Source of the DNA: Planctomycetaceae bacterium
GTDB lineage: Bacteria > Planctomycetota > Planctomycetia > Pirellulales > Pirellulaceae
Direction: 5' to 3'
Length of the DNA: 59,986 bases
Assembly (NCBI GenBank): GCA_002862205.1
Contig: PKCN01000007.1
Location: forward strand, 1 to 59,986
Part shown: positions 1 through 59,986 of the stretch, in pieces
Numbering within the stretch: position 1 is the first letter of the stretch
How the letters are laid out: every line of letters starts with the position of its first letter
Notes under the pieces: model-generated
What the model saw: only the letters and a program-made list of their open reading frames with translations
What the model was told of the DNA's origin: nothing
Database searches by the model: none
Made by a program: the position numbers and the translations under genes

Positions 1-1112
1 AGTCAGAGAATCTGAAGTGGAAGGCAAAGATTAACGCTGGCTCCTCCAGTCCGATCGTGTGGGGTGACCGCGTGTTTGTCACGAGCTATTCAGGTTCAGG
101 GCCGAATGTCTCAAGAACGCTGCATTGCCTCGATCGCACTGACGGGTCATCTGTCTGGGATTTCAAGGTGGACAACAAGGGCACCGAAGATGGGATGCAG
201 GGCTACATCACTGAGCATGGTTACGCGAGCAACACTCCCGTCACAGATGGCAAACTGATTTATGTGTTCTTCGGAAAGATGGGAGTCTACGCGATCGACT
301 TTGACGGCAAGAAAAAGTGGGAAGCTTCCATCGGAAAAATGTCAAGCAATCGACGGTGGGGTTCCGGCTCCAGCCCTGTGCTCTACAACGACTTGCTGAT
401 TGTCAACGCCGCAGATGAGGGGCGAGCACTCGTTGCGTTCGATAAATCGACAGGAGCCATCAAGTGGAAGTCCGAGGCCGACGGCTATGAATTGTCTTAC
501 AACACGCCAACCTTGGTTGCTCAGCATGAAGAACTGGTGGTCGCCGTTCCGGGTGAATTGTGGGGTGTGAACTTGAAAAATGGAAAACTGAAATGGTTCG
601 CGCAAACGAATCTGACAGGCAATGTTTCGCCCACGACGATTCTTGATGGGGAGACGGTGTACACGTTCGGTGGCTATCGTTCCTCTGGTAGTCATGCTTA
701 TCCGGTGGGAGGAAAAAAGGACGTGACCGATACCGAGAAATGGTACGGACGCAGTAGTTCCTACGTTGCCACACCCTTACTGCATGAGGGCCATTTGTAC
801 TGGTTTGATGACAAAGGCATGGCTTTCTGTACAAAAGCATCTGATGGTGAGGTTGTCTATCGGGAGCGAATCGATGGGCTCTCAAGAGGTGGGCGGCCCG
901 TCTATGCCTCACCTGTGTTGGCAGGTGACCGCATCTATGTAGTCAGTCGGTACGACGGAACTTTTGTTCTGCCGGCCCGACCGGAATACAAAATACTGGC
1001 ACAGAATAAATTCACTGGCGATGAGTCTGACGCTAGTGGTACACCTGCAATTAGCGGTGATGAACTTTTTATAAGAACCGGCAAATTTCTTTATTGTATT
1101 GGCGCTCCCTGA
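1..1112 (+). CDS. PQQ-like beta-propeller repeat protein, 5' end outside the window
   Basis: The reading frame is open from base 3, upstream of the first possible start at 57, so the gene begins before the window and only its C-terminal ~370 residues are visible. The protein has repeated blades of the PQQ/WD-like outer-membrane-assembly type: short strands ending in patterns such as [28 protein letters not shown] and [15 protein letters not shown], each a hydrophobic strand, Asp/Gly/Lys turn and aromatic-rich strand. Planctomycetes encode many secreted proteins of this type, usually of unknown ligand. The signal peptide would be upstream and cannot be seen. There is no close neighbour downstream. 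Family assignment is confident; a specific role cannot be given. Confidence 0.85.
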
Positions 1113-1202
1113 GCAGCAAAGCGTAATTCGTAGATGCATCCCACCATCCATTCCAATGCGTGTCTGTTTGTTTACTAACCAACGGGTAGTTTGAGCTGAA
1201 AA

Positions 1203-1225
1203 ACTCTTTTCCGTTCCAAAAGAGT
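1203..1225. other. Perfect hairpin (8-bp stem, 7-nt loop)
   Basis: ACTCTTTT and AAAAGAGT flank a 7-base loop, about 90 bases after the stop of the beta-propeller gene. There is no T-run after the second arm on the plus strand; on the minus strand the arm is followed by a short T-run. It could help end transcription, but it is not a textbook terminator for the gene before it. Confidence 0.3.
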
Positions 1226-1323
1226 GTTGGGGAAAGAGTGCGACTCTGCATGCTGGATATACCGCGACTGTCAATGTGTTTTTGAGTGCCTGGCTGAACG
1301 CATGCGGTTCGGGCGCAAATGAA

Positions 1324-1722
1324 ATGGACGGACAGAGACGTAAGACGCCATACATTTTGATTGGCAGTATTGGTCTTTGCGTGTCTGATTACCGGTTTTC
1401 CAATGCTCAAGAACGTGAGCAGCCACGCGAAGGGCAGGCGACTGATCATGGGAGTCGCTGCCAGCCTCAAAATGATCGAGAGCGTGCATTCTGGAATATG
1501 ATTCAGCAATTGCGGTCAGAAGTTTCGCAGTTGCGACAGCAGATTGGCAATCGCGACCGTCGAGGGGCAGCAAGTGATAAACCTGTTCGAAACAGCACTG
1601 TCAGGCCAAGCATAAAGTCTGAAGTGCGTGCGTCATGCTGCAAAATTTTCAGTCACCTGATCTGGATGTCAGGGCTTGCCTGGATCCAAGTCGTACTAAA
1701 CCCAGCCGAATTGATGAATTGA
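1324..1722 (+). CDS. Small hypothetical protein with a short coiled-coil segment
   Basis: Not recognised. The frame is open from 1276, but the ATG at 1324 gives a protein starting MDGQRRKTPYILIGSIGLCV, with a hydrophobic stretch near the N-terminus that may be a weak signal or anchor. A charged segment rich in Arg, Gln and Glu follows, then a heptad-like stretch (WNMIQQLRSEVSQLRQQIG) typical of short coiled coils in small planctomycete secreted proteins. The last ~50 residues look less protein-like and may be the result of a lost stop or frameshift. It stands alone between the beta-propeller gene and the sigma factor gene. Coding status is uncertain. Confidence 0.4.
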   Translation: MDGQRRKTPYILIGSIGLCVSDYRFSNAQEREQPREGQATDHGSRCQPQNDRERAFWNMIQQLRSEVSQLRQQIGNRDRRGAASDKPVRNSTVRPSIKSEVRASCCKIFSHLIWMSGLAWIQVVLNPAELMN

Positions 1723-1864
1723 TTTCGGTTGTCATTGTCGGATGAGTACGGAGAATATTGATTGAGTGCGTAGCAGTCGGCTGGTGCTGCCCCGCCGTAT
1801 CTTTGGGAAAAATTCCGGAATTAGCGCGCTGGATGCCTTTCGCGAAGCACTAAATTGAATAGTT

Positions 1865-2455
1865 ATGGGCAACTTATCTGAAACAATCGCGGTGGTTCGA
1901 CCAGAAGAAGTCAATCAGGAAGAATGGCTTTGTGGTTTGTCAGACGCTGATTTACTGGATGCATGGACGCGCGATCAGTTCCGGCCGGCGCTCGCCGAAT
2001 TGATCACGCGATACAGCGTGATGGTATTGTCAGTATGCCGACGAGGTTGTGCACGAGAGGTTGATGTTGATGATGCTTTTCAGACGACGTTCTTGTATTT
2101 GGCTCGTAGTGGCGGGTCCATTCGGCATGCCGAACGACTCCCTGGGTGGCTGCAGCGTGTCGCGCAGCGATCAGCTGTGGCAACGTGGAAAAAGAATCGT
2201 CTTCCATGCGAGCCAATTGGCGATCCCTCTGCAGTTGTTGAAGATCCACTTGTTCAATTGACTCATCGGCACGAGGCAGTCGTGTTGGATGAGGAACTGT
2301 CTGATCTGCCGGCAAAATATCGAGCCGTCATTGTCATGCATCACTATGAGGCGACCTCGATACCAGACTTGGCAACTCACTTTGGTACAACGGTCGGTAC
2401 GATCCGCGGGCGTCTCCAGCGTGGCAGGAAAATGCTTGCGATACGCCTCAGGTAA
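1865..2455 (+). CDS. ECF sigma factor, planctomycete ECF01-Gob-like
   Basis: A 196-residue sigma-70 family protein. Region 2 is seen around residues 45-85, with the DVDDAFQTTFLYLAR helix and the WLQRVAQRSAV motif. Region 4 is at about 140-195 (LPAKYRAVIVMHHYEATSIPDLATHF followed by a helix-turn-helix ending GTIRGRLQRGRKML). This combination is typical of the extracytoplasmic-function factors abundant in planctomycetes. In the Gob-type group, region 4 normally runs on into an Arg-Gly-Leu sequence and a hydrophobic extension. Here a TAA stops the protein just before that sequence, which continues in frame (next entry). The secreted STN-like gene 160 bases downstream may be a regulatory partner, which is inference. 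No anti-sigma gene is visible next to it. Confidence 0.88.
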   Translation: MGNLSETIAVVRPEEVNQEEWLCGLSDADLLDAWTRDQFRPALAELITRYSVMVLSVCRRGCAREVDVDDAFQTTFLYLARSGGSIRHAERLPGWLQRVAQRSAVATWKKNRLPCEPIGDPSAVVEDPLVQLTHRHEAVVLDEELSDLPAKYRAVIVMHHYEATSIPDLATHFGTTVGTIRGRLQRGRKMLAIRLR

Positions 2456-2605
2456 CGTGGTTTGATGCCAGCAATAGCTTTCGCCAGTGTGACAGCAGGA
2501 AGTGTCCAAAACGTCGCTGCAGCGGAAGCCGTGTCGAGGCTACCGATCACGATGGAAGGCGGTGACCTGCCGGACTCGCCGATCGATTCTTCATCTTCTC
2601 TCTGA
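2456..2605 (+). other. In-frame continuation of the sigma factor beyond a TAA
   Basis: Read in the same frame after the TAA at 2453-2455, the next 49 codons give RGLMPAIAFASVTAG and then an Ala-rich stretch (QNVAAAEAV), ending at a TGA at 2603. The Arg-Gly-Leu plus small-residue hydrophobic segment resembles the membrane-associated extension found after region 4 in many planctomycete Gob-type ECF factors. The simplest readings are a nonsense mutation that shortened the protein, or a sequencing error. Alternatively an ATG at 2465 could begin a separate small peptide. The following gene starts only 14 bases later. Confidence 0.4.
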
Positions 2606-2618
2606 TGGAATTTCAAAG

Positions 2619-3995
2619 ATGGTATTTCTATCCAAAAGTATGCTGGTCGCTGGCGCCCTAACGCTTTCCTTTTTCATTGTTTCTGGTGACGGTGGTGATC
2701 GTGGTGAGGGTCATCAAGCAACTCCGATTGACGTTGAAAACCGACCTCGCACGATCCAATTACTGCCGCAAGCTTTGGCTCAGGATAGTGGTGGTTCTGG
2801 TGTCGTGGTTGAGATTGGTAACGGTGTTTCACCCCGAGACCCGGCTAGGATGGGGCCAACTGGGGTGAACCAAACAATGGGCCAAAAGGGTGGAGGCGAA
2901 AAGGGAAGGCAAGGGATGCCCGACATGGACATGGGCCGAATGGATGGAGGCGAAAAGGGAAGGCAAGGGATGCCCGACATGGACATGAGCCGAATGGATG
3001 GAGGCGAAAACTCGATTGGGTCTCAGGGGACGCGCAAAAACGCTCTGCTTGATGCTTGGAAATTAGATAGCAAGACCGCAGAAAACGTTCGGAAGGCTCT
3101 GGATACTAGCTACACATTCGATATTGATGTGCCGCTTTCCGGGTTGAATCGAGCTCTTGCCGACTTGACAGGGCAGCCTGTGTTTCTGAATGAACGGGCT
3201 GTTAGAGAAGCGAAACAGGAGCTCGATATACCGATCAAATATACGCGGGAAAAGACGCCTCTGCGGAGTGCTATGCGGCAAATTTTGCGACCACTCTGTC
3301 TCAAAGCCAGCATCGACAACGATGGCATTGTGATTACGGTTGACCATGCTGCGCTTGCGAAGGCAGGAATTGGCACTGATGCATGGATCAATGTTGATCA
3401 AGAGATGGAACGAGACCTCTCAGCGAAGCTGGAACAGAAAGGAGTGTTTGAATTTCGTGATACACCGTTAAAAGAATGTATCAGCAGCTTGGCAGATCAG
3501 TTCGATCTCAAAATGGTCATTCGCGAGGATGCTTTGGAGGATATCGGTCTCACGTCCAATCACCTCATTACTTTGACGCTTGCCGACATAACACTTCAGG
3601 ACGCCTTGAGCGAGATGCTGTTTGCTCTCGATTGTACTTATACAGTGAGTGGTGGCCTGGTTGTTATCACTTCGGCTGGGATAGGAGAAGAGGATTTTCT
3701 TACCCGAGTCTATTGGCTTGATGGTACGGGTCTCATGGGTAAACAGGCCATTGAGATCATTACAGCTACCGTTTCTCCTGATATGTGGCAGCATTTAGGT
3801 GGCCCGTCAACGATTTCAGGATTGATTAACCCACGCGCGGGATTGGTGATTGCAACGACGTACACGTTGCACAAGAAAATCGAGCGGATGTTGAAGACGC
3901 TACGAGACTCTCAGTTTGCTCCTGATCCGAATTTGGAGTTGGTTGAGACGTTCGGACCGGGTAGTTCCATGGGCGCGGGTAGCGTTGGTTTCTGA
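2619..3995 (+). CDS. Secreted STN/DUF4974-like protein with an internal 18-residue repeat
   Basis: A 458-residue protein when started at the ATG at 2619, which gives a good signal peptide (MVFLSKSMLVAGALTLSFF). The frame is open back to 2502, but that part overlaps the sigma-factor extension and does not look like protein. After the signal comes a low-complexity region (about residues 55-130) containing two copies of an 18-residue unit with the core KGRQGMPDMDM. Two related alpha/beta modules follow: one around VPLSGLNRALADLTG...ITV and one around FEFRDTPLKECISSLADQF...LVVI. These have the hydrophobic and 'DxxLxxxL' spacing of STN (secretin/TonB short N-terminal) domains. Many planctomycete proteins of this build are exported and of unknown function. 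Being next to the ECF gene suggests, but does not prove, a signalling link. Confidence 0.72.
   Translation: MVFLSKSMLVAGALTLSFFIVSGDGGDRGEGHQATPIDVENRPRTIQLLPQALAQDSGGSGVVVEIGNGVSPRDPARMGPTGVNQTMGQKGGGEKGRQGMPDMDMGRMDGGEKGRQGMPDMDMSRMDGGENSIGSQGTRKNALLDAWKLDSKTAENVRKALDTSYTFDIDVPLSGLNRALADLTGQPVFLNERAVREAKQELDIPIKYTREKTPLRSAMRQILRPLCLKASIDNDGIVITVDHAALAKAGIGTDAWINVDQEMERDLSAKLEQKGVFEFRDTPLKECISSLADQFDLKMVIREDALEDIGLTSNHLITLTLADITLQDALSEMLFALDCTYTVSGGLVVITSAGIGEEDFLTRVYWLDGTGLMGKQAIEIITATVSPDMWQHLGGPSTISGLINPRAGLVIATTYTLHKKIERMLKTLRDSQFAPDPNLELVETFGPGSSMGAGSVGF
2892..3010 (+). repeat. 54-bp tandem repeat, 2.2 copies, inside the STN-like gene
   Basis: Copies occupy 2892-2945 and 2946-2999, with a partial third (11 bases) to 3010. 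The copies differ at one or two bases. The unit is 18 codons, so the repeat keeps the reading frame and lengthens a low-complexity linker between signal peptide and folded domains. Confidence 0.9.
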
Positions 3996-4298
3996 GCGAC
4001 TTGCTGTGATTCCCGAATCTCAGTCAACTGATCCGAGTGAGTCGCTGTGATGCAGGCATCCAGCTTGATAGATCGAGTTCGACCGCAGCGTACGACATAA
4101 ATTCACGGTGGATATTTCATTTCACGTTCGCATGATCGCAGATTGGGAAAAGTTTCGATCGTTCAGGCGAACGAGTTGATGGAATCGTTAGCGATCAGCT
4201 GAGGTATCTGGCGTAACGCATGTTCATGGAATTCCAAAAGCTGATTTTTGGGCATCAATTCGAGACTTGCATTGTCGCAGGTCGACTGCATTTTTGGA
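3996..4298. other. Convergent intergenic region, nothing recognised
   Basis: About 300 bases lie between the plus-strand STN-like gene and the minus-strand thioredoxin-like gene. I see no gene, clear terminator or repeat in it. Confidence 0.5.
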
Positions 4299-4913
4299 TC
4301 AGTGATTGCCGCGTCTTTTCGGTGCAGCGTAGGCATCGAGTGCAGTGGCTAAATCGCTGGTTTGCTGGCTTGTTAAGCGTTGTTTGGATTGTTCAATCAT
4401 GGTCATGAAGTAGCCACATTCCTGTTCGGTAATCGGACATCCAATATTGCCATTTGGGCTGTCAGAGTTGATGATTTCAACACCATTGCTATCCAGAATA
4501 GTCATCCAAGGTAGTCCAGCATCGGCGTTGTGCCCCAGCTTCACTGCGGCTTGCTTGCCATTTTGCATATCCTCAACATCAAGTTTGAGAACAATGAAAT
4601 CAATTTCCAGGATATTGGATTTTTTCTTGAGGAACTCCTCGAGAACTTTACACCAACCTCACCATGTGGCACCAAGATGCACCAGAACACGTTTGTTTTT
4701 TGTTGTTGCGTTGGCAAGAGCTTCATCCAATGATTTAAGCGCGTCAGCCGTGGGCAATGTGGTTTCGTCGGCTGGATTAGCATCCGTGTCTGGCTGCGGT
4801 TTCAGCGTTTGAGTTTCACGCATTTCGGATTCGGACACCGATGCCTGCTTCGTTGCAGGTGTACAACCGGCGAGAATGAGAATGGCAACTGCTGCGTAGA
4901 GTATTTTCTTCAT
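4299..4913 (-). CDS. Thioredoxin-like lipoprotein, candidate selenoprotein (in-frame TGA in the UxxC motif)
   Basis: Read through one TGA, this frame gives a 204-residue protein. Residues 1-17 (MKKILYAAVAILILAGC) are a lipoprotein signal with lipobox LAGC, so the product should be lipid-anchored outside the cytoplasmic membrane. A linker runs to about residue 65. A thioredoxin fold follows: RVLVHLGATW, then the TGA as residue 85, then GWCKVLEEFLKK with Cys88, then a beta strand (IDFIVLKLDV) and the cis-Pro loop GLPWM. Homologues of this fold have W-C-G-W-C here, so the TGA replaces the first catalytic cysteine. The frame is unbroken on both sides. A hairpin immediately downstream fits bacterial SECIS rules (separate entry). 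A thiol-disulfide oxidoreductase or peroxide-linked role is inferred. The alternative is a nonsense mutation in a cysteine gene. The start at 4913 was chosen because it gives the lipoprotein signal; longer starts add residues that do not look like a signal. Confidence 0.7.
4624..4645 (-). promoter_or_regulatory. Candidate bacterial SECIS hairpin
   Basis: On the mRNA strand UUCUCGAGG and CCUCAAGAA pair with one C-A mismatch around the loop AGUU. That gives eight base pairs and a four-base apical loop with G in its second position. The loop begins 23 bases after the UGA (22 bases between). Published rules for bacterial SECIS elements ask for a short stem, at least one G in the first two loop bases, and roughly 16-37 bases between UGA and loop; this hairpin fits all three. 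It lies inside the coding sequence, as bacterial SECIS elements do. Confidence 0.6.
4659..4661 (-). other. Candidate selenocysteine codon (TGA)
   Basis: The codon is TGA on the minus strand, at residue 85 of the thioredoxin-like protein. It is preceded by Ala-Thr-Trp and followed by Gly-Trp-Cys, giving U-G-W-C. TGA ends many other genes in the window, so it is not reassigned genome-wide. Confidence 0.65.
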
Positions 4914-4986
4914 CGGTCTACTTTGTATCATTCGAATCACGGTTTGACCCTGATGCAAAAATGAATGCGAGAACGGTCCAAAATCG

Positions 4987-5394
4987 CTAGCCGTCGAATG
5001 CACTCCTTACATGCGGTTTGTTGAGCACCACCAACGCCCAGATGCCAAACGGGATACCGAGGAGGCAACAGGGACCCAGGAACGGGATGATTGCGACGAT
5101 CGATGCTGCTTTTGCGATTCCATGGTCCTTCTTTTTGATCATTCTAATGGCACCAAATAACACAAAAGACGAAGTGAACAAAAGCACGACTCCCCAGATA
5201 ATTCTGACCATGATGTCCGGCGCAAGTATGCCTAGTGCTAGCACGCCAACGATATCGACTATCAGTCCCAAACCTGTAATGGCCAAACAAAGGATCGATA
5301 CCACCATCAATGCAATAGCCGGGCCTTTGATTTCATCACCGTTAGCAGATTGTGTGAAATTGGTGTGTGGGGTAGAGGTGTAGGGGTTGGACAT
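4987..5394 (-). CDS. Small multi-pass membrane protein (DUF4190-like)
   Basis: About 135 residues when started at the second methionine (MSNPYTSTP); an ATG three codons upstream is also possible. A polar N-terminus of about 30 residues is followed by hydrophobic segments at roughly 30-55, 57-85 and 95-125. The last contains the pattern FLGPCCLLGIPFGIWALVVL, which recurs in many planctomycete small membrane proteins ending close after it. No catalytic motif is visible. The candidate selenoprotein starts 73 bases after its stop on the same strand, so the two could be co-transcribed, but the gap allows separate promoters. Function unknown. Confidence 0.7.
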   Translation of the reverse strand: MSNPYTSTPHTNFTQSANGDEIKGPAIALMVVSILCLAITGLGLIVDIVGVLALGILAPDIMVRIIWGVVLLFTSSFVLFGAIRMIKKKDHGIAKAASIVAIIPFLGPCCLLGIPFGIWALVVLNKPHVRSAFDG

Positions 5395-5403
5395 GGGTTG
5401 CAA

Positions 5404-5686
5404 TCTAGGTTGAGAACGAGAAGTTGGAATGCTGGCGATTTCGCGTTGCGTAAATTAAAACAGATTTTGGATTGAGACGTGTAGCCTTTAAGGGTTCCCA
5501 TTGGGATGTATGCCAACAAAATATCTGTCAGGATAAACCTCATGGCGTCCAATGTTATCCAGACTGCCAACGAAAAATCCTGTGCTGGCAGCGATTCCAT
5601 TCAATGCGGTGGTTTCATGAGCGGTTCTTTTCAGTCTGCCAAATTTGTGTTGGTCTGAAAACGCTGCGTGTTACATCAGCAACTGG
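5404..5686. other. Spacer between minus-strand genes, nothing recognised
   Basis: About 280 bases lie between the stop of the M28 peptidase and the start of the small membrane protein. No gene or clear element was seen; the promoter of the membrane-protein gene is expected here. Confidence 0.4.
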
Positions 5687-6595
5687 TCAAAGATTGGTGA
5701 TTGAGTTGTAAGTGCACGTGACGACTTGCTTCATGTGATCAAAACTGAGGGTTTCAATGTCATCGCTCATTTGGTGGTAATGAGGATTGCGCAGAAAGGA
5801 TGTGTCGTTGATCATCAATGCCGGGATATCGAATTCCCAGTAACTTCGTTGGTCTGACATCCCAGCGAGGCTTTCAACCATGGGGTGATCAATGATCTGG
5901 ACATCGATGTCAGCCTTGGCTTTCATGAGTTCAAAAACCCGTTGGTTGAAATCATGATATTTCTGCTTGCCGACAACTGCGATGAAGTTGGCTTTCTGCG
6001 GATAGGCTGCTTTGAGTCGTGGATCAGGGTAAGGCTGGTCGCCTTCGTTGAAATATCCAATCATCTCAAAATTGATCAAGCCAATCAGATCCTGTTGAAG
6101 GTGTTTGATTGAGTTGGCATGAACATAGGATCCCATCTCATGGGTTCCATAGTAGGGCGGCTCTTCCAGGCAGAATGCCACAAAATCTATGCGATAGTCG
6201 ATCGCTGGCTGTTCGCTGGCCACCATCCTTGCTGATTCCAGAAGTCCCGCAACGGCGCTGGCATTGTCATCTGCACCGGGTTGGTCTCCGCAGACATCGT
6301 AGTGAGCTCCCACAATGAGACGACGTTTCCCGACTGAATTGTAGGATGCAATCACATTACAATAGTTTCGACCATTGACCTCAAAGGGCTGCTCGATCAC
6401 CTCCAAACCGTAGGTTGCGAATTCCTGTTTCATGTAATCACGAACATGATCCAAGGAAGCAATGTTCAAGTGGTTGCGAAAGGGACGGAGCTTTGTCAGA
6501 AACTCAACGTGCTGGTAGAGCAACGTTTGGTTGGCATGCATAATGAATTTCTGTTTGACCCTGTTTTCGCCATTGGAATCTGATAACTGTAGCAT
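5687..6595 (-). CDS. M28-family zinc metallopeptidase
   Basis: Up to 302 residues, with no obvious signal peptide; an internal ATG (MHANQTLLYQHVEFL, at 6541) is an equally good start. The M28 (aminopeptidase Y/QC-like) zinc site is visible: GAHYD with the first His ligand, GADDNASAVAGLLE with the bridging Asp, CLEEPPYYGTHEMGS with the catalytic Glu and Glu ligand, then NFEMIGYF and the final PHYHQMSDD His. The family removes N-terminal residues from peptides or acts on related amides. The order of motifs and the length (about 280-300) are normal for the cytoplasmic or periplasmic single-domain type. The serine hydrolase gene lies 60 bases upstream on the same strand, so the two may form an operon. 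Confidence 0.88.
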   Translation of the reverse strand: MLQLSDSNGENRVKQKFIMHANQTLLYQHVEFLTKLRPFRNHLNIASLDHVRDYMKQEFATYGLEVIEQPFEVNGRNYCNVIASYNSVGKRRLIVGAHYDVCGDQPGADDNASAVAGLLESARMVASEQPAIDYRIDFVAFCLEEPPYYGTHEMGSYVHANSIKHLQQDLIGLINFEMIGYFNEGDQPYPDPRLKAAYPQKANFIAVVGKQKYHDFNQRVFELMKAKADIDVQIIDHPMVESLAGMSDQRSYWEFDIPALMINDTSFLRNPHYHQMSDDIETLSFDHMKQVVTCTYNSITNL

Positions 6596-6654
6596 GTCTT
6601 CAGCTGGTGTTCCTGCGTTAGCAGTATTGTTTGTCGACGTTTCCTGACCAGCAC

Positions 6655-7806
6655 TCAGTCCGTTGGTGGCGATACTGATTTTCTGAGTGCTGTGTAGATT
6701 GCGGTTGTTATTCTGGCAGGATCACAGTTCTGTGTGTTGCACATGACTACGATTCCATGTTTGCGGTGTGGATAGATCACCATTCGTGTCCGGGTTTCGT
6801 CCTGAGATCCATTGTGTGATACCTTGAGCGCATCGCCGCTGTTGGTCACAACAACTCCCAAACCATAGATAGATTCTTCTCCGTCACTGGTGTTTTGCCG
6901 CGTCCACATTTTGGCGGTCATTGATGGAGCAATGAGGGTTGATTCAGCCAGTGCCTTTGCGAATCTGGCAAAGTCTTTGACATTCGATTTGTAGCCACCC
7001 GCGCCGTGTTTCCAAAAGTGCGCATAATCCGATACTACCTCCGGCTTCCCAAGTCTGATTTCATAGGCCAACGTCCAGTTGTCATGGTGGTCGCCGGGAA
7101 GGTCAAGTTGAAACGAGCCCAGACTCAGCGGATGAATGATCCTGCTTTTCAGTTGCTCATCAACGGGTTCGTGACCAGCTGCCTGGACTATTGCAGTCAG
7201 CAACACATAGGCATGGGACGAATAGGATGTTTGCGATCCAGGTTTAAACAGGAGAGGTGATCTGATGAATCGATCGATGCTTTTTTGTGGATCAAGTTCG
7301 TCGAGCGGATTCAATGTTACGTCTGGCTTGGATCTTGCTTTGGAGGGAATGACTGTGCCGTTGGTATAGTGCGGAATGCCACTTTGATGACACAGCAGTT
7401 GTCTCGGTGTGATCTGTTGAAGCTGGGCTGGTAGCCGGGGGCAATACGACACGATGGGTTCGTCCAGTTTCAATTGACCATGCTGGACCAATTGCAATGC
7501 GGCAATTGAGATCAGTGGTTTCGAATTTGAGGCCCAATTGAAGATTGTCTCGTCAGTGACCGGTATTTTCCTTTTCAAGTCGGACCACCCGTAACCTTGG
7601 GTGTAGACGATCGTTGAATCCTGAATGATGCCAATGGAGGCACCGACAATTTGCTGCCTTTCGATTTCGGAAGTCACCGCGGCATCCACGCGTTTACCAT
7701 GGAGGAAATGGTTCTCACAAACAGCTTGCCGCGGGACTGTTATCAGTAGCAGTGAGGTGAGTAACCCAATTGCATGGGTGAATGATCGCATTGTGATGCC
7801 CTTCAT
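6655..7806 (-). CDS. Serine hydrolase of the beta-lactamase/penicillin-binding-protein fold
   Basis: 383 residues, or 378 from the second ATG (MRSFTHAIGLLTSLLLITVP), which begins a signal peptide, so the enzyme is exported. The class C beta-lactamase-like active site is present: S-x-x-K in NWASNSKPLIS (about residue 93), Y-S-S in QTSYSSHAY (about residue 193, where the family has YxN or YxS), and H-x-G in VSHNGSQDETRT near the C-terminus. This family includes esterases, D-amino peptidases and beta-lactamase-like proteins, and the substrate cannot be read from sequence. It lies directly upstream of the M28 peptidase on the same strand. Confidence 0.87.
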   Translation of the reverse strand: MKGITMRSFTHAIGLLTSLLLITVPRQAVCENHFLHGKRVDAAVTSEIERQQIVGASIGIIQDSTIVYTQGYGWSDLKRKIPVTDETIFNWASNSKPLISIAALQLVQHGQLKLDEPIVSYCPRLPAQLQQITPRQLLCHQSGIPHYTNGTVIPSKARSKPDVTLNPLDELDPQKSIDRFIRSPLLFKPGSQTSYSSHAYVLLTAIVQAAGHEPVDEQLKSRIIHPLSLGSFQLDLPGDHHDNWTLAYEIRLGKPEVVSDYAHFWKHGAGGYKSNVKDFARFAKALAESTLIAPSMTAKMWTRQNTSDGEESIYGLGVVVTNSGDALKVSHNGSQDETRTRMVIYPHRKHGIVVMCNTQNCDPARITTAIYTALRKSVSPPTD

Positions 7807-7938
7807 GTTGGGATTGGATCGGGCACAGCGTTGCCGAATGTTCGAAATGCGATTGCGCTGGAAATCCCTGTCGCTGCGGAGAAGCGTATCGGGAACTTTT
7901 CTGGTCTGCTCGAACCATTGCTTTCGTTTGACGCTGGG

Positions 7939-8436
7939 CTATTGAAATTCAGTTTTGAATAACTGGAAACCGCGTTTGAGATAATTTTCCAAGGCATGTT
8001 TGTGGTCATTGCTACAGGTGTGTACCCAGACGCGTCGTGTGTCCGGTTTGAGCCAGGCAGATTGGATAGCGACAGTCAGCAGGATGCCACCCAAGCCCAT
8101 GCCAATGAATTCGGGAAGGAGTCCAAAGTACATGATTTCAACATTGCCGTCGTGTTGGAATTCCAATTCAAAATAACCCGCGCGTTCTCCTTTCCAATAT
8201 CCGATCCAGGTTTCCAAGTGTTTGCGGTCGACATATTTGCGCCACTGTGCGTCCTTCCAAATCAAACGGTCTGTCCATTGCCACATGGATCCGACTTCTC
8301 GATAGAGTTGTTGATTCAGGGTCGGGTCTGCTGGGTCTACTAACTCGATTTGGAACTCGGTTCCACCTTGTTTGGGTACCAACGCATGTCGGTCGAGCAT
8401 TTCCAGATGGAATATCTTTACTGCATCGTCGGACAT
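7939..8436 (-). CDS. GNAT-family N-acetyltransferase
   Basis: 165 residues, the usual length for a single GNAT domain. Motif A, which binds the pyrophosphate of acetyl-CoA, is seen as LPEFIGMGLGGILLTVAIQ (about residues 105-123). It is preceded by the strand NVEIMYFG and followed by motif B with VWVHTCSNDHKHALENYLKRGFQLF, a typical 'N-x-x-A-x-x-x-Y-x-x-x-G-F' ending. The substrate is not known. It is monocistronic or the first gene of the minus-strand series leading to the serine hydrolase, from which it is separated by about 130 bases. Confidence 0.88.
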   Translation of the reverse strand: MSDDAVKIFHLEMLDRHALVPKQGGTEFQIELVDPADPTLNQQLYREVGSMWQWTDRLIWKDAQWRKYVDRKHLETWIGYWKGERAGYFELEFQHDGNVEIMYFGLLPEFIGMGLGGILLTVAIQSAWLKPDTRRVWVHTCSNDHKHALENYLKRGFQLFKTEFQ

Positions 8437-8499
8437 TGATACTTCAATTGTAGACGGAAAGGTTGCTGTTGCGACATGACTGTAGCTGCTTTGGAATTT

Positions 8500-9054
8500 C
8501 TATCGTTCGATTGAGTTTTCCAGAATTGATTCGATGCGAATCAGAGAGTCTCTGATTTCCCTCAGCAGAGTATTTCCCGTCACGAGTTCATTTTCATGGG
8601 GGGGCATCGGTTGACTACCCGACGGCTTATGCCCAGCTTGGACTTCACGCTGATTCAAGACCGCTTCGCGAAACTCCGGTGCTCTGGTAATTCCTGTGAG
8701 TGAGACCAGCGATCCGACCCCTGATTGTCCGGCGGTCTCGACGGTCAATGTGTGCAGGTTGAAAGATCGCATGATCGGTCCTTGAACCATTCCCATGTCG
8801 GTTATTTTCTCCAGTGGAATCGTCTTTTCAACTCGAACAAAGATCCCCTTGCGCACCTTCAGTGCTTTGTCGGTCAAGACGCACTCCATGCCATCGAGAT
8901 AACGTTTTGTGCAAATGAGTCCGATTGGGAACCACAGCAGCAACAGTGGGATGCCAACGATCGTGGCCGTCAACACCATCGCACCGCTGAGCAGCCAGTA
9001 GAAACAGACTTTTGGATTGAAATCTGCTTTGAGGATGGTGTTTTCTGATGACAT
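8500..9054 (-). CDS. Membrane protein with a bacterial PH (YdbS/DUF304-type) domain
   Basis: 184 residues from the ATG at 9054 (MSSENTILKADFNPKV); a longer frame to 9135 adds a non-conserved N-terminus. Two close hydrophobic segments (CFYWLLSGAMVLTATIVGI and LLLLWFPIGL) form a hairpin in the membrane. They are followed by the bacterial PH core: YLDGMECVLTDKALKVRKGIF, then the VEKTIPLEKITDMGM strand-turn typical of bPH2 proteins. A charged tail with a predicted amphipathic helix (LLREIRDSLIRIESILENS) ends the protein. The function of this widespread family is unclear. A 24-bp tandem repeat lies upstream. Confidence 0.8.
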   Translation of the reverse strand: MSSENTILKADFNPKVCFYWLLSGAMVLTATIVGIPLLLLWFPIGLICTKRYLDGMECVLTDKALKVRKGIFVRVEKTIPLEKITDMGMVQGPIMRSFNLHTLTVETAGQSGVGSLVSLTGITRAPEFREAVLNQREVQAGHKPSGSQPMPPHENELVTGNTLLREIRDSLIRIESILENSIER

Positions 9055-9135
9055 GATTGTTGATTGATGGGGAGAGGTGAATCGCTTTGAAGCGTTGAGT
9101 AGGCCGTCGCTGGGTTTTGAATTCTTCAACGACAT

Positions 9136-9510
9136 GATAGGGCCAGATGACGAATGATGTTCTGGAGATCAAAAGATGTTCGCATTCGCCGAATTGTGCA
9201 TGAGAGTTGTGGCTGACAACGGTTTGTCAGTAATCTCGATGGTAAGTTTGCCAGTAATCTCGATGGTAGGTTTGCCAGTAATCTCGCTGGTAAGCAGGGT
9301 AGCAGGACTGGGATTTGCCTTCCTTTGCAGCCGAGTGAGGGATCCCGCATTGTGAAGATGTTTGCGGGCGGCGCAAGAAACGTGCTGATCACCAGCATTC
9401 TTGAATTCGAGATCGAGGTGGAAAACTTGGTGTTCAGAGAAGTCTTTTAAACTGAATTCTTTTAAACTGAGGTTGCTGCGAATTGAGGGCCAAGATTAAT
9501 TAGAGGGTTC
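9136..9510. other. Divergent intergenic region with tandem repeats
   Basis: About 375 bases between the PH-domain gene (minus) and the glycosyltransferase (plus). It holds a 24-bp x 3 repeat (separate entry) and a second short duplication at about 9443-9471, where CTTTTAAACTGA occurs twice 15-16 bases apart. A minus-strand frame through this region is only a translation of the repeat. Promoters for both flanking genes should lie here, but none was recognised. Confidence 0.5.
9223..9294. repeat. 24-bp tandem repeat, 3 copies
   Basis: Copies at 9223-9246, 9247-9270 and 9271-9294 share the core GCCAGTAATCTCG, with one or two differences each. Intergenic, upstream of both flanking genes. Confidence 0.9.
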
Positions 9511-10890
9511 TTGAGACAGGCAAGAGTGCTATCCCGCAATTCAAGAGTAATCACAGGTTTGTTCTCGCAGCGAAAAGATCGAGCGTTGAGCGTCGATATG
9601 CTCAATACAGCCACGTCTGGGGGAGCAGCGGTGGCAGCAGATCGTCTACACCGGGGATTGCTAGCATTAGGTGCTGAGAGTCGCTTGTGGCACAAGCCGT
9701 TGCGAAGCGGCGAGGTCGGGGACGGGTTTTCGGGGCAGCCGTTGGACTTGGCAGAACCACGCTGGCAGCACCCGATCAGGACTCTGGCTACCAGGTTTCG
9801 TGATCGTCATGCGTTCAAGGGGCGGCCTTCGGGGTTTGAGCTTTACACCACACCTTGGCGAGGATCTGCGACTCCATTTGACGGGTCGAGATTGCGAGGT
9901 GATGTTCTCCATTTGCACTGGGTGAATCGCTGGTTGGATTGGAAGAGTTTTTTCGGGAGCCTGCCCGCACGACATCCGGTGGTGTGGACGCTTCACGATA
10001 TGAATCCAATCACGGGTGGCTGCCATCATGCGGACCGCTGCGATGCATTTCGCTCTGGTTGTGGGAACTGTCCGCAGCTTGCCGAACGAAGAAGCGGTGC
10101 GAGTGATATATCACGAAGGGGATTTGATCTCAAACGCATGGCATACGGGGATCAGAACTTACACATTGTGACACCAAGTCAGTGGTTGGAACATCATGCA
10201 CGCGCGAGTTTACTTACGGAGGGTGCGACGGTTCAAACCATTTACAATGGCTTGGACGTGCAGGAATTTAAGCCTCGCGACCGGAGTTTATGCCGGCGGG
10301 AATTGGGGTTACCTGCTGACGTTACGGTGATTGCTTTTGGCGCGGCTTCTTTGGGGAACCGCCGCAAGGGCGCACACGAATTTTATCAAGCGATATCATT
10401 ATTACCTGATCCATCGAAGGTCGTTTGCCTGGGTTTTGGTGATCCATCAGGGATACCATCGAATGATCGACTACCCGAGGTTCGCTCAACCGGGTTTCTA
10501 CGAACATCGGAAGAATTAGCCAGGGTGTATTCGGCATCTGACTTCTTTGTCATGCCATCGCTGGGTGAGAATATGCCGCAAACCGTTGTTGAGGCGATGG
10601 CCTGCGGCATACCCACCGTTGCCTTTTCGGTGGGTGGTATTCCGGAGATTGTGCAGCCGGGAAAGACAGGTTTGCTGGCGACTTTGCAGGATTGTGAGGG
10701 ACTGTCGCAGCAAATTCAGTGGATGATCGATCATCCACTGGAGCGAAAGGCAATGGGATCTCGGAGTCGTAAGCTCGTTTGTGACGAATTTGATCTGGAC
10801 CGTCAGACAGAGAAATACTTACGTTTGTATGATCAAGTGAGGCAAAGTGGGGGTTCGGCAACACATCCGAAATTGCTCCGCAGCGCATGA
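9511..10890 (+). CDS. GT4-family glycosyltransferase (retaining, GT-B fold)
   Basis: Up to 459 residues. The N-terminal GT-B domain begins with MLNTATSGGAAVAADRLHRG, the donor-site start typical of wca-type GT4 enzymes. 'VVWTLHDMNPITGGCHH' and a Cys-containing insert with 'CGNCPQL' follow, as is common in this subfamily. The C-terminal domain has SDFFVMPSLGENMPQTVVEAMACGIPTVAF, carrying the E-x7-E motif that binds the nucleotide sugar. Such enzymes add sugars to exopolysaccharide or lipid-linked glycans at the cytoplasmic membrane. The start is uncertain: TTG at 9511, TTG at 9586 and ATG at 9598 are possible, and the first strand of the fold needs at least a few residues before the ATG at 9598. 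It probably works with the next glycosyltransferase, 155 bases downstream. Confidence 0.88.
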   Translation: MRQARVLSRNSRVITGLFSQRKDRALSVDMLNTATSGGAAVAADRLHRGLLALGAESRLWHKPLRSGEVGDGFSGQPLDLAEPRWQHPIRTLATRFRDRHAFKGRPSGFELYTTPWRGSATPFDGSRLRGDVLHLHWVNRWLDWKSFFGSLPARHPVVWTLHDMNPITGGCHHADRCDAFRSGCGNCPQLAERRSGASDISRRGFDLKRMAYGDQNLHIVTPSQWLEHHARASLLTEGATVQTIYNGLDVQEFKPRDRSLCRRELGLPADVTVIAFGAASLGNRRKGAHEFYQAISLLPDPSKVVCLGFGDPSGIPSNDRLPEVRSTGFLRTSEELARVYSASDFFVMPSLGENMPQTVVEAMACGIPTVAFSVGGIPEIVQPGKTGLLATLQDCEGLSQQIQWMIDHPLERKAMGSRSRKLVCDEFDLDRQTEKYLRLYDQVRQSGGSATHPKLLRSA

Positions 10891-11045
10891 TATAGCCAGC
10901 GAACAATAATCGCGTGATCGCAGCGGATGATATTTGTCGGCTGTTGGTAAGTCATTCGATTCATGTCTCTACCGGAATGGTTTGAGGCGGTGATTCGACA
11001 ATCTGGTATTAAAAGATTCACGACCTGAAACAGAAAGTCCACGGA

Positions 11046-12002
11046 ATGCGGATCACGGACTGCCAGTCATCGCTCGATACGCCGGTGGCGATGTTCATAT
11101 TCAATCGTCCTGAGGTAACGAGTCGGGTTTTTGCCGAGATTCGACGCGCCCGCCCGCGGCAGCTATTCATCATTGGAGATGGAGCCAGGTGTGATCGTGC
11201 TGGTGAGCAGGAGCAGGTCGCCTTGACCCGTGAGGCAGCCACGCGTGTTGACTGGACATGCGACGTAAAAACACTTTTTGCTGATCAAAATATGGGTTGC
11301 AAACCGCGTGTTTCGAGTGGATTGAGGTGGGTCTTTGAACAGGTAGAAGACGCAATCATTCTTGAGGATGACTGCTTGCCGCATCCAAGTTTCTTTAGCT
11401 ACTGTCAGCAACTGTTGGATCGCTATCGTGACGATGAGCGAGTCGGCGCGATCAGTGGAAATAACTTCCAGAACGGTATCAGTCGGACACCCCATAGCTA
11501 CTACTTTTCAAAGTATTTTCATTGTTGGGGTTGGGCGTCCTGGCGACGCACGTGGGAAAATTTTGATTTGAATTTTCGAACCTGGCCAGCGTTTCGCGAT
11601 CAGGCCGGGTTGTCGACCGTTGCTGATTCAGCAACCGAGTCGTGGTACTGGACACGTTTATTCAACCAGCAGCATGCAGGCAGTACGACTGTCAGCAGTT
11701 GGGCTTATCCATGGTTGTACAGTGCGTGGGCTCAGAACGCGCTCACCATCCTTCCGGACGTCAATCTGATCAGTAACATTGGATTTTCCGGTGGAGGTAC
11801 GCACTGCACTGACTCGGATTCCAAGTTTGCAAATCTTGCGGTCCACGACATTGGCCCGCTGGATCATCCTGAGACCGTCTTTCGTTCTGTTGAAGCCGAT
11901 AAATATACCTTTGGCCGCAATTATTACCGTGACTCGATTTCTCGCCGAGCCCGTCGCATGTGCCGCCAAATGTTTTCAGGTGCCGGTACAGCAGCGGCTT
12001 GA
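11046..12002 (+). CDS. GT-A type glycosyltransferase, HlpA-like
   Basis: 318 residues. The N-terminus (TPVAMFIFNRPEVTSRVFAEI) and ILEDDCLPHPSFFSYC (the acidic D-D motif, about residue 104) are those of nucleotide-diphospho-sugar transferases of the GT2-like group. The conserved YYFSKYFHCWGWASWRRTW segment (about residues 150-170) is the signature of proteins labelled 'hemolysin-like HlpA' in planctomycetes and cyanobacteria, despite no evidence that they lyse cells. No membrane segment. It follows the GT4 gene on the same strand, so a joint role in a surface polysaccharide is likely. The ATG at 11046 is the only good start. Confidence 0.83.
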   Translation: MRITDCQSSLDTPVAMFIFNRPEVTSRVFAEIRRARPRQLFIIGDGARCDRAGEQEQVALTREAATRVDWTCDVKTLFADQNMGCKPRVSSGLRWVFEQVEDAIILEDDCLPHPSFFSYCQQLLDRYRDDERVGAISGNNFQNGISRTPHSYYFSKYFHCWGWASWRRTWENFDLNFRTWPAFRDQAGLSTVADSATESWYWTRLFNQQHAGSTTVSSWAYPWLYSAWAQNALTILPDVNLISNIGFSGGGTHCTDSDSKFANLAVHDIGPLDHPETVFRSVEADKYTFGRNYYRDSISRRARRMCRQMFSGAGTAAA

Positions 12003-12138
12003 GCAGAGGATGTTTTCATCATGGCCTCAGGGATCGGGATTGCGCGGAGTTCTACTTGGCGCAACACGATGGCAAAAAAAATGGGCCAGCTATTTGCCGA
12101 AGTGATGGGTGCTGAAGTGATGGGTCACATTCGCCCAA

Positions 12139-15100
12139 CTAGTGTTTTTGGAACGCTTCTGCGTCCAGCCATTGGGTCATGGTATTGAACACGTCGTGTG
12201 CGTTGATGATGTGGTGGGCAGAGAAAAGAAGGTGTTTTTTTCGGGTGCTACCCAAGTCTGCGAACATCGGTTTTTGAGATGTTTCGACAGGGAACACCTG
12301 ATCTGAGGTTCCATTCATCATCAGGATTGGCTGTTTGACTTCGGGCGTGAAGTGAAAAGCCTGAATTTCCGGACGGGTTTTGTGCCACTTTGTATATCCT
12401 CCCGAAAGCAACACCGCTACCTGATAACGGGTATCAGTGGCTAGGGCCATGGGGCCTCTTAGAGCCCCATTACTTAGACCAAAGTAGACGAGTCGTTTGG
12501 GGTCAACATCTTTGCGTGTCAGCAGATAGTCGACTACCCGTGAGCCATCTTTGGTAACCGCGATGTAGTCATCCCTTGCCCGAATGGGTGTGTTGTTGAA
12601 CTGCTGACCCAGAGTACTTCCCGACCATCTTTCGTAAGTGCCTTGATAGACAGGGAAGCAGACAATCCTGCCGCTGTCTGCGAGTCGTTTGAGCAAACCC
12701 ACGTGGGGCTCGGTTTCGAGTTTGAGTTCCCGACCATTTTCCCAGGCCGTGACCCCAGGAACAAAGATAATGGTCTCCATTCTTCCTGGATTATCATTGG
12801 GGATTAGCAGATGCACCTTGAACCGTTCGTTGTTGTAGGCCGTGGTGACCTCAACCACATCGTGACGAAATCGGTTATTCATGCCATTGCTGGGAGTCGC
12901 TGATTGAATGATTGGGTCAAGTGGTAAATCATGGTCATAAAGATACATCGCTTGAAGCCTTTGAAACGGTTCACGCTCTGGGCCCAGGTCAAGGCTTTTT
13001 GGTTTCGCCACGGTTGCCAGCACTTCTGCCGAGGGTGCTGATCCTTGCGGATATCGAACGCATCGGAACCCGTTTTTCAGACTGCGATCCCACGGAGAAG
13101 TGCTGAATGATTCACTGAATGTGTAGTGGGGTGCGTCCCAGTCGCCTCCGAGGTTGTAGCGTTTGCCTTGAGCGTCGGCGGTCTGACACCATTCGCGTAC
13201 ATTGCCAGCCAAATCGAGTGCGTCGAAGCGTCCGACGCCGATCATTGCTCCGCATGGCATGGGGCCCGCGCTGAGAAAATTGCCTGCTGCCGCCATGATC
13301 CCTGGTTGGTCTGAGTCGGCGGCCCATTTCCAGTGATGCAGAGTCGGCAAGTGTTTGGAGCGGAATTTGGCATAAGCACACGCCTCATACCAACTGACAC
13401 CAGCCACGGGGTAGTTGGCATGTTCCTTGGGATAGTGCCCGTCTTTCCAGCTGGCTGGGCCGGGTTGCCCCGTCGGGTCAACGAATGAGTCCATCGCTTG
13501 TTGCCATGGAATGGTTTCATCACTTCGTTCGAAACGAATTCCTTTCCAGAATGAGGGATCCTGATATCCCCCTGCATCGACAAACAGCTGGAAATCCTCA
13601 TTTGAAACTTCGAGTCGGTCGATCCAGAATTCTCCTACGGTTACCTCATGATCATGTTCTTGATCATATTCTTGGCCATGGATCCACACCATTCCTTTGA
13701 GTTGATCTTCATTGGAGACAAGGTAGTTGCAGGCAGATGTATCAAATGCTTGCGGTACTTTCAGTTGAAAGTCACGTGAGACATAGCCAGGCTTTTCAAA
13801 GCGTATCCGGATGGGTCCTCCTGGCAGTTCAATATGCGTGAGCGGCGTCACACCAAGCGTTATCCACTGATTTTTTTCAGATGCAGCATCACGAATTTTG
13901 ATACTCGTTCCGATGGGAAGTTTGTCGAAACTGGTGGTCAGCATGAGGTCATTCATGATTTCTTCGAATGAGTCATCTGCCTTGATTCGAGGCTCGAGCG
14001 ATTGCATCATTTGATATGCAGCAACTGGCTGCTGATCGTTAATCAGATCCAGGATTTGTGGAATCACAATCTCTCGTGCTTCTCGAAGTTGCATCGCCTG
14101 ATGGCGCGTTCTTTCCAGTTCATTGGAGGTTTCTGCGAGCTGCAATTCCTTGGTGCGACGAGCGGTGTTTTCGACGTAAATCACAAGACTCGTCAGCGAC
14201 AAAAAAACGAGCAACACCAAAGTCACGGCACCTGTGAGAACCTGATATTTGTGTCTGCGGACAAATAAACTGGTTTTTCGGAGGAGCGAGGGTGCGCGCG
14301 CTTGGATGGGCAGGTTATTCCGGAATCTTTGGATGTCGTCCGAGAATGACTTGGCTGTCGCGTAGCGATCATCAGGATCTTTTTCCAATGATTTTGCCAC
14401 AATCCAGTCCAGTTCGTGTTCCATGTGCTGAATCAGGGCGACAGGTGTTGTGCGTCGATTGTCTGAAATGCGATTCAGTTTGTCCGAAGTCTGGAGACTC
14501 CGACTCATCCATCGCGGGATCCTCTCGCGAGTGACGGCCAGATGTTCTTCGAGAATTTTCGCGGCATCAAACTCGGATGCCAGAGGAATTTGACCACTCA
14601 CAAGTTCATGTAAAATTGCACCCAATGCGTAGATGTCAGATCGGGTATCTACATCTCGTTGAGTCGCGCAGGCCTGCTCGGGACTCATGTACTGCAAGGT
14701 CCCGATGATTTGATCTGCTTGCGTGATCGGATTTTCAGTGTCCGAGTCGCTGCCATGCGACTTTGCGACACCAAAGTCGATAATCTTTGGAACTGGTTCA
14801 TGATTGCATTCCGTGATCAGGATATTTGAGGGTTTCAGATCACGATGAATGATTCCTCGGTAGTGTGCATGCTGCACTCCATCACAGACTTGCTGAAACA
14901 GTTCAAGTCGTGCGTCAATTGGCAGTTGATGATCATCGCAGTAACGCGTGATTTTTATTCCATCGATCCACTCCATCGCAACGAAGGGTTGACCATTGAG
15001 GTTTGATCCCGCGGCGTAGACAGACGCGATGTTTGGGTGGTGCAAGGTTGCCATGCAGTGGCGTTCAGCTTCAAAACGTTTCATCGCTTGCTCATCGAAC

Positions 15101-15444
15101 TGTGATGTTCTGAGCAGTTTCAAAGCCACTTTGCGGCGAATGGGTTCCAGTTGTTCTGCCAGATAGACAATTCCCATGCCACCTTCACCAATCTTTTTCA
15201 GAAAGGTGTAACCCGGGACCTGAGGCATGTCGGAATTGCGGAAATGAGAGGCTCCCGTCGATTCTTCGTCATGGGATGCATCGAGCAGCGAACATGGCTG
15301 CTGATCAGCGATCAGAAGGTTCTGTACCCTTATTCGTAACGTCGTATTGCTTCCACAGACCTGATCGAGATAGATCGATCTCAGGCTCTCTGATTCAATT
15401 TCCGCAGCAACACGGAAAATCTTTTCTTCGTCCAGTGTCGACAT
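12139..15444 (-). CDS. Ser/Thr protein kinase fused to PEGA, SUMF1-like and alpha/beta-hydrolase domains
   Basis: 1101 residues. The cytoplasmic kinase covers about 80-385: Gly loop IGEGGMG (85-91), VALK with Lys109, HRDLKPSN (200-207), DFG (223-225), and MSPEQA in the activation region. A single membrane segment follows (VLTGAVTLVLLVFLSLTSLVIYV, about residue 405), then a coiled coil. Outside the membrane come a PEGA-like domain (GTSIKIRDA...IRIRFEKPGYVSRDFQLKVP), a formylglycine-generating-enzyme-like domain (FWIDRLEVSNEDFQLFVDAGG to GFRCVRYPQ) and a C-terminal hydrolase. The hydrolase has nucleophile motif FGLSNGALRG, a later Asp (MMNGTSDQVFP) and His (FSAHHIINAHDVF). The ECF sigma gene 113 bases upstream on the same strand is of the kinase-associated type. 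It probably senses something outside the cell and signals inward; the ligand is unknown. Confidence 0.9.
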   Translation of the reverse strand: MSTLDEEKIFRVAAEIESESLRSIYLDQVCGSNTTLRIRVQNLLIADQQPCSLLDASHDEESTGASHFRNSDMPQVPGYTFLKKIGEGGMGIVYLAEQLEPIRRKVALKLLRTSQFDEQAMKRFEAERHCMATLHHPNIASVYAAGSNLNGQPFVAMEWIDGIKITRYCDDHQLPIDARLELFQQVCDGVQHAHYRGIIHRDLKPSNILITECNHEPVPKIIDFGVAKSHGSDSDTENPITQADQIIGTLQYMSPEQACATQRDVDTRSDIYALGAILHELVSGQIPLASEFDAAKILEEHLAVTRERIPRWMSRSLQTSDKLNRISDNRRTTPVALIQHMEHELDWIVAKSLEKDPDDRYATAKSFSDDIQRFRNNLPIQARAPSLLRKTSLFVRRHKYQVLTGAVTLVLLVFLSLTSLVIYVENTARRTKELQLAETSNELERTRHQAMQLREAREIVIPQILDLINDQQPVAAYQMMQSLEPRIKADDSFEEIMNDLMLTTSFDKLPIGTSIKIRDAASEKNQWITLGVTPLTHIELPGGPIRIRFEKPGYVSRDFQLKVPQAFDTSACNYLVSNEDQLKGMVWIHGQEYDQEHDHEVTVGEFWIDRLEVSNEDFQLFVDAGGYQDPSFWKGIRFERSDETIPWQQAMDSFVDPTGQPGPASWKDGHYPKEHANYPVAGVSWYEACAYAKFRSKHLPTLHHWKWAADSDQPGIMAAAGNFLSAGPMPCGAMIGVGRFDALDLAGNVREWCQTADAQGKRYNLGGDWDAPHYTFSESFSTSPWDRSLKNGFRCVRYPQGSAPSAEVLATVAKPKSLDLGPEREPFQRLQAMYLYDHDLPLDPIIQSATPSNGMNNRFRHDVVEVTTAYNNERFKVHLLIPNDNPGRMETIIFVPGVTAWENGRELKLETEPHVGLLKRLADSGRIVCFPVYQGTYERWSGSTLGQQFNNTPIRARDDYIAVTKDGSRVVDYLLTRKDVDPKRLVYFGLSNGALRGPMALATDTRYQVAVLLSGGYTKWHKTRPEIQAFHFTPEVKQPILMMNGTSDQVFPVETSQKPMFADLGSTRKKHLLFSAHHIINAHDVFNTMTQWLDAEAFQKH

Positions 15445-15556
15445 GAGTCTATTCTCCCACTCGGTTCACCCTGGCTTTGGTGACCAGAAACCTTTCATGA
15501 CTAGAACCCAGTGCGATGAATGGCAGCCAATTCGTCAGTGAAAAATGGCGGAAAGC

Positions 15557-16174
15557 TCATTTAGTGTTGATGGCAGATGGGTTTCCATCCATTTTGATCT
15601 TCAACCATGCTCTGGCGTATCGCCAATCCTGATCAGCGGTTGAGGTTGAAATGCCTAGAACCTTGGCTGCCTCGCAGTTCGACAGGCCTGCAAAAAATCG
15701 CAGTTCCACCAGTTTGGCCTTTCTTGGATGAGCTTCAGCAAGCGCCGTTAACGCCTCATTGAGTGTCAAAAGCTCATTTGGGTTGGAGGTCAATTCCTGT
15801 TCGATCTCATGGCTGCTTACACGGTTGAATTCGCCTCCACCACGCAGAGATTTTTTTCTGCGGGCCTGCTCAATCAGGATTCTTCGCATCGCAGTTGAGG
15901 CTGCTCCGAAGAAATGACCTCGGCTGTTCCATTTCTGCTGATTGTCATTCTTGGTTAGTCTCAGGTACGCTTCATGAACCAAGGCGGTTGCTTGTAGCGT
16001 TTGACCGGCGGGTTCGGAAGCGAGCCTTGATTCAGCTAATTTTCTCAATTCCGAATATACCAGTGGCAGGAGATCGGCTGAGGCGTCAGGGGAGCCCTCC
16101 TGCACGTCTCTCAGAGCAGATTCAAACTGATCTTCTCGAGTCTGCTGTTCCGCTACTGGAATGGTGTCATGCAT
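15557..16174 (-). CDS. ECF-type sigma factor of the kinase-associated group
   Basis: 205 residues. Region 2 includes LLPLVYSELRKLAESRLASE and the LQATALVHEAYLRL helix. Region 4 has LAEAHPRKAKLVELRFFAGLSNCEAAKVLGISTSTADQDWRYARAWL. These patterns belong to the planctomycete ECF group that sits next to Ser/Thr kinase genes, and here the kinase fusion follows 113 bases downstream on the same strand, as expected. There is no classical anti-sigma gene, so activity is probably controlled by the kinase; that is inference from the family. A perfect 14-bp palindrome lies about 220 bases upstream. Confidence 0.9.
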   Translation of the reverse strand: MHDTIPVAEQQTREDQFESALRDVQEGSPDASADLLPLVYSELRKLAESRLASEPAGQTLQATALVHEAYLRLTKNDNQQKWNSRGHFFGAASTAMRRILIEQARRKKSLRGGGEFNRVSSHEIEQELTSNPNELLTLNEALTALAEAHPRKAKLVELRFFAGLSNCEAAKVLGISTSTADQDWRYARAWLKIKMDGNPSAINTK

Positions 16175-16637
16175 CAGTGACTCGTTAACAAGGGAGGTTC
16201 GCGGAGAGCGTCTGGGAGGCCGACCACTGAATTTTCATGTGCAGTGGGTTGAAACCAGGAGAGTACGATCGAAGATCGGATGATTGCCTAACACTGTAAC
16301 TGAAACGTGAACGGTTTGGAAATCATTTGCCCGGGTTCCGGATCGATCCTGACTGCAAATTTCCTGGCAGCTTTTTAGTGCAGTCCCTAATTACTGTCAT
16401 GACAGTGTTCCGACGAATTGAGCGAGGGAAAATGCAATCAACGGGATTCGTGGTTGTGGTGGTGGAAACCCTGGATGGAATGTGTGATGTTTCACTGCAT
16501 GTCATGTTGATCAAATTGCGTTGGGTATGATCGGCGAGGTATTGTCTCAGTAAGCCATGACCGTATCAAGCGATGCCAATGCATCGCCAGCTGCACCTAG
16601 CCATTGCATGAACCGCATGGTCTTGATTCACTTGGAA
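16175..16637. other. Intergenic region with a perfect palindrome
   Basis: About 460 bases between the ECF sigma gene and the next minus-strand gene, without a convincing reading frame. The only notable element is the palindrome at 16393-16406. Confidence 0.5.
16393..16406. promoter_or_regulatory. 14-bp palindrome, possible operator
   Basis: ACTGTCATGACAGT is a perfect inverted repeat with no spacer, about 220 bases upstream of the ECF sigma gene start. It has the size of a dimeric regulator site. No regulator is known, and the distance from the gene is long. Confidence 0.25.
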
Positions 16638-16979
16638 TCAGGTAGGCGTTTTCGTTTGGTGTTCGTGTGATTTTTTATTCATGGTCGTGGCCACATTCCT
16701 GATGTGCATGTGGTAACTGGCATTGCTCCCAAATGTGTTTTCATCCGCCTGTAGATACGTGTTGGTCATTGAAAAGTCTGGCCAGGAAGGTTTGCAGATC
16801 TCTGGGAGATAAAAGATGGCTTCAGGCAAATGCCAGCCGAGCCTTGCCGGAAATTCATGCTTTCTGCGGTGCGTGAATGTAGCTTTGCAATCGTCAGGAA
16901 TTTTTGGGAGGGTGCCGTCACGTGTTGCCAGGGGCGTGCATTTCTCATCGAAGCACAACGAAGCCACTGGACGCATCAC
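16638..16979 (-). CDS. Small hypothetical protein, translationally coupled to the gene before it
   Basis: Not recognised. 113 residues from GTG at 16979, or one less from the adjacent ATG at 16976. The start overlaps the stop of the upstream membrane-protein gene (GTGATG arrangement), which is the best argument that it is translated. The sequence has 'CFDEKCTPLATRDG', then 'HEFPARLGWHLPEAIFYLPEICKPSWPDFSM', reading like a small folded domain with several Pro and aromatic residues, and ends in a basic, His-containing tail. No signal peptide, membrane segment or catalytic motif is visible. The call rests mainly on the overlap. Confidence 0.42.
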   Translation of the reverse strand: MMRPVASLCFDEKCTPLATRDGTLPKIPDDCKATFTHRRKHEFPARLGWHLPEAIFYLPEICKPSWPDFSMTNTYLQADENTFGSNASYHMHIRNVATTMNKKSHEHQTKTPT

Positions 16980-17377
16980 TCTAATTCATTGCTATTGAGT
17001 TCTTGGCTTGGTCCACGGGGTAATGAAGACCACAAACCTGCTGCAATCATGGCACACGCGACCAACCCGATTCCAATCGAAACTGAAAAGGCGGTCGTTT
17101 GTTCGTAGCCGGATATCTCCTTATATCCGATCCAGGCTGAGACCAGGCCAAACGTGAACGGATAACTGAAGCACACGAGCGACCAATAAGATCTTTGCAC
17201 GGCAAAGAGGATGCCCAATCCCAAGGCCAACGGTACCATCACGACGATCTGCGGTCCGACCATCAGAATACTGCTGGCCGCGATGATGATGCTTAGAATA
17301 AGCACGGTGGCGGCCCTCATGAAACGGAAGTTTGCTGACTCCTGCGTTGGGGATTGTTGAGGGGAGTAGGGCGACAT
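16976..17377 (-). CDS. Four-segment small membrane protein
   Basis: 133 residues from the ATG at 17377 (MSPYSPQQSPTQ); an upstream ATG at 17407 adds ten residues. A Pro/Gln-rich N-terminus is followed by hydrophobic segments around ATVLILSIIIAASSILMVG, VVMVPLALGLGILFAV, YWSLVCFSYPFTFGLVSAWI and FSVSIGIGLVACAMIAAGLW. No charged residues or motifs point to transport or catalysis. Its stop overlaps the start of the next small gene, so the two are likely one operon. Function unknown. Confidence 0.65.
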   Translation of the reverse strand: MSPYSPQQSPTQESANFRFMRAATVLILSIIIAASSILMVGPQIVVMVPLALGLGILFAVQRSYWSLVCFSYPFTFGLVSAWIGYKEISGYEQTTAFSVSIGIGLVACAMIAAGLWSSLPRGPSQELNSNELE

Positions 17378-17407
17378 GTCAGTGGTCCAGATGACTTGCT
17401 TGTTCAC

Positions 17408-18136
17408 GAGTGACGCTCATGCATGGTTGATAGTGGATGGTTAGGTACGTTACTGAGCCCCCAAGAGCAAGAGACCATTGGGTGCTACTGATGTGCGCAC
17501 TCCCTCAAAAAACATGCCTAAAAACAGGATTCTTCCGGGAAATCTGCGCTGAATGAAATCGTTTTGGTACCGTCTTTCTTCCGCAAATTTGTCTCAGCAT
17601 GTTTGTGGCCATCGTTGATGGCGGCTGGGTTGGTCCAAGTCCCAACCGTGTTGGATTTTGGCTCGGTTGACTCAACTCGCGACGAATCGTCAGGATTTGG
17701 AGGCATTCAGGCAGACCAATCCATCTTGCTGCTCGAGTCCCACGAGCATGCGACTGGTTGAAAAGCGGCCTGAGACCGAAGTGCTGCGATCCAAAGTAGC
17801 GGTTCTGTTCCGTGCCGCAACTCCAGTTGTGATTTGGTGCCGCAACCCCAGTTGCGATGCAAACTGTTAGCAGCATCGGGGGCAATCGACATGGGAGTTC
17901 TTCCATTGTCACGTGCTTGAACGAATCCGAGATGTCTGGCGATTAGAGAGTGGATGAGGGCAATCCTCACCGCCAATTTGTTAGTATCTCAGTCGGAAGG
18001 GCAGATGTCTGGTTACCGAGCAAGCTCACTCGTTCTGGATTTCCGTATCGATTTGAGTGACCCATCTTTTACAGCCCGCCGGCGTATAGTTTACAAGTAG
18101 ATCGGACCTTAGGAATTGTGATCGGAAGGAGCCGAA
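17408..18136. other. Long spacer with a 25-bp duplication, no convincing gene
   Basis: About 730 bases. Several overlapping frames are open but none has protein-like composition. The region carries a 25-bp near-repeat at 17812-17858 (GTGCCGCAAC-CCAGTTG twice, with three differences). The promoter of the methyltransferase gene should lie near its 3' end. Confidence 0.5.
17812..17858. repeat. 25-bp imperfect tandem repeat, 2 copies
   Basis: Two copies begin at 17812 and 17837, sharing GTGCCGCAAC followed by CCAGTTG. Intergenic. Confidence 0.75.
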
Positions 18137-18796
18137 GTGACCACACTTGTTGGAAGATTCAAGGATCGAACTCGTCGTCGGTTGTGGGCCCAACGTTTGC
18201 ATCGCAGTGTTCGCGACAGCGAGCAATTGAAGCTGATCATTGGGGCCGGCCGAACCGATTTTGATGGCTGGATTGCCACCGAACAACAGCTTGTTGACTT
18301 ACTCAAACCGTCGATGTGGGTCGAGTTTTTCGAAGTGGACTCAGTCCATGCGATTCTTGCGGAACATGTTTGGGAGCACCTGACGCCACAGCAAGGTCTC
18401 GTTGCCACCAGGACGTGTTTTCAATTTCTGAAGTCGGGGGGGTACCTTCGCGTTACTGTTCCTGACGGCCACCACCCCTGGACAGATTACATTGAGCGTG
18501 TTCGCCCTGGTGGAAGCGGCGAGGGTGCTGATGATCATAGCGAGCCTTACACCTACAAGGTGTTCTCAGCAATATTTGCGAAGGCGGGCTTTGACGTCTG
18601 CTTGTTTGACGTCTGCTTGGTGGAGTACTTTGATGAAGATGGTCAGTTCCATGCTAATCCATGGGACGAAACAAAGGGTATGATCCGCCGGTCACTTCGC
18701 TTTGATGAGCGGAATCGGACGAAGGACGATGGCTATACATCGTTGTTTCTCGATGCCGTCAACCCAATTGCCAGCGATACGAGTAAGGCCGCCTAG
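18137..18796 (+). CDS. SAM-dependent methyltransferase-like protein
   Basis: 219 residues from a GTG. The N-terminus has LKLIIGAGRTDFDGWIATEQ, the weak 'GxGxxxxxGW' nucleotide loop of the family often annotated as predicted SAM-dependent methyltransferase in polysaccharide clusters. It is followed by AEHVWEHLTPQQG (the post-motif III 'EHxxEHL' helix) and FLKSGGYLRVTVPDGHHP, the typical 'L(K/R)PGGxLRxxVPD' strand. The C-terminal part covers the substrate side. A 15-bp duplication gives FDVCL twice in a row at about residue 153. The acceptor is unknown. It stands alone between two long spacers. Confidence 0.75.
   Translation: MTTLVGRFKDRTRRRLWAQRLHRSVRDSEQLKLIIGAGRTDFDGWIATEQQLVDLLKPSMWVEFFEVDSVHAILAEHVWEHLTPQQGLVATRTCFQFLKSGGYLRVTVPDGHHPWTDYIERVRPGGSGEGADDHSEPYTYKVFSAIFAKAGFDVCLFDVCLVEYFDEDGQFHANPWDETKGMIRRSLRFDERNRTKDDGYTSLFLDAVNPIASDTSKAA
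18590..18619 (+). repeat. 15-bp tandem duplication inside the methyltransferase gene
   Basis: TTTGACGTCTGCTTG occurs twice without any difference, so the protein carries a repeated FDVCL. An exact repeat suggests that it is recent. Confidence 0.9.
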
Positions 18797-19679
18797 CATC
18801 ACCGCTTTCCTTGATCGTAGACCACCCGTTGGTTGATTCCGATCTGGGCGCGTCGGAGTCCCTTGTCGTGTGTGAATTCGATCAATTCGATTCGCCCGAC
18901 TTCCCAACAATGGCGTCATGCAGTGAGGCAGGCACAATAGGGTTCTCAGCGTATTGGTGACCGGCGACCAGTGTTTTAGTGACGTGCCCGAAATACCAGC
19001 ACGCCGTTTGTGTTTGTTTCCCATCCACGCTTGAATCAGTGCTGGAAATCGATGCGTATAAAAGTTGGTTGCAAAGCCTGGTCTTGTAAGACGATTTCTC
19101 GGATGATCGCATACTGCCACAGTTGTTCGCCAAGTTCAGAACGACGCAACACGTGGGCTGTGACCACCTCGTTAAGAGTGCTGACGGCCGGAGCTCTGTC
19201 GAGTTCATGCTATCTTGCTTGAATACGCTCGCGCGTTTTAGAGAGGCTAGAGGAATCACGGGGCATGAGCCACGTCGCTAAACCTGCAGTCGTTGTTTCC
19301 CGGTTGGAAGCTTGATTCGTTCGCCTGCCCCAACGTTGGGGGGGGGATATTTCACATGAGTTTGCCACTCTTTTTCATCGAAAGCATGCTTTTCGCCAGC
19401 ACCACCACGAGTCCCTGCTTCTGAACCTCTCCTTTTCAGGTAGTGTTTGCTCGTCCAGCAGTGCGCCGTGATGAAAGGAGAGATTCAAAGGCGTTCGCAA
19501 ATCAGTCTCTGCCCCTTGTTGCAACTAATCTGCATGTGTAATCTAATTGCAATAAGAGTGCTCAGGGATGGATCAGGCAGTTTCAGGTCGCCGGTGATCC
19601 AGATTGTTGGGCTCTCTAGAGCGGCTTGGCTCTTGAAAAGTCAAGCTCCCGTCAACAACCGAATCTCTGGAGTTTACCT
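18797..19679. other. Long upstream region of the COG0523 operon
   Basis: About 880 bases with no convincing gene. Minus-strand frames at 18882-19259 are open but mutually exclusive and lack a clear start; a short stretch reading LRRSELGEQLWQYAIIREI in another frame may be a remnant. The last 200 bases should contain the operon promoter, and a TTGCAA inverted repeat is present at 19519-19552. Confidence 0.5.
19519..19552. promoter_or_regulatory. TTGCAA inverted repeat upstream of the COG0523 operon
   Basis: TTGCAACTA and TAATTGCAA face each other across 16 bases, about 130 bases before the first GTPase start. It could be a metal-regulator (Zur/Fur-family) site, because COG0523 operons are often under Zur, but it does not match a consensus I can name. 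Confidence 0.25.
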
Positions 19680-20942
19680 GTGGACAAGAGTGGATCATCG
19701 AGCCTTCCCCGCTTGCCAGTGACCGTGCTGAGTGGATTTCTCGGTGCGGGGAAGACAACGCTTCTGAACCATATCCTCGCTAACCGCGAGAAACTACGGG
19801 TCGCCGTGATCGTCAACGATATGAGCGAGGTCAACATCGATGCGGCTTTGGTGCGTGATGGCGGGGCGGATCTTTCTCGCACGGAAGAACAATTGGTCGA
19901 GATGACCAACGGGTGCATTTGTTGCACTTTGCGGGAGGATTTGCTGGTCGAAGTCGCTCGCTTGGCTCTGGCTGGCAAATTCGACTACTTGTTGATCGAA
20001 TCGACCGGCATTAGTGAACCCTTGCCGGTCGCGGAGACGTTTACCTTTGAGGATGAGGAAGGACAAAGCCTTTCGCAGGTCGCGGATCTTGACACGATGG
20101 TGACCGTTGTGGACGCAGGCAACTTCATGAAGGATTTTGGTTCCTGGGATGATCTAACTGACCGTCGCATTGGCCTTGATGAACAGGACGATCGTAATAT
20201 TGTCGATTTATTGGTGGAGCAAGTTGAGTTTGCCAACGTTGTGATCATCAACAAAACTGATCTCGTCACACCGTATGACCTTGAGCAATTTGACCAAATT
20301 ATTCGACGCCTGAATCCCGGTGCGGAGATATTGCATTCGACTGAGAGCCAAGTATCTCTGCCGAAGATCCTTGGCACAGGACGATTCCAGCTTGCAGAAG
20401 CGGAGGCGATGCCTCAGTGGTTGGCAGTGCCACGTGGCAAAGAAGAAACCGAGACAGAAGAGTATGGTATCTCTAACTTTGTTTATCATCGTGATCTTCC
20501 TTTTCATCCAAAACGCCTGACGGAGGCCTTGGACAATGACATGGATGATGGGCTGTTCTCGGGAGTGCTTCGCAGCAAGGGTCTCCTGTGGATCGCGTCG
20601 CGAAATGAATGGGCTTACGATTGGTCACAAGCTGGTTGTTCAATTCGCATGAACCCTGCTGGTTTTTGGTGGGCGGCGGCACCTATGGAGGAGTGGCCGG
20701 AAGATGAAGAGTCGCGTGAGGAGATACGTTCCAAGTTTGTGGGTGAATATGGAGACCGGCATCAGGAGTTGGTGTTCATCGGCCAAGGGCTTGATCAGAT
20801 GCGGATTGAAAGCATTTTAGATGCTTGTTTGGTGACGGCGTCGGAATACGCGGAGGGGCCTGACGCCTGGGGTGATTTCGATGATCCGTTGCCTGCGATT
20901 GAGTTGGAAGCGGACAATGACATGAGCGGGGCTGTGCAATGA
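19680..20942 (+). CDS. COG0523 (CobW/ZNG-like) metallochaperone GTPase, copy 1
   Basis: 420 residues from GTG at 19680 (a TTG at 19626 is also possible). Numbered from that GTG: Walker A GFLGAGKT at 19-26, the family's metal-binding C-x-C-C (NGCICC, Cys79/81/82), then [10 protein letters not shown] (switch/Walker B region) and NKTD for guanine specificity. The C-terminal domain has [34 protein letters not shown] and GFWWAAAP, all typical. There is no His-rich loop; the variable loop is acidic instead. G3E GTPases deliver Zn, Co, Ni or Fe to client enzymes using GTP. The stop overlaps the next start by ATGA. The second copy closes the same operon, so the two may serve different clients or form a heterodimer; that is inference. 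Confidence 0.93.
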
Positions 20943-22069
20943 GCGAGACAGCTACTGAAAATTTCTACGATGTTGTTGTCATTGGAGGAGGTGCGGCCGG
21001 TGTTGGTGTTTCCGTTGCGTTGAAACATGCGGGTATCGAAAACTTTGTCGTGCTTGAACGCAACTCGGTGGGTGCTTCCTTTGTTGCTTGGCCAGCGGAA
21101 ACTCGATTTATCACTCCGTCTTTCGCAAGTAACTCGATCGGGATGCTGGATTTGAATTCTATCGCGATTGGAGTTTCGCCGGCGTTCAGTTTGGAGGTTG
21201 AGCACCCCACTGGTGCAGAATACGCGTCGCATTTGCGTGGTGTCTCGCAGTTTTTCGAGCTTCCCGTTCGCGAACAGACTGATGTGGTGCGAGTCACGAA
21301 GGTTGGTGAAGACTTCCGAGTGGATACGAGCAACGAGACGCTGCGAGCGAAGCATGTGATTTGGGCAGCAGGGGAGTTTCAATACCCTCGCTTGCATGGA
21401 TTTTCGGGCAGCGAATTCTGTCGACACACAGCAACAGTTACAAGTTATCAAGATCTACCAGGTGACGACTTTATTATCATCGGTGGTTACGAAAGTGGTG
21501 TCGATGCCGCATATCATTTGGCTTATTGCGAGAAACAGGTTCGCTTGTTTGACAAGGGATGCCCGTGGAAAGACGAAAGTTCTGATCCCAGTATTGCTTT
21601 GTCCACTTATTCGCTTGAGCGAATGCGTGAGGAGTGGTTTGATCAGCAGGTGGAGCTTTTCGCACACACACCGGTTTCGTCTGTGTTGCAGATTGAGGGT
21701 GGTTATGAGGTCAAAACGCTCGACGGACGATCCTTTCGCGCATCGACCCAGCCTTTGTTGGCGGGTGGGTTTGAGGGGAGTCATAAGCTGGTCGCAGACT
21801 TGTTTGAGCGACGCGAGGATGGTTTTCCCGTGTTGAACGCCCACGATGAATCAACGATTGTGCCGGGGATGTTTCTCTGCGGTCCAGCGGTTCGGCATGA
21901 CAGCCATGTCTTCTGCTTCATTTACAAGTACCGACAAAGATTTGCGGTGGTTGCCAAAGCGATTGCGACTTCACTTGGTTTACCGGCCGAAGAATTGGAA
22001 AACTACCGTAAATGGGGGATGTATCTCGACGATTTGTCGTGCTGTGGAGAGGAGTGTTCGACATGTTGA
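20939..22069 (+). CDS. NAD(P)/FAD-dependent oxidoreductase with a Cys-rich tail
   Basis: 376 residues. The N-terminal Rossmann motif [20 protein letters not shown] binds FAD; a second nucleotide site is at [17 protein letters not shown] (about residue 180), and [12 protein letters not shown] is the late FAD-binding strand. The layout resembles the small CzcO/YpdA-like monooxygenase or thioredoxin-reductase-like group. There is no redox CxxC between the two nucleotide sites. The protein ends CCGEECSTC, four cysteines in nine residues, which could bind a metal or pass electrons. It is coupled by ATGA overlap to the upstream COG0523 gene and overlaps the next gene by seven bases. A role in metal release or thiol chemistry linked to the GTPases is inferred; the substrate is unknown. 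Confidence 0.85.
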
Positions 22070-22290
22070 CGGACGAAACTCGAGTCGCCGTCGAGCCCAG
22101 GTTTCGAGGCAATTGGTTGAATAAAGTACTCAGTATCGAATGGTTGGGACAGACGACGGCAAGCGTCTGTTGGATGTTTAGTGTGTTGGCCTACGGGATC
22201 AATTCGACCGGAGACTGGCTGCAGTTGTGTGCCGCGTCAGCCTGGTTGCTGGCAAACATTGCTTCGGTCATGGCTATCAAGGCTGACTGA
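22063..22290 (+). CDS. Small membrane protein of the COG0523 operon
   Basis: 75 residues from ATG at 22063, with a strong ribosome binding site (GGAGAGGAG, eight bases before). The N-terminal half is polar (VEPRFRGNWLNKVLSIEWLG). Two hydrophobic segments follow (TTASVCWMFSVLAYGI and LQLCAASAWLLANIASVMAI), so it probably spans the membrane twice with both ends inside. It overlaps the flavoprotein by seven bases and the next gene begins two bases after its stop. No known family was recognised. A small partner or anchor for the other operon products is possible. Confidence 0.7.
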   Translation: MLTDETRVAVEPRFRGNWLNKVLSIEWLGQTTASVCWMFSVLAYGINSTGDWLQLCAASAWLLANIASVMAIKAD

Positions 22291-22291
22291 G

Positions 22292-22906
22292 ATGTTCTTA
22301 GCACCCGAGGGAAATGAGTCGCCTGAGATCGAACGTGAGCCGCTTGAGCAAGCAGTGGGTCTCTTGTGTCAGCAGGCTTGGTGCTGGGGGCAGGATATAT
22401 TGCGTCCCGATGGAAACTGGCTCCTTGAGATCGGCTTTGCGAGGCTCGAGCCACCTTCGGAGCGTGAGGAATGCGCGAGCGTCTATTCTTTGGAATTGCC
22501 CAGTGGGCAGTGTGTGGTGCTGCGTGGATTCGGTGTATTTTATGGAGATCATGAGCGCGGTGCCGTTTTCCTGCCTCGCTATGAGTTTCGACCCATTTAC
22601 ATGAAACAGTCGACATTCGAGTGCCCGCCCTGGTCTGTTGAAGATTTGCCAAAGTTGAGTGCGCCGACCAGTGCTCAGCGAAATGCATGTGCTTCGTTGA
22701 CATTGGAGCTGATTGATTGGATTCGCACTTACGAAGTGAACATCGTTGAGTGTTTGGGCATTGAGTATCGACGTCGTACGCTGGTCAAGTGGGACAACGG
22801 CGAGCGTCTTTTTACACCAGCGGAAAACTTTGCTTCAGCATGGCGCGAGTTGTCATTTCAGGTTGCCGCCAATTTCGACGCTTATTCGGAGCATGATCAG
22901 CCGTGA
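22292..22906 (+). CDS. Unrecognised operon protein A (WCWGxD family)
   Basis: 204 residues, no signal or membrane segment. Shared with the later operon protein B are W-C-W-G-x-D (residues 30-35), P-D-G-N-x-L (39-44), G-F at 48-49, GFGVFYG, and L-P-R-Y-E-F. Near the end, VNIVECLGIEYRRRTLVKW matches 'WIRKYVGVAYRRQCVETW' of protein B. Cys31 in the conserved WCWG is the one cysteine shared at a fixed position and might bind metal. The gene starts two bases after the small membrane protein, and its TGA overlaps the GTG start of the next gene. I do not know this family. The location between two COG0523 genes suggests it is a client or helper of the GTPases. Confidence 0.8.
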   Translation: MFLAPEGNESPEIEREPLEQAVGLLCQQAWCWGQDILRPDGNWLLEIGFARLEPPSEREECASVYSLELPSGQCVVLRGFGVFYGDHERGAVFLPRYEFRPIYMKQSTFECPPWSVEDLPKLSAPTSAQRNACASLTLELIDWIRTYEVNIVECLGIEYRRRTLVKWDNGERLFTPAENFASAWRELSFQVAANFDAYSEHDQP

Positions 22907-23148
22907 ACGACGATTCTGTTCCAAATTCGTACGCTCAGTGGCGGCATTACATTGAAGTCCGTTGTGGGATTCGGCTGACGCCGAGCTACATCAGCAAGCG
23001 ATTGTCCGAATTGCAGGATGACAATCATGTGCGGACGAGGGAATTCGCGAGGTTTTACGGCGTTGAACAGCTACAGTCGACGATCACTTGGTTTCGTCGG
23101 GCATCGGATGAAGTACCGGGAGAATCCGGGGGCCATCGGCATGCCTGA
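22903..23148 (+). CDS. Small hypothetical protein of the COG0523 operon
   Basis: 81 residues from GTG at 22903, overlapping the stop of protein A (GTGA). The sequence is polar and helical: SYAQWRHYIEVRCGIRLT, then PSYISKRLSELQDDNHVRTREFARFYGV and LQSTITWFRRA. The spacing of helices around 'LTPSYISKRLSEL' resembles a small DNA- or protein-binding helical domain, but no specific family was recognised. It ends GGHRHA. Its last eight bases overlap the start of protein B. It is kept in the operon by tight overlaps on both sides, which supports a real gene. Confidence 0.68.
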   Translation: MNDDSVPNSYAQWRHYIEVRCGIRLTPSYISKRLSELQDDNHVRTREFARFYGVEQLQSTITWFRRASDEVPGESGGHRHA

Positions 23149-23808
23149 ATTGACACGAGCATCGCGAAGCCACTCAAATCGAACGCCAAGCACGCGTGCC
23201 GGCCAGGGATGGTGCATGCCGCGGCCTGTTCGCAGGTTTGGAGGGCGTTTGATGGAGCAGCAGGTCTGGTGCTGGGGGAGAGACGTGGAGTATCCCGATG
23301 GGAATCTGCTGATGCAGTATGGATTTGAGCGCCATCGAGACAGTGATACTGCTGACCGCTCGACCTGTTATCGCTTGGACCACGACGATCTGCACATTTG
23401 CCTTTGGGGATTCGGCATGTTCTTCGGAAGCCGTGAACTGGGTGGCCTTTATCTCGATCGATTCGACTTCTGCCCTACATGGGCTCCTGTCGAGTCATTG
23501 TCGTCGCAGATCCACTGGCCAGACGAATTGCCCCCTTCGTGCGGCCAAAAGGAAAATTGCAGTGGCAGTGTGCTCGAAAGCTGTGGACGTTGTCTTTATT
23601 TTGGATCGCTGGCTATGAGTCCTGGATCCGGAAGTATGTCGGTGTCGCCTATCGTCGCCAGTGCGTCGAGACTTGGCTGCGGCCGTTTGTCCGAGCCGAC
23701 AAGAAGGTCGCAGCTTGGCGTTTTCTGAGTCGCCAGTGTTGGGAGCATAAGGATCAATCATTAGTACAGTCGCTGGGTCAGTACACCATCTTGAAGAGTG
23801 AGCGATGA
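23141..23808 (+). pseudogene. Operon protein B (WCWGxD family), frameshifted
   Basis: A paralogue of protein A split by a frame change near a run of five C (23531-23535). The first frame (start 23141; internal ATGs at 23216 and 23252 also possible) carries QQVWCWGRDVEYPDGNLLMQYGF, GFGMFFG and LYLDRFDFCP. The rest of the homology (WIRKYVGVAYRRQCVETW) is in the -1 frame and ends at 23808, overlapping the next COG0523 start by ATGA. Without the shift the first frame ends at 23728 in a tail unlike protein A. One extra C in the run restores a ~222-residue protein. A sequencing error, a recent mutation or frameshifting could explain this; the exact fit of the corrected end to the operon layout argues for an intact ancestral gene. 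Function unknown, as for protein A. Confidence 0.7.
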
Positions 23809-25031
23809 AAAAACTGCCTGTAACGGTGCTGTCTGGATTTCTTGGAGCAGGGAAGACCACGCTGCTCAATCATGTGTTGACCAATCGCGAGGGCCTACGT
23901 GTTGCCGTGATCGTCAACGATATGAGTGAGGTGAATATTGATGCTCAATTGGTTGCAGGGGGAGATGCTGCTCTGAGTCGTACCGACGAGAAGCTTGTGG
24001 AGATGACCAATGGGTGTATCTGCTGCACGCTCCGAGAGGACTTGCTGCTTGAGGTAGCGAATATGGCCAGAGAAGACCGTTTTGATTATTTGTTGATCGA
24101 ATCGACAGGAATTTCGGAACCTGCCCCGGTTGCAGATACGTTTACGTTTGCCATTGGTGATGGTGTCGCGCTTTCAGAGATCGCTGAGTTGGACACGATG
24201 GTAACCGTTGTTGATGCTGCCAATTTCATCGAGGATCTTCGTGTTGGCAAGGACCTGCAGAGTGTGGGTCAGGCAGCTGGTGAAGACGATCCGCGAACGG
24301 TCGCCGACCTGCTGACTGAGCAGGTTGAATTCGCAAATGTCCTTATTCTCAATAAAACTGATCTAGTCGATGAAGAGTCGTTGGGTGAGATTGAGGCGTT
24401 CATTGAGCAACTCAATCCCCACGCGCTGAAGCTACGTTCCTCCTTTGGGAAAATCGAGCCTTCGCAGATCATGGGCACAGGACGATTCGATTTTGAGATT
24501 GCCAAACAGAGCAAAGGTTGGCAGCTGACACTGCGTGGCGATGGTGCAAGTGAAGTAGAGGAGTATGGTGTCAACAGTTTTGTCTATCGTTCTCGGCGGC
24601 CATTTCATCCCCAGCGGTTCTTTGATCGACTGAGTCAGGATTGGCAGGGAGTGTTGCGCAGCAAAGGTTTTTTCTGGTTGGCCAGCCGGTTGGACAAGAT
24701 TGGGATTTGGTCACAGGCAGGCCGCGTCGCGCGGCTCGACTTTGGTGGATTCTGGTGGGCGGCCGTTCCTAAGCCGCATTGGCCAGATGTCGAATCTATC
24801 CGCGCTGAAATTGAGAAGCGATGGAACGATGAAGTGGGTGATTGTCGTCAGGAGTTGGTTTTCATTGGTATCGATATGGATGAGATCGATCTCTACGATT
24901 CACTTCAAGCGTGTCTGCTTACAGATGAGGAAATGGCGCTCGGAATCGATGCCTGGCGGGAGTTGGATGATCCATTTCCAAAGTGGAATGTCAACTTGGA
25001 GAACGCGCTCGCCGCCATGTCGTCGACCTGA
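23805..25031 (+). CDS. COG0523 (CobW/ZNG-like) metallochaperone GTPase, copy 2
   Basis: 408 residues from ATG. Walker A GFLGAGKT (11-18), CICC at 71-74, [23 protein letters not shown] and NKTDLV follow, with the C-terminal [13 protein letters not shown] and GFWWAAVP. It is close in sequence to copy 1 throughout, so the two arose by duplication, though they now flank the operon instead of standing side by side. Compared with copy 1 it lacks the N-terminal extension. It is coupled by ATGA overlap to the corrected end of protein B. Metal transfer with GTP hydrolysis is established for the family; the metal here is unknown, with zinc the most common guess. Confidence 0.93.
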
Positions 25032-25497
25032 AAATCGTTTGTCGTGGTCGGTCAGAAAAAGTGGTCGGTCAGAAAAAGTGGTCGGTCAGCAAAAGTGACC
25101 GGTCAGCAAAACGGCCCGTCAGAAAAACCAAAGAGCAATTCCCAGTCCTAAATCTTTAAATATCTCGACGAGCTCATCAATGAACTGAGTCGTCTCCATG
25201 AAAAAATCATGTAGCAAATTCGGGATGTCCAGCAGACGCAGTTGTTGGCAGTGAAAGGTCGCTTACGATTCCGCGATTGGTGAGATTGGGTAGGCGCGTC
25301 TTTGCAGTGGCGAAGATCCGTTTACGCCGTCCAACCAGACCCAACCCTTGGGTGTGCCCGTTTGGACCGAGCGGCGGTGGCCAGTGGAAGGGGTTGCGTT
25401 GGCTTCGACCGATGATCCTTAGCTGGTCAAGCACTTTGGATTTGCCAAGGCGGAATGCCAGAAATCGGCAGCCCGGCGAGAAGAATGTGCTTCCAAT
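25032..25497. other. Spacer after the COG0523 operon with a 17-bp array
   Basis: About 465 bases between the last GTPase (plus) and the DUF1552 gene (minus, convergent). It begins with the 17-bp array at 25044-25127. The rest has no gene that looks real. No strong terminator was seen apart from the A-rich array. Confidence 0.5.
25044..25127. repeat. 17-bp tandem array, 5 copies
   Basis: Copies start at 25044, 25061, 25078, 25095 and 25112; the first two are identical (GTGGTCGGTCAGAAAAA) and later ones diverge. It starts 12 bases after the stop of the second GTPase. There are no spacers between copies, so it is not a CRISPR. Confidence 0.9.
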
Positions 25498-26787
25498 TTA
25501 CCTTGTTAACTCATTCAAGTTCCCTGTGCTGCTTCCGAATGAATTTGTTTCAATATGAAGATGTTGGAGCATGGTGACATAGAGGTTGCTAAGCGGTTGA
25601 TTCTGATCACGGCGGAAGGCCAAGTGCTGACCATGCCTAAGGCCACCACCAGCCAGCAAGATGGGTAAATTTGTGTTGTCGTGGGTGTTGGAGTCTCCCA
25701 TGTTACTGCCGAACAGGATCATGGTGCGGTCCAGCAGACGATCTTCGTCTTCACGAGTCTCGGCAAGCTGTGAGAAAAGTTTGTGGAGCATCATCATCTG
25801 TTGATGGTCGGTGTCGATGAGCTGTTGCACTTTTACTTCCGATTGACCGTGGTGGCTGAGGTTGTGGTAGCCGTCGGTTGTGTTCTTTTCAGGGTGCAGT
25901 TTGAAGGGTGGAGTCGCGAAGGCATCGACCATCAGGGTCACGATGCGGGTAGAATCGGTCTCGAACGCAAGGCGAGCGATTGACAACATCAAGTCGAACT
26001 TTTCGAAGAACTGTTTCTGGTCGCGAATGTTGGGGGGCGGTTGTTCATCGGTTGTTGGTTTGGGCCGCAGTTCCCACTGGCCTGTCACATCCAGGCGTTG
26101 CTCAATCTCACGCACGGAAGTGAGATACTGGTCGAGCCGGGATTGGTCATCACGGCCGAGTGCTCGCCTGAATTGACGCGTGTCATCCAGCAGCGTGTCA
26201 AGGATGCTGGCTCGCTCATTGAGTTTGTACAACTGCCGTTTGACTGCCAACGGATCGCCCTGAACGAACATCTTGCGGAACAGAGTCGATGCACTATCTT
26301 CGGCGGGCAACAGTACGCCGTCGCGAGTCCAAGACAGACTACGGTTTGCCTTGTCTATGTTCACGCCCAGATTGAGCGTAGGAAATCGTGTTACCGGACC
26401 CAATCGTTGGGCGGCGAGTTGATCGAGCGAGATCGTGTTGCGAAAGCCGCTTTTGGTTGGTCCGCGAGCCGCCGTAAGAAAACAGTTTTCCGTGCTGTGT
26501 CCGCCATCGACATCCGGATGGGAGAGTCCGCTGATCACCGTGAAATCATCGCGGAACTCGGCAAGATCCTGCAGGTAGGGTGAGAGTTGATAGTCACGCC
26601 CGGGTGTTTCCGGAAAGAACTGTTTCGGCAGGACACCCAGGTTGTTCGAGATCAACAGCATCCGCCGTGGGGTGGGCGACTCATTATCCCTGGCCGACAC
26701 CGGGTGTACACTCTCCAGAAAAGGCAACGCAAGCGTGACTCCTGTTCCGCGAAGAAAACGACGGCGAGTGAGTGTGCGAGGTATCAT
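25498..26787 (-). CDS. DUF1552 family exported protein (Tat signal)
   Basis: 429 residues from the ATG at 26787, which overlaps the stop of the upstream DUF1592 gene by ATGA. A longer frame to 26871 lies inside that gene and is not needed. The N-terminus MIPRTLTRRRFLRGTG then hydrophobic VTLALPFLE is a twin-arginine signal. The body has PRRMLLISNNLGVLP, DFTVISGLSHPDVDGGHS and DRTMILFGSNMGDSNTHDNTNLPILLAGGG, all characteristic of DUF1552, which is related to the alkaline-phosphatase/DUF1501 superfamily. In planctomycetes this gene nearly always follows a DUF1592-type cytochrome-like gene. A role in exported redox or polymer degradation is suspected for the pair but not established. Confidence 0.9.
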   Translation of the reverse strand: MIPRTLTRRRFLRGTGVTLALPFLESVHPVSARDNESPTPRRMLLISNNLGVLPKQFFPETPGRDYQLSPYLQDLAEFRDDFTVISGLSHPDVDGGHSTENCFLTAARGPTKSGFRNTISLDQLAAQRLGPVTRFPTLNLGVNIDKANRSLSWTRDGVLLPAEDSASTLFRKMFVQGDPLAVKRQLYKLNERASILDTLLDDTRQFRRALGRDDQSRLDQYLTSVREIEQRLDVTGQWELRPKPTTDEQPPPNIRDQKQFFEKFDLMLSIARLAFETDSTRIVTLMVDAFATPPFKLHPEKNTTDGYHNLSHHGQSEVKVQQLIDTDHQQMMMLHKLFSQLAETREDEDRLLDRTMILFGSNMGDSNTHDNTNLPILLAGGGLRHGQHLAFRRDQNQPLSNLYVTMLQHLHIETNSFGSSTGNLNELTR

Positions 26788-29417
26788 CGGCAACCATCCT
26801 TTCCAAGAAAAATCCGGCTCTGCACGAGTGAGTGAATGAGATCGCGTACTCGATATCCGTCCGATTCGCACGCATCGAGTATTGACTCAATCTCCGCACG
26901 ATCCGAGAACCGGACCGGTGTTCCGGTTGAATAAAGCGTGAACTGGTGCAGAAGATTGCCAGCCAGTTGGCGGGTGTTGCTTGCCAGCAAGGCCTTGAGT
27001 TTATGAATGTCTCGGAATCGGCGACCGTCCAGTAGTTGGCCGCTGGCGTCGACGGGCTCGGCAAGCGTGTAGGCGAAGTCGTGGCCGGCGCGGTCGATGC
27101 CGGTGACCGGTACTGTATTTTCAAAATGCTTTTCAGTGCCTCGATAACGTATTCGCCAGCCGCCCAGGACATCGAAGTTTTCTAGAGCGAAGCCGATAGG
27201 GTCGAACCTCGCGTGGCAACCGGCACAAGAGTCGGATTTTGTGTGCAGAGCCAACAGTTCACGAATGGTCCTCGCTCCGCGAATATCCGGTTCCACCGCC
27301 GGGATGCTGGTGGGAGGCGGCGGTGGCGGTTGTCCGAGCAAACGTTCCATGATCCACGCGCCCCGGATGACTGGCGAGGTTGATGTGCCATTGGCGGTCA
27401 CCTTCATGATCGCGGCTTGGGTCAGCAGGCCACCGTATGGGCTGTCGTCGGGCAACAAGACTTTTTGCAATTGGGATCCGCTCAGCGGATCCAGTGCGTA
27501 ATGCAGCGCGAGACGATCATTGGCGTAAACAAAGTCGGCATCGACTAATACACCCGCTGAGAGATTGTCGCGAATCATCGCCGTGAAAAAGGCGCGAGTT
27601 TCGCGTTCCATCGACTCGACCAGGTAATCATCAAATCGGTACTCGGGATGCAGGCGAATATCGGCTTCGTCGCGTCGAATATTGCGCAGATCGAGCCAGT
27701 AGTCGGTGAAGTTCTCGACGAATCGATCGAAGCTGGGACTGCTGATAAGCCGATCAGTTTCACGGCGAAGTGTGTCAGCATCGCGTAGCTGTCCTGCAGT
27801 GGCCAGTTCCATCAAGGCAGGGTCCGGCCGCGTGTTTGCCAGGAAATGCGATAGCCGAGAGGCAATCGCATATTGATCGATATTTCCAGTCGCTGGATCA
27901 GACGGTTCGCGCAGATAGAGGAAGTGGCTGGAACAGAGAAATGTTTTGTAACCGGCAAGCATTGCTTCGGAAAACGGGCTTCCCTGCTTCAGACGTCGCT
28001 CAATGAGCTGCTCGAAACGAACAAGTGCTTGCTCGGGGATGGGCTCGCGCGCGGCTAGGTTGACGAAACGCCGCAACAGTCGGCCCGCGTCATCGATCGG
28101 ATTCTTGGAAGTGACCTCGAGTCCGATATCGTCGAACAACACTCGGTGTGAAGGTGGAGGCCACGACTCCGGTGGAAGTGGACCTTCGATTTCCAACCAC
28201 TGAAAAGCAACACCCGGCTGGCCGCCTTCAGGAAATGGTGGATAGCGATATGTTGGCGGGCCGCCGTTGACGTTGCGAGCCAGCGGCACTGGAAGACCAA
28301 GCAGGCTGTACTCGAATGTCTCTGTGGGGAGTAACTGAATGGTCGTCTCATAGATCGCTGTTTTGGGCTGAATGTCCATGATTCCACCGGTGCCCCGTAC
28401 ATCACCGGAGACATCCGGTCCGGACGGCTTGCGTGCTCGGAAGGTCATCGGCAATGGCTTGGTTGCCGGCTGGAGTTGATGTCCGTCTGTTTGCATGACC
28501 GCCCGCGCGGAAAAGCGGACTCTATATTCCCCCGGAAACTTGGCCACGAAGCCGCGTGGATATCCGAAGTAGGGCCAGTGAGCAGATCGGAATAGCGCTA
28601 GTTCCAGTGTGGAATCGTCTTTGAGAGTTTCCAGTTCTTTCGCGTCGACTGCCTTGTTATCTTTGGCGAAGAACATCGCCTTCGGTCCTCCAAAGGTATT
28701 CTTGGGCGTAAACAGCCTGATTCCCACGGCGCGATACTTTGTGACCAGAGGTGGCTTGGGTCCGTCGGCCATTGCTTGTTTCAACGCGGCTTCAGCAGCG
28801 TCAAGATATGCAGCCAACTGCACGCGTGACATGTCGAGCGCCGTGGCGGTCTTGTTGAACCGGTGGCCAACTCGATCTTCCGGCAGCATGTCTCGAATAT
28901 CGAGAAGTGGTAATTTCAGGACATCTCGCAGGTTCTGTTCGTACTCTTCCCGCGTCAGTCTTCGCAACGGCCCGCGACCGTTTGTAATGAGATCAACGCC
29001 ATCGGCTTTTGCGATCGCATCGTTTAGAGCTTTGAGCAGTGTTTGACGATTGGAATCTGACAGCATTGTGGGATCAGGCGGCATCTCGCCGGCGTCGATG
29101 CGGTCGTGAATCAGAATCCAACGATCACGCAGCTCCCGGTCGTCGAGCGTAAATCCCAGCGAAGCAAGATCGAGTCCACCTTCTGCCGATTCGCCGTCAT
29201 GACAGTCGAGGCAGGTCTGTCGGATCAGCGTACCCAGTGGCTTAGGGATCTCCGCACCCAGTGGCTCGGGGATCTCCGCACCCAGTGGCTCAGGAACCTC
29301 CGCACCGGCTGAACTCGCTGTGCAGAGGAACAGTAAGAGGAATACGGCGCACGCGGATCTCATGGGTCGAACGAAAAACCGCCTTTGTTGAGCGGTCGCT
29401 GTCTCCGTGTTTGTCAT
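26784..29417 (-). CDS. DUF1592/DUF1588/DUF1587/DUF1585 planctomycete cytochrome-like protein
   Basis: 877 residues. A signal peptide is seen at about 18-39 ([20 protein letters not shown]), followed by three copies of an 8-residue unit (AE-[VI]-PEPLG). A cytochrome c-type heme site CLDCH lies at 69-73. [18 protein letters not shown] starts the DUF1587 module, the DUF1592 and DUF1588 regions follow (FLYLREPSD; the region around [23 protein letters not shown]), and [21 protein letters not shown] carries a second CxxCH. The DUF1585 end is [16 protein letters not shown]. Length and domain order are normal for this planctomycete family. It forms an overlapping pair with the DUF1552 gene. The protein is probably periplasmic with covalent heme; its substrate is unknown. 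Confidence 0.92.
   Translation of the reverse strand: [877 protein letters not shown]
29230..29301 (-). repeat. 24-bp tandem repeat, 3 copies, inside the DUF1592 gene
   Basis: Copies at 29230-29253, 29254-29277 and 29278-29301 encode the octapeptide repeat between the signal peptide and the first heme domain. The unit is eight codons, so the frame is kept; the copies differ by 2-4 bases. Confidence 0.9.
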
Positions 29418-30963
29418 GCGAATAACTCCCCGATGGGTGGGCCAATGTCTGTGATAGGAACGGGGGGACGCCGTCGCGCAGGTTCTTGTGGTAGTCGATG
29501 CTTCCTGGGGTGGAAAGCCGCGGGTGAACCACCATGGTATCTGGTGTACTAACCAATCTTAGCAGAACGATTCGGGAATTTGCGATTCACAACATTGTGG
29601 CTTTACCCATCGAGTGAGTCTGGAAATCCTCGTCGAAATATTCCAAGTCCTTGCTCTTTGAGTGCAGCCAACCCGTGGTTGAGAGGCCACCTGAGGAGCG
29701 GTGCTGGCTTGTCGAACGGACAAAGCACGCCCCAGAAATCCTCGTCGAACCGGTTTTCTTGAGGCAGTTTGGAGTAAGCCGTTTCTGTCCAGTAGCTTGC
29801 GTTGAGTGTGTTGTTCTAGATGTCCAAAGAATGATGAGGATTCGAAATTAGACATCAGGTAAGGCGGCCACTTCCGTTCATTAATGTGTTGGGCTGCACG
29901 AAACAGTTGAGCTGAGTATGGAATCAAGGTTGTCTCTGGCCACCGGACGAAGCATCAGTGAGGGAACATTGGAACAACGTGAAATACTTGCGATTGAATC
30001 GATCCGATAGGGGACAAGAGGAATACAGGCACTGAAAAAATCTCACTCCGAATTCCCTGGGTTACCTATCGCTACCGGGCGATAGAAAGGCACTCACTGC
30101 TCGGATAGCGCCGTTCGAGGCAGACAGCCCTGTCACCCGGTTCGGGGCCATCGCCATCCCGATTGTTTTGTCAATCGATGACATATCCGCCTTCGTCAAT
30201 TCCATTCTGGCCGAAGGGGTAGATCAATATTCCGTTGGGGATCATTTTGGTTTTGGACGTTTTTCCACTGCGAAACCAATCGGAAACCAGAGAATCAAAC
30301 GTGCGGTTCCCGAGACAGTGATGGTCGATGGAAGGGCGATAATTGCCTTTCAGTTTATGAAAATGCTTGGATTGAATTCAGACTTTTGAAGAGACTATTC
30401 TTCCACCTTTGATGGTTCTGAATACAGTCAATCGGCCTCGAGAACGAAGTCGTAAATGAGCTTGAGATTGGACCAGATCGCACCTGGTCTTTTCGCTGAT
30501 CTTTGCGACGGTCTCCTGCTCCATTTTCAGCAATTTGCGTTACTTGGGATTGTGTTCACGTCTGCTGGCAAAAATCATGAGACCGTTGCGTGAATCCGTC
30601 TTTGGGAAGAATCCTCAATCCAACATCTGTGTTTCGATCTTGCCATGAATTCCATTTGCTTGCTAATATCCGAGCTTGGATGCAAGGTTTATTTTTGCTT
30701 GTGGATGAGCCTGGCAGGGGGCAGATGAGTAGGGCATGCCTTCCGTGAGTTGGGCTACTGGCTTGTGTTTCGTTTTATCTGCCATCACCGGCTTGGTTGA
30801 AATAGGCCTTGAAATGGCTGCCTGAATCGGATGCAGGACAGGGTACAACAGAACCCTACTGCCTTGCTCCCATCGTTGAGATGCCAAAGCCAATCTCTGA
30901 ACGCTAATTGTTGTATTCGAATCAATAACAGAATTGCCAAATGTCGTCCAAGGTTGTGCCAAC
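29418..30963. other. Long gene-poor region with a degenerate tRNA-flank repeat
   Basis: About 1.5 kb with no gene I can support. A 73-codon plus-strand frame from TTG at 30168 to 30389 (starting SIDDISAFVNSILAEG) is the most protein-like stretch, possibly a gene fragment. A copy of the tRNA-Arg flank repeat lies at 29671-29755. The region looks like old, decayed accessory DNA. Confidence 0.5.
29671..29755. repeat. Degenerate copy of the tRNA-Arg flank repeat (family R2)
   Basis: Shares 'GGTTGAGAG', 'GCGGTGCT', 'AAGCACGCCC' and a final 'TCGAACC' in the same order and near-equal spacing with 39825-39945 and with the DNA next to the tRNA-Arg gene at 42515-42635. Divergence is considerable, so this copy is old. 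Confidence 0.5.
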
Positions 30964-31680
30964 ATGTCTGTGACTCGTCAAGTCATTCACGTAGCCATCG
31001 GTTATCCCGGCAGACTTGTTGCTTACGGGGTCATGGCATTCGTGTTGGGACAGATGCTTTACGCTGCTGTATTGGACCAGGGTTGGGAGATCATTGGTCA
31101 GGAGGATGGGCTAGTTGAACGGACGCAAGCGGCTCTGGCGATGTTTGGAGCAGTTGCTTTCTTTGTCGCTGCTAAGAAATCAAGCTATGGTAAAGCAGGC
31201 TTGGTACTGTGCGGATCGTTGGCCGGATATGCTGCTGCACGTGAGTGTGATCAGTGGTTAGAAGCTCACCTGTTCAACGATGCTTACAAGTACTTGATCG
31301 GTTTGCCATTGCTGGCCATCACATTTGTGGTTGGCTGGAAACATCGCCGAACTGCACTGGCTGACTCGATTCCTTTGGCTCGTACTCCTGCGATCACGAT
31401 GTTTGGTATCGCGGGAATCTATTTGTGCGCGGTTTGCCAAGTCTTTGACCGGCCGGAATTTTGGGCCGGAATTGCCGATCACGAGAATGTGTTAGCAATC
31501 AAAACGCTGGTAGAGGAGTTTGCAGAGATCTTTGGTTACCTGTTGATTGCTTTCGCTGGCGTGGAAGCTGTCACGGATGCCTGGACGCGGTATTCCTTCA
31601 GGAATGATCCATCCCTCTGGGACAGTGGTTTTTCCCAGGAGGAATCGCAGACCTCAGACCCTGAGATCACTTCTGGCTAG
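30964..31680 (+). CDS. Multi-pass membrane protein of unknown function
   Basis: 238 residues from ATG at 30964 (MSVTRQVIHVAIGYPGRLVAYGVMAFVLG); ten more residues are possible upstream. About six hydrophobic segments are visible, including LVAYGVMAFVLGQMLYAAVL, TQAALAMFGAVAFFVAA, AGLVLCGSLAGYAAA, YLIGLPLLAITFVVGW and AITMFGIAGIYLCAVCQVF. The last holds a Cys-x-x-Cys-like pattern (LCAVC). There is a Glu-rich stretch (VEEFAEIFGYLL) in the last segment. The C-terminal tail is acidic. No known family was recognised. A 17-bp duplication follows six bases after the stop. Confidence 0.72.
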   Translation: MSVTRQVIHVAIGYPGRLVAYGVMAFVLGQMLYAAVLDQGWEIIGQEDGLVERTQAALAMFGAVAFFVAAKKSSYGKAGLVLCGSLAGYAAARECDQWLEAHLFNDAYKYLIGLPLLAITFVVGWKHRRTALADSIPLARTPAITMFGIAGIYLCAVCQVFDRPEFWAGIADHENVLAIKTLVEEFAEIFGYLLIAFAGVEAVTDAWTRYSFRNDPSLWDSGFSQEESQTSDPEITSG

Positions 31681-31685
31681 TTCTG

Positions 31686-31719
31686 GAATGATTGCCAGCA
31701 ATGAATGATTGCCAGTATT
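31686..31719. repeat. 17-bp tandem duplication after a stop codon
   Basis: GAATGATTGCCAGCAAT then GAATGATTGCCAGTATT, starting six bases after the membrane-protein gene. Confidence 0.85.
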
Positions 31720-31768
31720 CACAAGGGCTTCATCGCGGATTCAAATCGGATCACTCTGTGATTATTTG

Positions 31769-31990
31769 CTAGCGTTCATGATTGGGGAGCGAGGATCGCG
31801 GTGTTTTGACAGGTTTTCCCGGCAGCCACGTGGTTGAGATGTCCACCATGACTTGTCGGGTGCGTTGATCATCGTGACTCAACTGCCCTGATTCATCTTG
31901 AATTGCGAAACCTGTTTCCGTAGTCTCCGATGGCTTGAGACTACGTGAATGGATCATATCCCTGTAGCCAATAAACATTTCCTGTGCCAT
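31769..31990 (-). CDS. Possible small protein divergent from the next gene
   Basis: 73 residues from ATG at 31990, whose start overlaps the start of the plus-strand gene at 31989 (shared CATG). The sequence MAQEMFIGYRDMIHSRSLKP and the polar remainder (SGQLSHDDQRTRQVMVDIST) read like a small soluble protein, but no family or ribosome binding site is visible. The overlapping divergent starts are unusual and could equally mean that the frame is accidental. Confidence 0.28.
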   Translation of the reverse strand: MAQEMFIGYRDMIHSRSLKPSETTETGFAIQDESGQLSHDDQRTRQVMVDISTTWLPGKPVKTPRSSLPNHER

Positions 31991-34064
31991 GACGACCACT
32001 TCGTTACCTGTGACCTCAAACAACGAACCGGCGACTGCTCCGCTGAAAGTGAACGTGTTAAAAACTCTGGGACATGGGCGTGCTGCGCGGGCTCAGGCAG
32101 TCGAAGCGTTTATGCCAGACGGTACGGTGATCCGTTGTGTGGAAAAGGTATTCGCACCGGGTCTGTTGACTCGAATCATTTACCGTCTTTCGTTTCAGTC
32201 TCCCTTTGCCTATCAAAGCAATCGTGATGCCATTCTGGCCTGCTTTTATCGGCGACGAGTAGCAGCAGCTGTGTTGGCCAATTCCAACATTGACGCGAAG
32301 ATTGCCCGACCTCTCTACATTCGATTTGATGAGGATTCCAAGGCGTGGGTTTTGGCAGCGGAGTGGATTCAGGGCCGGGGTATCAAGCCTGCTCCTGCTG
32401 ATGCGGCTGGGGTGCGAAGACGATTCTTGTGGTCCCGTGCAAAGCAGCAAACAACGGAACCCGCAGAGATTGATACGCTGGTTTCGACCATGCATGAGCT
32501 AGAGGCCATGCTGGACGTATGTGGATTGGTTGGTTCTGGTTGGCAGGTTGCCCCACGTGCATTAGTTTCGACGGCGAATCTGCTTCGAGTGGATGGGCGC
32601 TACACGATCATCGATCTGGAATCAGGAATTCCGGCGGTACTGGTTCCCCATTACCTGCTTGGAGGTTTCGTTCGTGCAGAACTCCCGCCATTTGACGATT
32701 TGGATGCTGGCAAGCTTCGGCAGTGGCAACAGGATCACCAGCGAGAGCTTACCTTTCGTATTGGTCCGGAGGCGGCGATTGATTTTGGGCAGGATGTTCA
32801 AAACCTGGTGGATCACACCCGCTGTTGGAAGGAATCAGAACTAGCATTCTTTCGACGGCCATGGCGCTTACTTCGCCGCGGTGGGATGCATGCGTATCAG
32901 AAGGAATGTATGAGGCGTTGGCAACAAAGCGGTACAGTCGACGCAGATACCAGCAAGGTACTGCCCCAAAAACCAATCCTAACGCGATTACTTTGGTATG
33001 TGGGTCTGTTGCCCTCTGTTGTGGGACGGTGTTGTTCTCGAGTTCTGGGAAATCGTGATTATCGACATGCAGTTAAACGGTGCATGACAGACCGTGCGAT
33101 ACGCGATGCTCATTGGAAACAATTGATTGACCGTCATCAGGAACGTTGGGTTGATGCAGGACGTTGCAGGTCGCAGGCAAGGTTGTCAAAAACCCGATTC
33201 CTGATGCATGCTGCTCTAGGCAGGGTCACTCCCGTGGGTCTTCATCGATTCCTGACGGACTCGATTCAAAGGCGGGATCATGCGGTCGGCTTCATGTTGC
33301 TGTTACTGAGTCCTCGATATCAATCATGGTTTGGACAGAGCCGGGTAGAAGCTTCCATCGAGCGTTGGGAGCAGGCCGGTCGAATCAGTGATTTTGAGGC
33401 AGAACAATTGCGTTCCGATTTGTCAGGCAGCGAAGTGCGCGCGTACACACGGGGATTTGGTATGCATCTAGCTCTCAAAGCCTTGGGGCCATTGATCGTG
33501 CCGATGAAATTCGGAGGGTTGGCTGCATTCATTGCGAGTGGGAATCCGTGGTTTCTGCTGCCGCTGATTTTTACACCACTTCTGCGGACGATCGTGACAT
33601 TGGTCAATTGGTGGACCACTCGGCATGAGCACATTCCCCATGGCGAGGCTTTCGTGATGGGCTTGCTGCCGACACTTGGATCGTTGGCCTTTCCATTGCA
33701 GATGTTTTCTGCCAGACCGCACCTCTCAACCTTCATGATTCGTGATGGAGCATCGAAGTTGGGCCAGCGCGTCCCTGTTTATGGAGGAGGCGATTCACGC
33801 ACTGAAATCGCGTTGATCCGTAGCACGGACTGGGTCGTAGCAATGATGGAAGTCCTGTCGCGAATCACTCAGCACTTTTGGCCGGTCAAGACCAGAACGG
33901 TGGATAGCCAGTCGATCAAAAGTGTCCAACTGAAACGAAGTCGTTGGGGACGTTGGATCGATCATAAGACAGCAGAGCACATGGCGCGGTCGGTCGAGGT
34001 GGAAACGCAAATACCCGCAAAAATGTCCAATGGTGTGTCTACCCAGAAGAAAATGGTTTCTTGA
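31989..34064 (+). CDS. Large protein with a degenerate kinase-like N-terminus and membrane segments
   Basis: 691 residues. Residues ~25-240 show the outline of an atypical kinase of the LPS-kinase/aminoglycoside-phosphotransferase type: a loop LGHGRAARAQAV, a hinge WVLAAEWIQGRGIKP, and ALVSTANLLRVDGRYTIIDLESG. The last matches the catalytic-loop/metal-binding 'xNLL...IDxE' layout, but the usual His/Asp before the Asn is replaced by Ser-Thr, so catalysis is doubtful. The middle is basic and helical. Around residues 490-590 are hydrophobic segments (LALKALGPLIVPMKFGGLAAFIASGNPWFLLPLIFTPLL), so the protein is probably membrane-bound. Family not recognised with certainty. No gene follows within 1.4 kb. 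Confidence 0.7.
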   Translation: MTTTSLPVTSNNEPATAPLKVNVLKTLGHGRAARAQAVEAFMPDGTVIRCVEKVFAPGLLTRIIYRLSFQSPFAYQSNRDAILACFYRRRVAAAVLANSNIDAKIARPLYIRFDEDSKAWVLAAEWIQGRGIKPAPADAAGVRRRFLWSRAKQQTTEPAEIDTLVSTMHELEAMLDVCGLVGSGWQVAPRALVSTANLLRVDGRYTIIDLESGIPAVLVPHYLLGGFVRAELPPFDDLDAGKLRQWQQDHQRELTFRIGPEAAIDFGQDVQNLVDHTRCWKESELAFFRRPWRLLRRGGMHAYQKECMRRWQQSGTVDADTSKVLPQKPILTRLLWYVGLLPSVVGRCCSRVLGNRDYRHAVKRCMTDRAIRDAHWKQLIDRHQERWVDAGRCRSQARLSKTRFLMHAALGRVTPVGLHRFLTDSIQRRDHAVGFMLLLLSPRYQSWFGQSRVEASIERWEQAGRISDFEAEQLRSDLSGSEVRAYTRGFGMHLALKALGPLIVPMKFGGLAAFIASGNPWFLLPLIFTPLLRTIVTLVNWWTTRHEHIPHGEAFVMGLLPTLGSLAFPLQMFSARPHLSTFMIRDGASKLGQRVPVYGGGDSRTEIALIRSTDWVVAMMEVLSRITQHFWPVKTRTVDSQSIKSVQLKRSRWGRWIDHKTAEHMARSVEVETQIPAKMSNGVSTQKKMVS

Positions 34065-35498
34065 GAGGGAGTCGTGGTGCAGGCTTGTTGCGCTCCACGT
34101 TATTTCAGACTGGACAATCGATTCCACGGAAACAGCGTGGCTTCAAGTGCAAACTTGTCGCAGAGAAGCAAAGGCTTCAAGCCCAGCGAGCTGTTGGCGT
34201 GATCAGTGGATATTGTCGCAAGCGTCATTCAGCTGCATGTGGGTGTGCTCAATTCACTGCATGCCTCGAAGTTACCCTGTCCTCGTGCGGAACGAGCGGC
34301 TTACCATCTGTCACCGCGCGGGCCCGCGTGCATCATGTCGGATCTGGTAAAGAATCGAGGGTACTCCGCATCGATCCCCAACAAATCACGAGTCTGCAAC
34401 ACCCATACCCACAGGTCGCCGCTCACCTGTCTGCAATACGGGTGCGATGGCTACAGCACCGGTGCGATGTCTGCAGCCGATACTTCTTTTGTTCGCCGGG
34501 AATGGGAATCATGATATTTCTGATGAACACACCCTTGTAGATGATATTCGCACTGGCGGCTTCTGTTTCTCCGGGGCAAATCAACAACAATCCGAGCAGT
34601 GATGGCAACCCGATGAGTACCGGTGAATCTTATCAGCCTATCATTCACTATCGTGGTTATGATGCAGCAACATAGTTGTGACCTGTCCCCACGGACGAGC
34701 AGCATTGTTCGTAATCTCTGGAGCTAACGCCACCAAAAAGCCACCTCGCTAACTTAGACGGTCAAACTCAAGCGAGAGTCAGGGCGCTTAGGGGATGGAG
34801 TTCTAAAAATGAGGGTCATCTGCCACTTTGCAGCAAAGCCTTCGATAATGAAGGGAACTACGGCAAGCTCCTGTTCAAGTGGGAAGATAAGACGAACATC
34901 AGGTCATAAAAAGTACTCAGTGCTACTTCTCCAGCAAATTGTGGTCTTTCATTTACGATCTGGAAAGATACTCGTGCACGCGGAAAAAGATGTCGTATTG
35001 CCTGGTGCTAAACGCATGGACCTGAACCCTCTGCAACCAGAGGGCTGTGAATAGTGATGATCGCGGGGATCTTCACTTTGGTCCTCATGACGGCCAGACC
35101 ATGTATCTCAGAGCGATCGATGGTGCGTCTTTGCTGTTCCTCCCTATTGAGGATGCTGCCCCCAATAGCTTGCAAAATGACTTGCAAAACTGAATCGAAC
35201 GCAAAACACTTTGAAAATCAGGTCTTTGAACTCGAGATTTTTCGGCGGCTTTTTGGCCAATTTTATACGTTATGTTAATCGCTTGTTTTGTGGGTGGGAG
35301 AGAAAGAGAGACTGTGGAGTTCGGGCGGCTTGATTGAAGTTATCGTGTTGGAAGATTCGCCGTAGGTAAAGTCTTCAATTGAGCGTGAGACATCAAATGT
35401 TCGTGCGATTTGTGCTCAGCGTTCTGGGCTGACTTTCTCACTCTGTCCCAGACTAAGCGGATGCATGATGAATCAATAATCGACAAGCGAGCTCCACG
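34065..35498. other. Long gene-poor region with a degenerate R1 repeat
   Basis: About 1.4 kb, AT-richer towards the end, with no convincing gene on either strand. It carries the degenerate R1 copy near 34725-34800, a short duplication at 35169-35193 (CTTGCAAAA twice) and another around 34437-34476 (GGTGCGATG twice). Like 29.4-31 kb it looks decayed. Confidence 0.5.
34725..34800. repeat. Degenerate R1 repeat copy A
   Basis: Shares ACCAAAAAGCCACCTCGC-TAACTTAG with the two other R1 copies and, further on, 'GAGAGTCAG' and 'GGAGTTC' in the same order. The most diverged copy. Confidence 0.5.
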
Positions 35499-36470
35499 AT
35501 GAGAAAGATAGACGATACTCTGAAGAAACTGTTTATTCTGTGTGCGATGCTGTGCATCGGTGAGCTCAAGACGCAGGCCGAAGAGTTCAGTATTAGGATA
35601 ATGTCTTACAATATCTATCGCGGCGGCACGATGCGTGGGGAACCGTTATCCCAGACCGCCAAGGTGATTCAGGAGGCAAAGGCAGATATTGTTGGCTTAC
35701 AGGAGCCAAAGAGCCCGAGAGGTTTTACTACGGAGAGATTGGCAAACTTACTGGGCTGGAATCATTCTGCAAACATTAGAAAAGGGATTATTCTAACGCC
35801 GTATGAAATTGTCGAGAACTTCGACGGTGGCATCAAAGTGAAGCTGCCTTCGGGCCAGCACGCCTATGTATTCAGCCTGCACTTGCCATCGAATCCCTAT
35901 CAACCCTACCAGCTTTTGGGCATTCGTCCGAAATGGCATAAGCACTGGGATACGCTCTTCATCAAGACCGAAGTCGAAGCGATTGAAGCAGCCCAGAAGG
36001 CACGTGGAGGGGAAATTTCAGGACTTCTCAGTCAGATACGTGATCTCCCCGACAAAGAGGCCTCTGTTTTTGTGGTCGGTGATTTCAACGAACCATCACA
36101 CCTCGACTGGACCGAGGAAGCTGCTCTGGCTGGTCGACACCCGATGAAAGTGGAGTATCCCAACTCCAAGGCGATGTCCAAAGCCGGTTTTGCCGATGCT
36201 TATCGCACCGTCTATCCCGATGAGATGAAAAACCCGGGCTTCACCTGGTCACCCATGTACAAGACGGATGACCCGTCGACTCACCATGATCGAATCGACT
36301 TTGTGTACTTCAAAGGTAGAGGTGTAAAACTAGCTGGGGCCCAGATCGTCGGTGAAAATAAACAGAATGCAGATATCGTTGTGTCGCCTTATCCCTCAGA
36401 CCACCGTGCAGTGGTTGCAGCGTTCATGCTTGTGAATCCAACCCGCCCCACCGAAAAGCGATCTCGCTAA
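35499..36470 (+). CDS. Secreted endonuclease/exonuclease/phosphatase-family hydrolase
   Basis: 323 residues. A signal peptide is visible (KLFILCAMLCIGELKTQAEE). The EEP fold follows: RIMSYNIYRGG (Asn ligand), IVGLQEP (metal Glu), VFSLHLPSN (His), FVVGDFNEPSH (Asp and Asn), HHDRIDFVYFKG (Asp) and YPSDHRAVVAAF (catalytic Asp-His). All key residues of the family are there. Substrates may be nucleic acids, sugar or inositol phosphates, or lipids; being exported makes nutrient scavenging likely. The last codons (NPTRPTEKRSR) lie inside repeat R1, so the C-terminal tail may have been acquired with the repeat. It begins the accessory segment that ends at the tRNA-Arg. Confidence 0.88.
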   Translation: MRKIDDTLKKLFILCAMLCIGELKTQAEEFSIRIMSYNIYRGGTMRGEPLSQTAKVIQEAKADIVGLQEPKSPRGFTTERLANLLGWNHSANIRKGIILTPYEIVENFDGGIKVKLPSGQHAYVFSLHLPSNPYQPYQLLGIRPKWHKHWDTLFIKTEVEAIEAAQKARGGEISGLLSQIRDLPDKEASVFVVGDFNEPSHLDWTEEAALAGRHPMKVEYPNSKAMSKAGFADAYRTVYPDEMKNPGFTWSPMYKTDDPSTHHDRIDFVYFKGRGVKLAGAQIVGENKQNADIVVSPYPSDHRAVVAAFMLVNPTRPTEKRSR

Positions 36471-36590
36471 CTTAGGCGTTCCAAACCATGGGAGAGCAGA
36501 GCCGGCGGAGTTCGTCAACAGAAGCGTTTTGACCGATCAATAGGGGTCGGTGATAGGTGCAGCAGAGAGTCGCGTTAGACCAGCATTTGC
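36445..36590. repeat. R1 repeat copy B
   Basis: About 145 bases alignable with 42345-42490: CGCTAACTTAGGCGTTCCAA, then 'AGAGCAGAGCC', 'CGGAGTTCG' and 'CAGCAGAGAGTC' in the same order. It covers the stop codon of the hydrolase gene and runs to just before the SUMF1-like gene's end. Confidence 0.75.
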
Positions 36591-36610
36591 CACAACCGTG
36601 GCGTCTTCCC

Positions 36611-37474
36611 TTACTTGCCAGACGAAATCAGCACTACACGAAAGCCGATGACGTAGCGGCGCGACGATGCCTCGTCCTTGCCTCGGAAAGCCGACCGACA
36701 ATACTCGGCAGAGTCGCCCCAGCTGCCGCCACGCAGCACACGTCTTGAGCCAGATGTAGGACCAGTGGGGTCTCTCACGGAACCACGTCGATACTTGCCA
36801 TGCCAATCTTGGCACCACTCCCAGACATTGCCATGCATGTCATAAAGCCCCCACGCATTTGGCTTTCTGCTATCAGATGTGTACTCGATGCTAGGGTGAG
36901 TCGTTTTCTCGGACTTCGCATGAAACCAAGCGTACTGTCCCAGCACTGCTCTATCATCACCAAAGCTGTAGTCCGTCGTCGTCCCAGCACGGCAGCAAAA
37001 CTCCCACTCCGCTTCGGTCGGCAAACGATACACATTGCCTGCTACTTTCTCCGCTGGTAACTGACTTAATCGACGGCAATACATTACCGCATCAGCCCAA
37101 GTCACGTTCTCGACTGGATTGTCAGCACCTTTGTTTCTGCTCAGCTTGACACCCATTACCTTTTCATACTGTGCCTGAGTCACCTCATGAACGCCCATCT
37201 TGAACGGTTTTGTAAGCGTTAAATCCTGTGTTTCAACACCTTCGCCCATCGCGAACGTACCAGCCGGAATCAAATTGAAATCCATGCCAATGTCACTGGC
37301 TGATGTGGGCAATTCAACGGGTGCTTGGGTATAGATTGAAGCAGATGGCGCAGGTCCCCCACGATCGCATCCACGCATCACAACAATGGCGACACAAATA
37401 GTCAAAGATGTTAATCGATGCACACCTGATCCCGAGGTTAAAGATGGCTTGATCACAACAGGTATAATAAACAT
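36611..37474 (-). CDS. SUMF1/formylglycine-generating-enzyme-like protein, chimeric single-domain copy
   Basis: 287 residues. The N-terminus has a hydrophobic segment ending in a Cys (SLTICVAIVVMRGC), a possible lipoprotein signal. One SUMF1-like domain follows: DIGMDFNLIPAGTFAMGEG, MGVHEVTQAQYEKVMG, YRLPTEAEWEF, GLYDMHGNVWEWCQDW and RVLRGGSWGDSAEYCRSAFR, ending GFRVVLISSGK. These are the family's conserved blocks; most such bacterial proteins are not true sulfatase activators. Its first half matches domain 1 of the tandem protein at 40295-41893 and its second half matches domain 2, with the join inside GNVYRLPTEAEWE. It therefore looks like a product of internal recombination. It is divergent from the GH51 gene and ends beside repeat R1. 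Confidence 0.88.
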   Translation of the reverse strand: MFIIPVVIKPSLTSGSGVHRLTSLTICVAIVVMRGCDRGGPAPSASIYTQAPVELPTSASDIGMDFNLIPAGTFAMGEGVETQDLTLTKPFKMGVHEVTQAQYEKVMGVKLSRNKGADNPVENVTWADAVMYCRRLSQLPAEKVAGNVYRLPTEAEWEFCCRAGTTTDYSFGDDRAVLGQYAWFHAKSEKTTHPSIEYTSDSRKPNAWGLYDMHGNVWEWCQDWHGKYRRGSVRDPTGPTSGSRRVLRGGSWGDSAEYCRSAFRGKDEASSRRYVIGFRVVLISSGK

Positions 37475-37660
37475 TCGTGACTCGTGGCAGATTGAGTTAC
37501 CTTCGAGAGCGGATTACGTTAAACACAGGCCATGCCTTAAGGTCACACAGGTGCACACGGATGTAATCCACAGCTTCTCTTGCTATCTTTCAAAATAGAA
37601 GACACTTACAGAAGTTCGTAAGGACCTCTCAAAAGATCGAATGCAATACAGTTTGACGGG

Positions 37661-39724
37661 ATGGACAGGATGAATTCAAAGATCACAAGCAGTTTTTTCG
37701 CAATGTTGCCACTCTTGGTAGTGCTCATGTCGACTGGCGCCTCCGAGGCAGAAACTCCGTCGCAAACGGCGAACATGTTGCCAAATGCGTCGTTCGAGAA
37801 GAGGTCGCAAGGCGGGGTTGAGGGGTGGTCTTCCCGTTCCTGGAACGGCGATTCGGATGGGATTTGGACAGTTGCCGCGGCTGGTCGAACGGGAGCTCAC
37901 TCTGTTTCGATCGCTTCGGAAAAGGGGCTCGACGCGGCGTGGACCGCGACGGTGCGCGTGAAGCCGAAAACCTTCTACGAATTGTCGGGGTGGATTAAGA
38001 CCGACAAACTTCAGGGTGCTATCGGCGCGCTGGTGAATATCCAGAACATGCCTAAAGTACGCACGCCGTCGGTAACGGGCACGAAGGATTGGACGCGCGT
38101 CGCGACCCTTTTTCAGACCGGTGCGACGAGGGAACTTGAAATCAACTGCCTCTTCGGCGGATGGGGCCGATCGACAGGCCGGGCTTGGTATGACGACGTA
38201 GCACTGGTGGAAGTAGCAGGCCCACGCGAGCAGACGATGACAAGTGCGACGGTCATCATTGACGTCGATGCCCCCTCCGTCGAGTACAACCCGATGATCT
38301 TTGGTGGCTTCATCGAACATCTTGGCAAGCAGATTTACGGCGGTTTCTTTGATCCGGGTTCGCCGCTGGCCGATGAGAAGGGGTTCCGCCTCGATGTGAT
38401 CGAGGCGATCAAGGAATTGAAGATGCCCGTGATTCGCTGGCCCGGAGGATGCTTTGTCGACAGTTACCACTGGCAAAAGGGCGTTGGGAAGGATCGCCAG
38501 CCGTATGACGACGATCGGTGGGGAGTTGTTGAACCGAACACGTTCGGTACCCACGAGTTCATCGAGCTCTGCCGGCGAGTGGGGGCAGAACCTTATATTT
38601 GCCAGAACGGTCTTGCAGATACTCAGGAGATGGCCGACTGGGTTGCCTATTGCAACTCAACGACGGGCAAGTTTGCCGAAATGCGCAAAGTGAACGGTCA
38701 CCCAGAGCCGTTTGACGTGAAGTTCTGGAGCGTCGGAAACGAAAGAAGCGGTAGGACTTATATTCACAAGGTTCGTGACGGTGCCAAGGCGATGCGGCAA
38801 GTCGATCCAAGCATCTTGGTAACCTGCTCTGGATCACACGGTCCGCAGGCCCATATTGATCCGTACCTTCTGGAAACTGCCGGCAAGTATCTGAGTCTTC
38901 TTTCGATTCATGAATATTGGGTTGCCAACTACCAGCGGCATCAGACTCCCGACTACCTGTCTTGCATGATGCTTTCCGAAAAGCCGGATGCTCATATCCG
39001 GGGCATTGTTGAGGCCTTTGATCAAGCCAATATGCAAGGCCAAATCAAGATTGCCTTTGACGAATGGAACTTGCGTTCATGGCACCACCCCGGTTTTTCA
39101 GGTCACAATGCCCGCAAAGTTGACCACAAGGACCCGGAGGTCATCGCGCTCATCAAGGCTCGCGACAAGAGCCTTCAGCCTTCTCTGTACACGATGGCTG
39201 ATGCCTTGTTCTGCGCCTCGTTCTTCAACGCTTGCCTTCGCAGCGCAGAGGATGTGGAGATGGCGAATATCGCGTGTCTGGTCAACCAGACCGGGCCTCT
39301 CTATGCCCATCCGAACGGAATCGTCAAACGAACTCATTTCCATACCATGGCGATGTACGCCAATCTGCTGCAAAAACGCGTCGCCAAACTCGAACTGAAA
39401 GCGGGAAGCCTTCGCCACGGCAATCAAAGCGTTGGCGTAGTCGATGCGATCGCCACGGTGGATGAAACGGGTGAGAAGTGGTCGATCGCGATGGTCAACC
39501 GTCACCCATCCGATGCTGTCGCCTGTACAACCAAAATGGGAGAGACGCTACTTGATGGCACTTATAAGGCAACGATCCTCTCCGGTCATTCACCCGATGC
39601 CTACAACGACATCGAGCATCCCGATCGGGTAGTACCGAAGGAGGTCGAGCTGATCTTCAACAATGGTATCGTTGAGTTACCTCCTCACTCGTTGCTAATG
39701 ATCCAATTGCAGGATCGGTCATGA
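37661..39724 (+). CDS. GH51 alpha-L-arabinofuranosidase, exported
   Basis: 687 residues. A signal peptide (FFAMLPLLVVLMSTGASEAE) is followed by a carbohydrate-binding-like domain (NASFEKRSQGGVEGWSSRSW to WYDDVALVEV, about 40-190). The (beta/alpha)8 domain begins YNPMIFGGFIEHLGKQIYGG. RWPGGCFVDSYHWQ, FWSVGNE (acid/base Glu) and IKIAFDEWN (nucleophile Glu) are the GH51 active-site blocks, and a C-terminal beta domain ends PHSLLMIQLQ. The enzyme removes terminal arabinose from arabinan or arabinoxylan outside the cell. Start at 37661 or the ATG three codons later. In the accessory segment it is flanked by SUMF1-like genes, with no transporter nearby. Confidence 0.92.
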   Translation: MDRMNSKITSSFFAMLPLLVVLMSTGASEAETPSQTANMLPNASFEKRSQGGVEGWSSRSWNGDSDGIWTVAAAGRTGAHSVSIASEKGLDAAWTATVRVKPKTFYELSGWIKTDKLQGAIGALVNIQNMPKVRTPSVTGTKDWTRVATLFQTGATRELEINCLFGGWGRSTGRAWYDDVALVEVAGPREQTMTSATVIIDVDAPSVEYNPMIFGGFIEHLGKQIYGGFFDPGSPLADEKGFRLDVIEAIKELKMPVIRWPGGCFVDSYHWQKGVGKDRQPYDDDRWGVVEPNTFGTHEFIELCRRVGAEPYICQNGLADTQEMADWVAYCNSTTGKFAEMRKVNGHPEPFDVKFWSVGNERSGRTYIHKVRDGAKAMRQVDPSILVTCSGSHGPQAHIDPYLLETAGKYLSLLSIHEYWVANYQRHQTPDYLSCMMLSEKPDAHIRGIVEAFDQANMQGQIKIAFDEWNLRSWHHPGFSGHNARKVDHKDPEVIALIKARDKSLQPSLYTMADALFCASFFNACLRSAEDVEMANIACLVNQTGPLYAHPNGIVKRTHFHTMAMYANLLQKRVAKLELKAGSLRHGNQSVGVVDAIATVDETGEKWSIAMVNRHPSDAVACTTKMGETLLDGTYKATILSGHSPDAYNDIEHPDRVVPKEVELIFNNGIVELPPHSLLMIQLQDRS

Positions 39725-39824
39725 GAAAACAAAACCGGGCGGGAGCCGTCGATCGACGTCGTTCAGCGGGCCCAGACGCTCTTGCAGCGCAATGGCTACA
39801 CCGGCGGTCGGGTCGTTCGCAACA

Positions 39825-39945
39825 AGCATGTTGTGTCGCGGCTTTTCAGTAGGCTTTGTGACCACAGCTGAGAGTCAACTCGCGGTGCGTGGTCAAGCAG
39901 TGACCAGACGAAGCACGCCCAAAGTAACCCTCTTCGAACCAACTC
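39825..39945. repeat. R2 repeat: copy of the tRNA-Arg 3' flank
   Basis: Aligns with 42515-42635 over about 120 bases: TGTGTCGCGGCTTTT, 'ACCACAG-TGAGAG', 'GCGGTGC-TGGTCAAGC-GTGACC', 'AAGCACGCCCA', then a degraded T-arm ending TTCGAACC. The real copy runs into the tRNA-Arg gene. Confidence 0.75.
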
Positions 39946-40012
39946 TATTTCGCAACTTTGTCGCAAAGTTTTGTTTACTCAGAGTTATGGCGAGGGTGTT
40001 GCTTTCGGTGTC

Positions 40013-40040
40013 TGGTGGAACGAAGAGGATTCGAACTCTG
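40013..40040 (-). other. tRNA 3'-end-like sequence with CCA
   Basis: On the minus strand AGAGTTCGAATCCTCT is followed by TCGTTCCACCA, resembling a T-arm, acceptor strand and CCA end. The matching 5' acceptor strand is absent within 80 bases, and the T-loop would have eight bases, so it is at best a degraded tRNA piece. Confidence 0.3.
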
Positions 40041-40294
40041 TTGTGTGCTCCCCAACTTTTCCGACGGGTCACCCTGGCCCGCATGACGCAGATCATGTGG
40101 CTGACCAACTTGGCCCCTGAGATTCAGGAGGGCGATACTGTTTCTGCCGCGCGTCGAGTCGGGTCCGGACAGAGTGAAAGAGATCGATGTACGGCGGATC
40201 GCTGGGGTGATGGATTGGAGTGTGCAGCGGGGGCTTGGGAGGTACGGCCGATCAAGTCTCTATTACTCGCATTGGTGCAATTCTATGGGGGAGG

Positions 40295-41893
40295 TCACTT
40301 ACCAGACGAAATCAGAACTACACGAAAGCCGATGACGTAGCGGCGCGACGATGGCTCGTCCCTGCCGCGGAACGCCGAACGCAAATACTCGGCAGAGTCG
40401 CCCCAACTGCCGCCACGCAGCACGCGTCTCGAGCCAGATGTAGGACCAGTGGGGTCTCTCACGGAACCACGTGGATACTTGCCATGCCAATCTTGGCACC
40501 ACTCCCAGACATTGCCATGCATATCATAAAGCCCCCAAGCATTTGGCTTTCTGCTATCAGATGAGTACTCGATGCTAGGGTGAGTCGTTTTCTCGGAGTT
40601 CGCATGAAACCAAGCGTACTGTCCCAGCACTGATCTATCATCACCAAAGCTGTAGTCCGTCGTCGTCCCAGCACGGCAACAAAACTCCCACTCCGCTTCG
40701 GTTGGCAAACGATACACATTGCCTGCTGCTTTCTCCGCTGGTAAGGCTGATAACCTGCGGCAAAATGCACTTGCATCATCCCACGTGATGGAATCCGCAG
40801 GATTGACTGAGTGACCGTAGATTATAGCGCTGGTTGGATCAAAACAAATGCTGGGATTGACTCCCATCACCTTTTCATACTGTTCCTGAGTCACCTCACG
40901 AACGCCCATCTGGAATGGTTTTGTGAGCGTTACATTGTGTGCTTCATCACCTTCACCCATCGTAAACGTACCAGTGGGAATCAACTTGAACTTCATGCCA
41001 ATGGAGTCGGCTGATTCGGGCAACGTAATAGGGGTTGGATTGTTAGTTTGGCTAGATGGACTCATGGCTACACGAAAGCCAATGGAGAGGGATCGCTTGT
41101 TGCTGCCCCCTTCAAAGCGGTTTGCCGACCGACAGGCCGCAGCTAAATTACCGAAACTGCCACCACGAAACACACGCATAGAGCCAGATGTAGGACCAGT
41201 GGGGTCGGTCGCAGCACCACTTGGGTACTCACCATACCAATCTTGACACAACTCCAGAACATTGCCGTGCATGTCATGCAACCCCCAATCATTGGGTAGC
41301 TTGATGCCCACGGGATGTGTCTTATAACCAGAGTTCTCATCGAACCAAGCGTAATCACCTAACCACGAGTCATTCTCTCCAAAACCGTACTTCGTTTTCG
41401 TTCCTGCACGGCACGCATACTCCCACTCCGCTTCGGTCGGCAAACGATACACATTACCTGCTGCTTTCTCCGCGGGTAAATGACTTAATCGGCGGCAATA
41501 CATCACCGCATCAGCCCAACTCACGTTCTCGACTGGATTGTCAGCACCCTTGTTTTTGCTCGGTTTGACACCCATTACCTTTTCATACTGTGCTTGAGTC
41601 ACCTCATGAACACCCATCTGAAATGGTTTCGTGAGCGTGACTTCTTGAGCATCAACACCTTCGCCCATCGCGAATTTACCGGCTGGAATCAAAGTGAACT
41701 CCATGCCAATGGCACTGGTTGATGCAGGCAATTTGATAGGTGCCAAGGTATAGATTGAAGCAGATGGCGCAGGTCGCCCACGATCGCATCCACACATCAA
41801 AATAATGGCGACACAAATAGTCAGAGATGTTAATCGATGCACATCTGATCCCGGGTTTGAAGATGGTTCAATCACAAGAAGCATAAAGATCAC
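40295..41893 (-). CDS. Tandem SUMF1/formylglycine-generating-enzyme-like protein (two domains)
   Basis: 532 residues. The N-terminus is hydrophobic with a possible lipobox Cys (SLTICVAIILMCGC). Two SUMF1-like domains follow, about 60-290 and 295-532. Domain 1 runs from AIGMEFTLIPAGKFAMGEG through YRLPTEAEWEYACRAG, GLHDMHGNVLELCQDW and GGSFGNLAAACRSA; domain 2 from SIGMKFKLIPTGTFTMGEG through YRLPTEAEWEFCCRAG, GLYDMHGNVWEWCQDW and GGSWGDSAEYLRSAFR. The C-terminal half is nearly identical to the 287-residue protein at 36611-37474. The two genes are transcribed in the same direction and are 2.8 kb apart. Exported or lipid-anchored; the substrate is unknown. A fragment of a third gene lies upstream. 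Confidence 0.9.
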   Translation of the reverse strand: MIFMLLVIEPSSNPGSDVHRLTSLTICVAIILMCGCDRGRPAPSASIYTLAPIKLPASTSAIGMEFTLIPAGKFAMGEGVDAQEVTLTKPFQMGVHEVTQAQYEKVMGVKPSKNKGADNPVENVSWADAVMYCRRLSHLPAEKAAGNVYRLPTEAEWEYACRAGTKTKYGFGENDSWLGDYAWFDENSGYKTHPVGIKLPNDWGLHDMHGNVLELCQDWYGEYPSGAATDPTGPTSGSMRVFRGGSFGNLAAACRSANRFEGGSNKRSLSIGFRVAMSPSSQTNNPTPITLPESADSIGMKFKLIPTGTFTMGEGDEAHNVTLTKPFQMGVREVTQEQYEKVMGVNPSICFDPTSAIIYGHSVNPADSITWDDASAFCRRLSALPAEKAAGNVYRLPTEAEWEFCCRAGTTTDYSFGDDRSVLGQYAWFHANSEKTTHPSIEYSSDSRKPNAWGLYDMHGNVWEWCQDWHGKYPRGSVRDPTGPTSGSRRVLRGGSWGDSAEYLRSAFRGRDEPSSRRYVIGFRVVLISSGK

Positions 41894-42169
41894 CCGCGAC
41901 TCGCAGCAGACGTTTTTACCTTAGAGTGCGGATCGCGTTAAAAAGCTGGGCGAGAAAAACGACAACTTTGTCGAATTTCTTTTGCAGGCACGGCATGGTT
42001 ACTCCTGTGCGGTGATTGTGAACCCAACAAGCTACCTGGTTCGGTACTTGCTGTGTTTTGAGAGTAGGTCTTGCAATCCTGGCAACTACCATTCCGCTAT
42101 GCACTGCAATACGGCAGATCAGTTACCGACCCGATGCGTGAGGACTTCAATCACCTAGTACAACTCCGC
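41894..42169. other. Spacer upstream of the tandem SUMF1-like gene
   Basis: About 275 bases. The promoter of the tandem gene should be here; nothing specific was recognised. Confidence 0.4.
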
Positions 42170-42274
42170 TTACTTGCCAGACGAGGTCAGGATCACACGA
42201 AAGCCAAATTTGCAGTAGCGGTTCGCCTGGCGGAACCTGCTATCGTCCGCCGACGGACCATAAGCGGCGGATGA
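42170..42274 (-). pseudogene. Fragment of a SUMF1-like gene (C-terminal ~34 codons)
   Basis: On the minus strand the frame reads SADDSRFRQANRYCKFGFRV followed by ILTSSGK and a TAA. This is the end of a SUMF1-like domain, and the last seven residues differ by one or two from the ends of the two complete genes. No earlier part of the domain is found upstream, so it is a truncated remnant. It sits between the tandem gene and R1 copy C. Confidence 0.65.
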
Positions 42275-42344
42275 TCGAGCTTACAGAGGTTGATTCGGCT
42301 TCGCGTCATCTGGAGTTTTTCACCGACGAGCATCCCGAATCTCA

Positions 42345-42490
42345 CCCGCACCACCGGAAAGCGACATCGCTAACTTATGCGTTCCAAAATATGAGAGAGT
42401 CAGAGAGCAGAGCCAACGGAGTTCGCAAACGGACGCGGTTGGATAGATGAGCGGGAGCTCTCGCAGGTACAGCAGAGAGTCTCACCCAAC
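42345..42490. repeat. R1 repeat copy C
   Basis: Aligns with 36445-36590 (CGCTAACTTATGCGTTCCAA, 'AGAGCAGAGCC', 'CGGAGTTCG', 'CAGCAGAGAGTC'). Read in the same frame as in the hydrolase gene it encodes NLTRTTGKRHR and a stop, comparable with NPTRPTEKRSR and a stop in copy B. Confidence 0.75.
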
Positions 42491-42514
42491 CAGCCATCGC
42501 GACGTAAGTCATTG

Positions 42515-42683
<169 letters not shown>

Positions 42684-42966
42684 GTCGGGAAATAGTCTAA
42701 CAACTAAGGACCGATTTCCGAACGCCCCTGTTCGGTTTTCTCTGGAACCTGTCTGGCGAACCAGATTAGTCTGACATCCTGCCAGAATGCATGGCACACC
42801 TGTACTCGTGCGTTCCCGACGATTTACAGCAGCTCCCGGGCAGCGATTTTTAATCGATCTGCCACTGCGTTTACTGTGGTTGTGGATCCTAAGGGCCAAT
42901 GCGAACTGAAAAGCACTGCAGTGAAATCCCGGTTTGGTTGCTCATCCAAATGGCGAGGTGTGACAA

Positions 42967-44208
42967 CTAAGTATCGATCGTCTCTTTAGCCAAAACTTCA
43001 GGATCAATCGGATTCTTGTCGCCATCGGCGGGTTCCTCTTTCGCGGGTTCCTTGTCGGCGGGTTCCTTGTCGGCGGGTTCCTTGTCGGCGGGTTCCTTGT
43101 CGGCGGGTTCCTTGTCGGCGGGTTCCTTGTCGGCGGGTGTGGGAACCTCGGGTTGTATTTCGGGTTTACCTTCAGTTTGGGATGGTTTGTTGAGGTTCAG
43201 CTTCCGCTCTATCTCAAGCAATGGGCGATTCATTATCTCTCTCTGAATTTTTAATTGATCTTCAAGCTGCTTCCGATGTTCTTTCGGTACATTATTTTTG
43301 ATGGTCTCCTGCATTTGACGTAGTTGTGATTCCATCATGTCACGATGTCGTTTCAACATCTGAAGTTGCATGTCCTGCAAATTTTGGGGCGCACCGCCTT
43401 TGGGTGTAGCGGGATTTTGATTTGGGATTTTTGGTTGTGCGTTTTTTAATTGCAAAGGTATCCCGTTGCCTATCTGAATGTGGATTCCGCCGCCGACTTT
43501 CTGGTACTTCTGGTAGATCTGGTGAGTTTCTTTATCTTTCAATTTCATTTCGTCAACATTCTTGTAGGTCTTTGTCGTTGACTTTCCATTGGCATCTTTC
43601 TTTTCGACTTTGATGCCATCTTTATCTTCCGTGATGGCTGTTTTTTGCCCGTTCTTTTCAACTTGGATTTTGATTTTTCCATTATTGATCTGGAACTGCA
43701 CACGCATCGCAGCTGCTTTGAGGTTGCCGGGTCGAATCATTAGGCGCCGGGCTTGTGGGTTCTGCGTTGATTGCGCATTTGCTTCATTGTTGAGAATGCC
43801 TTTTGCCGCTGATGAACTCGGGTTTTTGTCATCCGCTGAGATTTTTTCCAGTGCTTTTTTAGCCGCGATTTGCAAATCGCTATTGTTCTTGTTTTCCAAA
43901 TGTTCCTTCAGGATCTGTAATGCTTGGCTCGCAGTCTCTCTTGTTCCGCTCTGGGTAACGCGACTCAGTGTTTCAATGGCCTGTTCACCGGCAGCTTTGA
44001 GCTTGCGTGCGGCTTGAATTCGATTGGTAAATCGGGGTGAACCCAACTCGTCGATTAGAACATCCAATAAAATTTGCGTTTCAGAGTTGGTTGGAGCTGC
44101 AGCATCAGCTGATTCTGTCTTCGGTTGCTCATTTTGCTCTTTCTGTTGCGCTATCGCAGCCGCACTGAGAATGAGTAAGATCGCTGGAACAAGGAGCAAG
44201 ATGCGCAT
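42967..44208 (-). CDS. Secreted HEAT-like/coiled-coil protein with an ADKEP repeat tail
   Basis: 413 residues from ATG at 44208 (MRILLLVPAILLILSAAAIAQ, a clean signal peptide); the frame is open to 44328 but the extra part is not signal-like. After the signal come helical repeats (ILLDVLIDELGSPRFTNRIQAARKLKAAGEQAIETLSRV), suggesting HEAT-like units to about residue 150. A strand-rich region follows (FQINNGKIKIQVEKNGQKTAITEDKDGIKVEKKD). A long Met/Gln-rich coiled coil (MQLQMLKRHRDMMESQLRQMQETI) comes next, and the tail has six or seven ADKEP units. It has no enzyme motif; a structural or protein-binding role outside the cytoplasmic membrane is likely. It stands alone next to tRNA-Arg. Confidence 0.75.
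   Translation of the reverse strand: MRILLLVPAILLILSAAAIAQQKEQNEQPKTESADAAAPTNSETQILLDVLIDELGSPRFTNRIQAARKLKAAGEQAIETLSRVTQSGTRETASQALQILKEHLENKNNSDLQIAAKKALEKISADDKNPSSSAAKGILNNEANAQSTQNPQARRLMIRPGNLKAAAMRVQFQINNGKIKIQVEKNGQKTAITEDKDGIKVEKKDANGKSTTKTYKNVDEMKLKDKETHQIYQKYQKVGGGIHIQIGNGIPLQLKNAQPKIPNQNPATPKGGAPQNLQDMQLQMLKRHRDMMESQLRQMQETIKNNVPKEHRKQLEDQLKIQREIMNRPLLEIERKLNLNKPSQTEGKPEIQPEVPTPADKEPADKEPADKEPADKEPADKEPADKEPAKEEPADGDKNPIDPEVLAKETIDT
43045..43134 (-). repeat. 15-bp tandem array, 6 exact copies, encoding (ADKEP)n
   Basis: GGGTTCCTTGTCGGC repeated six times without change on the plus strand, encoding ADKEP on the minus strand, with further degenerate units on the 5' side. Exact copies point to recent expansion, and the number may vary between strains. 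Confidence 0.95.
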
Positions 44209-44762
44209 CTGATCACTCGTGGTTTTGGGTGTCGGGGCGGGGAGTCCGAAGATGTTCTCAGCGGGTGTGATGGCTTCATGGTGGCAGTGTTTGAGCCGAC
44301 ATGGCTCATGCCATAGGATGGTGCCCACTCCGTGAATTCCGCCATTGTATCGCCGACAGGATGAGCGTGGCGAGCCTTTTTATCGGTGATTTTTGAGTTG
44401 GGACAGCCAGGTTGGGCAGGTTCGATCTTAGGCTTGGGACTGGGAGCAGAAAGCTGCTGGTTCATGCCCTCTGCGTCACGGCGATGTTTGGATATGATGT
44501 TGCTCAGCGGCGGCTGATGGGAAGAGAGGTTCTGGCAGTCTCGTTTCAGGATGCTGGGTGCAGTCTCTTTTCAGGATGCTGGGTGCGGTCTCTTTTCAGG
44601 ATGCTGGGTGCGTAGGTTGGATCGGGTTTTTCGAGACATTTTTGCGTGTTGCTTCAAGGCATGCCGCGAGCTTCAGGACAGACACCTGAACAGGAGATTA
44701 CAGTGACTCAGTATCCATTTGATATCGCCAATTTTTCAACGCAACGATAACTGTCAAGTAAG
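44209..44762. other. Divergent intergenic region upstream of alaS
   Basis: About 550 bases between the secreted protein gene (minus) and alaS (plus), with a 25-bp x 3 array at 44536-44610. Promoters for both genes are expected. No gene seen. Confidence 0.5.
44536..44610. repeat. 25-bp tandem repeat, 3 copies
   Basis: Copies at 44536-44560, 44561-44585 and 44586-44610 share TTTCAGGATGCTGGGTG and differ at one or two bases. About 150 bases upstream of alaS. Confidence 0.92.
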
Positions 44763-47594
44763 ATGAAAACAGACGAGCTACGAGAAAAATACCTTGAATT
44801 CTTCGAGACCAAGGGTTGTGTTCGCCGCCCCAGCGATGTGCTGGTTCCAGCGTGGGATCCGTCGGTGCTATTCACTCCTGCGGGGATGAATCAGTTCAAG
44901 GATCATTTTCTTGGCAAGGTCAAACTGGACTTTACTCGAGCGACGACATGCCAGAAGTGTCTACGAACTGGCGACATTGACAATGTGGGTCGTACGGCTT
45001 TCCATCACACATTCTTTGAGATGCTGGGCAACTTCAGTTTTGGTGATTACTTCAAAGAAGATACGATCCACTGGGCGTGGGAATTTCTGACTCACAAAAA
45101 GTGGTTGGGGATCAATCCTGAACAGTTGAGTGTGACAGTCTATAAAGACGATGACGAGGCTTATGGGATCTGGAAAGAGAAGATTGGTGTGCCGGATGTA
45201 CGCATCACTCGGATGGATGAGGATGAGAATTTCTGGCCGGCATCTGCACCGAGCAAAGGTCCCGACGGTGTTTGTGGTCCTTGCAGCGAGATTTATTACC
45301 ATCTGGAAGATGGCAGTGAGGTGGAAATATGGAACCTTGTTTTCACTCAGTTCAATCGAATCGGTGAACCACCGGAAAACCTGCACCCACTGCCTAGCAA
45401 GAACATCGATACAGGGATGGGCTTGGAGAGAACAGCCAGCGTGTTGCAAGGTGTGCCGACAAACTTTCACACAGATCATCTCTTCCCAATCGTTTTGGCT
45501 GCTTCTGAAGTTACTGGGCAGAAATACGAGTATGAGAGTGAGACAGGTCGTCGCTTGAGACGCATTACCGATCATGCACGAGCATCGGTATTTGCCATTC
45601 ATGAGAATGTGTATCCTGGCCCCAAAGACGCGCGATATGTCATCAAGCGATTGATCCGTCGAGCTGTGCTCGATGGTTATCAAATGAACCTTCGAGAACC
45701 ATTTGTCTACAAGTTGGTGGAGGCAGTGGTTGAAGCGTCAAAAAATCCTTATCCGGAACTTCAGCAGACGACTCAACGTGTCAGTGAAGTGATCGAAGCA
45801 GAAGAAAAAGCGTTCTTCGCAACGATCGATGGTGGGATGAAGCGGATCGATCAGTTGTTCACGCAGATGCGTGAGGAATCTGCGGTCATGGTCCCCGGAG
45901 ACGCGGTTGCCGAATTGAACGCCACGTATGGCGTGCCACCAGAGTTGTTGCAGACGTTGAGTGCCGAAGAAAACTTTACCTTCGACTGGCACGGTTACCG
46001 AAAAGCGATGGACCAGCACGCGATTGACAGTGGAGCAGGTCAACGGGAGTTGTTCCAAACCGGACCACTGGAAACGTTGAAAGAAGCACTGCATGAGACG
46101 CCATTTCTCGGTTATGACGAGACTGAATCGACTGCCATCGTCAAAGGGATCATTTCAGGCGAGGGAGGGAAGGGCGAAGATGATGGCCAATTGCTGAGTC
46201 ATCTCAACCGACCAGCTGATGCACTTGTCCGTCTCGTTTTGAACCATACACCCTTCTATGGAGAATCCGGCGGGCAGGTGGGTGACATTGGGGTGATCAC
46301 CAATGATGACTTTGAGTTCGTTGTGACGGATACACAAAAGCATGCCGCCTTGATTGTGCATCACGGAAAATTGGTTCGTGGTGAAATCACCGAGGGTGTA
46401 GAGTGTCTGGCCAAAGTGGATGTACCACATCGCGATGCGCTGGCACGCGCCCACTCAGCGACTCACATTCTTCATCACGCACTGCACCAAAATGTAGGAC
46501 GGCATGCAGAGCAGCAGGGAAGTAAAGTTGAAGCTGATCGTTTGCGATTTGATTTTACGAATCCCAAAGCCATTCCTGATGAAACGCTGGTGCAGATCGA
46601 AAAAGATGTACTCGCGTTGATCGGTGATGAACAGCCGATCTGTTGGAATACCGTGCCACTTGCTGAGGCACGAGAAACAGGTGCAATGATGTTATTTGGA
46701 GAAAAGTACCCCGATCCCTGTCGAATGGTGAGTATGGGTGACTTCAGCCATGAGTTGTGTGGTGGAACGCACTTGAGGAATACTTCACAGGTGAAGTCGT
46801 TCGAGGTTGTGGTGGAGGAGAGTGTGTCGACCGGTACGCGGCGGATCGAGGCCCTGACCGGTGCCCGAGCCGAAGAGCATCGTTCGGAAACTCGTCAGTT
46901 GTTGGACAGAGTGGCAGAGTCGTTGAAGTGTACTGCTGCTCATGCTCTCGCTGCGACCGTACAGCTGATGGGTGAGGTTCGGCGGCTTAAGAAAGACATT
47001 GCCGCTGGCAAGGCAGGGGAACACAGTGACCAATACCAGTTCAAAGGTGAAGGGCCCGTTGCTGATGTCGAGGACTACAATTCAGTACGTTCTGCCGTAC
47101 GGGAGATCACCCGGCGTTTGAATGTGGCCATTTCTGATGTCGTTGAACGTTTGGAAGCGCTGTTGGGTGATCGTGATCGACTGGTAAAGGAACTGAAAGC
47201 AGCCACTGCGGGCGGCAAGTTGTCAGCTGATGACTTGATCGCTGCCAGCGAGAAAGTGGGGGATGCCTGCTTGATCGTCGCTGAGACTCCTGGTGCAAAT
47301 CCAAATGTGATGCGAGGTTGGATTGATCAGATTCGTAAAAAGATCAACGCACCCACGGCAGTTTTGTTGGCTTCGGTACAAGGTGAGAAGGTATTGCTGG
47401 TGGGTGGCTTGAGCCGTGATTTGGTGGATCGCGGGCTCAAAGCAGGCGACTGGGTAGGCGCTGCTGCCAGAGCCGTTGGTGGCGGAGGAGGTGGTCGCCC
47501 TGATATGGCGCAGGCGGGCGGTAAAGATGCCAGTCAATTACCAGCCGCACTGCAGGCCGCACGAGAATCGATGAGGCAGCAGGTCTCGGAGTAA
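44763..47594 (+). CDS. alaS: Alanyl-tRNA synthetase
   Basis: 943 residues, a full-length class II alanyl-tRNA synthetase (bacterial enzymes are usually ~870-960). The catalytic domain starts ELREKYLEFFETKGCVRRPS and includes VLFTPAGMNQFKDHFLG (motif 2 region), FHHTFFEMLGNFSFGDYFK and NIDTGMGLERTASVLQG (motif 3). The tRNA-binding region precedes the editing domain, which has SATHILHHALHQNVG (HxxxH) and ELCGGTHLRNT (Cys and His zinc ligands). The C-terminal Ala domain ends with a glycine-rich stretch (AVGGGGGGRPDMAQAGGKD). It charges tRNA-Ala and clears mischarged Ser/Gly. It is a single gene with an ATG start. Confidence 0.98.
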   Translation: MKTDELREKYLEFFETKGCVRRPSDVLVPAWDPSVLFTPAGMNQFKDHFLGKVKLDFTRATTCQKCLRTGDIDNVGRTAFHHTFFEMLGNFSFGDYFKEDTIHWAWEFLTHKKWLGINPEQLSVTVYKDDDEAYGIWKEKIGVPDVRITRMDEDENFWPASAPSKGPDGVCGPCSEIYYHLEDGSEVEIWNLVFTQFNRIGEPPENLHPLPSKNIDTGMGLERTASVLQGVPTNFHTDHLFPIVLAASEVTGQKYEYESETGRRLRRITDHARASVFAIHENVYPGPKDARYVIKRLIRRAVLDGYQMNLREPFVYKLVEAVVEASKNPYPELQQTTQRVSEVIEAEEKAFFATIDGGMKRIDQLFTQMREESAVMVPGDAVAELNATYGVPPELLQTLSAEENFTFDWHGYRKAMDQHAIDSGAGQRELFQTGPLETLKEALHETPFLGYDETESTAIVKGIISGEGGKGEDDGQLLSHLNRPADALVRLVLNHTPFYGESGGQVGDIGVITNDDFEFVVTDTQKHAALIVHHGKLVRGEITEGVECLAKVDVPHRDALARAHSATHILHHALHQNVGRHAEQQGSKVEADRLRFDFTNPKAIPDETLVQIEKDVLALIGDEQPICWNTVPLAEARETGAMMLFGEKYPDPCRMVSMGDFSHELCGGTHLRNTSQVKSFEVVVEESVSTGTRRIEALTGARAEEHRSETRQLLDRVAESLKCTAAHALAATVQLMGEVRRLKKDIAAGKAGEHSDQYQFKGEGPVADVEDYNSVRSAVREITRRLNVAISDVVERLEALLGDRDRLVKELKAATAGGKLSADDLIAASEKVGDACLIVAETPGANPNVMRGWIDQIRKKINAPTAVLLASVQGEKVLLVGGLSRDLVDRGLKAGDWVGAAARAVGGGGGGRPDMAQAGGKDASQLPAALQAARESMRQQVSE

Positions 47595-48131
47595 AGCCTG
47601 CCAATCCGCCTTGCAGAAGATACCTCTTGGAGGCATTGTTTTTCCAAAAAATTTGATGGAATGGTCATTTGCATGCAAAAGCAAATGCCCATTTTCATTG
47701 GGTTTCAACGCTCTTTCGAGAAACAGTCCCCAAGCGTTCCTAAATCAACATTGACACTTGGAACGAACCGTTGTTAATCGACAACAAGCGGTGGCGAGTG
47801 ACGCTGCCTGACATGATGTAAATCAGACCTTCCAGCTTGGAGTTTCATCGTTGGTGAACGCTTTGCGGGAAACGTTCGCTGGCCTCCCAAATTGGTCGGA
47901 GCGTAATTCGCCGATTTCGACGGTTTCTGGGTCAATCGTCGCGGTTGGTGGCTCCACGTTGAAACTTCGTTGAGCATCAGGGCGCTGCTTCGGTGGCGCT
48001 CTGATGCCCGCATACAATTTGCATCTTGCGCCAGTTTGCGTTTGAATGGGCGCGGTTGATGCGGCGATGGGACCGTGCACTTCACGGTCGGGATTGTTTT
48101 TCGTAGCTACTTACACTGATGCGATTGGCCA
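47595..48131. other. Spacer after alaS with a hairpin, uncertain small frame
   Basis: About 540 bases. The alaS hairpin is near the start. A minus-strand frame at 47823-48080 (85 codons, ending SRKAFTNDETPSWKV) looks slightly protein-like, but overlaps a second open frame and has no support; it is not called. Confidence 0.5.
47666..47687 (+). terminator. Hairpin, possible alaS terminator
   Basis: CATTTGC and GCAAATG form a perfect 7-bp stem around an 8-base loop, about 70 bases after the stop and followed by CCCATTTTCATT. The T-run is weak, so the call is tentative. Confidence 0.4.
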
Positions 48132-48971
48132 ATGGTCAGCGAGCAAGAGGATTCATCGGAGCTTGACAGTTCCTTGTCACAGGACGAAACCGATGCGCCT
48201 GTGGCAGCCAGTGTGCGCATCACAGCGCGAGACAGGCGTCGCCAAACGCTGTTATTTCTCTGCTTCGGGACCACCCTGATGGTGATCGGCGGGCTCTGGT
48301 GGTACGACTATTTTGAAATACCAGTGATTGTGCAGGAACCCGTTGATCCGCCTGGTGTACGATTCGAAAAGCTGTACCAAGCTGCACTGGAAGGCGACGA
48401 TACAACGTTTCACGCGGCAGGTTTTCCTGTCGATGATAGCATGGTGTCACGAATCGGCGAACTGAAGACGCTTGACACTCTTATCATCGATGAGGGTATC
48501 GTGACCGATGATACGATTGACTTGGTCGCACAGTTGCCAAAATTACGACACTTGCGCCTTCGATTATCTCCCATTGGTGACGCGGGTTTGCGGCAGTTGA
48601 CGAACTGCAAAGAATTATGGTTTCTCAATTTGCCTCATTCGTCGTGCACGGCAGCCGGCGTGGCATCCTTGAAATCGCTGAAAAATTTACGACAGCTCCG
48701 ACTGGGTTCGAAAGAGTTGGATAACCAAGTCACGAATTCGCTTACGCAGATTCTCTCATTACGAGGTATCCATCTCATTGGCGTTCCGATCACTGATGAG
48801 GGCTTGAAAAAAATCGCAGCGATGCCGTATTTGGAATCTTTGTATTTGGATGACTCAGCTGTTACTGAGGCAGGCTGGGCATGGCTGTTTCGCGAACATC
48901 CCCACTTGCATGTCCATATCGATCAATACCATCACGATCGAGATCCCAAGGCCCATGATCATCACGACTAA
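48132..48971 (+). CDS. Membrane-anchored leucine-rich-repeat protein with a His-rich tail
   Basis: 279 residues. A polar acidic N-terminus of ~35 residues is followed by one membrane segment (QTLLFLCFGTTLMVIGGLWWY, about 38-58). From about residue 95 come leucine-rich repeats of the type 'LxxLxxLxLxxSxIxDxGLxxL', e.g. LPKLRHLRLRLSPIGDAGLRQL, CTAAGVASLKSLKNLRQLRLG and IHLIGVPITDEGLKKIAAMPYLESLYLDDSAVTEAG. The last 25 residues are rich in His (HPHLHVHIDQYHHDRDPKAHDHHD), which might bind metal. LRR domains bind other proteins; the partner is unknown. The stop codon is inside a tandem duplication. Confidence 0.8.
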   Translation: MVSEQEDSSELDSSLSQDETDAPVAASVRITARDRRRQTLLFLCFGTTLMVIGGLWWYDYFEIPVIVQEPVDPPGVRFEKLYQAALEGDDTTFHAAGFPVDDSMVSRIGELKTLDTLIIDEGIVTDDTIDLVAQLPKLRHLRLRLSPIGDAGLRQLTNCKELWFLNLPHSSCTAAGVASLKSLKNLRQLRLGSKELDNQVTNSLTQILSLRGIHLIGVPITDEGLKKIAAMPYLESLYLDDSAVTEAGWAWLFREHPHLHVHIDQYHHDRDPKAHDHHD

Positions 48972-48993
48972 ACCATGATCATCACGACTAAAC
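48954..48993 (+). repeat. 20-bp tandem duplication spanning a stop codon
   Basis: CATGATCATCACGACTAAAC occurs twice in a row, at 48954-48973 and 48974-48993. The first copy encodes the end of the His-rich tail (HDHHD) and the TAA; the second is an untranslated duplicate. Confidence 0.95.
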
Positions 48994-49032
48994 CATGGTG
49001 CAGGTTGTGCCATGAGCTTGCATGGCAGGTCT

Positions 49033-49078
49033 GATGCGGTGTTCAACTTTGAGTTGATGCGGTTTTCAACTTTGAGTG
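49033..49078. repeat. 23-bp tandem duplication
   Basis: GATGCGGT-TTCAACTTTGAG repeated with two differences, between the LRR gene and the deacetylase gene. Confidence 0.85.
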
Positions 49079-49254
49079 GCCAATATTCAGGTTTCTGATA
49101 TTGCTCGGTCCGTTGAGTATTTCTGCTGGTGATCCGCTACTGAACGGACTGGTGTTGATCCGTTAGAATCTCCCGCGAACGAATGCTGCTTCCTGTTGTC
49201 ATCAGGACGTGGGGAAATTGAATAAGCGACCCGTGAACAGTTGGATTTTGAATT

Positions 49255-50022
49255 ATGCCGTCGGTATTAGCGATTGCTGCTCACCCGGATGACATCGAGT
49301 TTTTGTACGCTGGCACGATGTTGCAACTTGCGAGGCGTGGTTGGGATTTGCACTACATGAATCTCTGTGATGGTTCACGCGGCAGCACCACCATGGGGCA
49401 GCAGGAGTGTGCAGAAACACGACTCTTGGAGGCAAAACATGCGTGTGAGGTGATGGGCGCCCAGTTTTATCCTCCCATCTATGCGGACATGGAAGCCTGC
49501 TATACGACAGAGAATTTGAAAAAAGTTACGGCAGTTGTGAGGCAGTCCAAGCCAAGCATTGTTCTGGCTCATGCTCCCAGCGATTACATGGAAGACCATG
49601 AAGTCGCGTGTCGACTGGCGGTGAGTGCTGCCTTTTCCCACGGGATGCCAAATTTAGTCAGTGAACCACCGGTCGATGTCTTCATGGAACCTGTCACGGT
49701 TTACCATGCTCAGCCAATTGGAAATCGTGTGCCGACTGGCGAAGTGGTGCATCCTCATTTTTACGTTGATATCAGCAATGTGATTGAACAAAAAGTTGAC
49801 GCTTTGGCTTGTCACGCCAGTCAGAAACAATGGCTGGACGAGAGTCAGGGGCAAGACAGCTATTTGCAGACGATGCGAGAGATGAGCCGTGAGGTCGGCA
49901 CGATGAGTGGAAAGTACACCTATGCCGAAGGTTGGCGGCGGCGTCTGCACTGGGGCTTTTGTGGGCCAGAAGATGATCCGCTTCGGCACGCACTGGAAGA
50001 CTTGATCAAACAACCCAGCTAA
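49255..50022 (+). CDS. PIG-L/LmbE-family deacetylase
   Basis: 255 residues. The N-terminus SVLAIAAHPDDIEF has the A-H-P-D-D motif (His10, Asp12, Asp13) that binds the zinc and catalyses N-deacetylation. The second block APSDYMEDHEVACRLA provides the third metal-binding His, and VYHAQP is the usual strand. Length and motif order are normal for the family, which deacetylates GlcNAc-type substrates (lipids, glycan precursors or bacillithiol/mycothiol-type intermediates); the substrate here is not known. There is no signal peptide. The ATG at 49255 is the natural start. Confidence 0.92.
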   Translation: MPSVLAIAAHPDDIEFLYAGTMLQLARRGWDLHYMNLCDGSRGSTTMGQQECAETRLLEAKHACEVMGAQFYPPIYADMEACYTTENLKKVTAVVRQSKPSIVLAHAPSDYMEDHEVACRLAVSAAFSHGMPNLVSEPPVDVFMEPVTVYHAQPIGNRVPTGEVVHPHFYVDISNVIEQKVDALACHASQKQWLDESQGQDSYLQTMREMSREVGTMSGKYTYAEGWRRRLHWGFCGPEDDPLRHALEDLIKQPS

Positions 50023-50360
50023 TTCAACTGCAGCCAGTCGGTTCTTCACGCGTTGACCGAGCTGTATCGATTTGACCGAGCTGTGCCAGTTTGACCGTCG
50101 CTTACCAGTCAAGTTCGGCAGGGATGGGATCGTAGCGTTCCGGTTCCAAGCGGATCTGGGAAAAACTCAGATCGACAACGCGAACCTGGTGCACGGTGTC
50201 TGTCGGTGCACGGTGTCTGTCGGTGCACGGTGTCTGTCGGTGCACGGTGTCTGTCGGTGCACGGTGTGGAAAGGTTCACCAAGACATGGTCTTGCCCACT
50301 TGCTTGACCATGAGTTCCAAATCTGCTGGTATTATTCCAATCGATCGAGTTGTAGATCCG
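50023..50360. other. Convergent spacer with a 17-bp array
   Basis: About 340 bases between the deacetylase and the M24 peptidase. It holds an 18-19-bp duplication at about 50054-50096 (TTGACCGAGCTGT) and the array at 50189-50267. No gene. Confidence 0.5.
50189..50267. repeat. 17-bp tandem array, 4.6 copies
   Basis: GTGCACGGTGTCTGTCG is repeated exactly at 50189, 50206, 50223 and 50240, with an 11-base partial copy to 50267. No spacers, so not CRISPR. Confidence 0.95.
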
Positions 50361-51506
50361 TCAGTCCCAGCACAGTGAGTCGGGAAGTTGATTCAGGTTG
50401 CGGGCTTCTCCTGCGGTGACGACCAACATGTCTTCGACTCGAACCCCACCGACGTTGCGCCCGTAGAGTCCGGGCTCAATTGTGAATACTTCATCCTCAA
50501 GGATTTCCCCTCCACCGTGGTCGAGCAGAATGGGCTCATGCACATCCAATCCAATGCCATGACCCGTACCGTGTTGGATGCTGGGTTCATCGGTGATGGT
50601 TCCACGTGAGCAGGGGTAGCCGTGAGCAATGAGAACATTTTCTGATGCTTTATGAACGGCGTCAGCGGTGTTTCCGGTGGTCAGTGCAGCGGCGGAGGCC
50701 AGTCTGGCTTCGACGACTGCCGCATGCATGGCTTTCACGACATCTGAGGGTTGTCCGTGCACGACGGTTCGCGTGCAGTCACCCCAGTAGCGGGATGAAT
50801 CATCTCGTGGAAACAGATCAACAACGACGGGTAGCTCTGTGTAGAGAGGGCCATCGCCAGCATGATGGCAGTCCGCTACGTGTGGCGCGGTAGCAACGAT
50901 GGCTCCATGTCCCATACTGAATCCACGTTTCATGAATTCGATTGCCGCTCGTGCTCTGACGCTTTGGCTGGTGAGTGGTTCTCCCTGGAATTTCAGGGAA
51001 CCATCTGCCGAGGCGTCTGCTCGTGCGATCATTTCGCACATCATTCGCATCACTTCTTCGGTGACTTTTTGTGCCGCTGCCAAGGCATCCAATTCCTGAT
51101 GCGTTTTCTGTCTCCTGTCCAAGACTCCATATTCGTCATCATAGAGCACATTGATTTCGGCTTGAATCAGATGCCACGCGAAGATGTAAGGCAGCGAACG
51201 ATCGGCATAGACTTCTTCGACTTTGGCAGACCGGAGCAGCTGTGCGGCTGCTTCTGCCGTGGCGGTTTCGCGATCTGCGCTGAGCCCAGCAGCGGGTGGG
51301 TGTTCTGCGGGGCAGGTCACGTCATCGGCATGGCTGTGCTGTCGAACCCGTTCCATTTCAAGATCACGAACCAGAGCGATCCGTTTGTTATCCAGTTCAA
51401 CCCAAGCGGCGGGGTCTCCGAGCGGGACGCCGATTCGTTTGAAGAGAGAAGCATTTTTATCTGCCGAACCAGCCATGATTCGGGCACTTGCGGGAGCGTG
51501 TCTCAT
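50361..51506 (-). CDS. M24-family (Xaa-Pro type) metallopeptidase
   Basis: 381 residues. The N-terminal creatinase-like domain is followed by the pita-bread catalytic domain with its five metal ligands. These are Asp in VVVDLFPRDDSSRYWGDCTRT (first and second Asp), His in HGTGHGIGLDVHEP, Glu in VFTIEPGLYG, and Glu in VRVEDMLVV. This is the arrangement of Xaa-Pro dipeptidase/aminopeptidase P-like enzymes that cut before proline; some members have other substrates. No signal peptide. It lies 67 bases downstream of the GntP-type transporter on the same strand, so the two could share a transcript. Confidence 0.92.
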   Translation of the reverse strand: MRHAPASARIMAGSADKNASLFKRIGVPLGDPAAWVELDNKRIALVRDLEMERVRQHSHADDVTCPAEHPPAAGLSADRETATAEAAAQLLRSAKVEEVYADRSLPYIFAWHLIQAEINVLYDDEYGVLDRRQKTHQELDALAAAQKVTEEVMRMMCEMIARADASADGSLKFQGEPLTSQSVRARAAIEFMKRGFSMGHGAIVATAPHVADCHHAGDGPLYTELPVVVDLFPRDDSSRYWGDCTRTVVHGQPSDVVKAMHAAVVEARLASAAALTTGNTADAVHKASENVLIAHGYPCSRGTITDEPSIQHGTGHGIGLDVHEPILLDHGGGEILEDEVFTIEPGLYGRNVGGVRVEDMLVVTAGEARNLNQLPDSLCWD

Positions 51507-51573
51507 TTTCGGCTTTCTCTGGAGATCCTGTCAAAGTTCCGTGAACATATCGTCAGTCAGTGGCCACAATTTT

Positions 51574-53085
51574 TCAAGCCGCCGGATAGATCCACGCGAA
51601 CAGCATTGTAAAGAAAAGGGCTGAAAAACCCATCGCAATGCTCATCGGTGAGATCACGCGTAGGCCTTCAGATTCGGTCATGCCGCTCATTTTCGTGATG
51701 ACCCAGAAGGCACTGTCCGTCATCCACGAAATCGGTTTGCTGCCCGCACCAATCGCCATCGCGATGTAGACCGGATGGAAGGGAAGCGATTCGGCACTTG
51801 CAAAACCTTGCAGAATACCAGCAGCTGTGATCATGGCAACAGTCGCTGATCCTTGGAGCGTGCGAACGGCGGCTGTGACGACAAACGCCAGTGGCAGCAA
51901 GAGTAAGCCGGGGACAGCACCTGTCAGGGATTCCACGGCTGGGCCGATGCCGGCTTGTTTCAGCATCACGCCAAAAGCACCTCCAGCAGCGGTAATCAAA
52001 ATGATGTTGCCAGCCGATGCCAAAGATCGCGTGACCAAAGTGGTACGCAGTGCTTCAGGACAGTACGCTCGCAGGGAAAGAGCGAGCACAACACCGATCC
52101 CCAATGCGATGTTCTTATTACCCATTCCAGCCAGAATGTCGGTCCAGACACCTTGTTCAATACCGGCAACATTCTGTTTGACCAGATAATCGGTCAAAGA
52201 GCCCAAAGCGATCAAAATGACTGGGATGGTGATGGGCAACAAAGCGCGGATCAATGGCGGTGATTCGTCCAACGGGAGGGCAGGAGCTACTGAATCAGAG
52301 TCGCAGGAGGTTGGGGAATGTTTCGATCCTCGGTCGGCAGTGCTCTGGGTGTCTCCGGATATCATCTCTTCCGACCCCTCAAACCGGAGTGGGACTTCGA
52401 CACAACGATTGATCACTCGGGCAACCAGCAGCGAAACGACACTACTACAGGCACCAATCACCAAGCCCGCCATCATCATATTTGCAATGCTGACGTCTTC
52501 GAACTGTTCTGCTACCAACAAAGGACCGGGGGTGGGCGGGACTAGCGAGTGGGCGATCGAGCCTCCCGCCAGAATCGCAAGGATGAAAAGCACGTAGTTC
52601 TTACCGATGCGTTCCCGGAGGGAGCGGGCCAGCGGGACCATGAGGTAAAACACGGTGTCAAAAAATACAGGGATTCCGAGTAGGAATGAGCTCGCCGCGA
52701 GGGCCTCGGGGGCCCGTTTCGGTCCCGTCAATTTGAGCAACCGGTCGACGATTACCGCTGCCGCTTTGGATTCCAGCAGGCATTGACCGATGATGCTTGC
52801 CAGAGCGATCAGGATCCCAATTTTGCCAACGGTGTGGCCAAACGCCACAGTCAGTCGAGCGGGGGCAGTGATCAACGCTGATTGAGATTGCAGCTTCTGC
52901 GCTTCCGGAGCCGTCATCTTGCCGCTTGAAACCTCTCCGTTGGTATAATTTTCAACGGCTTGATCGCCGGTCAGGGCCGCTACCAGCAGTCCTGCCAGCA
53001 GCAGCGTCAGAAAGGCATGTAGCCGGAACACTAGAATGCTGATGAGGACGACCGCTACCGCCAGCAGTACAAGGATCCAGATATT
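51574..53085 (-). CDS. GntP-family gluconate/organic-acid permease
   Basis: 503 residues from ATG at 53085 (MNIWILVLLAVAVVLISILV); a GTG/ATG at 53109 adds eight. At least ten hydrophobic segments are visible. Family blocks include FGHTVGKIGILIALASIIGQCLLESKAA, GIPVFFDTVFYLMVPLARSL and LAILAGGSIAHSLVPPTPGPL (the conserved 'HSxVPPTPGP' motif), with LITAAGGAFGVMLKQAGIG and GSATVAMITAAGILQG near the end. There is a longer hydrophilic loop in the middle (about 225-275), rich in Ser and Asp. GntP proteins import gluconate or related sugar acids with protons. The substrate here is not readable. Confidence 0.92.
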   Translation of the reverse strand, partial: NIWILVLLAVAVVLISILVFRLHAFLTLLLAGLLVAALTGDQAVENYTNGEVSSGKMTAPEAQKLQSQSALITAPARLTVAFGHTVGKIGILIALASIIGQCLLESKAAAVIVDRLLKLTGPKRAPEALAASSFLLGIPVFFDTVFYLMVPLARSLRERIGKNYVLFILAILAGGSIAHSLVPPTPGPLLVAEQFEDVSIANMMMAGLVIGACSSVVSLLVARVINRCVEVPLRFEGSEEMISGDTQSTADRGSKHSPTSCDSDSVAPALPLDESPPLIRALLPITIPVILIALGSLTDYLVKQNVAGIEQGVWTDILAGMGNKNIALGIGVVLALSLRAYCPEALRTTLVTRSLASAGNIILITAAGGAFGVMLKQAGIGPAVESLTGAVPGLLLLPLAFVVTAAVRTLQGSATVAMITAAGILQGFASAESLPFHPVYIAMAIGAGSKPISWMTDSAFWVITKMSGMTESEGLRVISPMSIAMGFSALFFTMLFAWIYPAA

Positions 53086-53410
53086 CATTGCCGCAGTTCC
53101 TGGTTGCAATCTCTCGACGGGAAACCCGTCTGGGTGTTCGGGTTACGTAATCTGAGATTACGTATTCTGAGCTTCTGCAGAACGGTATGTTCCCACATCG
53201 TTGTGATGCATTACGCTACCATCTGCGGCGGGCGTACGGTTGGAGTTCCCATTCGGCGGTCCGTCCCACGCAATCGTTTTAAACGTTTTTTCCAGACTTC
53301 GGATCACGAGTTCCGAGCCAGGAAAGGGTCTCCGGGCGTACCGGATCGTTGTTTGTACGGTTTTTTTACGGTTGCATGGTAGTGGATACATACCCCGTGA
53401 GCACCCTGAG
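53086..53410. other. Divergent region between the permease and sdhC
   Basis: About 325 bases. A 15-bp imperfect duplication is at 53143-53172 (TTACGTA-TCTGAG twice). An open frame upstream of sdhC (from 53240) is not supported. Promoters for both sides are expected. Confidence 0.5.
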
Positions 53411-54247
53411 ATGAGCGCGCAAGCGACTTCCGAAACCAACTTTTTTTTCCGCCATGAGTTTCTCATTCGGCGGGTGCATTCCCTGCTGGGCATTGTTCCG
53501 CTGGGTCTGTACATGACAGTGCATCTCGCGACCAACGCGAGCCTGCTCAACGGGACCCAAACATTCCAGCGAGCAGTTTTCCTGATCCACAGCCCGGGAA
53601 AATTGCTACCGCTAATCGAGTGGGGGCTGATTTTTATGCCCTTGATTTTCCATGCCGTGATCGGCGTCTGGATCGCCAAGTCGGGTAAATCCAACAGTAG
53701 CCAGTACCAATTTCGCAGTAATAAGCGGTACACGTGGCAACGCTGGACCGGGTTCATGGCCCTGGTTTACCTGTTTTTCCACATCCTGCATCTGCATGGA
53801 TGGTTTCATATCGCCGCTTGGGAGGCAATGATTCGGCCCCTCGGGTTTGGTGTTTTCCGACCCTTCAATGCCGCAAGTTCGCTGGTGCGGGCGATGCAGG
53901 AGTGGAGCATTGTTTGGCCAGCGTTTTATCTGGTGGGGATGTTGGCGTGCGTCTACCATTTGGCGAATGGGTTGTGGACAGCAGGCATCACATGGGGACT
54001 TTGGATCTCGCCGACTGCCCAAGCCCGAGCTTCGAAGCTGTGCACGGTCATTGGTTGTGGACTGGCTGTTCTGGGAATCAGTGCCTGGTGGGCTGCTGTT
54101 TCCCCAAGCGAGCAAACGACGGTTGATATGGAGCAGGTGGAAGATCGGATGTACAACGCAGCGGTCGAATCTGGGATGGTCACCCCCAATGTGGAAAAAC
54201 GCTCGGAGTCGGTGGTTGAAACAGCCGAAGTTGCTACTAGCGAGTGA
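53411..54247 (+). CDS. sdhC: Succinate dehydrogenase cytochrome b subunit
   Basis: 278 residues from ATG at 53411 (MSAQATSETNFFFRHEFLIRR). Five hydrophobic segments are visible, as in the single-anchor (type B) enzymes: LLGIVPLGLYMTVHLATN, LLPLIEWGLIFMPLIFHAVIGVWI, GFMALVYLFFHILHLHGW, WPAFYLVGMLACVYHLANGLWTAGITWGL and VIGCGLAVLGISAWWAA. His residues in segments 1, 2, 3 and 4 are placed to bind heme b. The C-terminus is acidic and longer than usual. No sdhD is needed or seen. It is followed by sdhA (73 bases) and sdhB, forming sdhCAB. Confidence 0.92.
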   Translation: MSAQATSETNFFFRHEFLIRRVHSLLGIVPLGLYMTVHLATNASLLNGTQTFQRAVFLIHSPGKLLPLIEWGLIFMPLIFHAVIGVWIAKSGKSNSSQYQFRSNKRYTWQRWTGFMALVYLFFHILHLHGWFHIAAWEAMIRPLGFGVFRPFNAASSLVRAMQEWSIVWPAFYLVGMLACVYHLANGLWTAGITWGLWISPTAQARASKLCTVIGCGLAVLGISAWWAAVSPSEQTTVDMEQVEDRMYNAAVESGMVTPNVEKRSESVVETAEVATSE

Positions 54248-54320
54248 CTCGGAACAGCGAGTTTTCCTGAGAAGCTGATTTACAGAGAAAGTAACAACAG
54301 AGACAACAACGGTAAGAGTT

Positions 54321-56303
54321 ATGGCACAGCATCGCGTGGTAGTTGTTGGTGGCGGTTTAGCAGGTCTGGCGTCGACGATGAAACTCGCCGAACTAGGTGT
54401 GCAGGTGGATCTGCTCAGTTTGACGCCCGTCAAAAGGTCGCACAGCGTGTGTGCCCAAGGTGGTATCAACAGTTGCAACGACCAGACCCGGCAGCTGGGT
54501 GACGATGAGTGGAAACACTTTGACGATACCGTTTATGGAGGCGACTTTCTCAATCACCAGCCACCCGTGAAAGAAATGGCTTTTTGGGCGCCCAAGGTGA
54601 TCGATTTGATGGATCGGTTGGGGGTGCCTTTCAACCGAACTGGGGAAGGATTCATTGATCGTCGACGTTTCGGTGGCACACTCTACAAGCGGACCGCGTT
54701 TGCTGGTGCAACAACGGGGCAGCAACTGTTGTACGCTTTAGACGAGCAGGTTCGCAGGCAGGAGAGTCAGGGCCGCGTCAACAAGTACGAGTTCTGGGAC
54801 TTTTTGGGACCAATGTTGGACGAGTCAGGGCGATGCCGAGGTGTGGTCGCTCAAGACATGGTGTCCATGGAGATGAGGGCATTCCCCGCAGACGCTGTTG
54901 TGGTTGCTACTGGCGGCTGTGGACTCGTCTATGGACGCAGCACCATGAGTGTATTCTGTACCGGTAGCGCCTCGAGCCGGTGCTTTCAGGCTGGTGCGAA
55001 TTATGGCAACGGAGAGTTCATACAGGTCCATCCCACTGCGATCCCGGGTAGTGATAAACTGCGGCTCATGAGTGAGTCAGCACGTGGGGAAGGGGGACGT
55101 GTGTGGGTTCCAAAGAAGCCGCAGGACATGCGCACGCCGCGGGACATCCCGGAGGCTGAGCGCTACTACTTTCTCGAAGAGCGGTACCCGGAATATGGGA
55201 ACCTCGTACCACGCGATATTGCGACGCGTGAGATTTTTGACATCTGCGTCAATGACGGGTTGAGCATTGATAGAGAACGCATGAGTGTTTATCTGGATCT
55301 GACTCACATTCCGAAGGCGGAACTGGATCGTAAGCTCGGTGGGATCCTTGAAATCTACGAGAAGTTCCAAGGTGTTGATCCACGGCTTGAGCCGATGCGT
55401 ATTTTCCCTGCCGTTCACTACAGCATGGGCGGTTTGTGGGCTGATTATGCCAAGAACGCTGACGGTGGTTTGCTGGCGGGTGCACCGCAGAATCACATGA
55501 CCAGCATTGAGGGTCTGTATGCGATCGGTGAATGTGATTATCACTATCACGGTGCGAACCGGTTGGGGGCCAACTCTTTGCTCTCGTGCATCTTTACCGG
55601 GCTGTTCACTGGCTCGTCGATCCTCAATTTTGCGAAGGACCAGTCTTCGGGGCACGCTGATGTACCAAGTTCGCTCAAGGATGCGGCGATCAAGACACAG
55701 CAGGATCGACACAATCAGCTCTTGAACGGTGACTCGAATAATGATGAGAATCCTTACCTCATCCATCAGGAACTCGGCGATGTAATGACCCGTGTTGCCA
55801 CGGTTGTTCGACGTAATGATCAGCTGACGGAGGCCATTGGCAAGGTCAACGACCTGCACGAGCGGGCAATGCGAGTCAGCCTCTCGGATACCGGGAACTG
55901 GTCGAATCAGAATGTGATTTTTGCAAAGTCAGTGCAGGATATGTTCCCAATCGCCAAAACAATCCTGCAGGGTGCGTTGCAGCGTGACGAATGTCGGGGA
56001 GCCCACTACAAGCCGGACTTCGAAAAACCATCTCTGACTGCTGAGGACCCAGTTGAGCGTCGGCACCAAGCGGAGAAATGGTGCGATGATTTCGCAGAGA
56101 ATAATCGCAAGTACTTGAAAAGCACGGTGGCGAGTTGGACCACCGGCCAGGCGATGCCAAGTTTGGCGTACGAAGAAGTCGATACCTCGTTGATCCCACC
56201 TCGGCCACGGCTGTACGGTTTGGTCGGCGCTGAGGTCATCGAACAGGTTTGGAGCGAACGAGCCGCTGTCGCCAGTGGTGAAGCGACGGTTGCTGCGAGC
56301 TGA
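54321..56303 (+). CDS. sdhA: Succinate dehydrogenase flavoprotein subunit
   Basis: 660 residues. VVVVGGGLAGLASTMKLAE binds FAD; RSHSVCAQGGINSCN carries the His that bonds to FAD in this family. FIQVHPTAIPGSDKLRLMSESARGEGG and PAVHYSMGGLWADY are the substrate/active-site region (Arg and His), and YAIGECDYHYHGANRLGANSLLSCIFTG is the final FAD-binding block. It oxidises succinate to fumarate and passes electrons to SdhB. The sequence is of the longer type B kind found with five-helix SdhC. The ATG at 54321 is immediately preceded by an A/G-rich sequence. Confidence 0.97.
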   Translation: MAQHRVVVVGGGLAGLASTMKLAELGVQVDLLSLTPVKRSHSVCAQGGINSCNDQTRQLGDDEWKHFDDTVYGGDFLNHQPPVKEMAFWAPKVIDLMDRLGVPFNRTGEGFIDRRRFGGTLYKRTAFAGATTGQQLLYALDEQVRRQESQGRVNKYEFWDFLGPMLDESGRCRGVVAQDMVSMEMRAFPADAVVVATGGCGLVYGRSTMSVFCTGSASSRCFQAGANYGNGEFIQVHPTAIPGSDKLRLMSESARGEGGRVWVPKKPQDMRTPRDIPEAERYYFLEERYPEYGNLVPRDIATREIFDICVNDGLSIDRERMSVYLDLTHIPKAELDRKLGGILEIYEKFQGVDPRLEPMRIFPAVHYSMGGLWADYAKNADGGLLAGAPQNHMTSIEGLYAIGECDYHYHGANRLGANSLLSCIFTGLFTGSSILNFAKDQSSGHADVPSSLKDAAIKTQQDRHNQLLNGDSNNDENPYLIHQELGDVMTRVATVVRRNDQLTEAIGKVNDLHERAMRVSLSDTGNWSNQNVIFAKSVQDMFPIAKTILQGALQRDECRGAHYKPDFEKPSLTAEDPVERRHQAEKWCDDFAENNRKYLKSTVASWTTGQAMPSLAYEEVDTSLIPPRPRLYGLVGAEVIEQVWSERAAVASGEATVAAS

Positions 56304-56441
56304 GGCAGGTCAACAGATTTATGAAGTAGAATTGAGAAGCGGATGAGCGCAGCAACTTCCGCCACTGGCATCAGATGCCAGTGAAAAGCTTTGCTGCAAC
56401 GGAATGATCAGATTCACTACCAGATTTAGCAGGATCGAAGG

Positions 56442-57293
56442 ATGATTGCCCTCGAACCAAGTCAGAAACGCCCGGAATTCATCAACGTTCGTGTTCGTCG
56501 CCAGGACGGGCCGGGGATGGAGCCTTACTGGGAACATCATAAACTTGCCTATGAACCCGAATTGAACGTGATCTCGCTGCTCCAGCGGATCGCTGCTCAG
56601 GCGAAAAATACCGAGGGTAAAAGGGTACCGCCCGTGTCCTGGGATTGTGGCTGTCTGGAAGAGGTTTGTGGGTCTTGCACGATGCAAATCAATGGCCGTG
56701 TACGCCAGAGTTGCAGCGCGCTGGTTGATCGACTGTTGGCCGACAATCCAGAAGAGGTTGTACTTGAGCCGATGAACAAGTTCCCCGTCGTGCGTGACCT
56801 CGTCGTCGATCGGCAAAGACTGTTCCGTGGTCTCGAACGGGTCAAAGCCTGGGTGCCAGTTGACAGCTACTACAACATGGGTTCCGGTGAACGGCAACTA
56901 CGTGCCACGCAGGAACAAAATTACCCCTTGAGTCAGTGCATGAGCTGTGGTTGCTGTGCTGACGCGTGCCCGCAATACCAGAAAGTTGAAGTGACGCGGA
57001 ATCCGGGCGAGTCGGCTGAGGCATTTGAGGAGCGGAAGCTTGAGGCGTACGACGAAGCGTTCGTCGGTCCTCATGCGATTTCGCAGGCAATGCTTTTCAA
57101 TAACCATCCCACCGGAAAGGCGCTCGCGTCGGAGCGAATGGACGCCATGATGGGTCCAGGTGGAATTCAGGCATGCGGAAATGCTCAGAATTGTGTTGCG
57201 GTATGTCCGAAGGAAATTCCACTCACGACTTCCATTGCGCGAGCAGGGCGCGCTGCGACCGTCCATATGGTCAAGAAGTGGTTTGAGAAATAG
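56442..57293 (+). CDS. sdhB: Succinate dehydrogenase iron-sulfur subunit
   Basis: 283 residues. The N-terminal ferredoxin domain has CGCLEEVCGSC and a later Cys (RVRQSC) for the [2Fe-2S] cluster. The C-terminal part has CMSCGCCADACPQ and CGNAQNCVAVCP for the [4Fe-4S] and [3Fe-4S] clusters, and ends TVHMVKKWF. It carries electrons from SdhA to the membrane subunit and quinone. It starts at ATG 56442, 138 bases after sdhA. All cluster ligands are present. Confidence 0.96.
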   Translation: MIALEPSQKRPEFINVRVRRQDGPGMEPYWEHHKLAYEPELNVISLLQRIAAQAKNTEGKRVPPVSWDCGCLEEVCGSCTMQINGRVRQSCSALVDRLLADNPEEVVLEPMNKFPVVRDLVVDRQRLFRGLERVKAWVPVDSYYNMGSGERQLRATQEQNYPLSQCMSCGCCADACPQYQKVEVTRNPGESAEAFEERKLEAYDEAFVGPHAISQAMLFNNHPTGKALASERMDAMMGPGGIQACGNAQNCVAVCPKEIPLTTSIARAGRAATVHMVKKWFEK

Positions 57294-57362
57294 TCTGTTT
57301 TCACTGCTTTCTGAGGTATTGTGAAATAGGGACGCAAACCCGTAATTCGGCTTGTGATTGCC

Positions 57363-57385
57363 GGTGGGCGATCCCAAGGCCCGCC
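57363..57385. terminator. Hairpin between convergent genes
   Basis: GGTGGGC and GCCCGCC (one G-T pair) around a nine-base loop, between sdhB and the response regulator. There is no clear T-run on either side, so the call is weak. Confidence 0.3.
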
Positions 57386-57425
57386 TGGGGGCTGGATCAG
57401 GTGATGAACGCCTTGGGTGACATGG

Positions 57426-57455
57426 GGCGAACTGATGCTGGGCAAACTGATGCTG
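57426..57455. repeat. 15-bp tandem duplication
   Basis: GGCGAACTGATGCTG followed by GGCAAACTGATGCTG, just after the stop of the response regulator on the other strand. Confidence 0.85.
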
Positions 57456-57461
57456 GGCGGT

Positions 57462-57914
57462 TCAGGTAACCGAACTGAGCGTCTGGGCGCCGTGGATCAT
57501 TAATTTCTTGTGATCTCTCACAACGCGCATGAACTCGTCCTCGTGCACGGGCTTGCCAATGAGGTCGTGAACTTTCAGTTCATTGCATCGTTCGAGAAGT
57601 TTCGGGTCGTTGGACGCGGTCAGAACGACGGTGGTTGGCCGCTTTGCCGGTTCCCATTCTGATAATGTTTCCAGTACATCCAACCCGCACCCGTCTGGCA
57701 GCATCATGTCGAGTAGCAGCAGGTCAGGTCGGGGAGCTCTTGCAAAAATGCCTTCGCGATTCAAAAAGCGAATTGCTTCATTGACTGTTCGGACCAGCGT
57801 CAGGCGGTGATACACCTGGCTGCGTCGAACAGCAAAAATGGTGACGCGAGCATCTGTCAGTCCATCCTCGACCAACAGGATCTCCATGGGTTTTGTTTTG
57901 GTGTCTCCGATCAT
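57462..57914 (-). CDS. Single-domain response regulator
   Basis: 150 residues from ATG at 57914 (MIGDTKTKPMEILLVEDG); the second ATG at 57887 is also possible, and the frame upstream (to 58022) overlaps the next gene's stop and is not needed. The receiver domain has the acidic pocket (ILLVEDG), phosphorylation Asp in RPDLLLLDMMLPDGCGLDVL, Thr/Ser in TVVLTASND, and Lys in DLIGKPV. There is no output domain. It resembles Rcp1-type regulators that carry phosphate to a partner. The hemerythrin-like gene upstream on the same strand may be in the same transcript. The kinase is not in the window. Confidence 0.9.
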   Translation of the reverse strand: MIGDTKTKPMEILLVEDGLTDARVTIFAVRRSQVYHRLTLVRTVNEAIRFLNREGIFARAPRPDLLLLDMMLPDGCGLDVLETLSEWEPAKRPTTVVLTASNDPKLLERCNELKVHDLIGKPVHEDEFMRVVRDHKKLMIHGAQTLSSVT

Positions 57915-58008
57915 TCCATTTTCTCTTCCTGCTTCTTGGCAGACCACAAACCATTCTTGATTGGGACAATCACGATTTCCGGGGGGGACTTGTGATTGAA
58001 ACGCCTCG

Positions 58009-58485
58009 CTAGCGTAAACCAAATGACTGATCGATCAAATCATTTTCTGCCTGTTCATGATCACGGAGTCGTTGGCTGAACTGCGACGTATCACCGATCA
58101 GGACCGTTAATTGTTCCATTTCAACGCCACGGTATTGTAACTCTTCGGCAGCTTCAGCAAGTTCGGTGATTGCACCATAAAGAGCGTTATGTTCGGCCTT
58201 TGTGCTTTGCGCCGCTTCGCTTAAATCTTGCAGCAGGGATTCACTGACTTCCACGTATCCGTAAGATTCCTCCAATGCAAATTGCAGTGCCAACTCCACT
58301 CGCAATGCGTTGAGTACTTTTGTTAGTTGTCGTGAGACTTGCAGGCTGTTCTCTTTGCTGCTGCATACCTGATGCATTTGTTGCATCGCATTTGTGAGAC
58401 TGGGATTACCATCCTTGATCTCTTGCATGAACGCAGAGTTTACTGCCAGCAGCTTGGTCGACGTTGCTGTGGTGACCATCATCAT
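58009..58485 (-). CDS. Hemerythrin-like four-helix protein
   Basis: 158 residues from the first of three Met codons. It is all-helical, with the hemerythrin-like pattern LRVELALQFALEESYGYVEV (about 61-80), AEHNALYGAITELAEAAEEL (about 99-118) and FSQRLRDHEQAENDLIDQSFG at the end. In close planctomycete relatives the first motif is usually His-Phe-x-x-Glu-Glu; here the His is Gln, so one iron ligand may be missing, while His in AEH and DHE and Glu residues remain. Family members bind a diiron centre to sense or store O2 or NO. The response regulator follows on the same strand. Confidence 0.7.
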   Translation of the reverse strand: MMMVTTATSTKLLAVNSAFMQEIKDGNPSLTNAMQQMHQVCSSKENSLQVSRQLTKVLNALRVELALQFALEESYGYVEVSESLLQDLSEAAQSTKAEHNALYGAITELAEAAEELQYRGVEMEQLTVLIGDTSQFSQRLRDHEQAENDLIDQSFGLR

Positions 58486-58638
58486 TGCCTCCAGAAAGTT
58501 GCGAATAGCGAGGCTTCTTTTGCGGCACTCAGGTTAGCGTTTGCTCGATAGGCAAGTCAAGCAAATCCAGCGTGACTGGAGAGTTTCGACATTTTATCCC
58601 CACAAGGGGCGATCAGAGGCGATTATCAGACAGATTCA

Positions 58639-59535
58639 TTAACGCCGAAAAAAACCATATTTGACAATGCATCGAAGTGCACTGAGCCCATCTTTCCAGC
58701 CAATCTTTTTTCCCTCGTCGTACCAACGATGGCGATAACGAATGGGGCGTTCAGTGAAGGTGAGACCCTTTCGGACCCAGCGTGCTGTCAATTCGATTTC
58801 GATTCCGAATCGTGGCTCGCGAAGTTTGTCGGCTATCGCTTCAAAATTTTCCCGAGTCGACATTTTGTAACAGGTTTCAACATCACTGAGCCGAATTCCA
58901 ATTCCGATGCTTGCCAGCAGGCTGATGCCATGATTGACCGTTTGGTGCCACCACGGCGAGAGTTGGCGATCACAGTGCCCATATCGAGTGCCGTAGACCA
59001 CATCTGCTTCGCCCGCGAGAAGTGGCTGCAAAAGAAAACGAAAGTCGTTGGGGTCATATTCCTGATCGGCGTCTTGGATGACAACGATTTGGCCTGTTGC
59101 CATACCAATGCCTGTCCGGATTGCAGCACCCTTCCCGCGATTAACGCGATGGTGGCAGACCTTCACACCCTCCGCGGGCAGGAGTTCGTCGAGTGCTTCG
59201 GAGGTTCCATCGGTGCTTCCATCATCCACCATGATGATTTCCATGGGGATCCCCGTTTGTCGGAGTCGCTCAACCACCCCGCCGACGGTCCCATTCTCAT
59301 TGTAAATGGGGACAATCACCGATAGCACGAAGCCATCAGGCAGCGTGAAAATTGATAATTGACGGCAGACGGATTTCCCCAACAGGGATTCCATCTCACT
59401 GACGTAGCTACTTGACCAAAGACGCCTCGGATCATCTGCTGCGGAGCTGTCGTTGCAAGCTATCTCGTCAGTCAAAATGGTGTCGCTGGAAGCAGGAGAA
59501 CGATGGGTCGAATCAGGACGCAATGGCACTGTCAA
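58639..59535 (-). CDS. GT2 glycosyltransferase, dolichol-phosphate-mannose-synthase-like
   Basis: 298 residues. The GT-A domain has SVIVPIYNENGTVGGVVERL, IIMVDDGSTDGTSEALDEL, the acidic DADQEYDPNDF (metal-binding D-x-D), and a typical 'SDVETCYKMSTRENFEAI' end (acceptor side). There is no membrane domain. Planctomycete copies of this DPM1-like protein often lie in polysaccharide or lipid-glycan gene groups. The first ~50 residues are an unusual polar extension (TDEIACNDSSAADDP). ATG at 59535 is taken as start. The donor sugar and acceptor cannot be read from the sequence. Confidence 0.9.
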   Translation of the reverse strand: MTVPLRPDSTHRSPASSDTILTDEIACNDSSAADDPRRLWSSSYVSEMESLLGKSVCRQLSIFTLPDGFVLSVIVPIYNENGTVGGVVERLRQTGIPMEIIMVDDGSTDGTSEALDELLPAEGVKVCHHRVNRGKGAAIRTGIGMATGQIVVIQDADQEYDPNDFRFLLQPLLAGEADVVYGTRYGHCDRQLSPWWHQTVNHGISLLASIGIGIRLSDVETCYKMSTRENFEAIADKLREPRFGIEIELTARWVRKGLTFTERPIRYRHRWYDEGKKIGWKDGLSALRCIVKYGFFRR

Positions 59536-59986
59536 CTAGAGCGCGTCTATCCGTTGCTGATTAAAAAACTCTTACAAAAACTTTACACCATGTCATCCAG
59601 TTTTTCATTGGCTTTCCGAGGTGTCAGCAAACAAAAACAATTTCCTTGTGTACTTTGTTGTTGACAATGCGTTAGAGCAACGCCAAATTTTGGGCCTAAT
59701 GATTGAGTGTTCAACGATCTGTGGTGTCTGACTGCATCCAAGTTTGACGCGAAATATTCTTTCTTTTCCAGAGGAATGTTCTGATGCGTATTCCGACGAA
59801 TAACGTCTTCGTAAGGGCTCTCGGGATCTTGTCGATAACACTTTGTCCGGGTGATGCCTGACCGAATGCATGTCTTGATGACAGACTTGGTCATCCAACC
59901 CGCGTGCACGCAGATCACGATTCTGAACTCAACGCACGCTACCAAACCATCGAGCTGATTAAATGAATTAGTGGCTCATTGGAGTA
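59536..59986. other. Upstream region at the window edge
   Basis: About 450 bases. A minus-strand frame (59583-59891 from its best ATG) is open but shows no family features; it may be accidental. The promoter of the DPM1-like gene should be here. Confidence 0.45.

Follow-up and report, generated by a model that had tools for sequence, protein, structure and literature searches.

The minus-strand gene at 4299-4913 of the window (the whole 59,986-nucleotide stretch of DNA analysed here) is almost certainly, judging from sequence comparison, a planctomycete selenoprotein gene and not a broken gene. Its product can be described with high confidence as an exported, lipid-anchored thioredoxin-like selenoprotein, in which SelB and a hairpin would insert selenocysteine (Sec) at UGA codon 85 and Sec85 and Cys88 would form a redox pair. 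The recoding signals, the Sec machinery, selection on the read-through part, the fold and the lipobox were all computed here. The genome from which the window comes measures 7.77 Mb (completeness 98.7%), and the nearest named homologues belong to Rhodopirellula MAGs (68% identity). The gene and its parts are listed below.

4299-4913, minus strand: predicted selenoprotein gene; 204 codons, counting UGA 85 as sense, followed by the terminal stop TGA (4299-4301); start backed by homologues.
4863-4913, minus strand: predicted lipoprotein signal peptide with lipobox LAGC and predicted lipidated Cys17 (codon 4863-4865); Pfam LPAM_1 25.8 bits, cut-off 20.
4302-4751, minus strand: thioredoxin-like domain, residues 55-204; Pfam Thioredoxin_7 42.4 bits, cut-off 27; model pLDDT 95.9; best PDB match 3fk8.
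4659-4661, minus strand: in-frame UGA, codon 85, putative Sec; 28 genes share the TGA, and 79 aligned homologue rows have Cys instead.
4650-4661, minus strand: putative redox motif U-G-W-C (Sec85, Cys88); all 56 rows of alignment A4 have Cys88 (domain position C34).
4624-4645, minus strand: bacterial SECIS-like hairpin with 9-nt arms (one mismatch) and an AGUU loop at 4633-4636, the loop lying 22 nt 3' of the UGA.
4509-4511, minus strand: Pro135, which we take to be the cis-Pro of the thioredoxin fold; no variation across A1 (9 rows) or A4 (56 rows).
4437-4439, minus strand: Cys159 (NIGCP motif), a third Cys that most Sec forms have and few Cys forms do (24/28 Sec versus 4/53 Cys rows).

The sequence-only reading from which this work started had described a single long minus-strand frame, broken by one TGA where a CxxC motif has its first Cys. 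The description was accurate: the frame (204 codons, 4302-4913, ATG at 4911-4913) has TGA 4659-4661 as its only internal stop, in the context ...HLGATW-U-GWCKVLEEFL.... The UGA lies within ATW-U-GWC, so Sec would open the redox motif and be followed by Cys88 and the conserved Pro135. The frame was also correctly said to go on after the UGA through the rest of the fold, including the cis-Pro loop; 119 codons lie 3' of the UGA, and Pro135 is conserved among them.

Homologues were collected by tblastn from loci of a family draw of 149 genomes and a scan of genome contigs. This first set comprised 50 rows including the window, 9 with TGA at codon 85 and 41 with Cys; the TGA rows were the eight best-scoring (window counted) and the remote locus L046. 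A profile of 9 UGA proteins (A1) brought in further homologues from the 22 genomes of the genus and from a phylum draw of 392. Over all loci, 118 rows aligned at the site (TGA in 36, Cys in 79, and G, S and A in one row each). Cys, the residue proposed for relatives at this position, thus occupied 79 of the 82 non-TGA rows, and the three G, S or A rows were without a recognisable CxxC at the site. The in-frame UGA is aligned to Cys homologues. When five identical second copies (L070-L074) and three members of an FWGTWU subfamily were subtracted from the 36 TGA rows, 28 distinct UGA genes, window included, remained in 28 genomes, a count that leaves out 13 further TGA-bearing profile matches that came without loci. 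The 79 Cys rows still include at least two second copies (L076 and L112).

A bacterial SECIS, according to the part of PMC1088965 consulted, is a stem-loop right after the UGA with a small apical loop and a conserved G. The geometry originally given for the window hairpin was borne out, with eight base pairs (the 9-nt arms contain one C.A mismatch), an AGUU loop and 22 nt from UGA to loop. Taken by itself this hairpin is modest: fold z-scores were -1.4 to -1.6 over three folded stretches, and its stem has the shortest uninterrupted helix of the 28 (4 pairs, then the mismatch). An Rfam scan of 4200-5000 returned one irrelevant match below the gathering score. A comparable hairpin lies 3' of 250 of the 2536 TGA triplets on both strands of the window (about a tenth; 50/2536 with a 4-nt loop), and its use as stand-alone proof was dropped for this reason.

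The hairpin rises above chance because it is conserved, with AGUU at the same distance, exactly +22 nt, in 28/28 UGA genes and a stem that covaries. Of the 8 stem positions, a mean of 7.0 are paired in the 28 UGA genes; the 79 Cys rows reach 3.4 at the corresponding site. In the hairpin alignment of UGA genes (A2; 28 rows, 27 distinct), 87.0% of cells are paired and two-sided changes occur at 6 of the 8 pairs. In 500 shuffles the fraction of paired cells, the two-sided changes and the covariation score were never as high as observed, whereas further pair types were in 3/500; structures slid along A2 paired at most 60.6% of cells, and RNAalifold returned the inner six pairs unprompted. The structure was absent from the Cys control (A3, 30 of the 39 Cys rows, out of 79, that have a WCxWC-like motif), in which 43.5% of cells were paired, under the shuffled mean. 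The clearest compensations are in L019 (G-C to A-U), in L100, which has a different 8-pair stem, and in L046 and L075, in which the stem differs and the amino acids partly differ while the loop is unchanged. Coding constraint alone cannot account for the pairing, since codon choice is biased inside the hairpin stretch: Glu is encoded by GAG in 50/50 cases versus 182/335 elsewhere in the same domains, and Leu by CTC in 47/52 versus 117/391.

The genes whose presence the sequence-only reading had proposed as a check, selA, selB, selD and a tRNA-Sec with UCA anticodon, were all found in the full genome. The tRNA-Sec scores 70.3 bits (cut-off 47) with anticodon TCA (UCA in RNA), and one cluster with overlapping ends encodes SelB (640 aa), SelA (469 aa) and a 717-aa protein that includes SelD. 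The 717-aa protein (L156, 1609-3762 on contig C86) has an N-terminal Pyr_redox_2 domain (77.5 bits) and two AIRS domains, SelD being its C-terminal part.

UGA genes and SelB also occur together across genomes, although these counts are not independent trials because of shared ancestry. In the family draw SelB was above cut-off in 6/6 UGA genomes versus 77/149 overall, and in the phylum draw a SelB match at E<=1e-55 was present in 18/18 UGA genomes with loci besides the window's own genome (G000), versus 259/392 overall. Within the genus, such a match was obtained in 15/22 genomes and in 5/7 UGA genomes, the misses being G154 and G162. G154 has a tRNA-Sec, SelA and a 517-aa SelB piece cut by the contig start. 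G162 (77% complete) gave no SelB at E<=1e-55, no tRNA-Sec and no SelA above cut-off, and this reflects either genuine absence or an assembly gap. Altogether, SelB, whole or partial, was detected in 27/28 UGA genomes, and tRNA-Sec was above cut-off in 26/28, 25 of them at 64 bits or more; a tRNA-Sec match was absent in G162 and G336 (both 77% complete). The matches in G492 reach just 48.6-48.7 bits (cut-off 47) and are doubtful because the same search also rings in 5/14 control genomes. No tRNA-Sec was found in 13 genomes with Cys forms only, a contrast that is partly built in because those 13 were chosen among genomes without a SelB match. SelA was above cut-off in 7 of the 9 UGA genomes tested, the exceptions being G162 and G119.

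The part 3' of the UGA is under purifying selection. For residues 89-204, comparing the window with L047, L048 and L049 gives dN/dS of 0.25-0.30, and pN/pS is 0.29-0.38 across ten pairs of five genes (synonymous sites are saturated between the window and L018). The downstream part is kept under selection and has not decayed in relatives, as the sequence-only reading had proposed, which argues against UGA being an ordinary stop that leaves an 84-residue truncated lipoprotein and a decaying downstream pseudogene remnant. Standard gene calling would end the frame there, with a 114-aa frame from an earlier start ending at 4659, but Cys88, Gly133 and Pro135 are invariant in the 9 UGA proteins of A1, the TGA is retained at the same codon in 28 genes, and termination inside the redox motif would take away the active site. 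We consider an ordinary stop very improbable. The same very low probability applies to a TGA that has been reassigned (to Trp, Cys or Gly) or is read through independently of SECIS or SelB; no evidence for either turned up in this analysis. TGA is used as stop by the gene itself, by 6 of 11 window frames checked and by the selB, selA and selD frames, hairpin covariation is seen in UGA forms but is lacking in the Cys control, and the full Sec machinery is present.

One base separates TGA from the Cys codons TGT and TGC, so that a sequencing or assembly error could in principle have produced it; the same-codon TGA recurs, however, in the separately assembled L047, L048, L049, L018 and L089, each with a SECIS-like hairpin that is missing from the Cys control. 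This recurrence refutes a sequencing error, the probability of which we regard as negligible, and TGA 4659-4661 is genuine, as had been supposed. Pseudogene, reassigned UGA and sequencing error were all rejected, and every testable outcome named beforehand as speaking against a selenoprotein came out on the selenoprotein side. The reading of UGA 85 as Sec, already put forward from the window alone, is very probably correct given tRNA-Sec, SelA, SelB and SelD in the genome, Cys in homologues and the conserved, covarying hairpin, and we infer that selenium is incorporated.

The assignment of the product as a thioredoxin-like lipoprotein was also upheld, Thioredoxin_7 and LPAM_1 both scoring above their Pfam cut-offs. 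The layout is a lipoprotein signal, a linker and the thioredoxin-like domain. Cys17 is invariant among the 9 UGA proteins of A1, and the predicted lipobox conforms to that of bacterial lipoproteins. Membership in Thioredoxin_7 follows from a score above the gathering cut-off together with thioredoxin-fold PDB matches for the structure model. Model quality depended on the input: a 9-row alignment gave pLDDT 42, and the 56-row domain alignment gave a thioredoxin fold with pLDDT 95.9 and pTM 0.91. Among solved proteins, the Xylella disulphide isomerase 3fk8 comes nearest, both by sequence (4.3e-17) and by fold (first in Foldseek), with an rmsd of 8.2 over 146 columns, so that the overall fold match is loose. 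Structural neighbours of the model also include DsbH and the C-terminal domain of DsbD.

In the mechanism that we propose, the catalytic CxxC would have turned into UxxC, and SelB, guided by the hairpin just 3', would place Sec at UGA 85. In selenoenzymes generally, Sec raises nucleophilicity. We infer cell location, redox direction and substrates as follows: export and lipidation at Cys17 would leave the domain facing a periplasm-like compartment, the selenolate of Sec85 would attack disulfides or peroxide-type substrates, and Cys88 would resolve the mixed selenosulfide. The protein is most likely a lipid-anchored thiol/disulfide oxidoreductase, with Sec85 as the attacking and Cys88 as the resolving residue. 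It is possible, and we say so tentatively, that the selenoprotein acts mainly as a partner protein, an oxidant or an electron donor (in a DsbD-like relay or in peroxide detoxification, for instance), and not as a general disulfide reductase. The best partial NCBIfam match is to the DsbD C-terminal domain (33.8 bits, far under the cut-off of 330), in line with the structural neighbours named above, whereas no DsbD-like Pfam match was found in the seven neighbouring window genes scanned or in the upstream gene. The genes around the proposed oxidoreductase gene include the following.

4987-5403, minus strand: upstream gene, a 138-aa hydrophobic protein with no assigned function; conserved neighbour.
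1865-2455, plus strand: sigma-70-family gene (Sigma70_r2, Sigma70_r4_2).
2502-3995, plus strand: next gene after the sigma-70-family gene, encoding a 497-aa protein; its STN match is weak and under the cut-off.

The 138-aa protein is encoded directly upstream of the UGA gene in L018, L047, L048 and L049 as well (57-63% identity), and a Pfam scan of it gave nothing above cut-off; it is a possible functional partner of the selenoprotein. The 497-aa protein is likewise conserved near the UGA gene in these four loci.

Cys159, for which 53 Cys rows have a letter at the position (5/86 rows are gapped), is replaced in Cys forms mostly by Phe or Tyr. It lies just before the last-but-one helix, the region in which thioredoxins contact substrate. 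Cys159 could form a selenenylsulfide with Sec85, protecting or relaying it. Although the raw counts look strong, a dependence of Cys159 on Sec is treated here as no more than a lead, since the tree provides just 4 independent pairs, with which a sign test is unable to reach significance. The proposal that the Sec forms make up a separate redox enzyme built on three residues (Sec85, Cys88, Cys159), beyond simple Cys-to-Sec variants, is rather unlikely at this stage.

A tree of 86 domains (146 columns), which sets neither root nor direction, requires at least four Sec/Cys changes on well-supported branches. All but two of the 28 Sec rows (26) fall in one weakly supported group that also holds two Cys rows (L023 and L105). 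The other two, L046 and L075, are placed in another clade, next to Cys proteins of the same genus, a position that points to a separate Sec/Cys exchange.

Several relatives carry more than one domain or a different residue at the site. The window's own genome encodes a second thioredoxin-like protein that keeps Cys (L157, 351-1133 on G000:C19, VGGDWCNWC) and resembles the L046/L075 clade; its counterpart in two other genomes of the genus, L046 and L075, apparently has UGA (WUSWC). Tandem thioredoxin-like domains, with CxxC in the first and UxxC in the second, occur in L089, L090, L096, L098, L099, L102 and L104 from distant planctomycetes. Three loci of the family-level group f74, L095 (minus), L103 (minus) and L101 (plus), have two in-frame UGA codons in one frame, one in an N-terminal FWGTWU(G/P)PC domain and one in a C-terminal LGAPWUGYC or LSAPWUGWC domain, and are candidate two-Sec, two-thioredoxin-domain proteins.

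UxxC thioredoxin-like selenoproteins have already been described in bulk, as seen in the parts consulted of PMC2398784, PMC13188914, PMC9312934 and PMC1088965. The portion consulted of PMC4807772 reports selenoproteins and a complete Sec machinery in Rhodopirellula strain P2; its main text holds, as far as consulted, no description of the present lipoprotein family, and the portions consulted of PMC5330540, PMC12013277, PMC5029168, PMC1242214 and PMC1794560 contain nothing on it either. Among the open-access papers listed by the literature searches, no title, abstract opening or consulted portion describes this planctomycete lipoprotein family. An NCBIfam (June 2026) scan covering five of the 28 UGA proteins gave no score above any curated cut-off, including those of NF045694, NF041057 and the WAxxUGC model NF041054. 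Since the UxxC kind is known, no NCBIfam cut-off was passed by the five proteins scanned and no describing paper was found among those listed, we conclude that the family is a widespread, so far unnamed planctomycete branch, new at the subfamily level within the known UxxC thioredoxin-like selenoproteins. Gene callers to which UGA is always a stop truncate such genes, so that this planctomycete redox family would be missing from proteomes or split in them. Its natural series of Sec forms, Cys forms, several exchanges and a Sec-linked SECIS bears on why exported thioredoxin-like enzymes gain or lose selenium, and the covariation-backed planctomycete SECIS can be used for training gene finders.

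Among known systems, the Trx-like 1, 2 and 3 groups of marine bacteria (GOS) likewise have Sec first in CxxC, a thioredoxin-type domain and Cys homologues (Table 2 of PMC2398784, consulted in part). By the descriptions there, these groups belong to COG0526, cd02953 and cd02950 and are set apart from the window protein, which matches Thioredoxin_7 best, has a lipobox and comes from Planctomycetota; given the partial DsbD C-terminal match, its membership in Trx-like 2 (cd02953, UxxC) is possible. The Trx7/PDZ selenoprotein NF041199 (Table 1 of PMC13188914; listed under Thioredoxin_7 in PMC9312934; both consulted in part) resembles the window protein in having Sec within Thioredoxin_7, but it is described as CxxU with a PDZ domain whereas the window protein is UxxC, and NF041199 was not among the NCBIfam matches of the scanned UGA proteins. 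The Rcas_1661 family NF041057 is also named a thioredoxin-like (seleno)lipoprotein; the window protein scores 12.9 bits against it (cut-off 190), over residues 8-72 only, that is, the signal and linker. In TsoB (NF045694, a rhodanese/DsbD fusion-like selenoprotein) a near-C-terminal part matches the window thioredoxin domain with 29.6 bits, but the cut-off of 805 is not reached and the model spans 572 positions versus 204 residues in the window protein. The closest solved relative, the Xylella disulphide isomerase 3fk8, has the Cys motif WCTDC where the window protein would have WUGWC.
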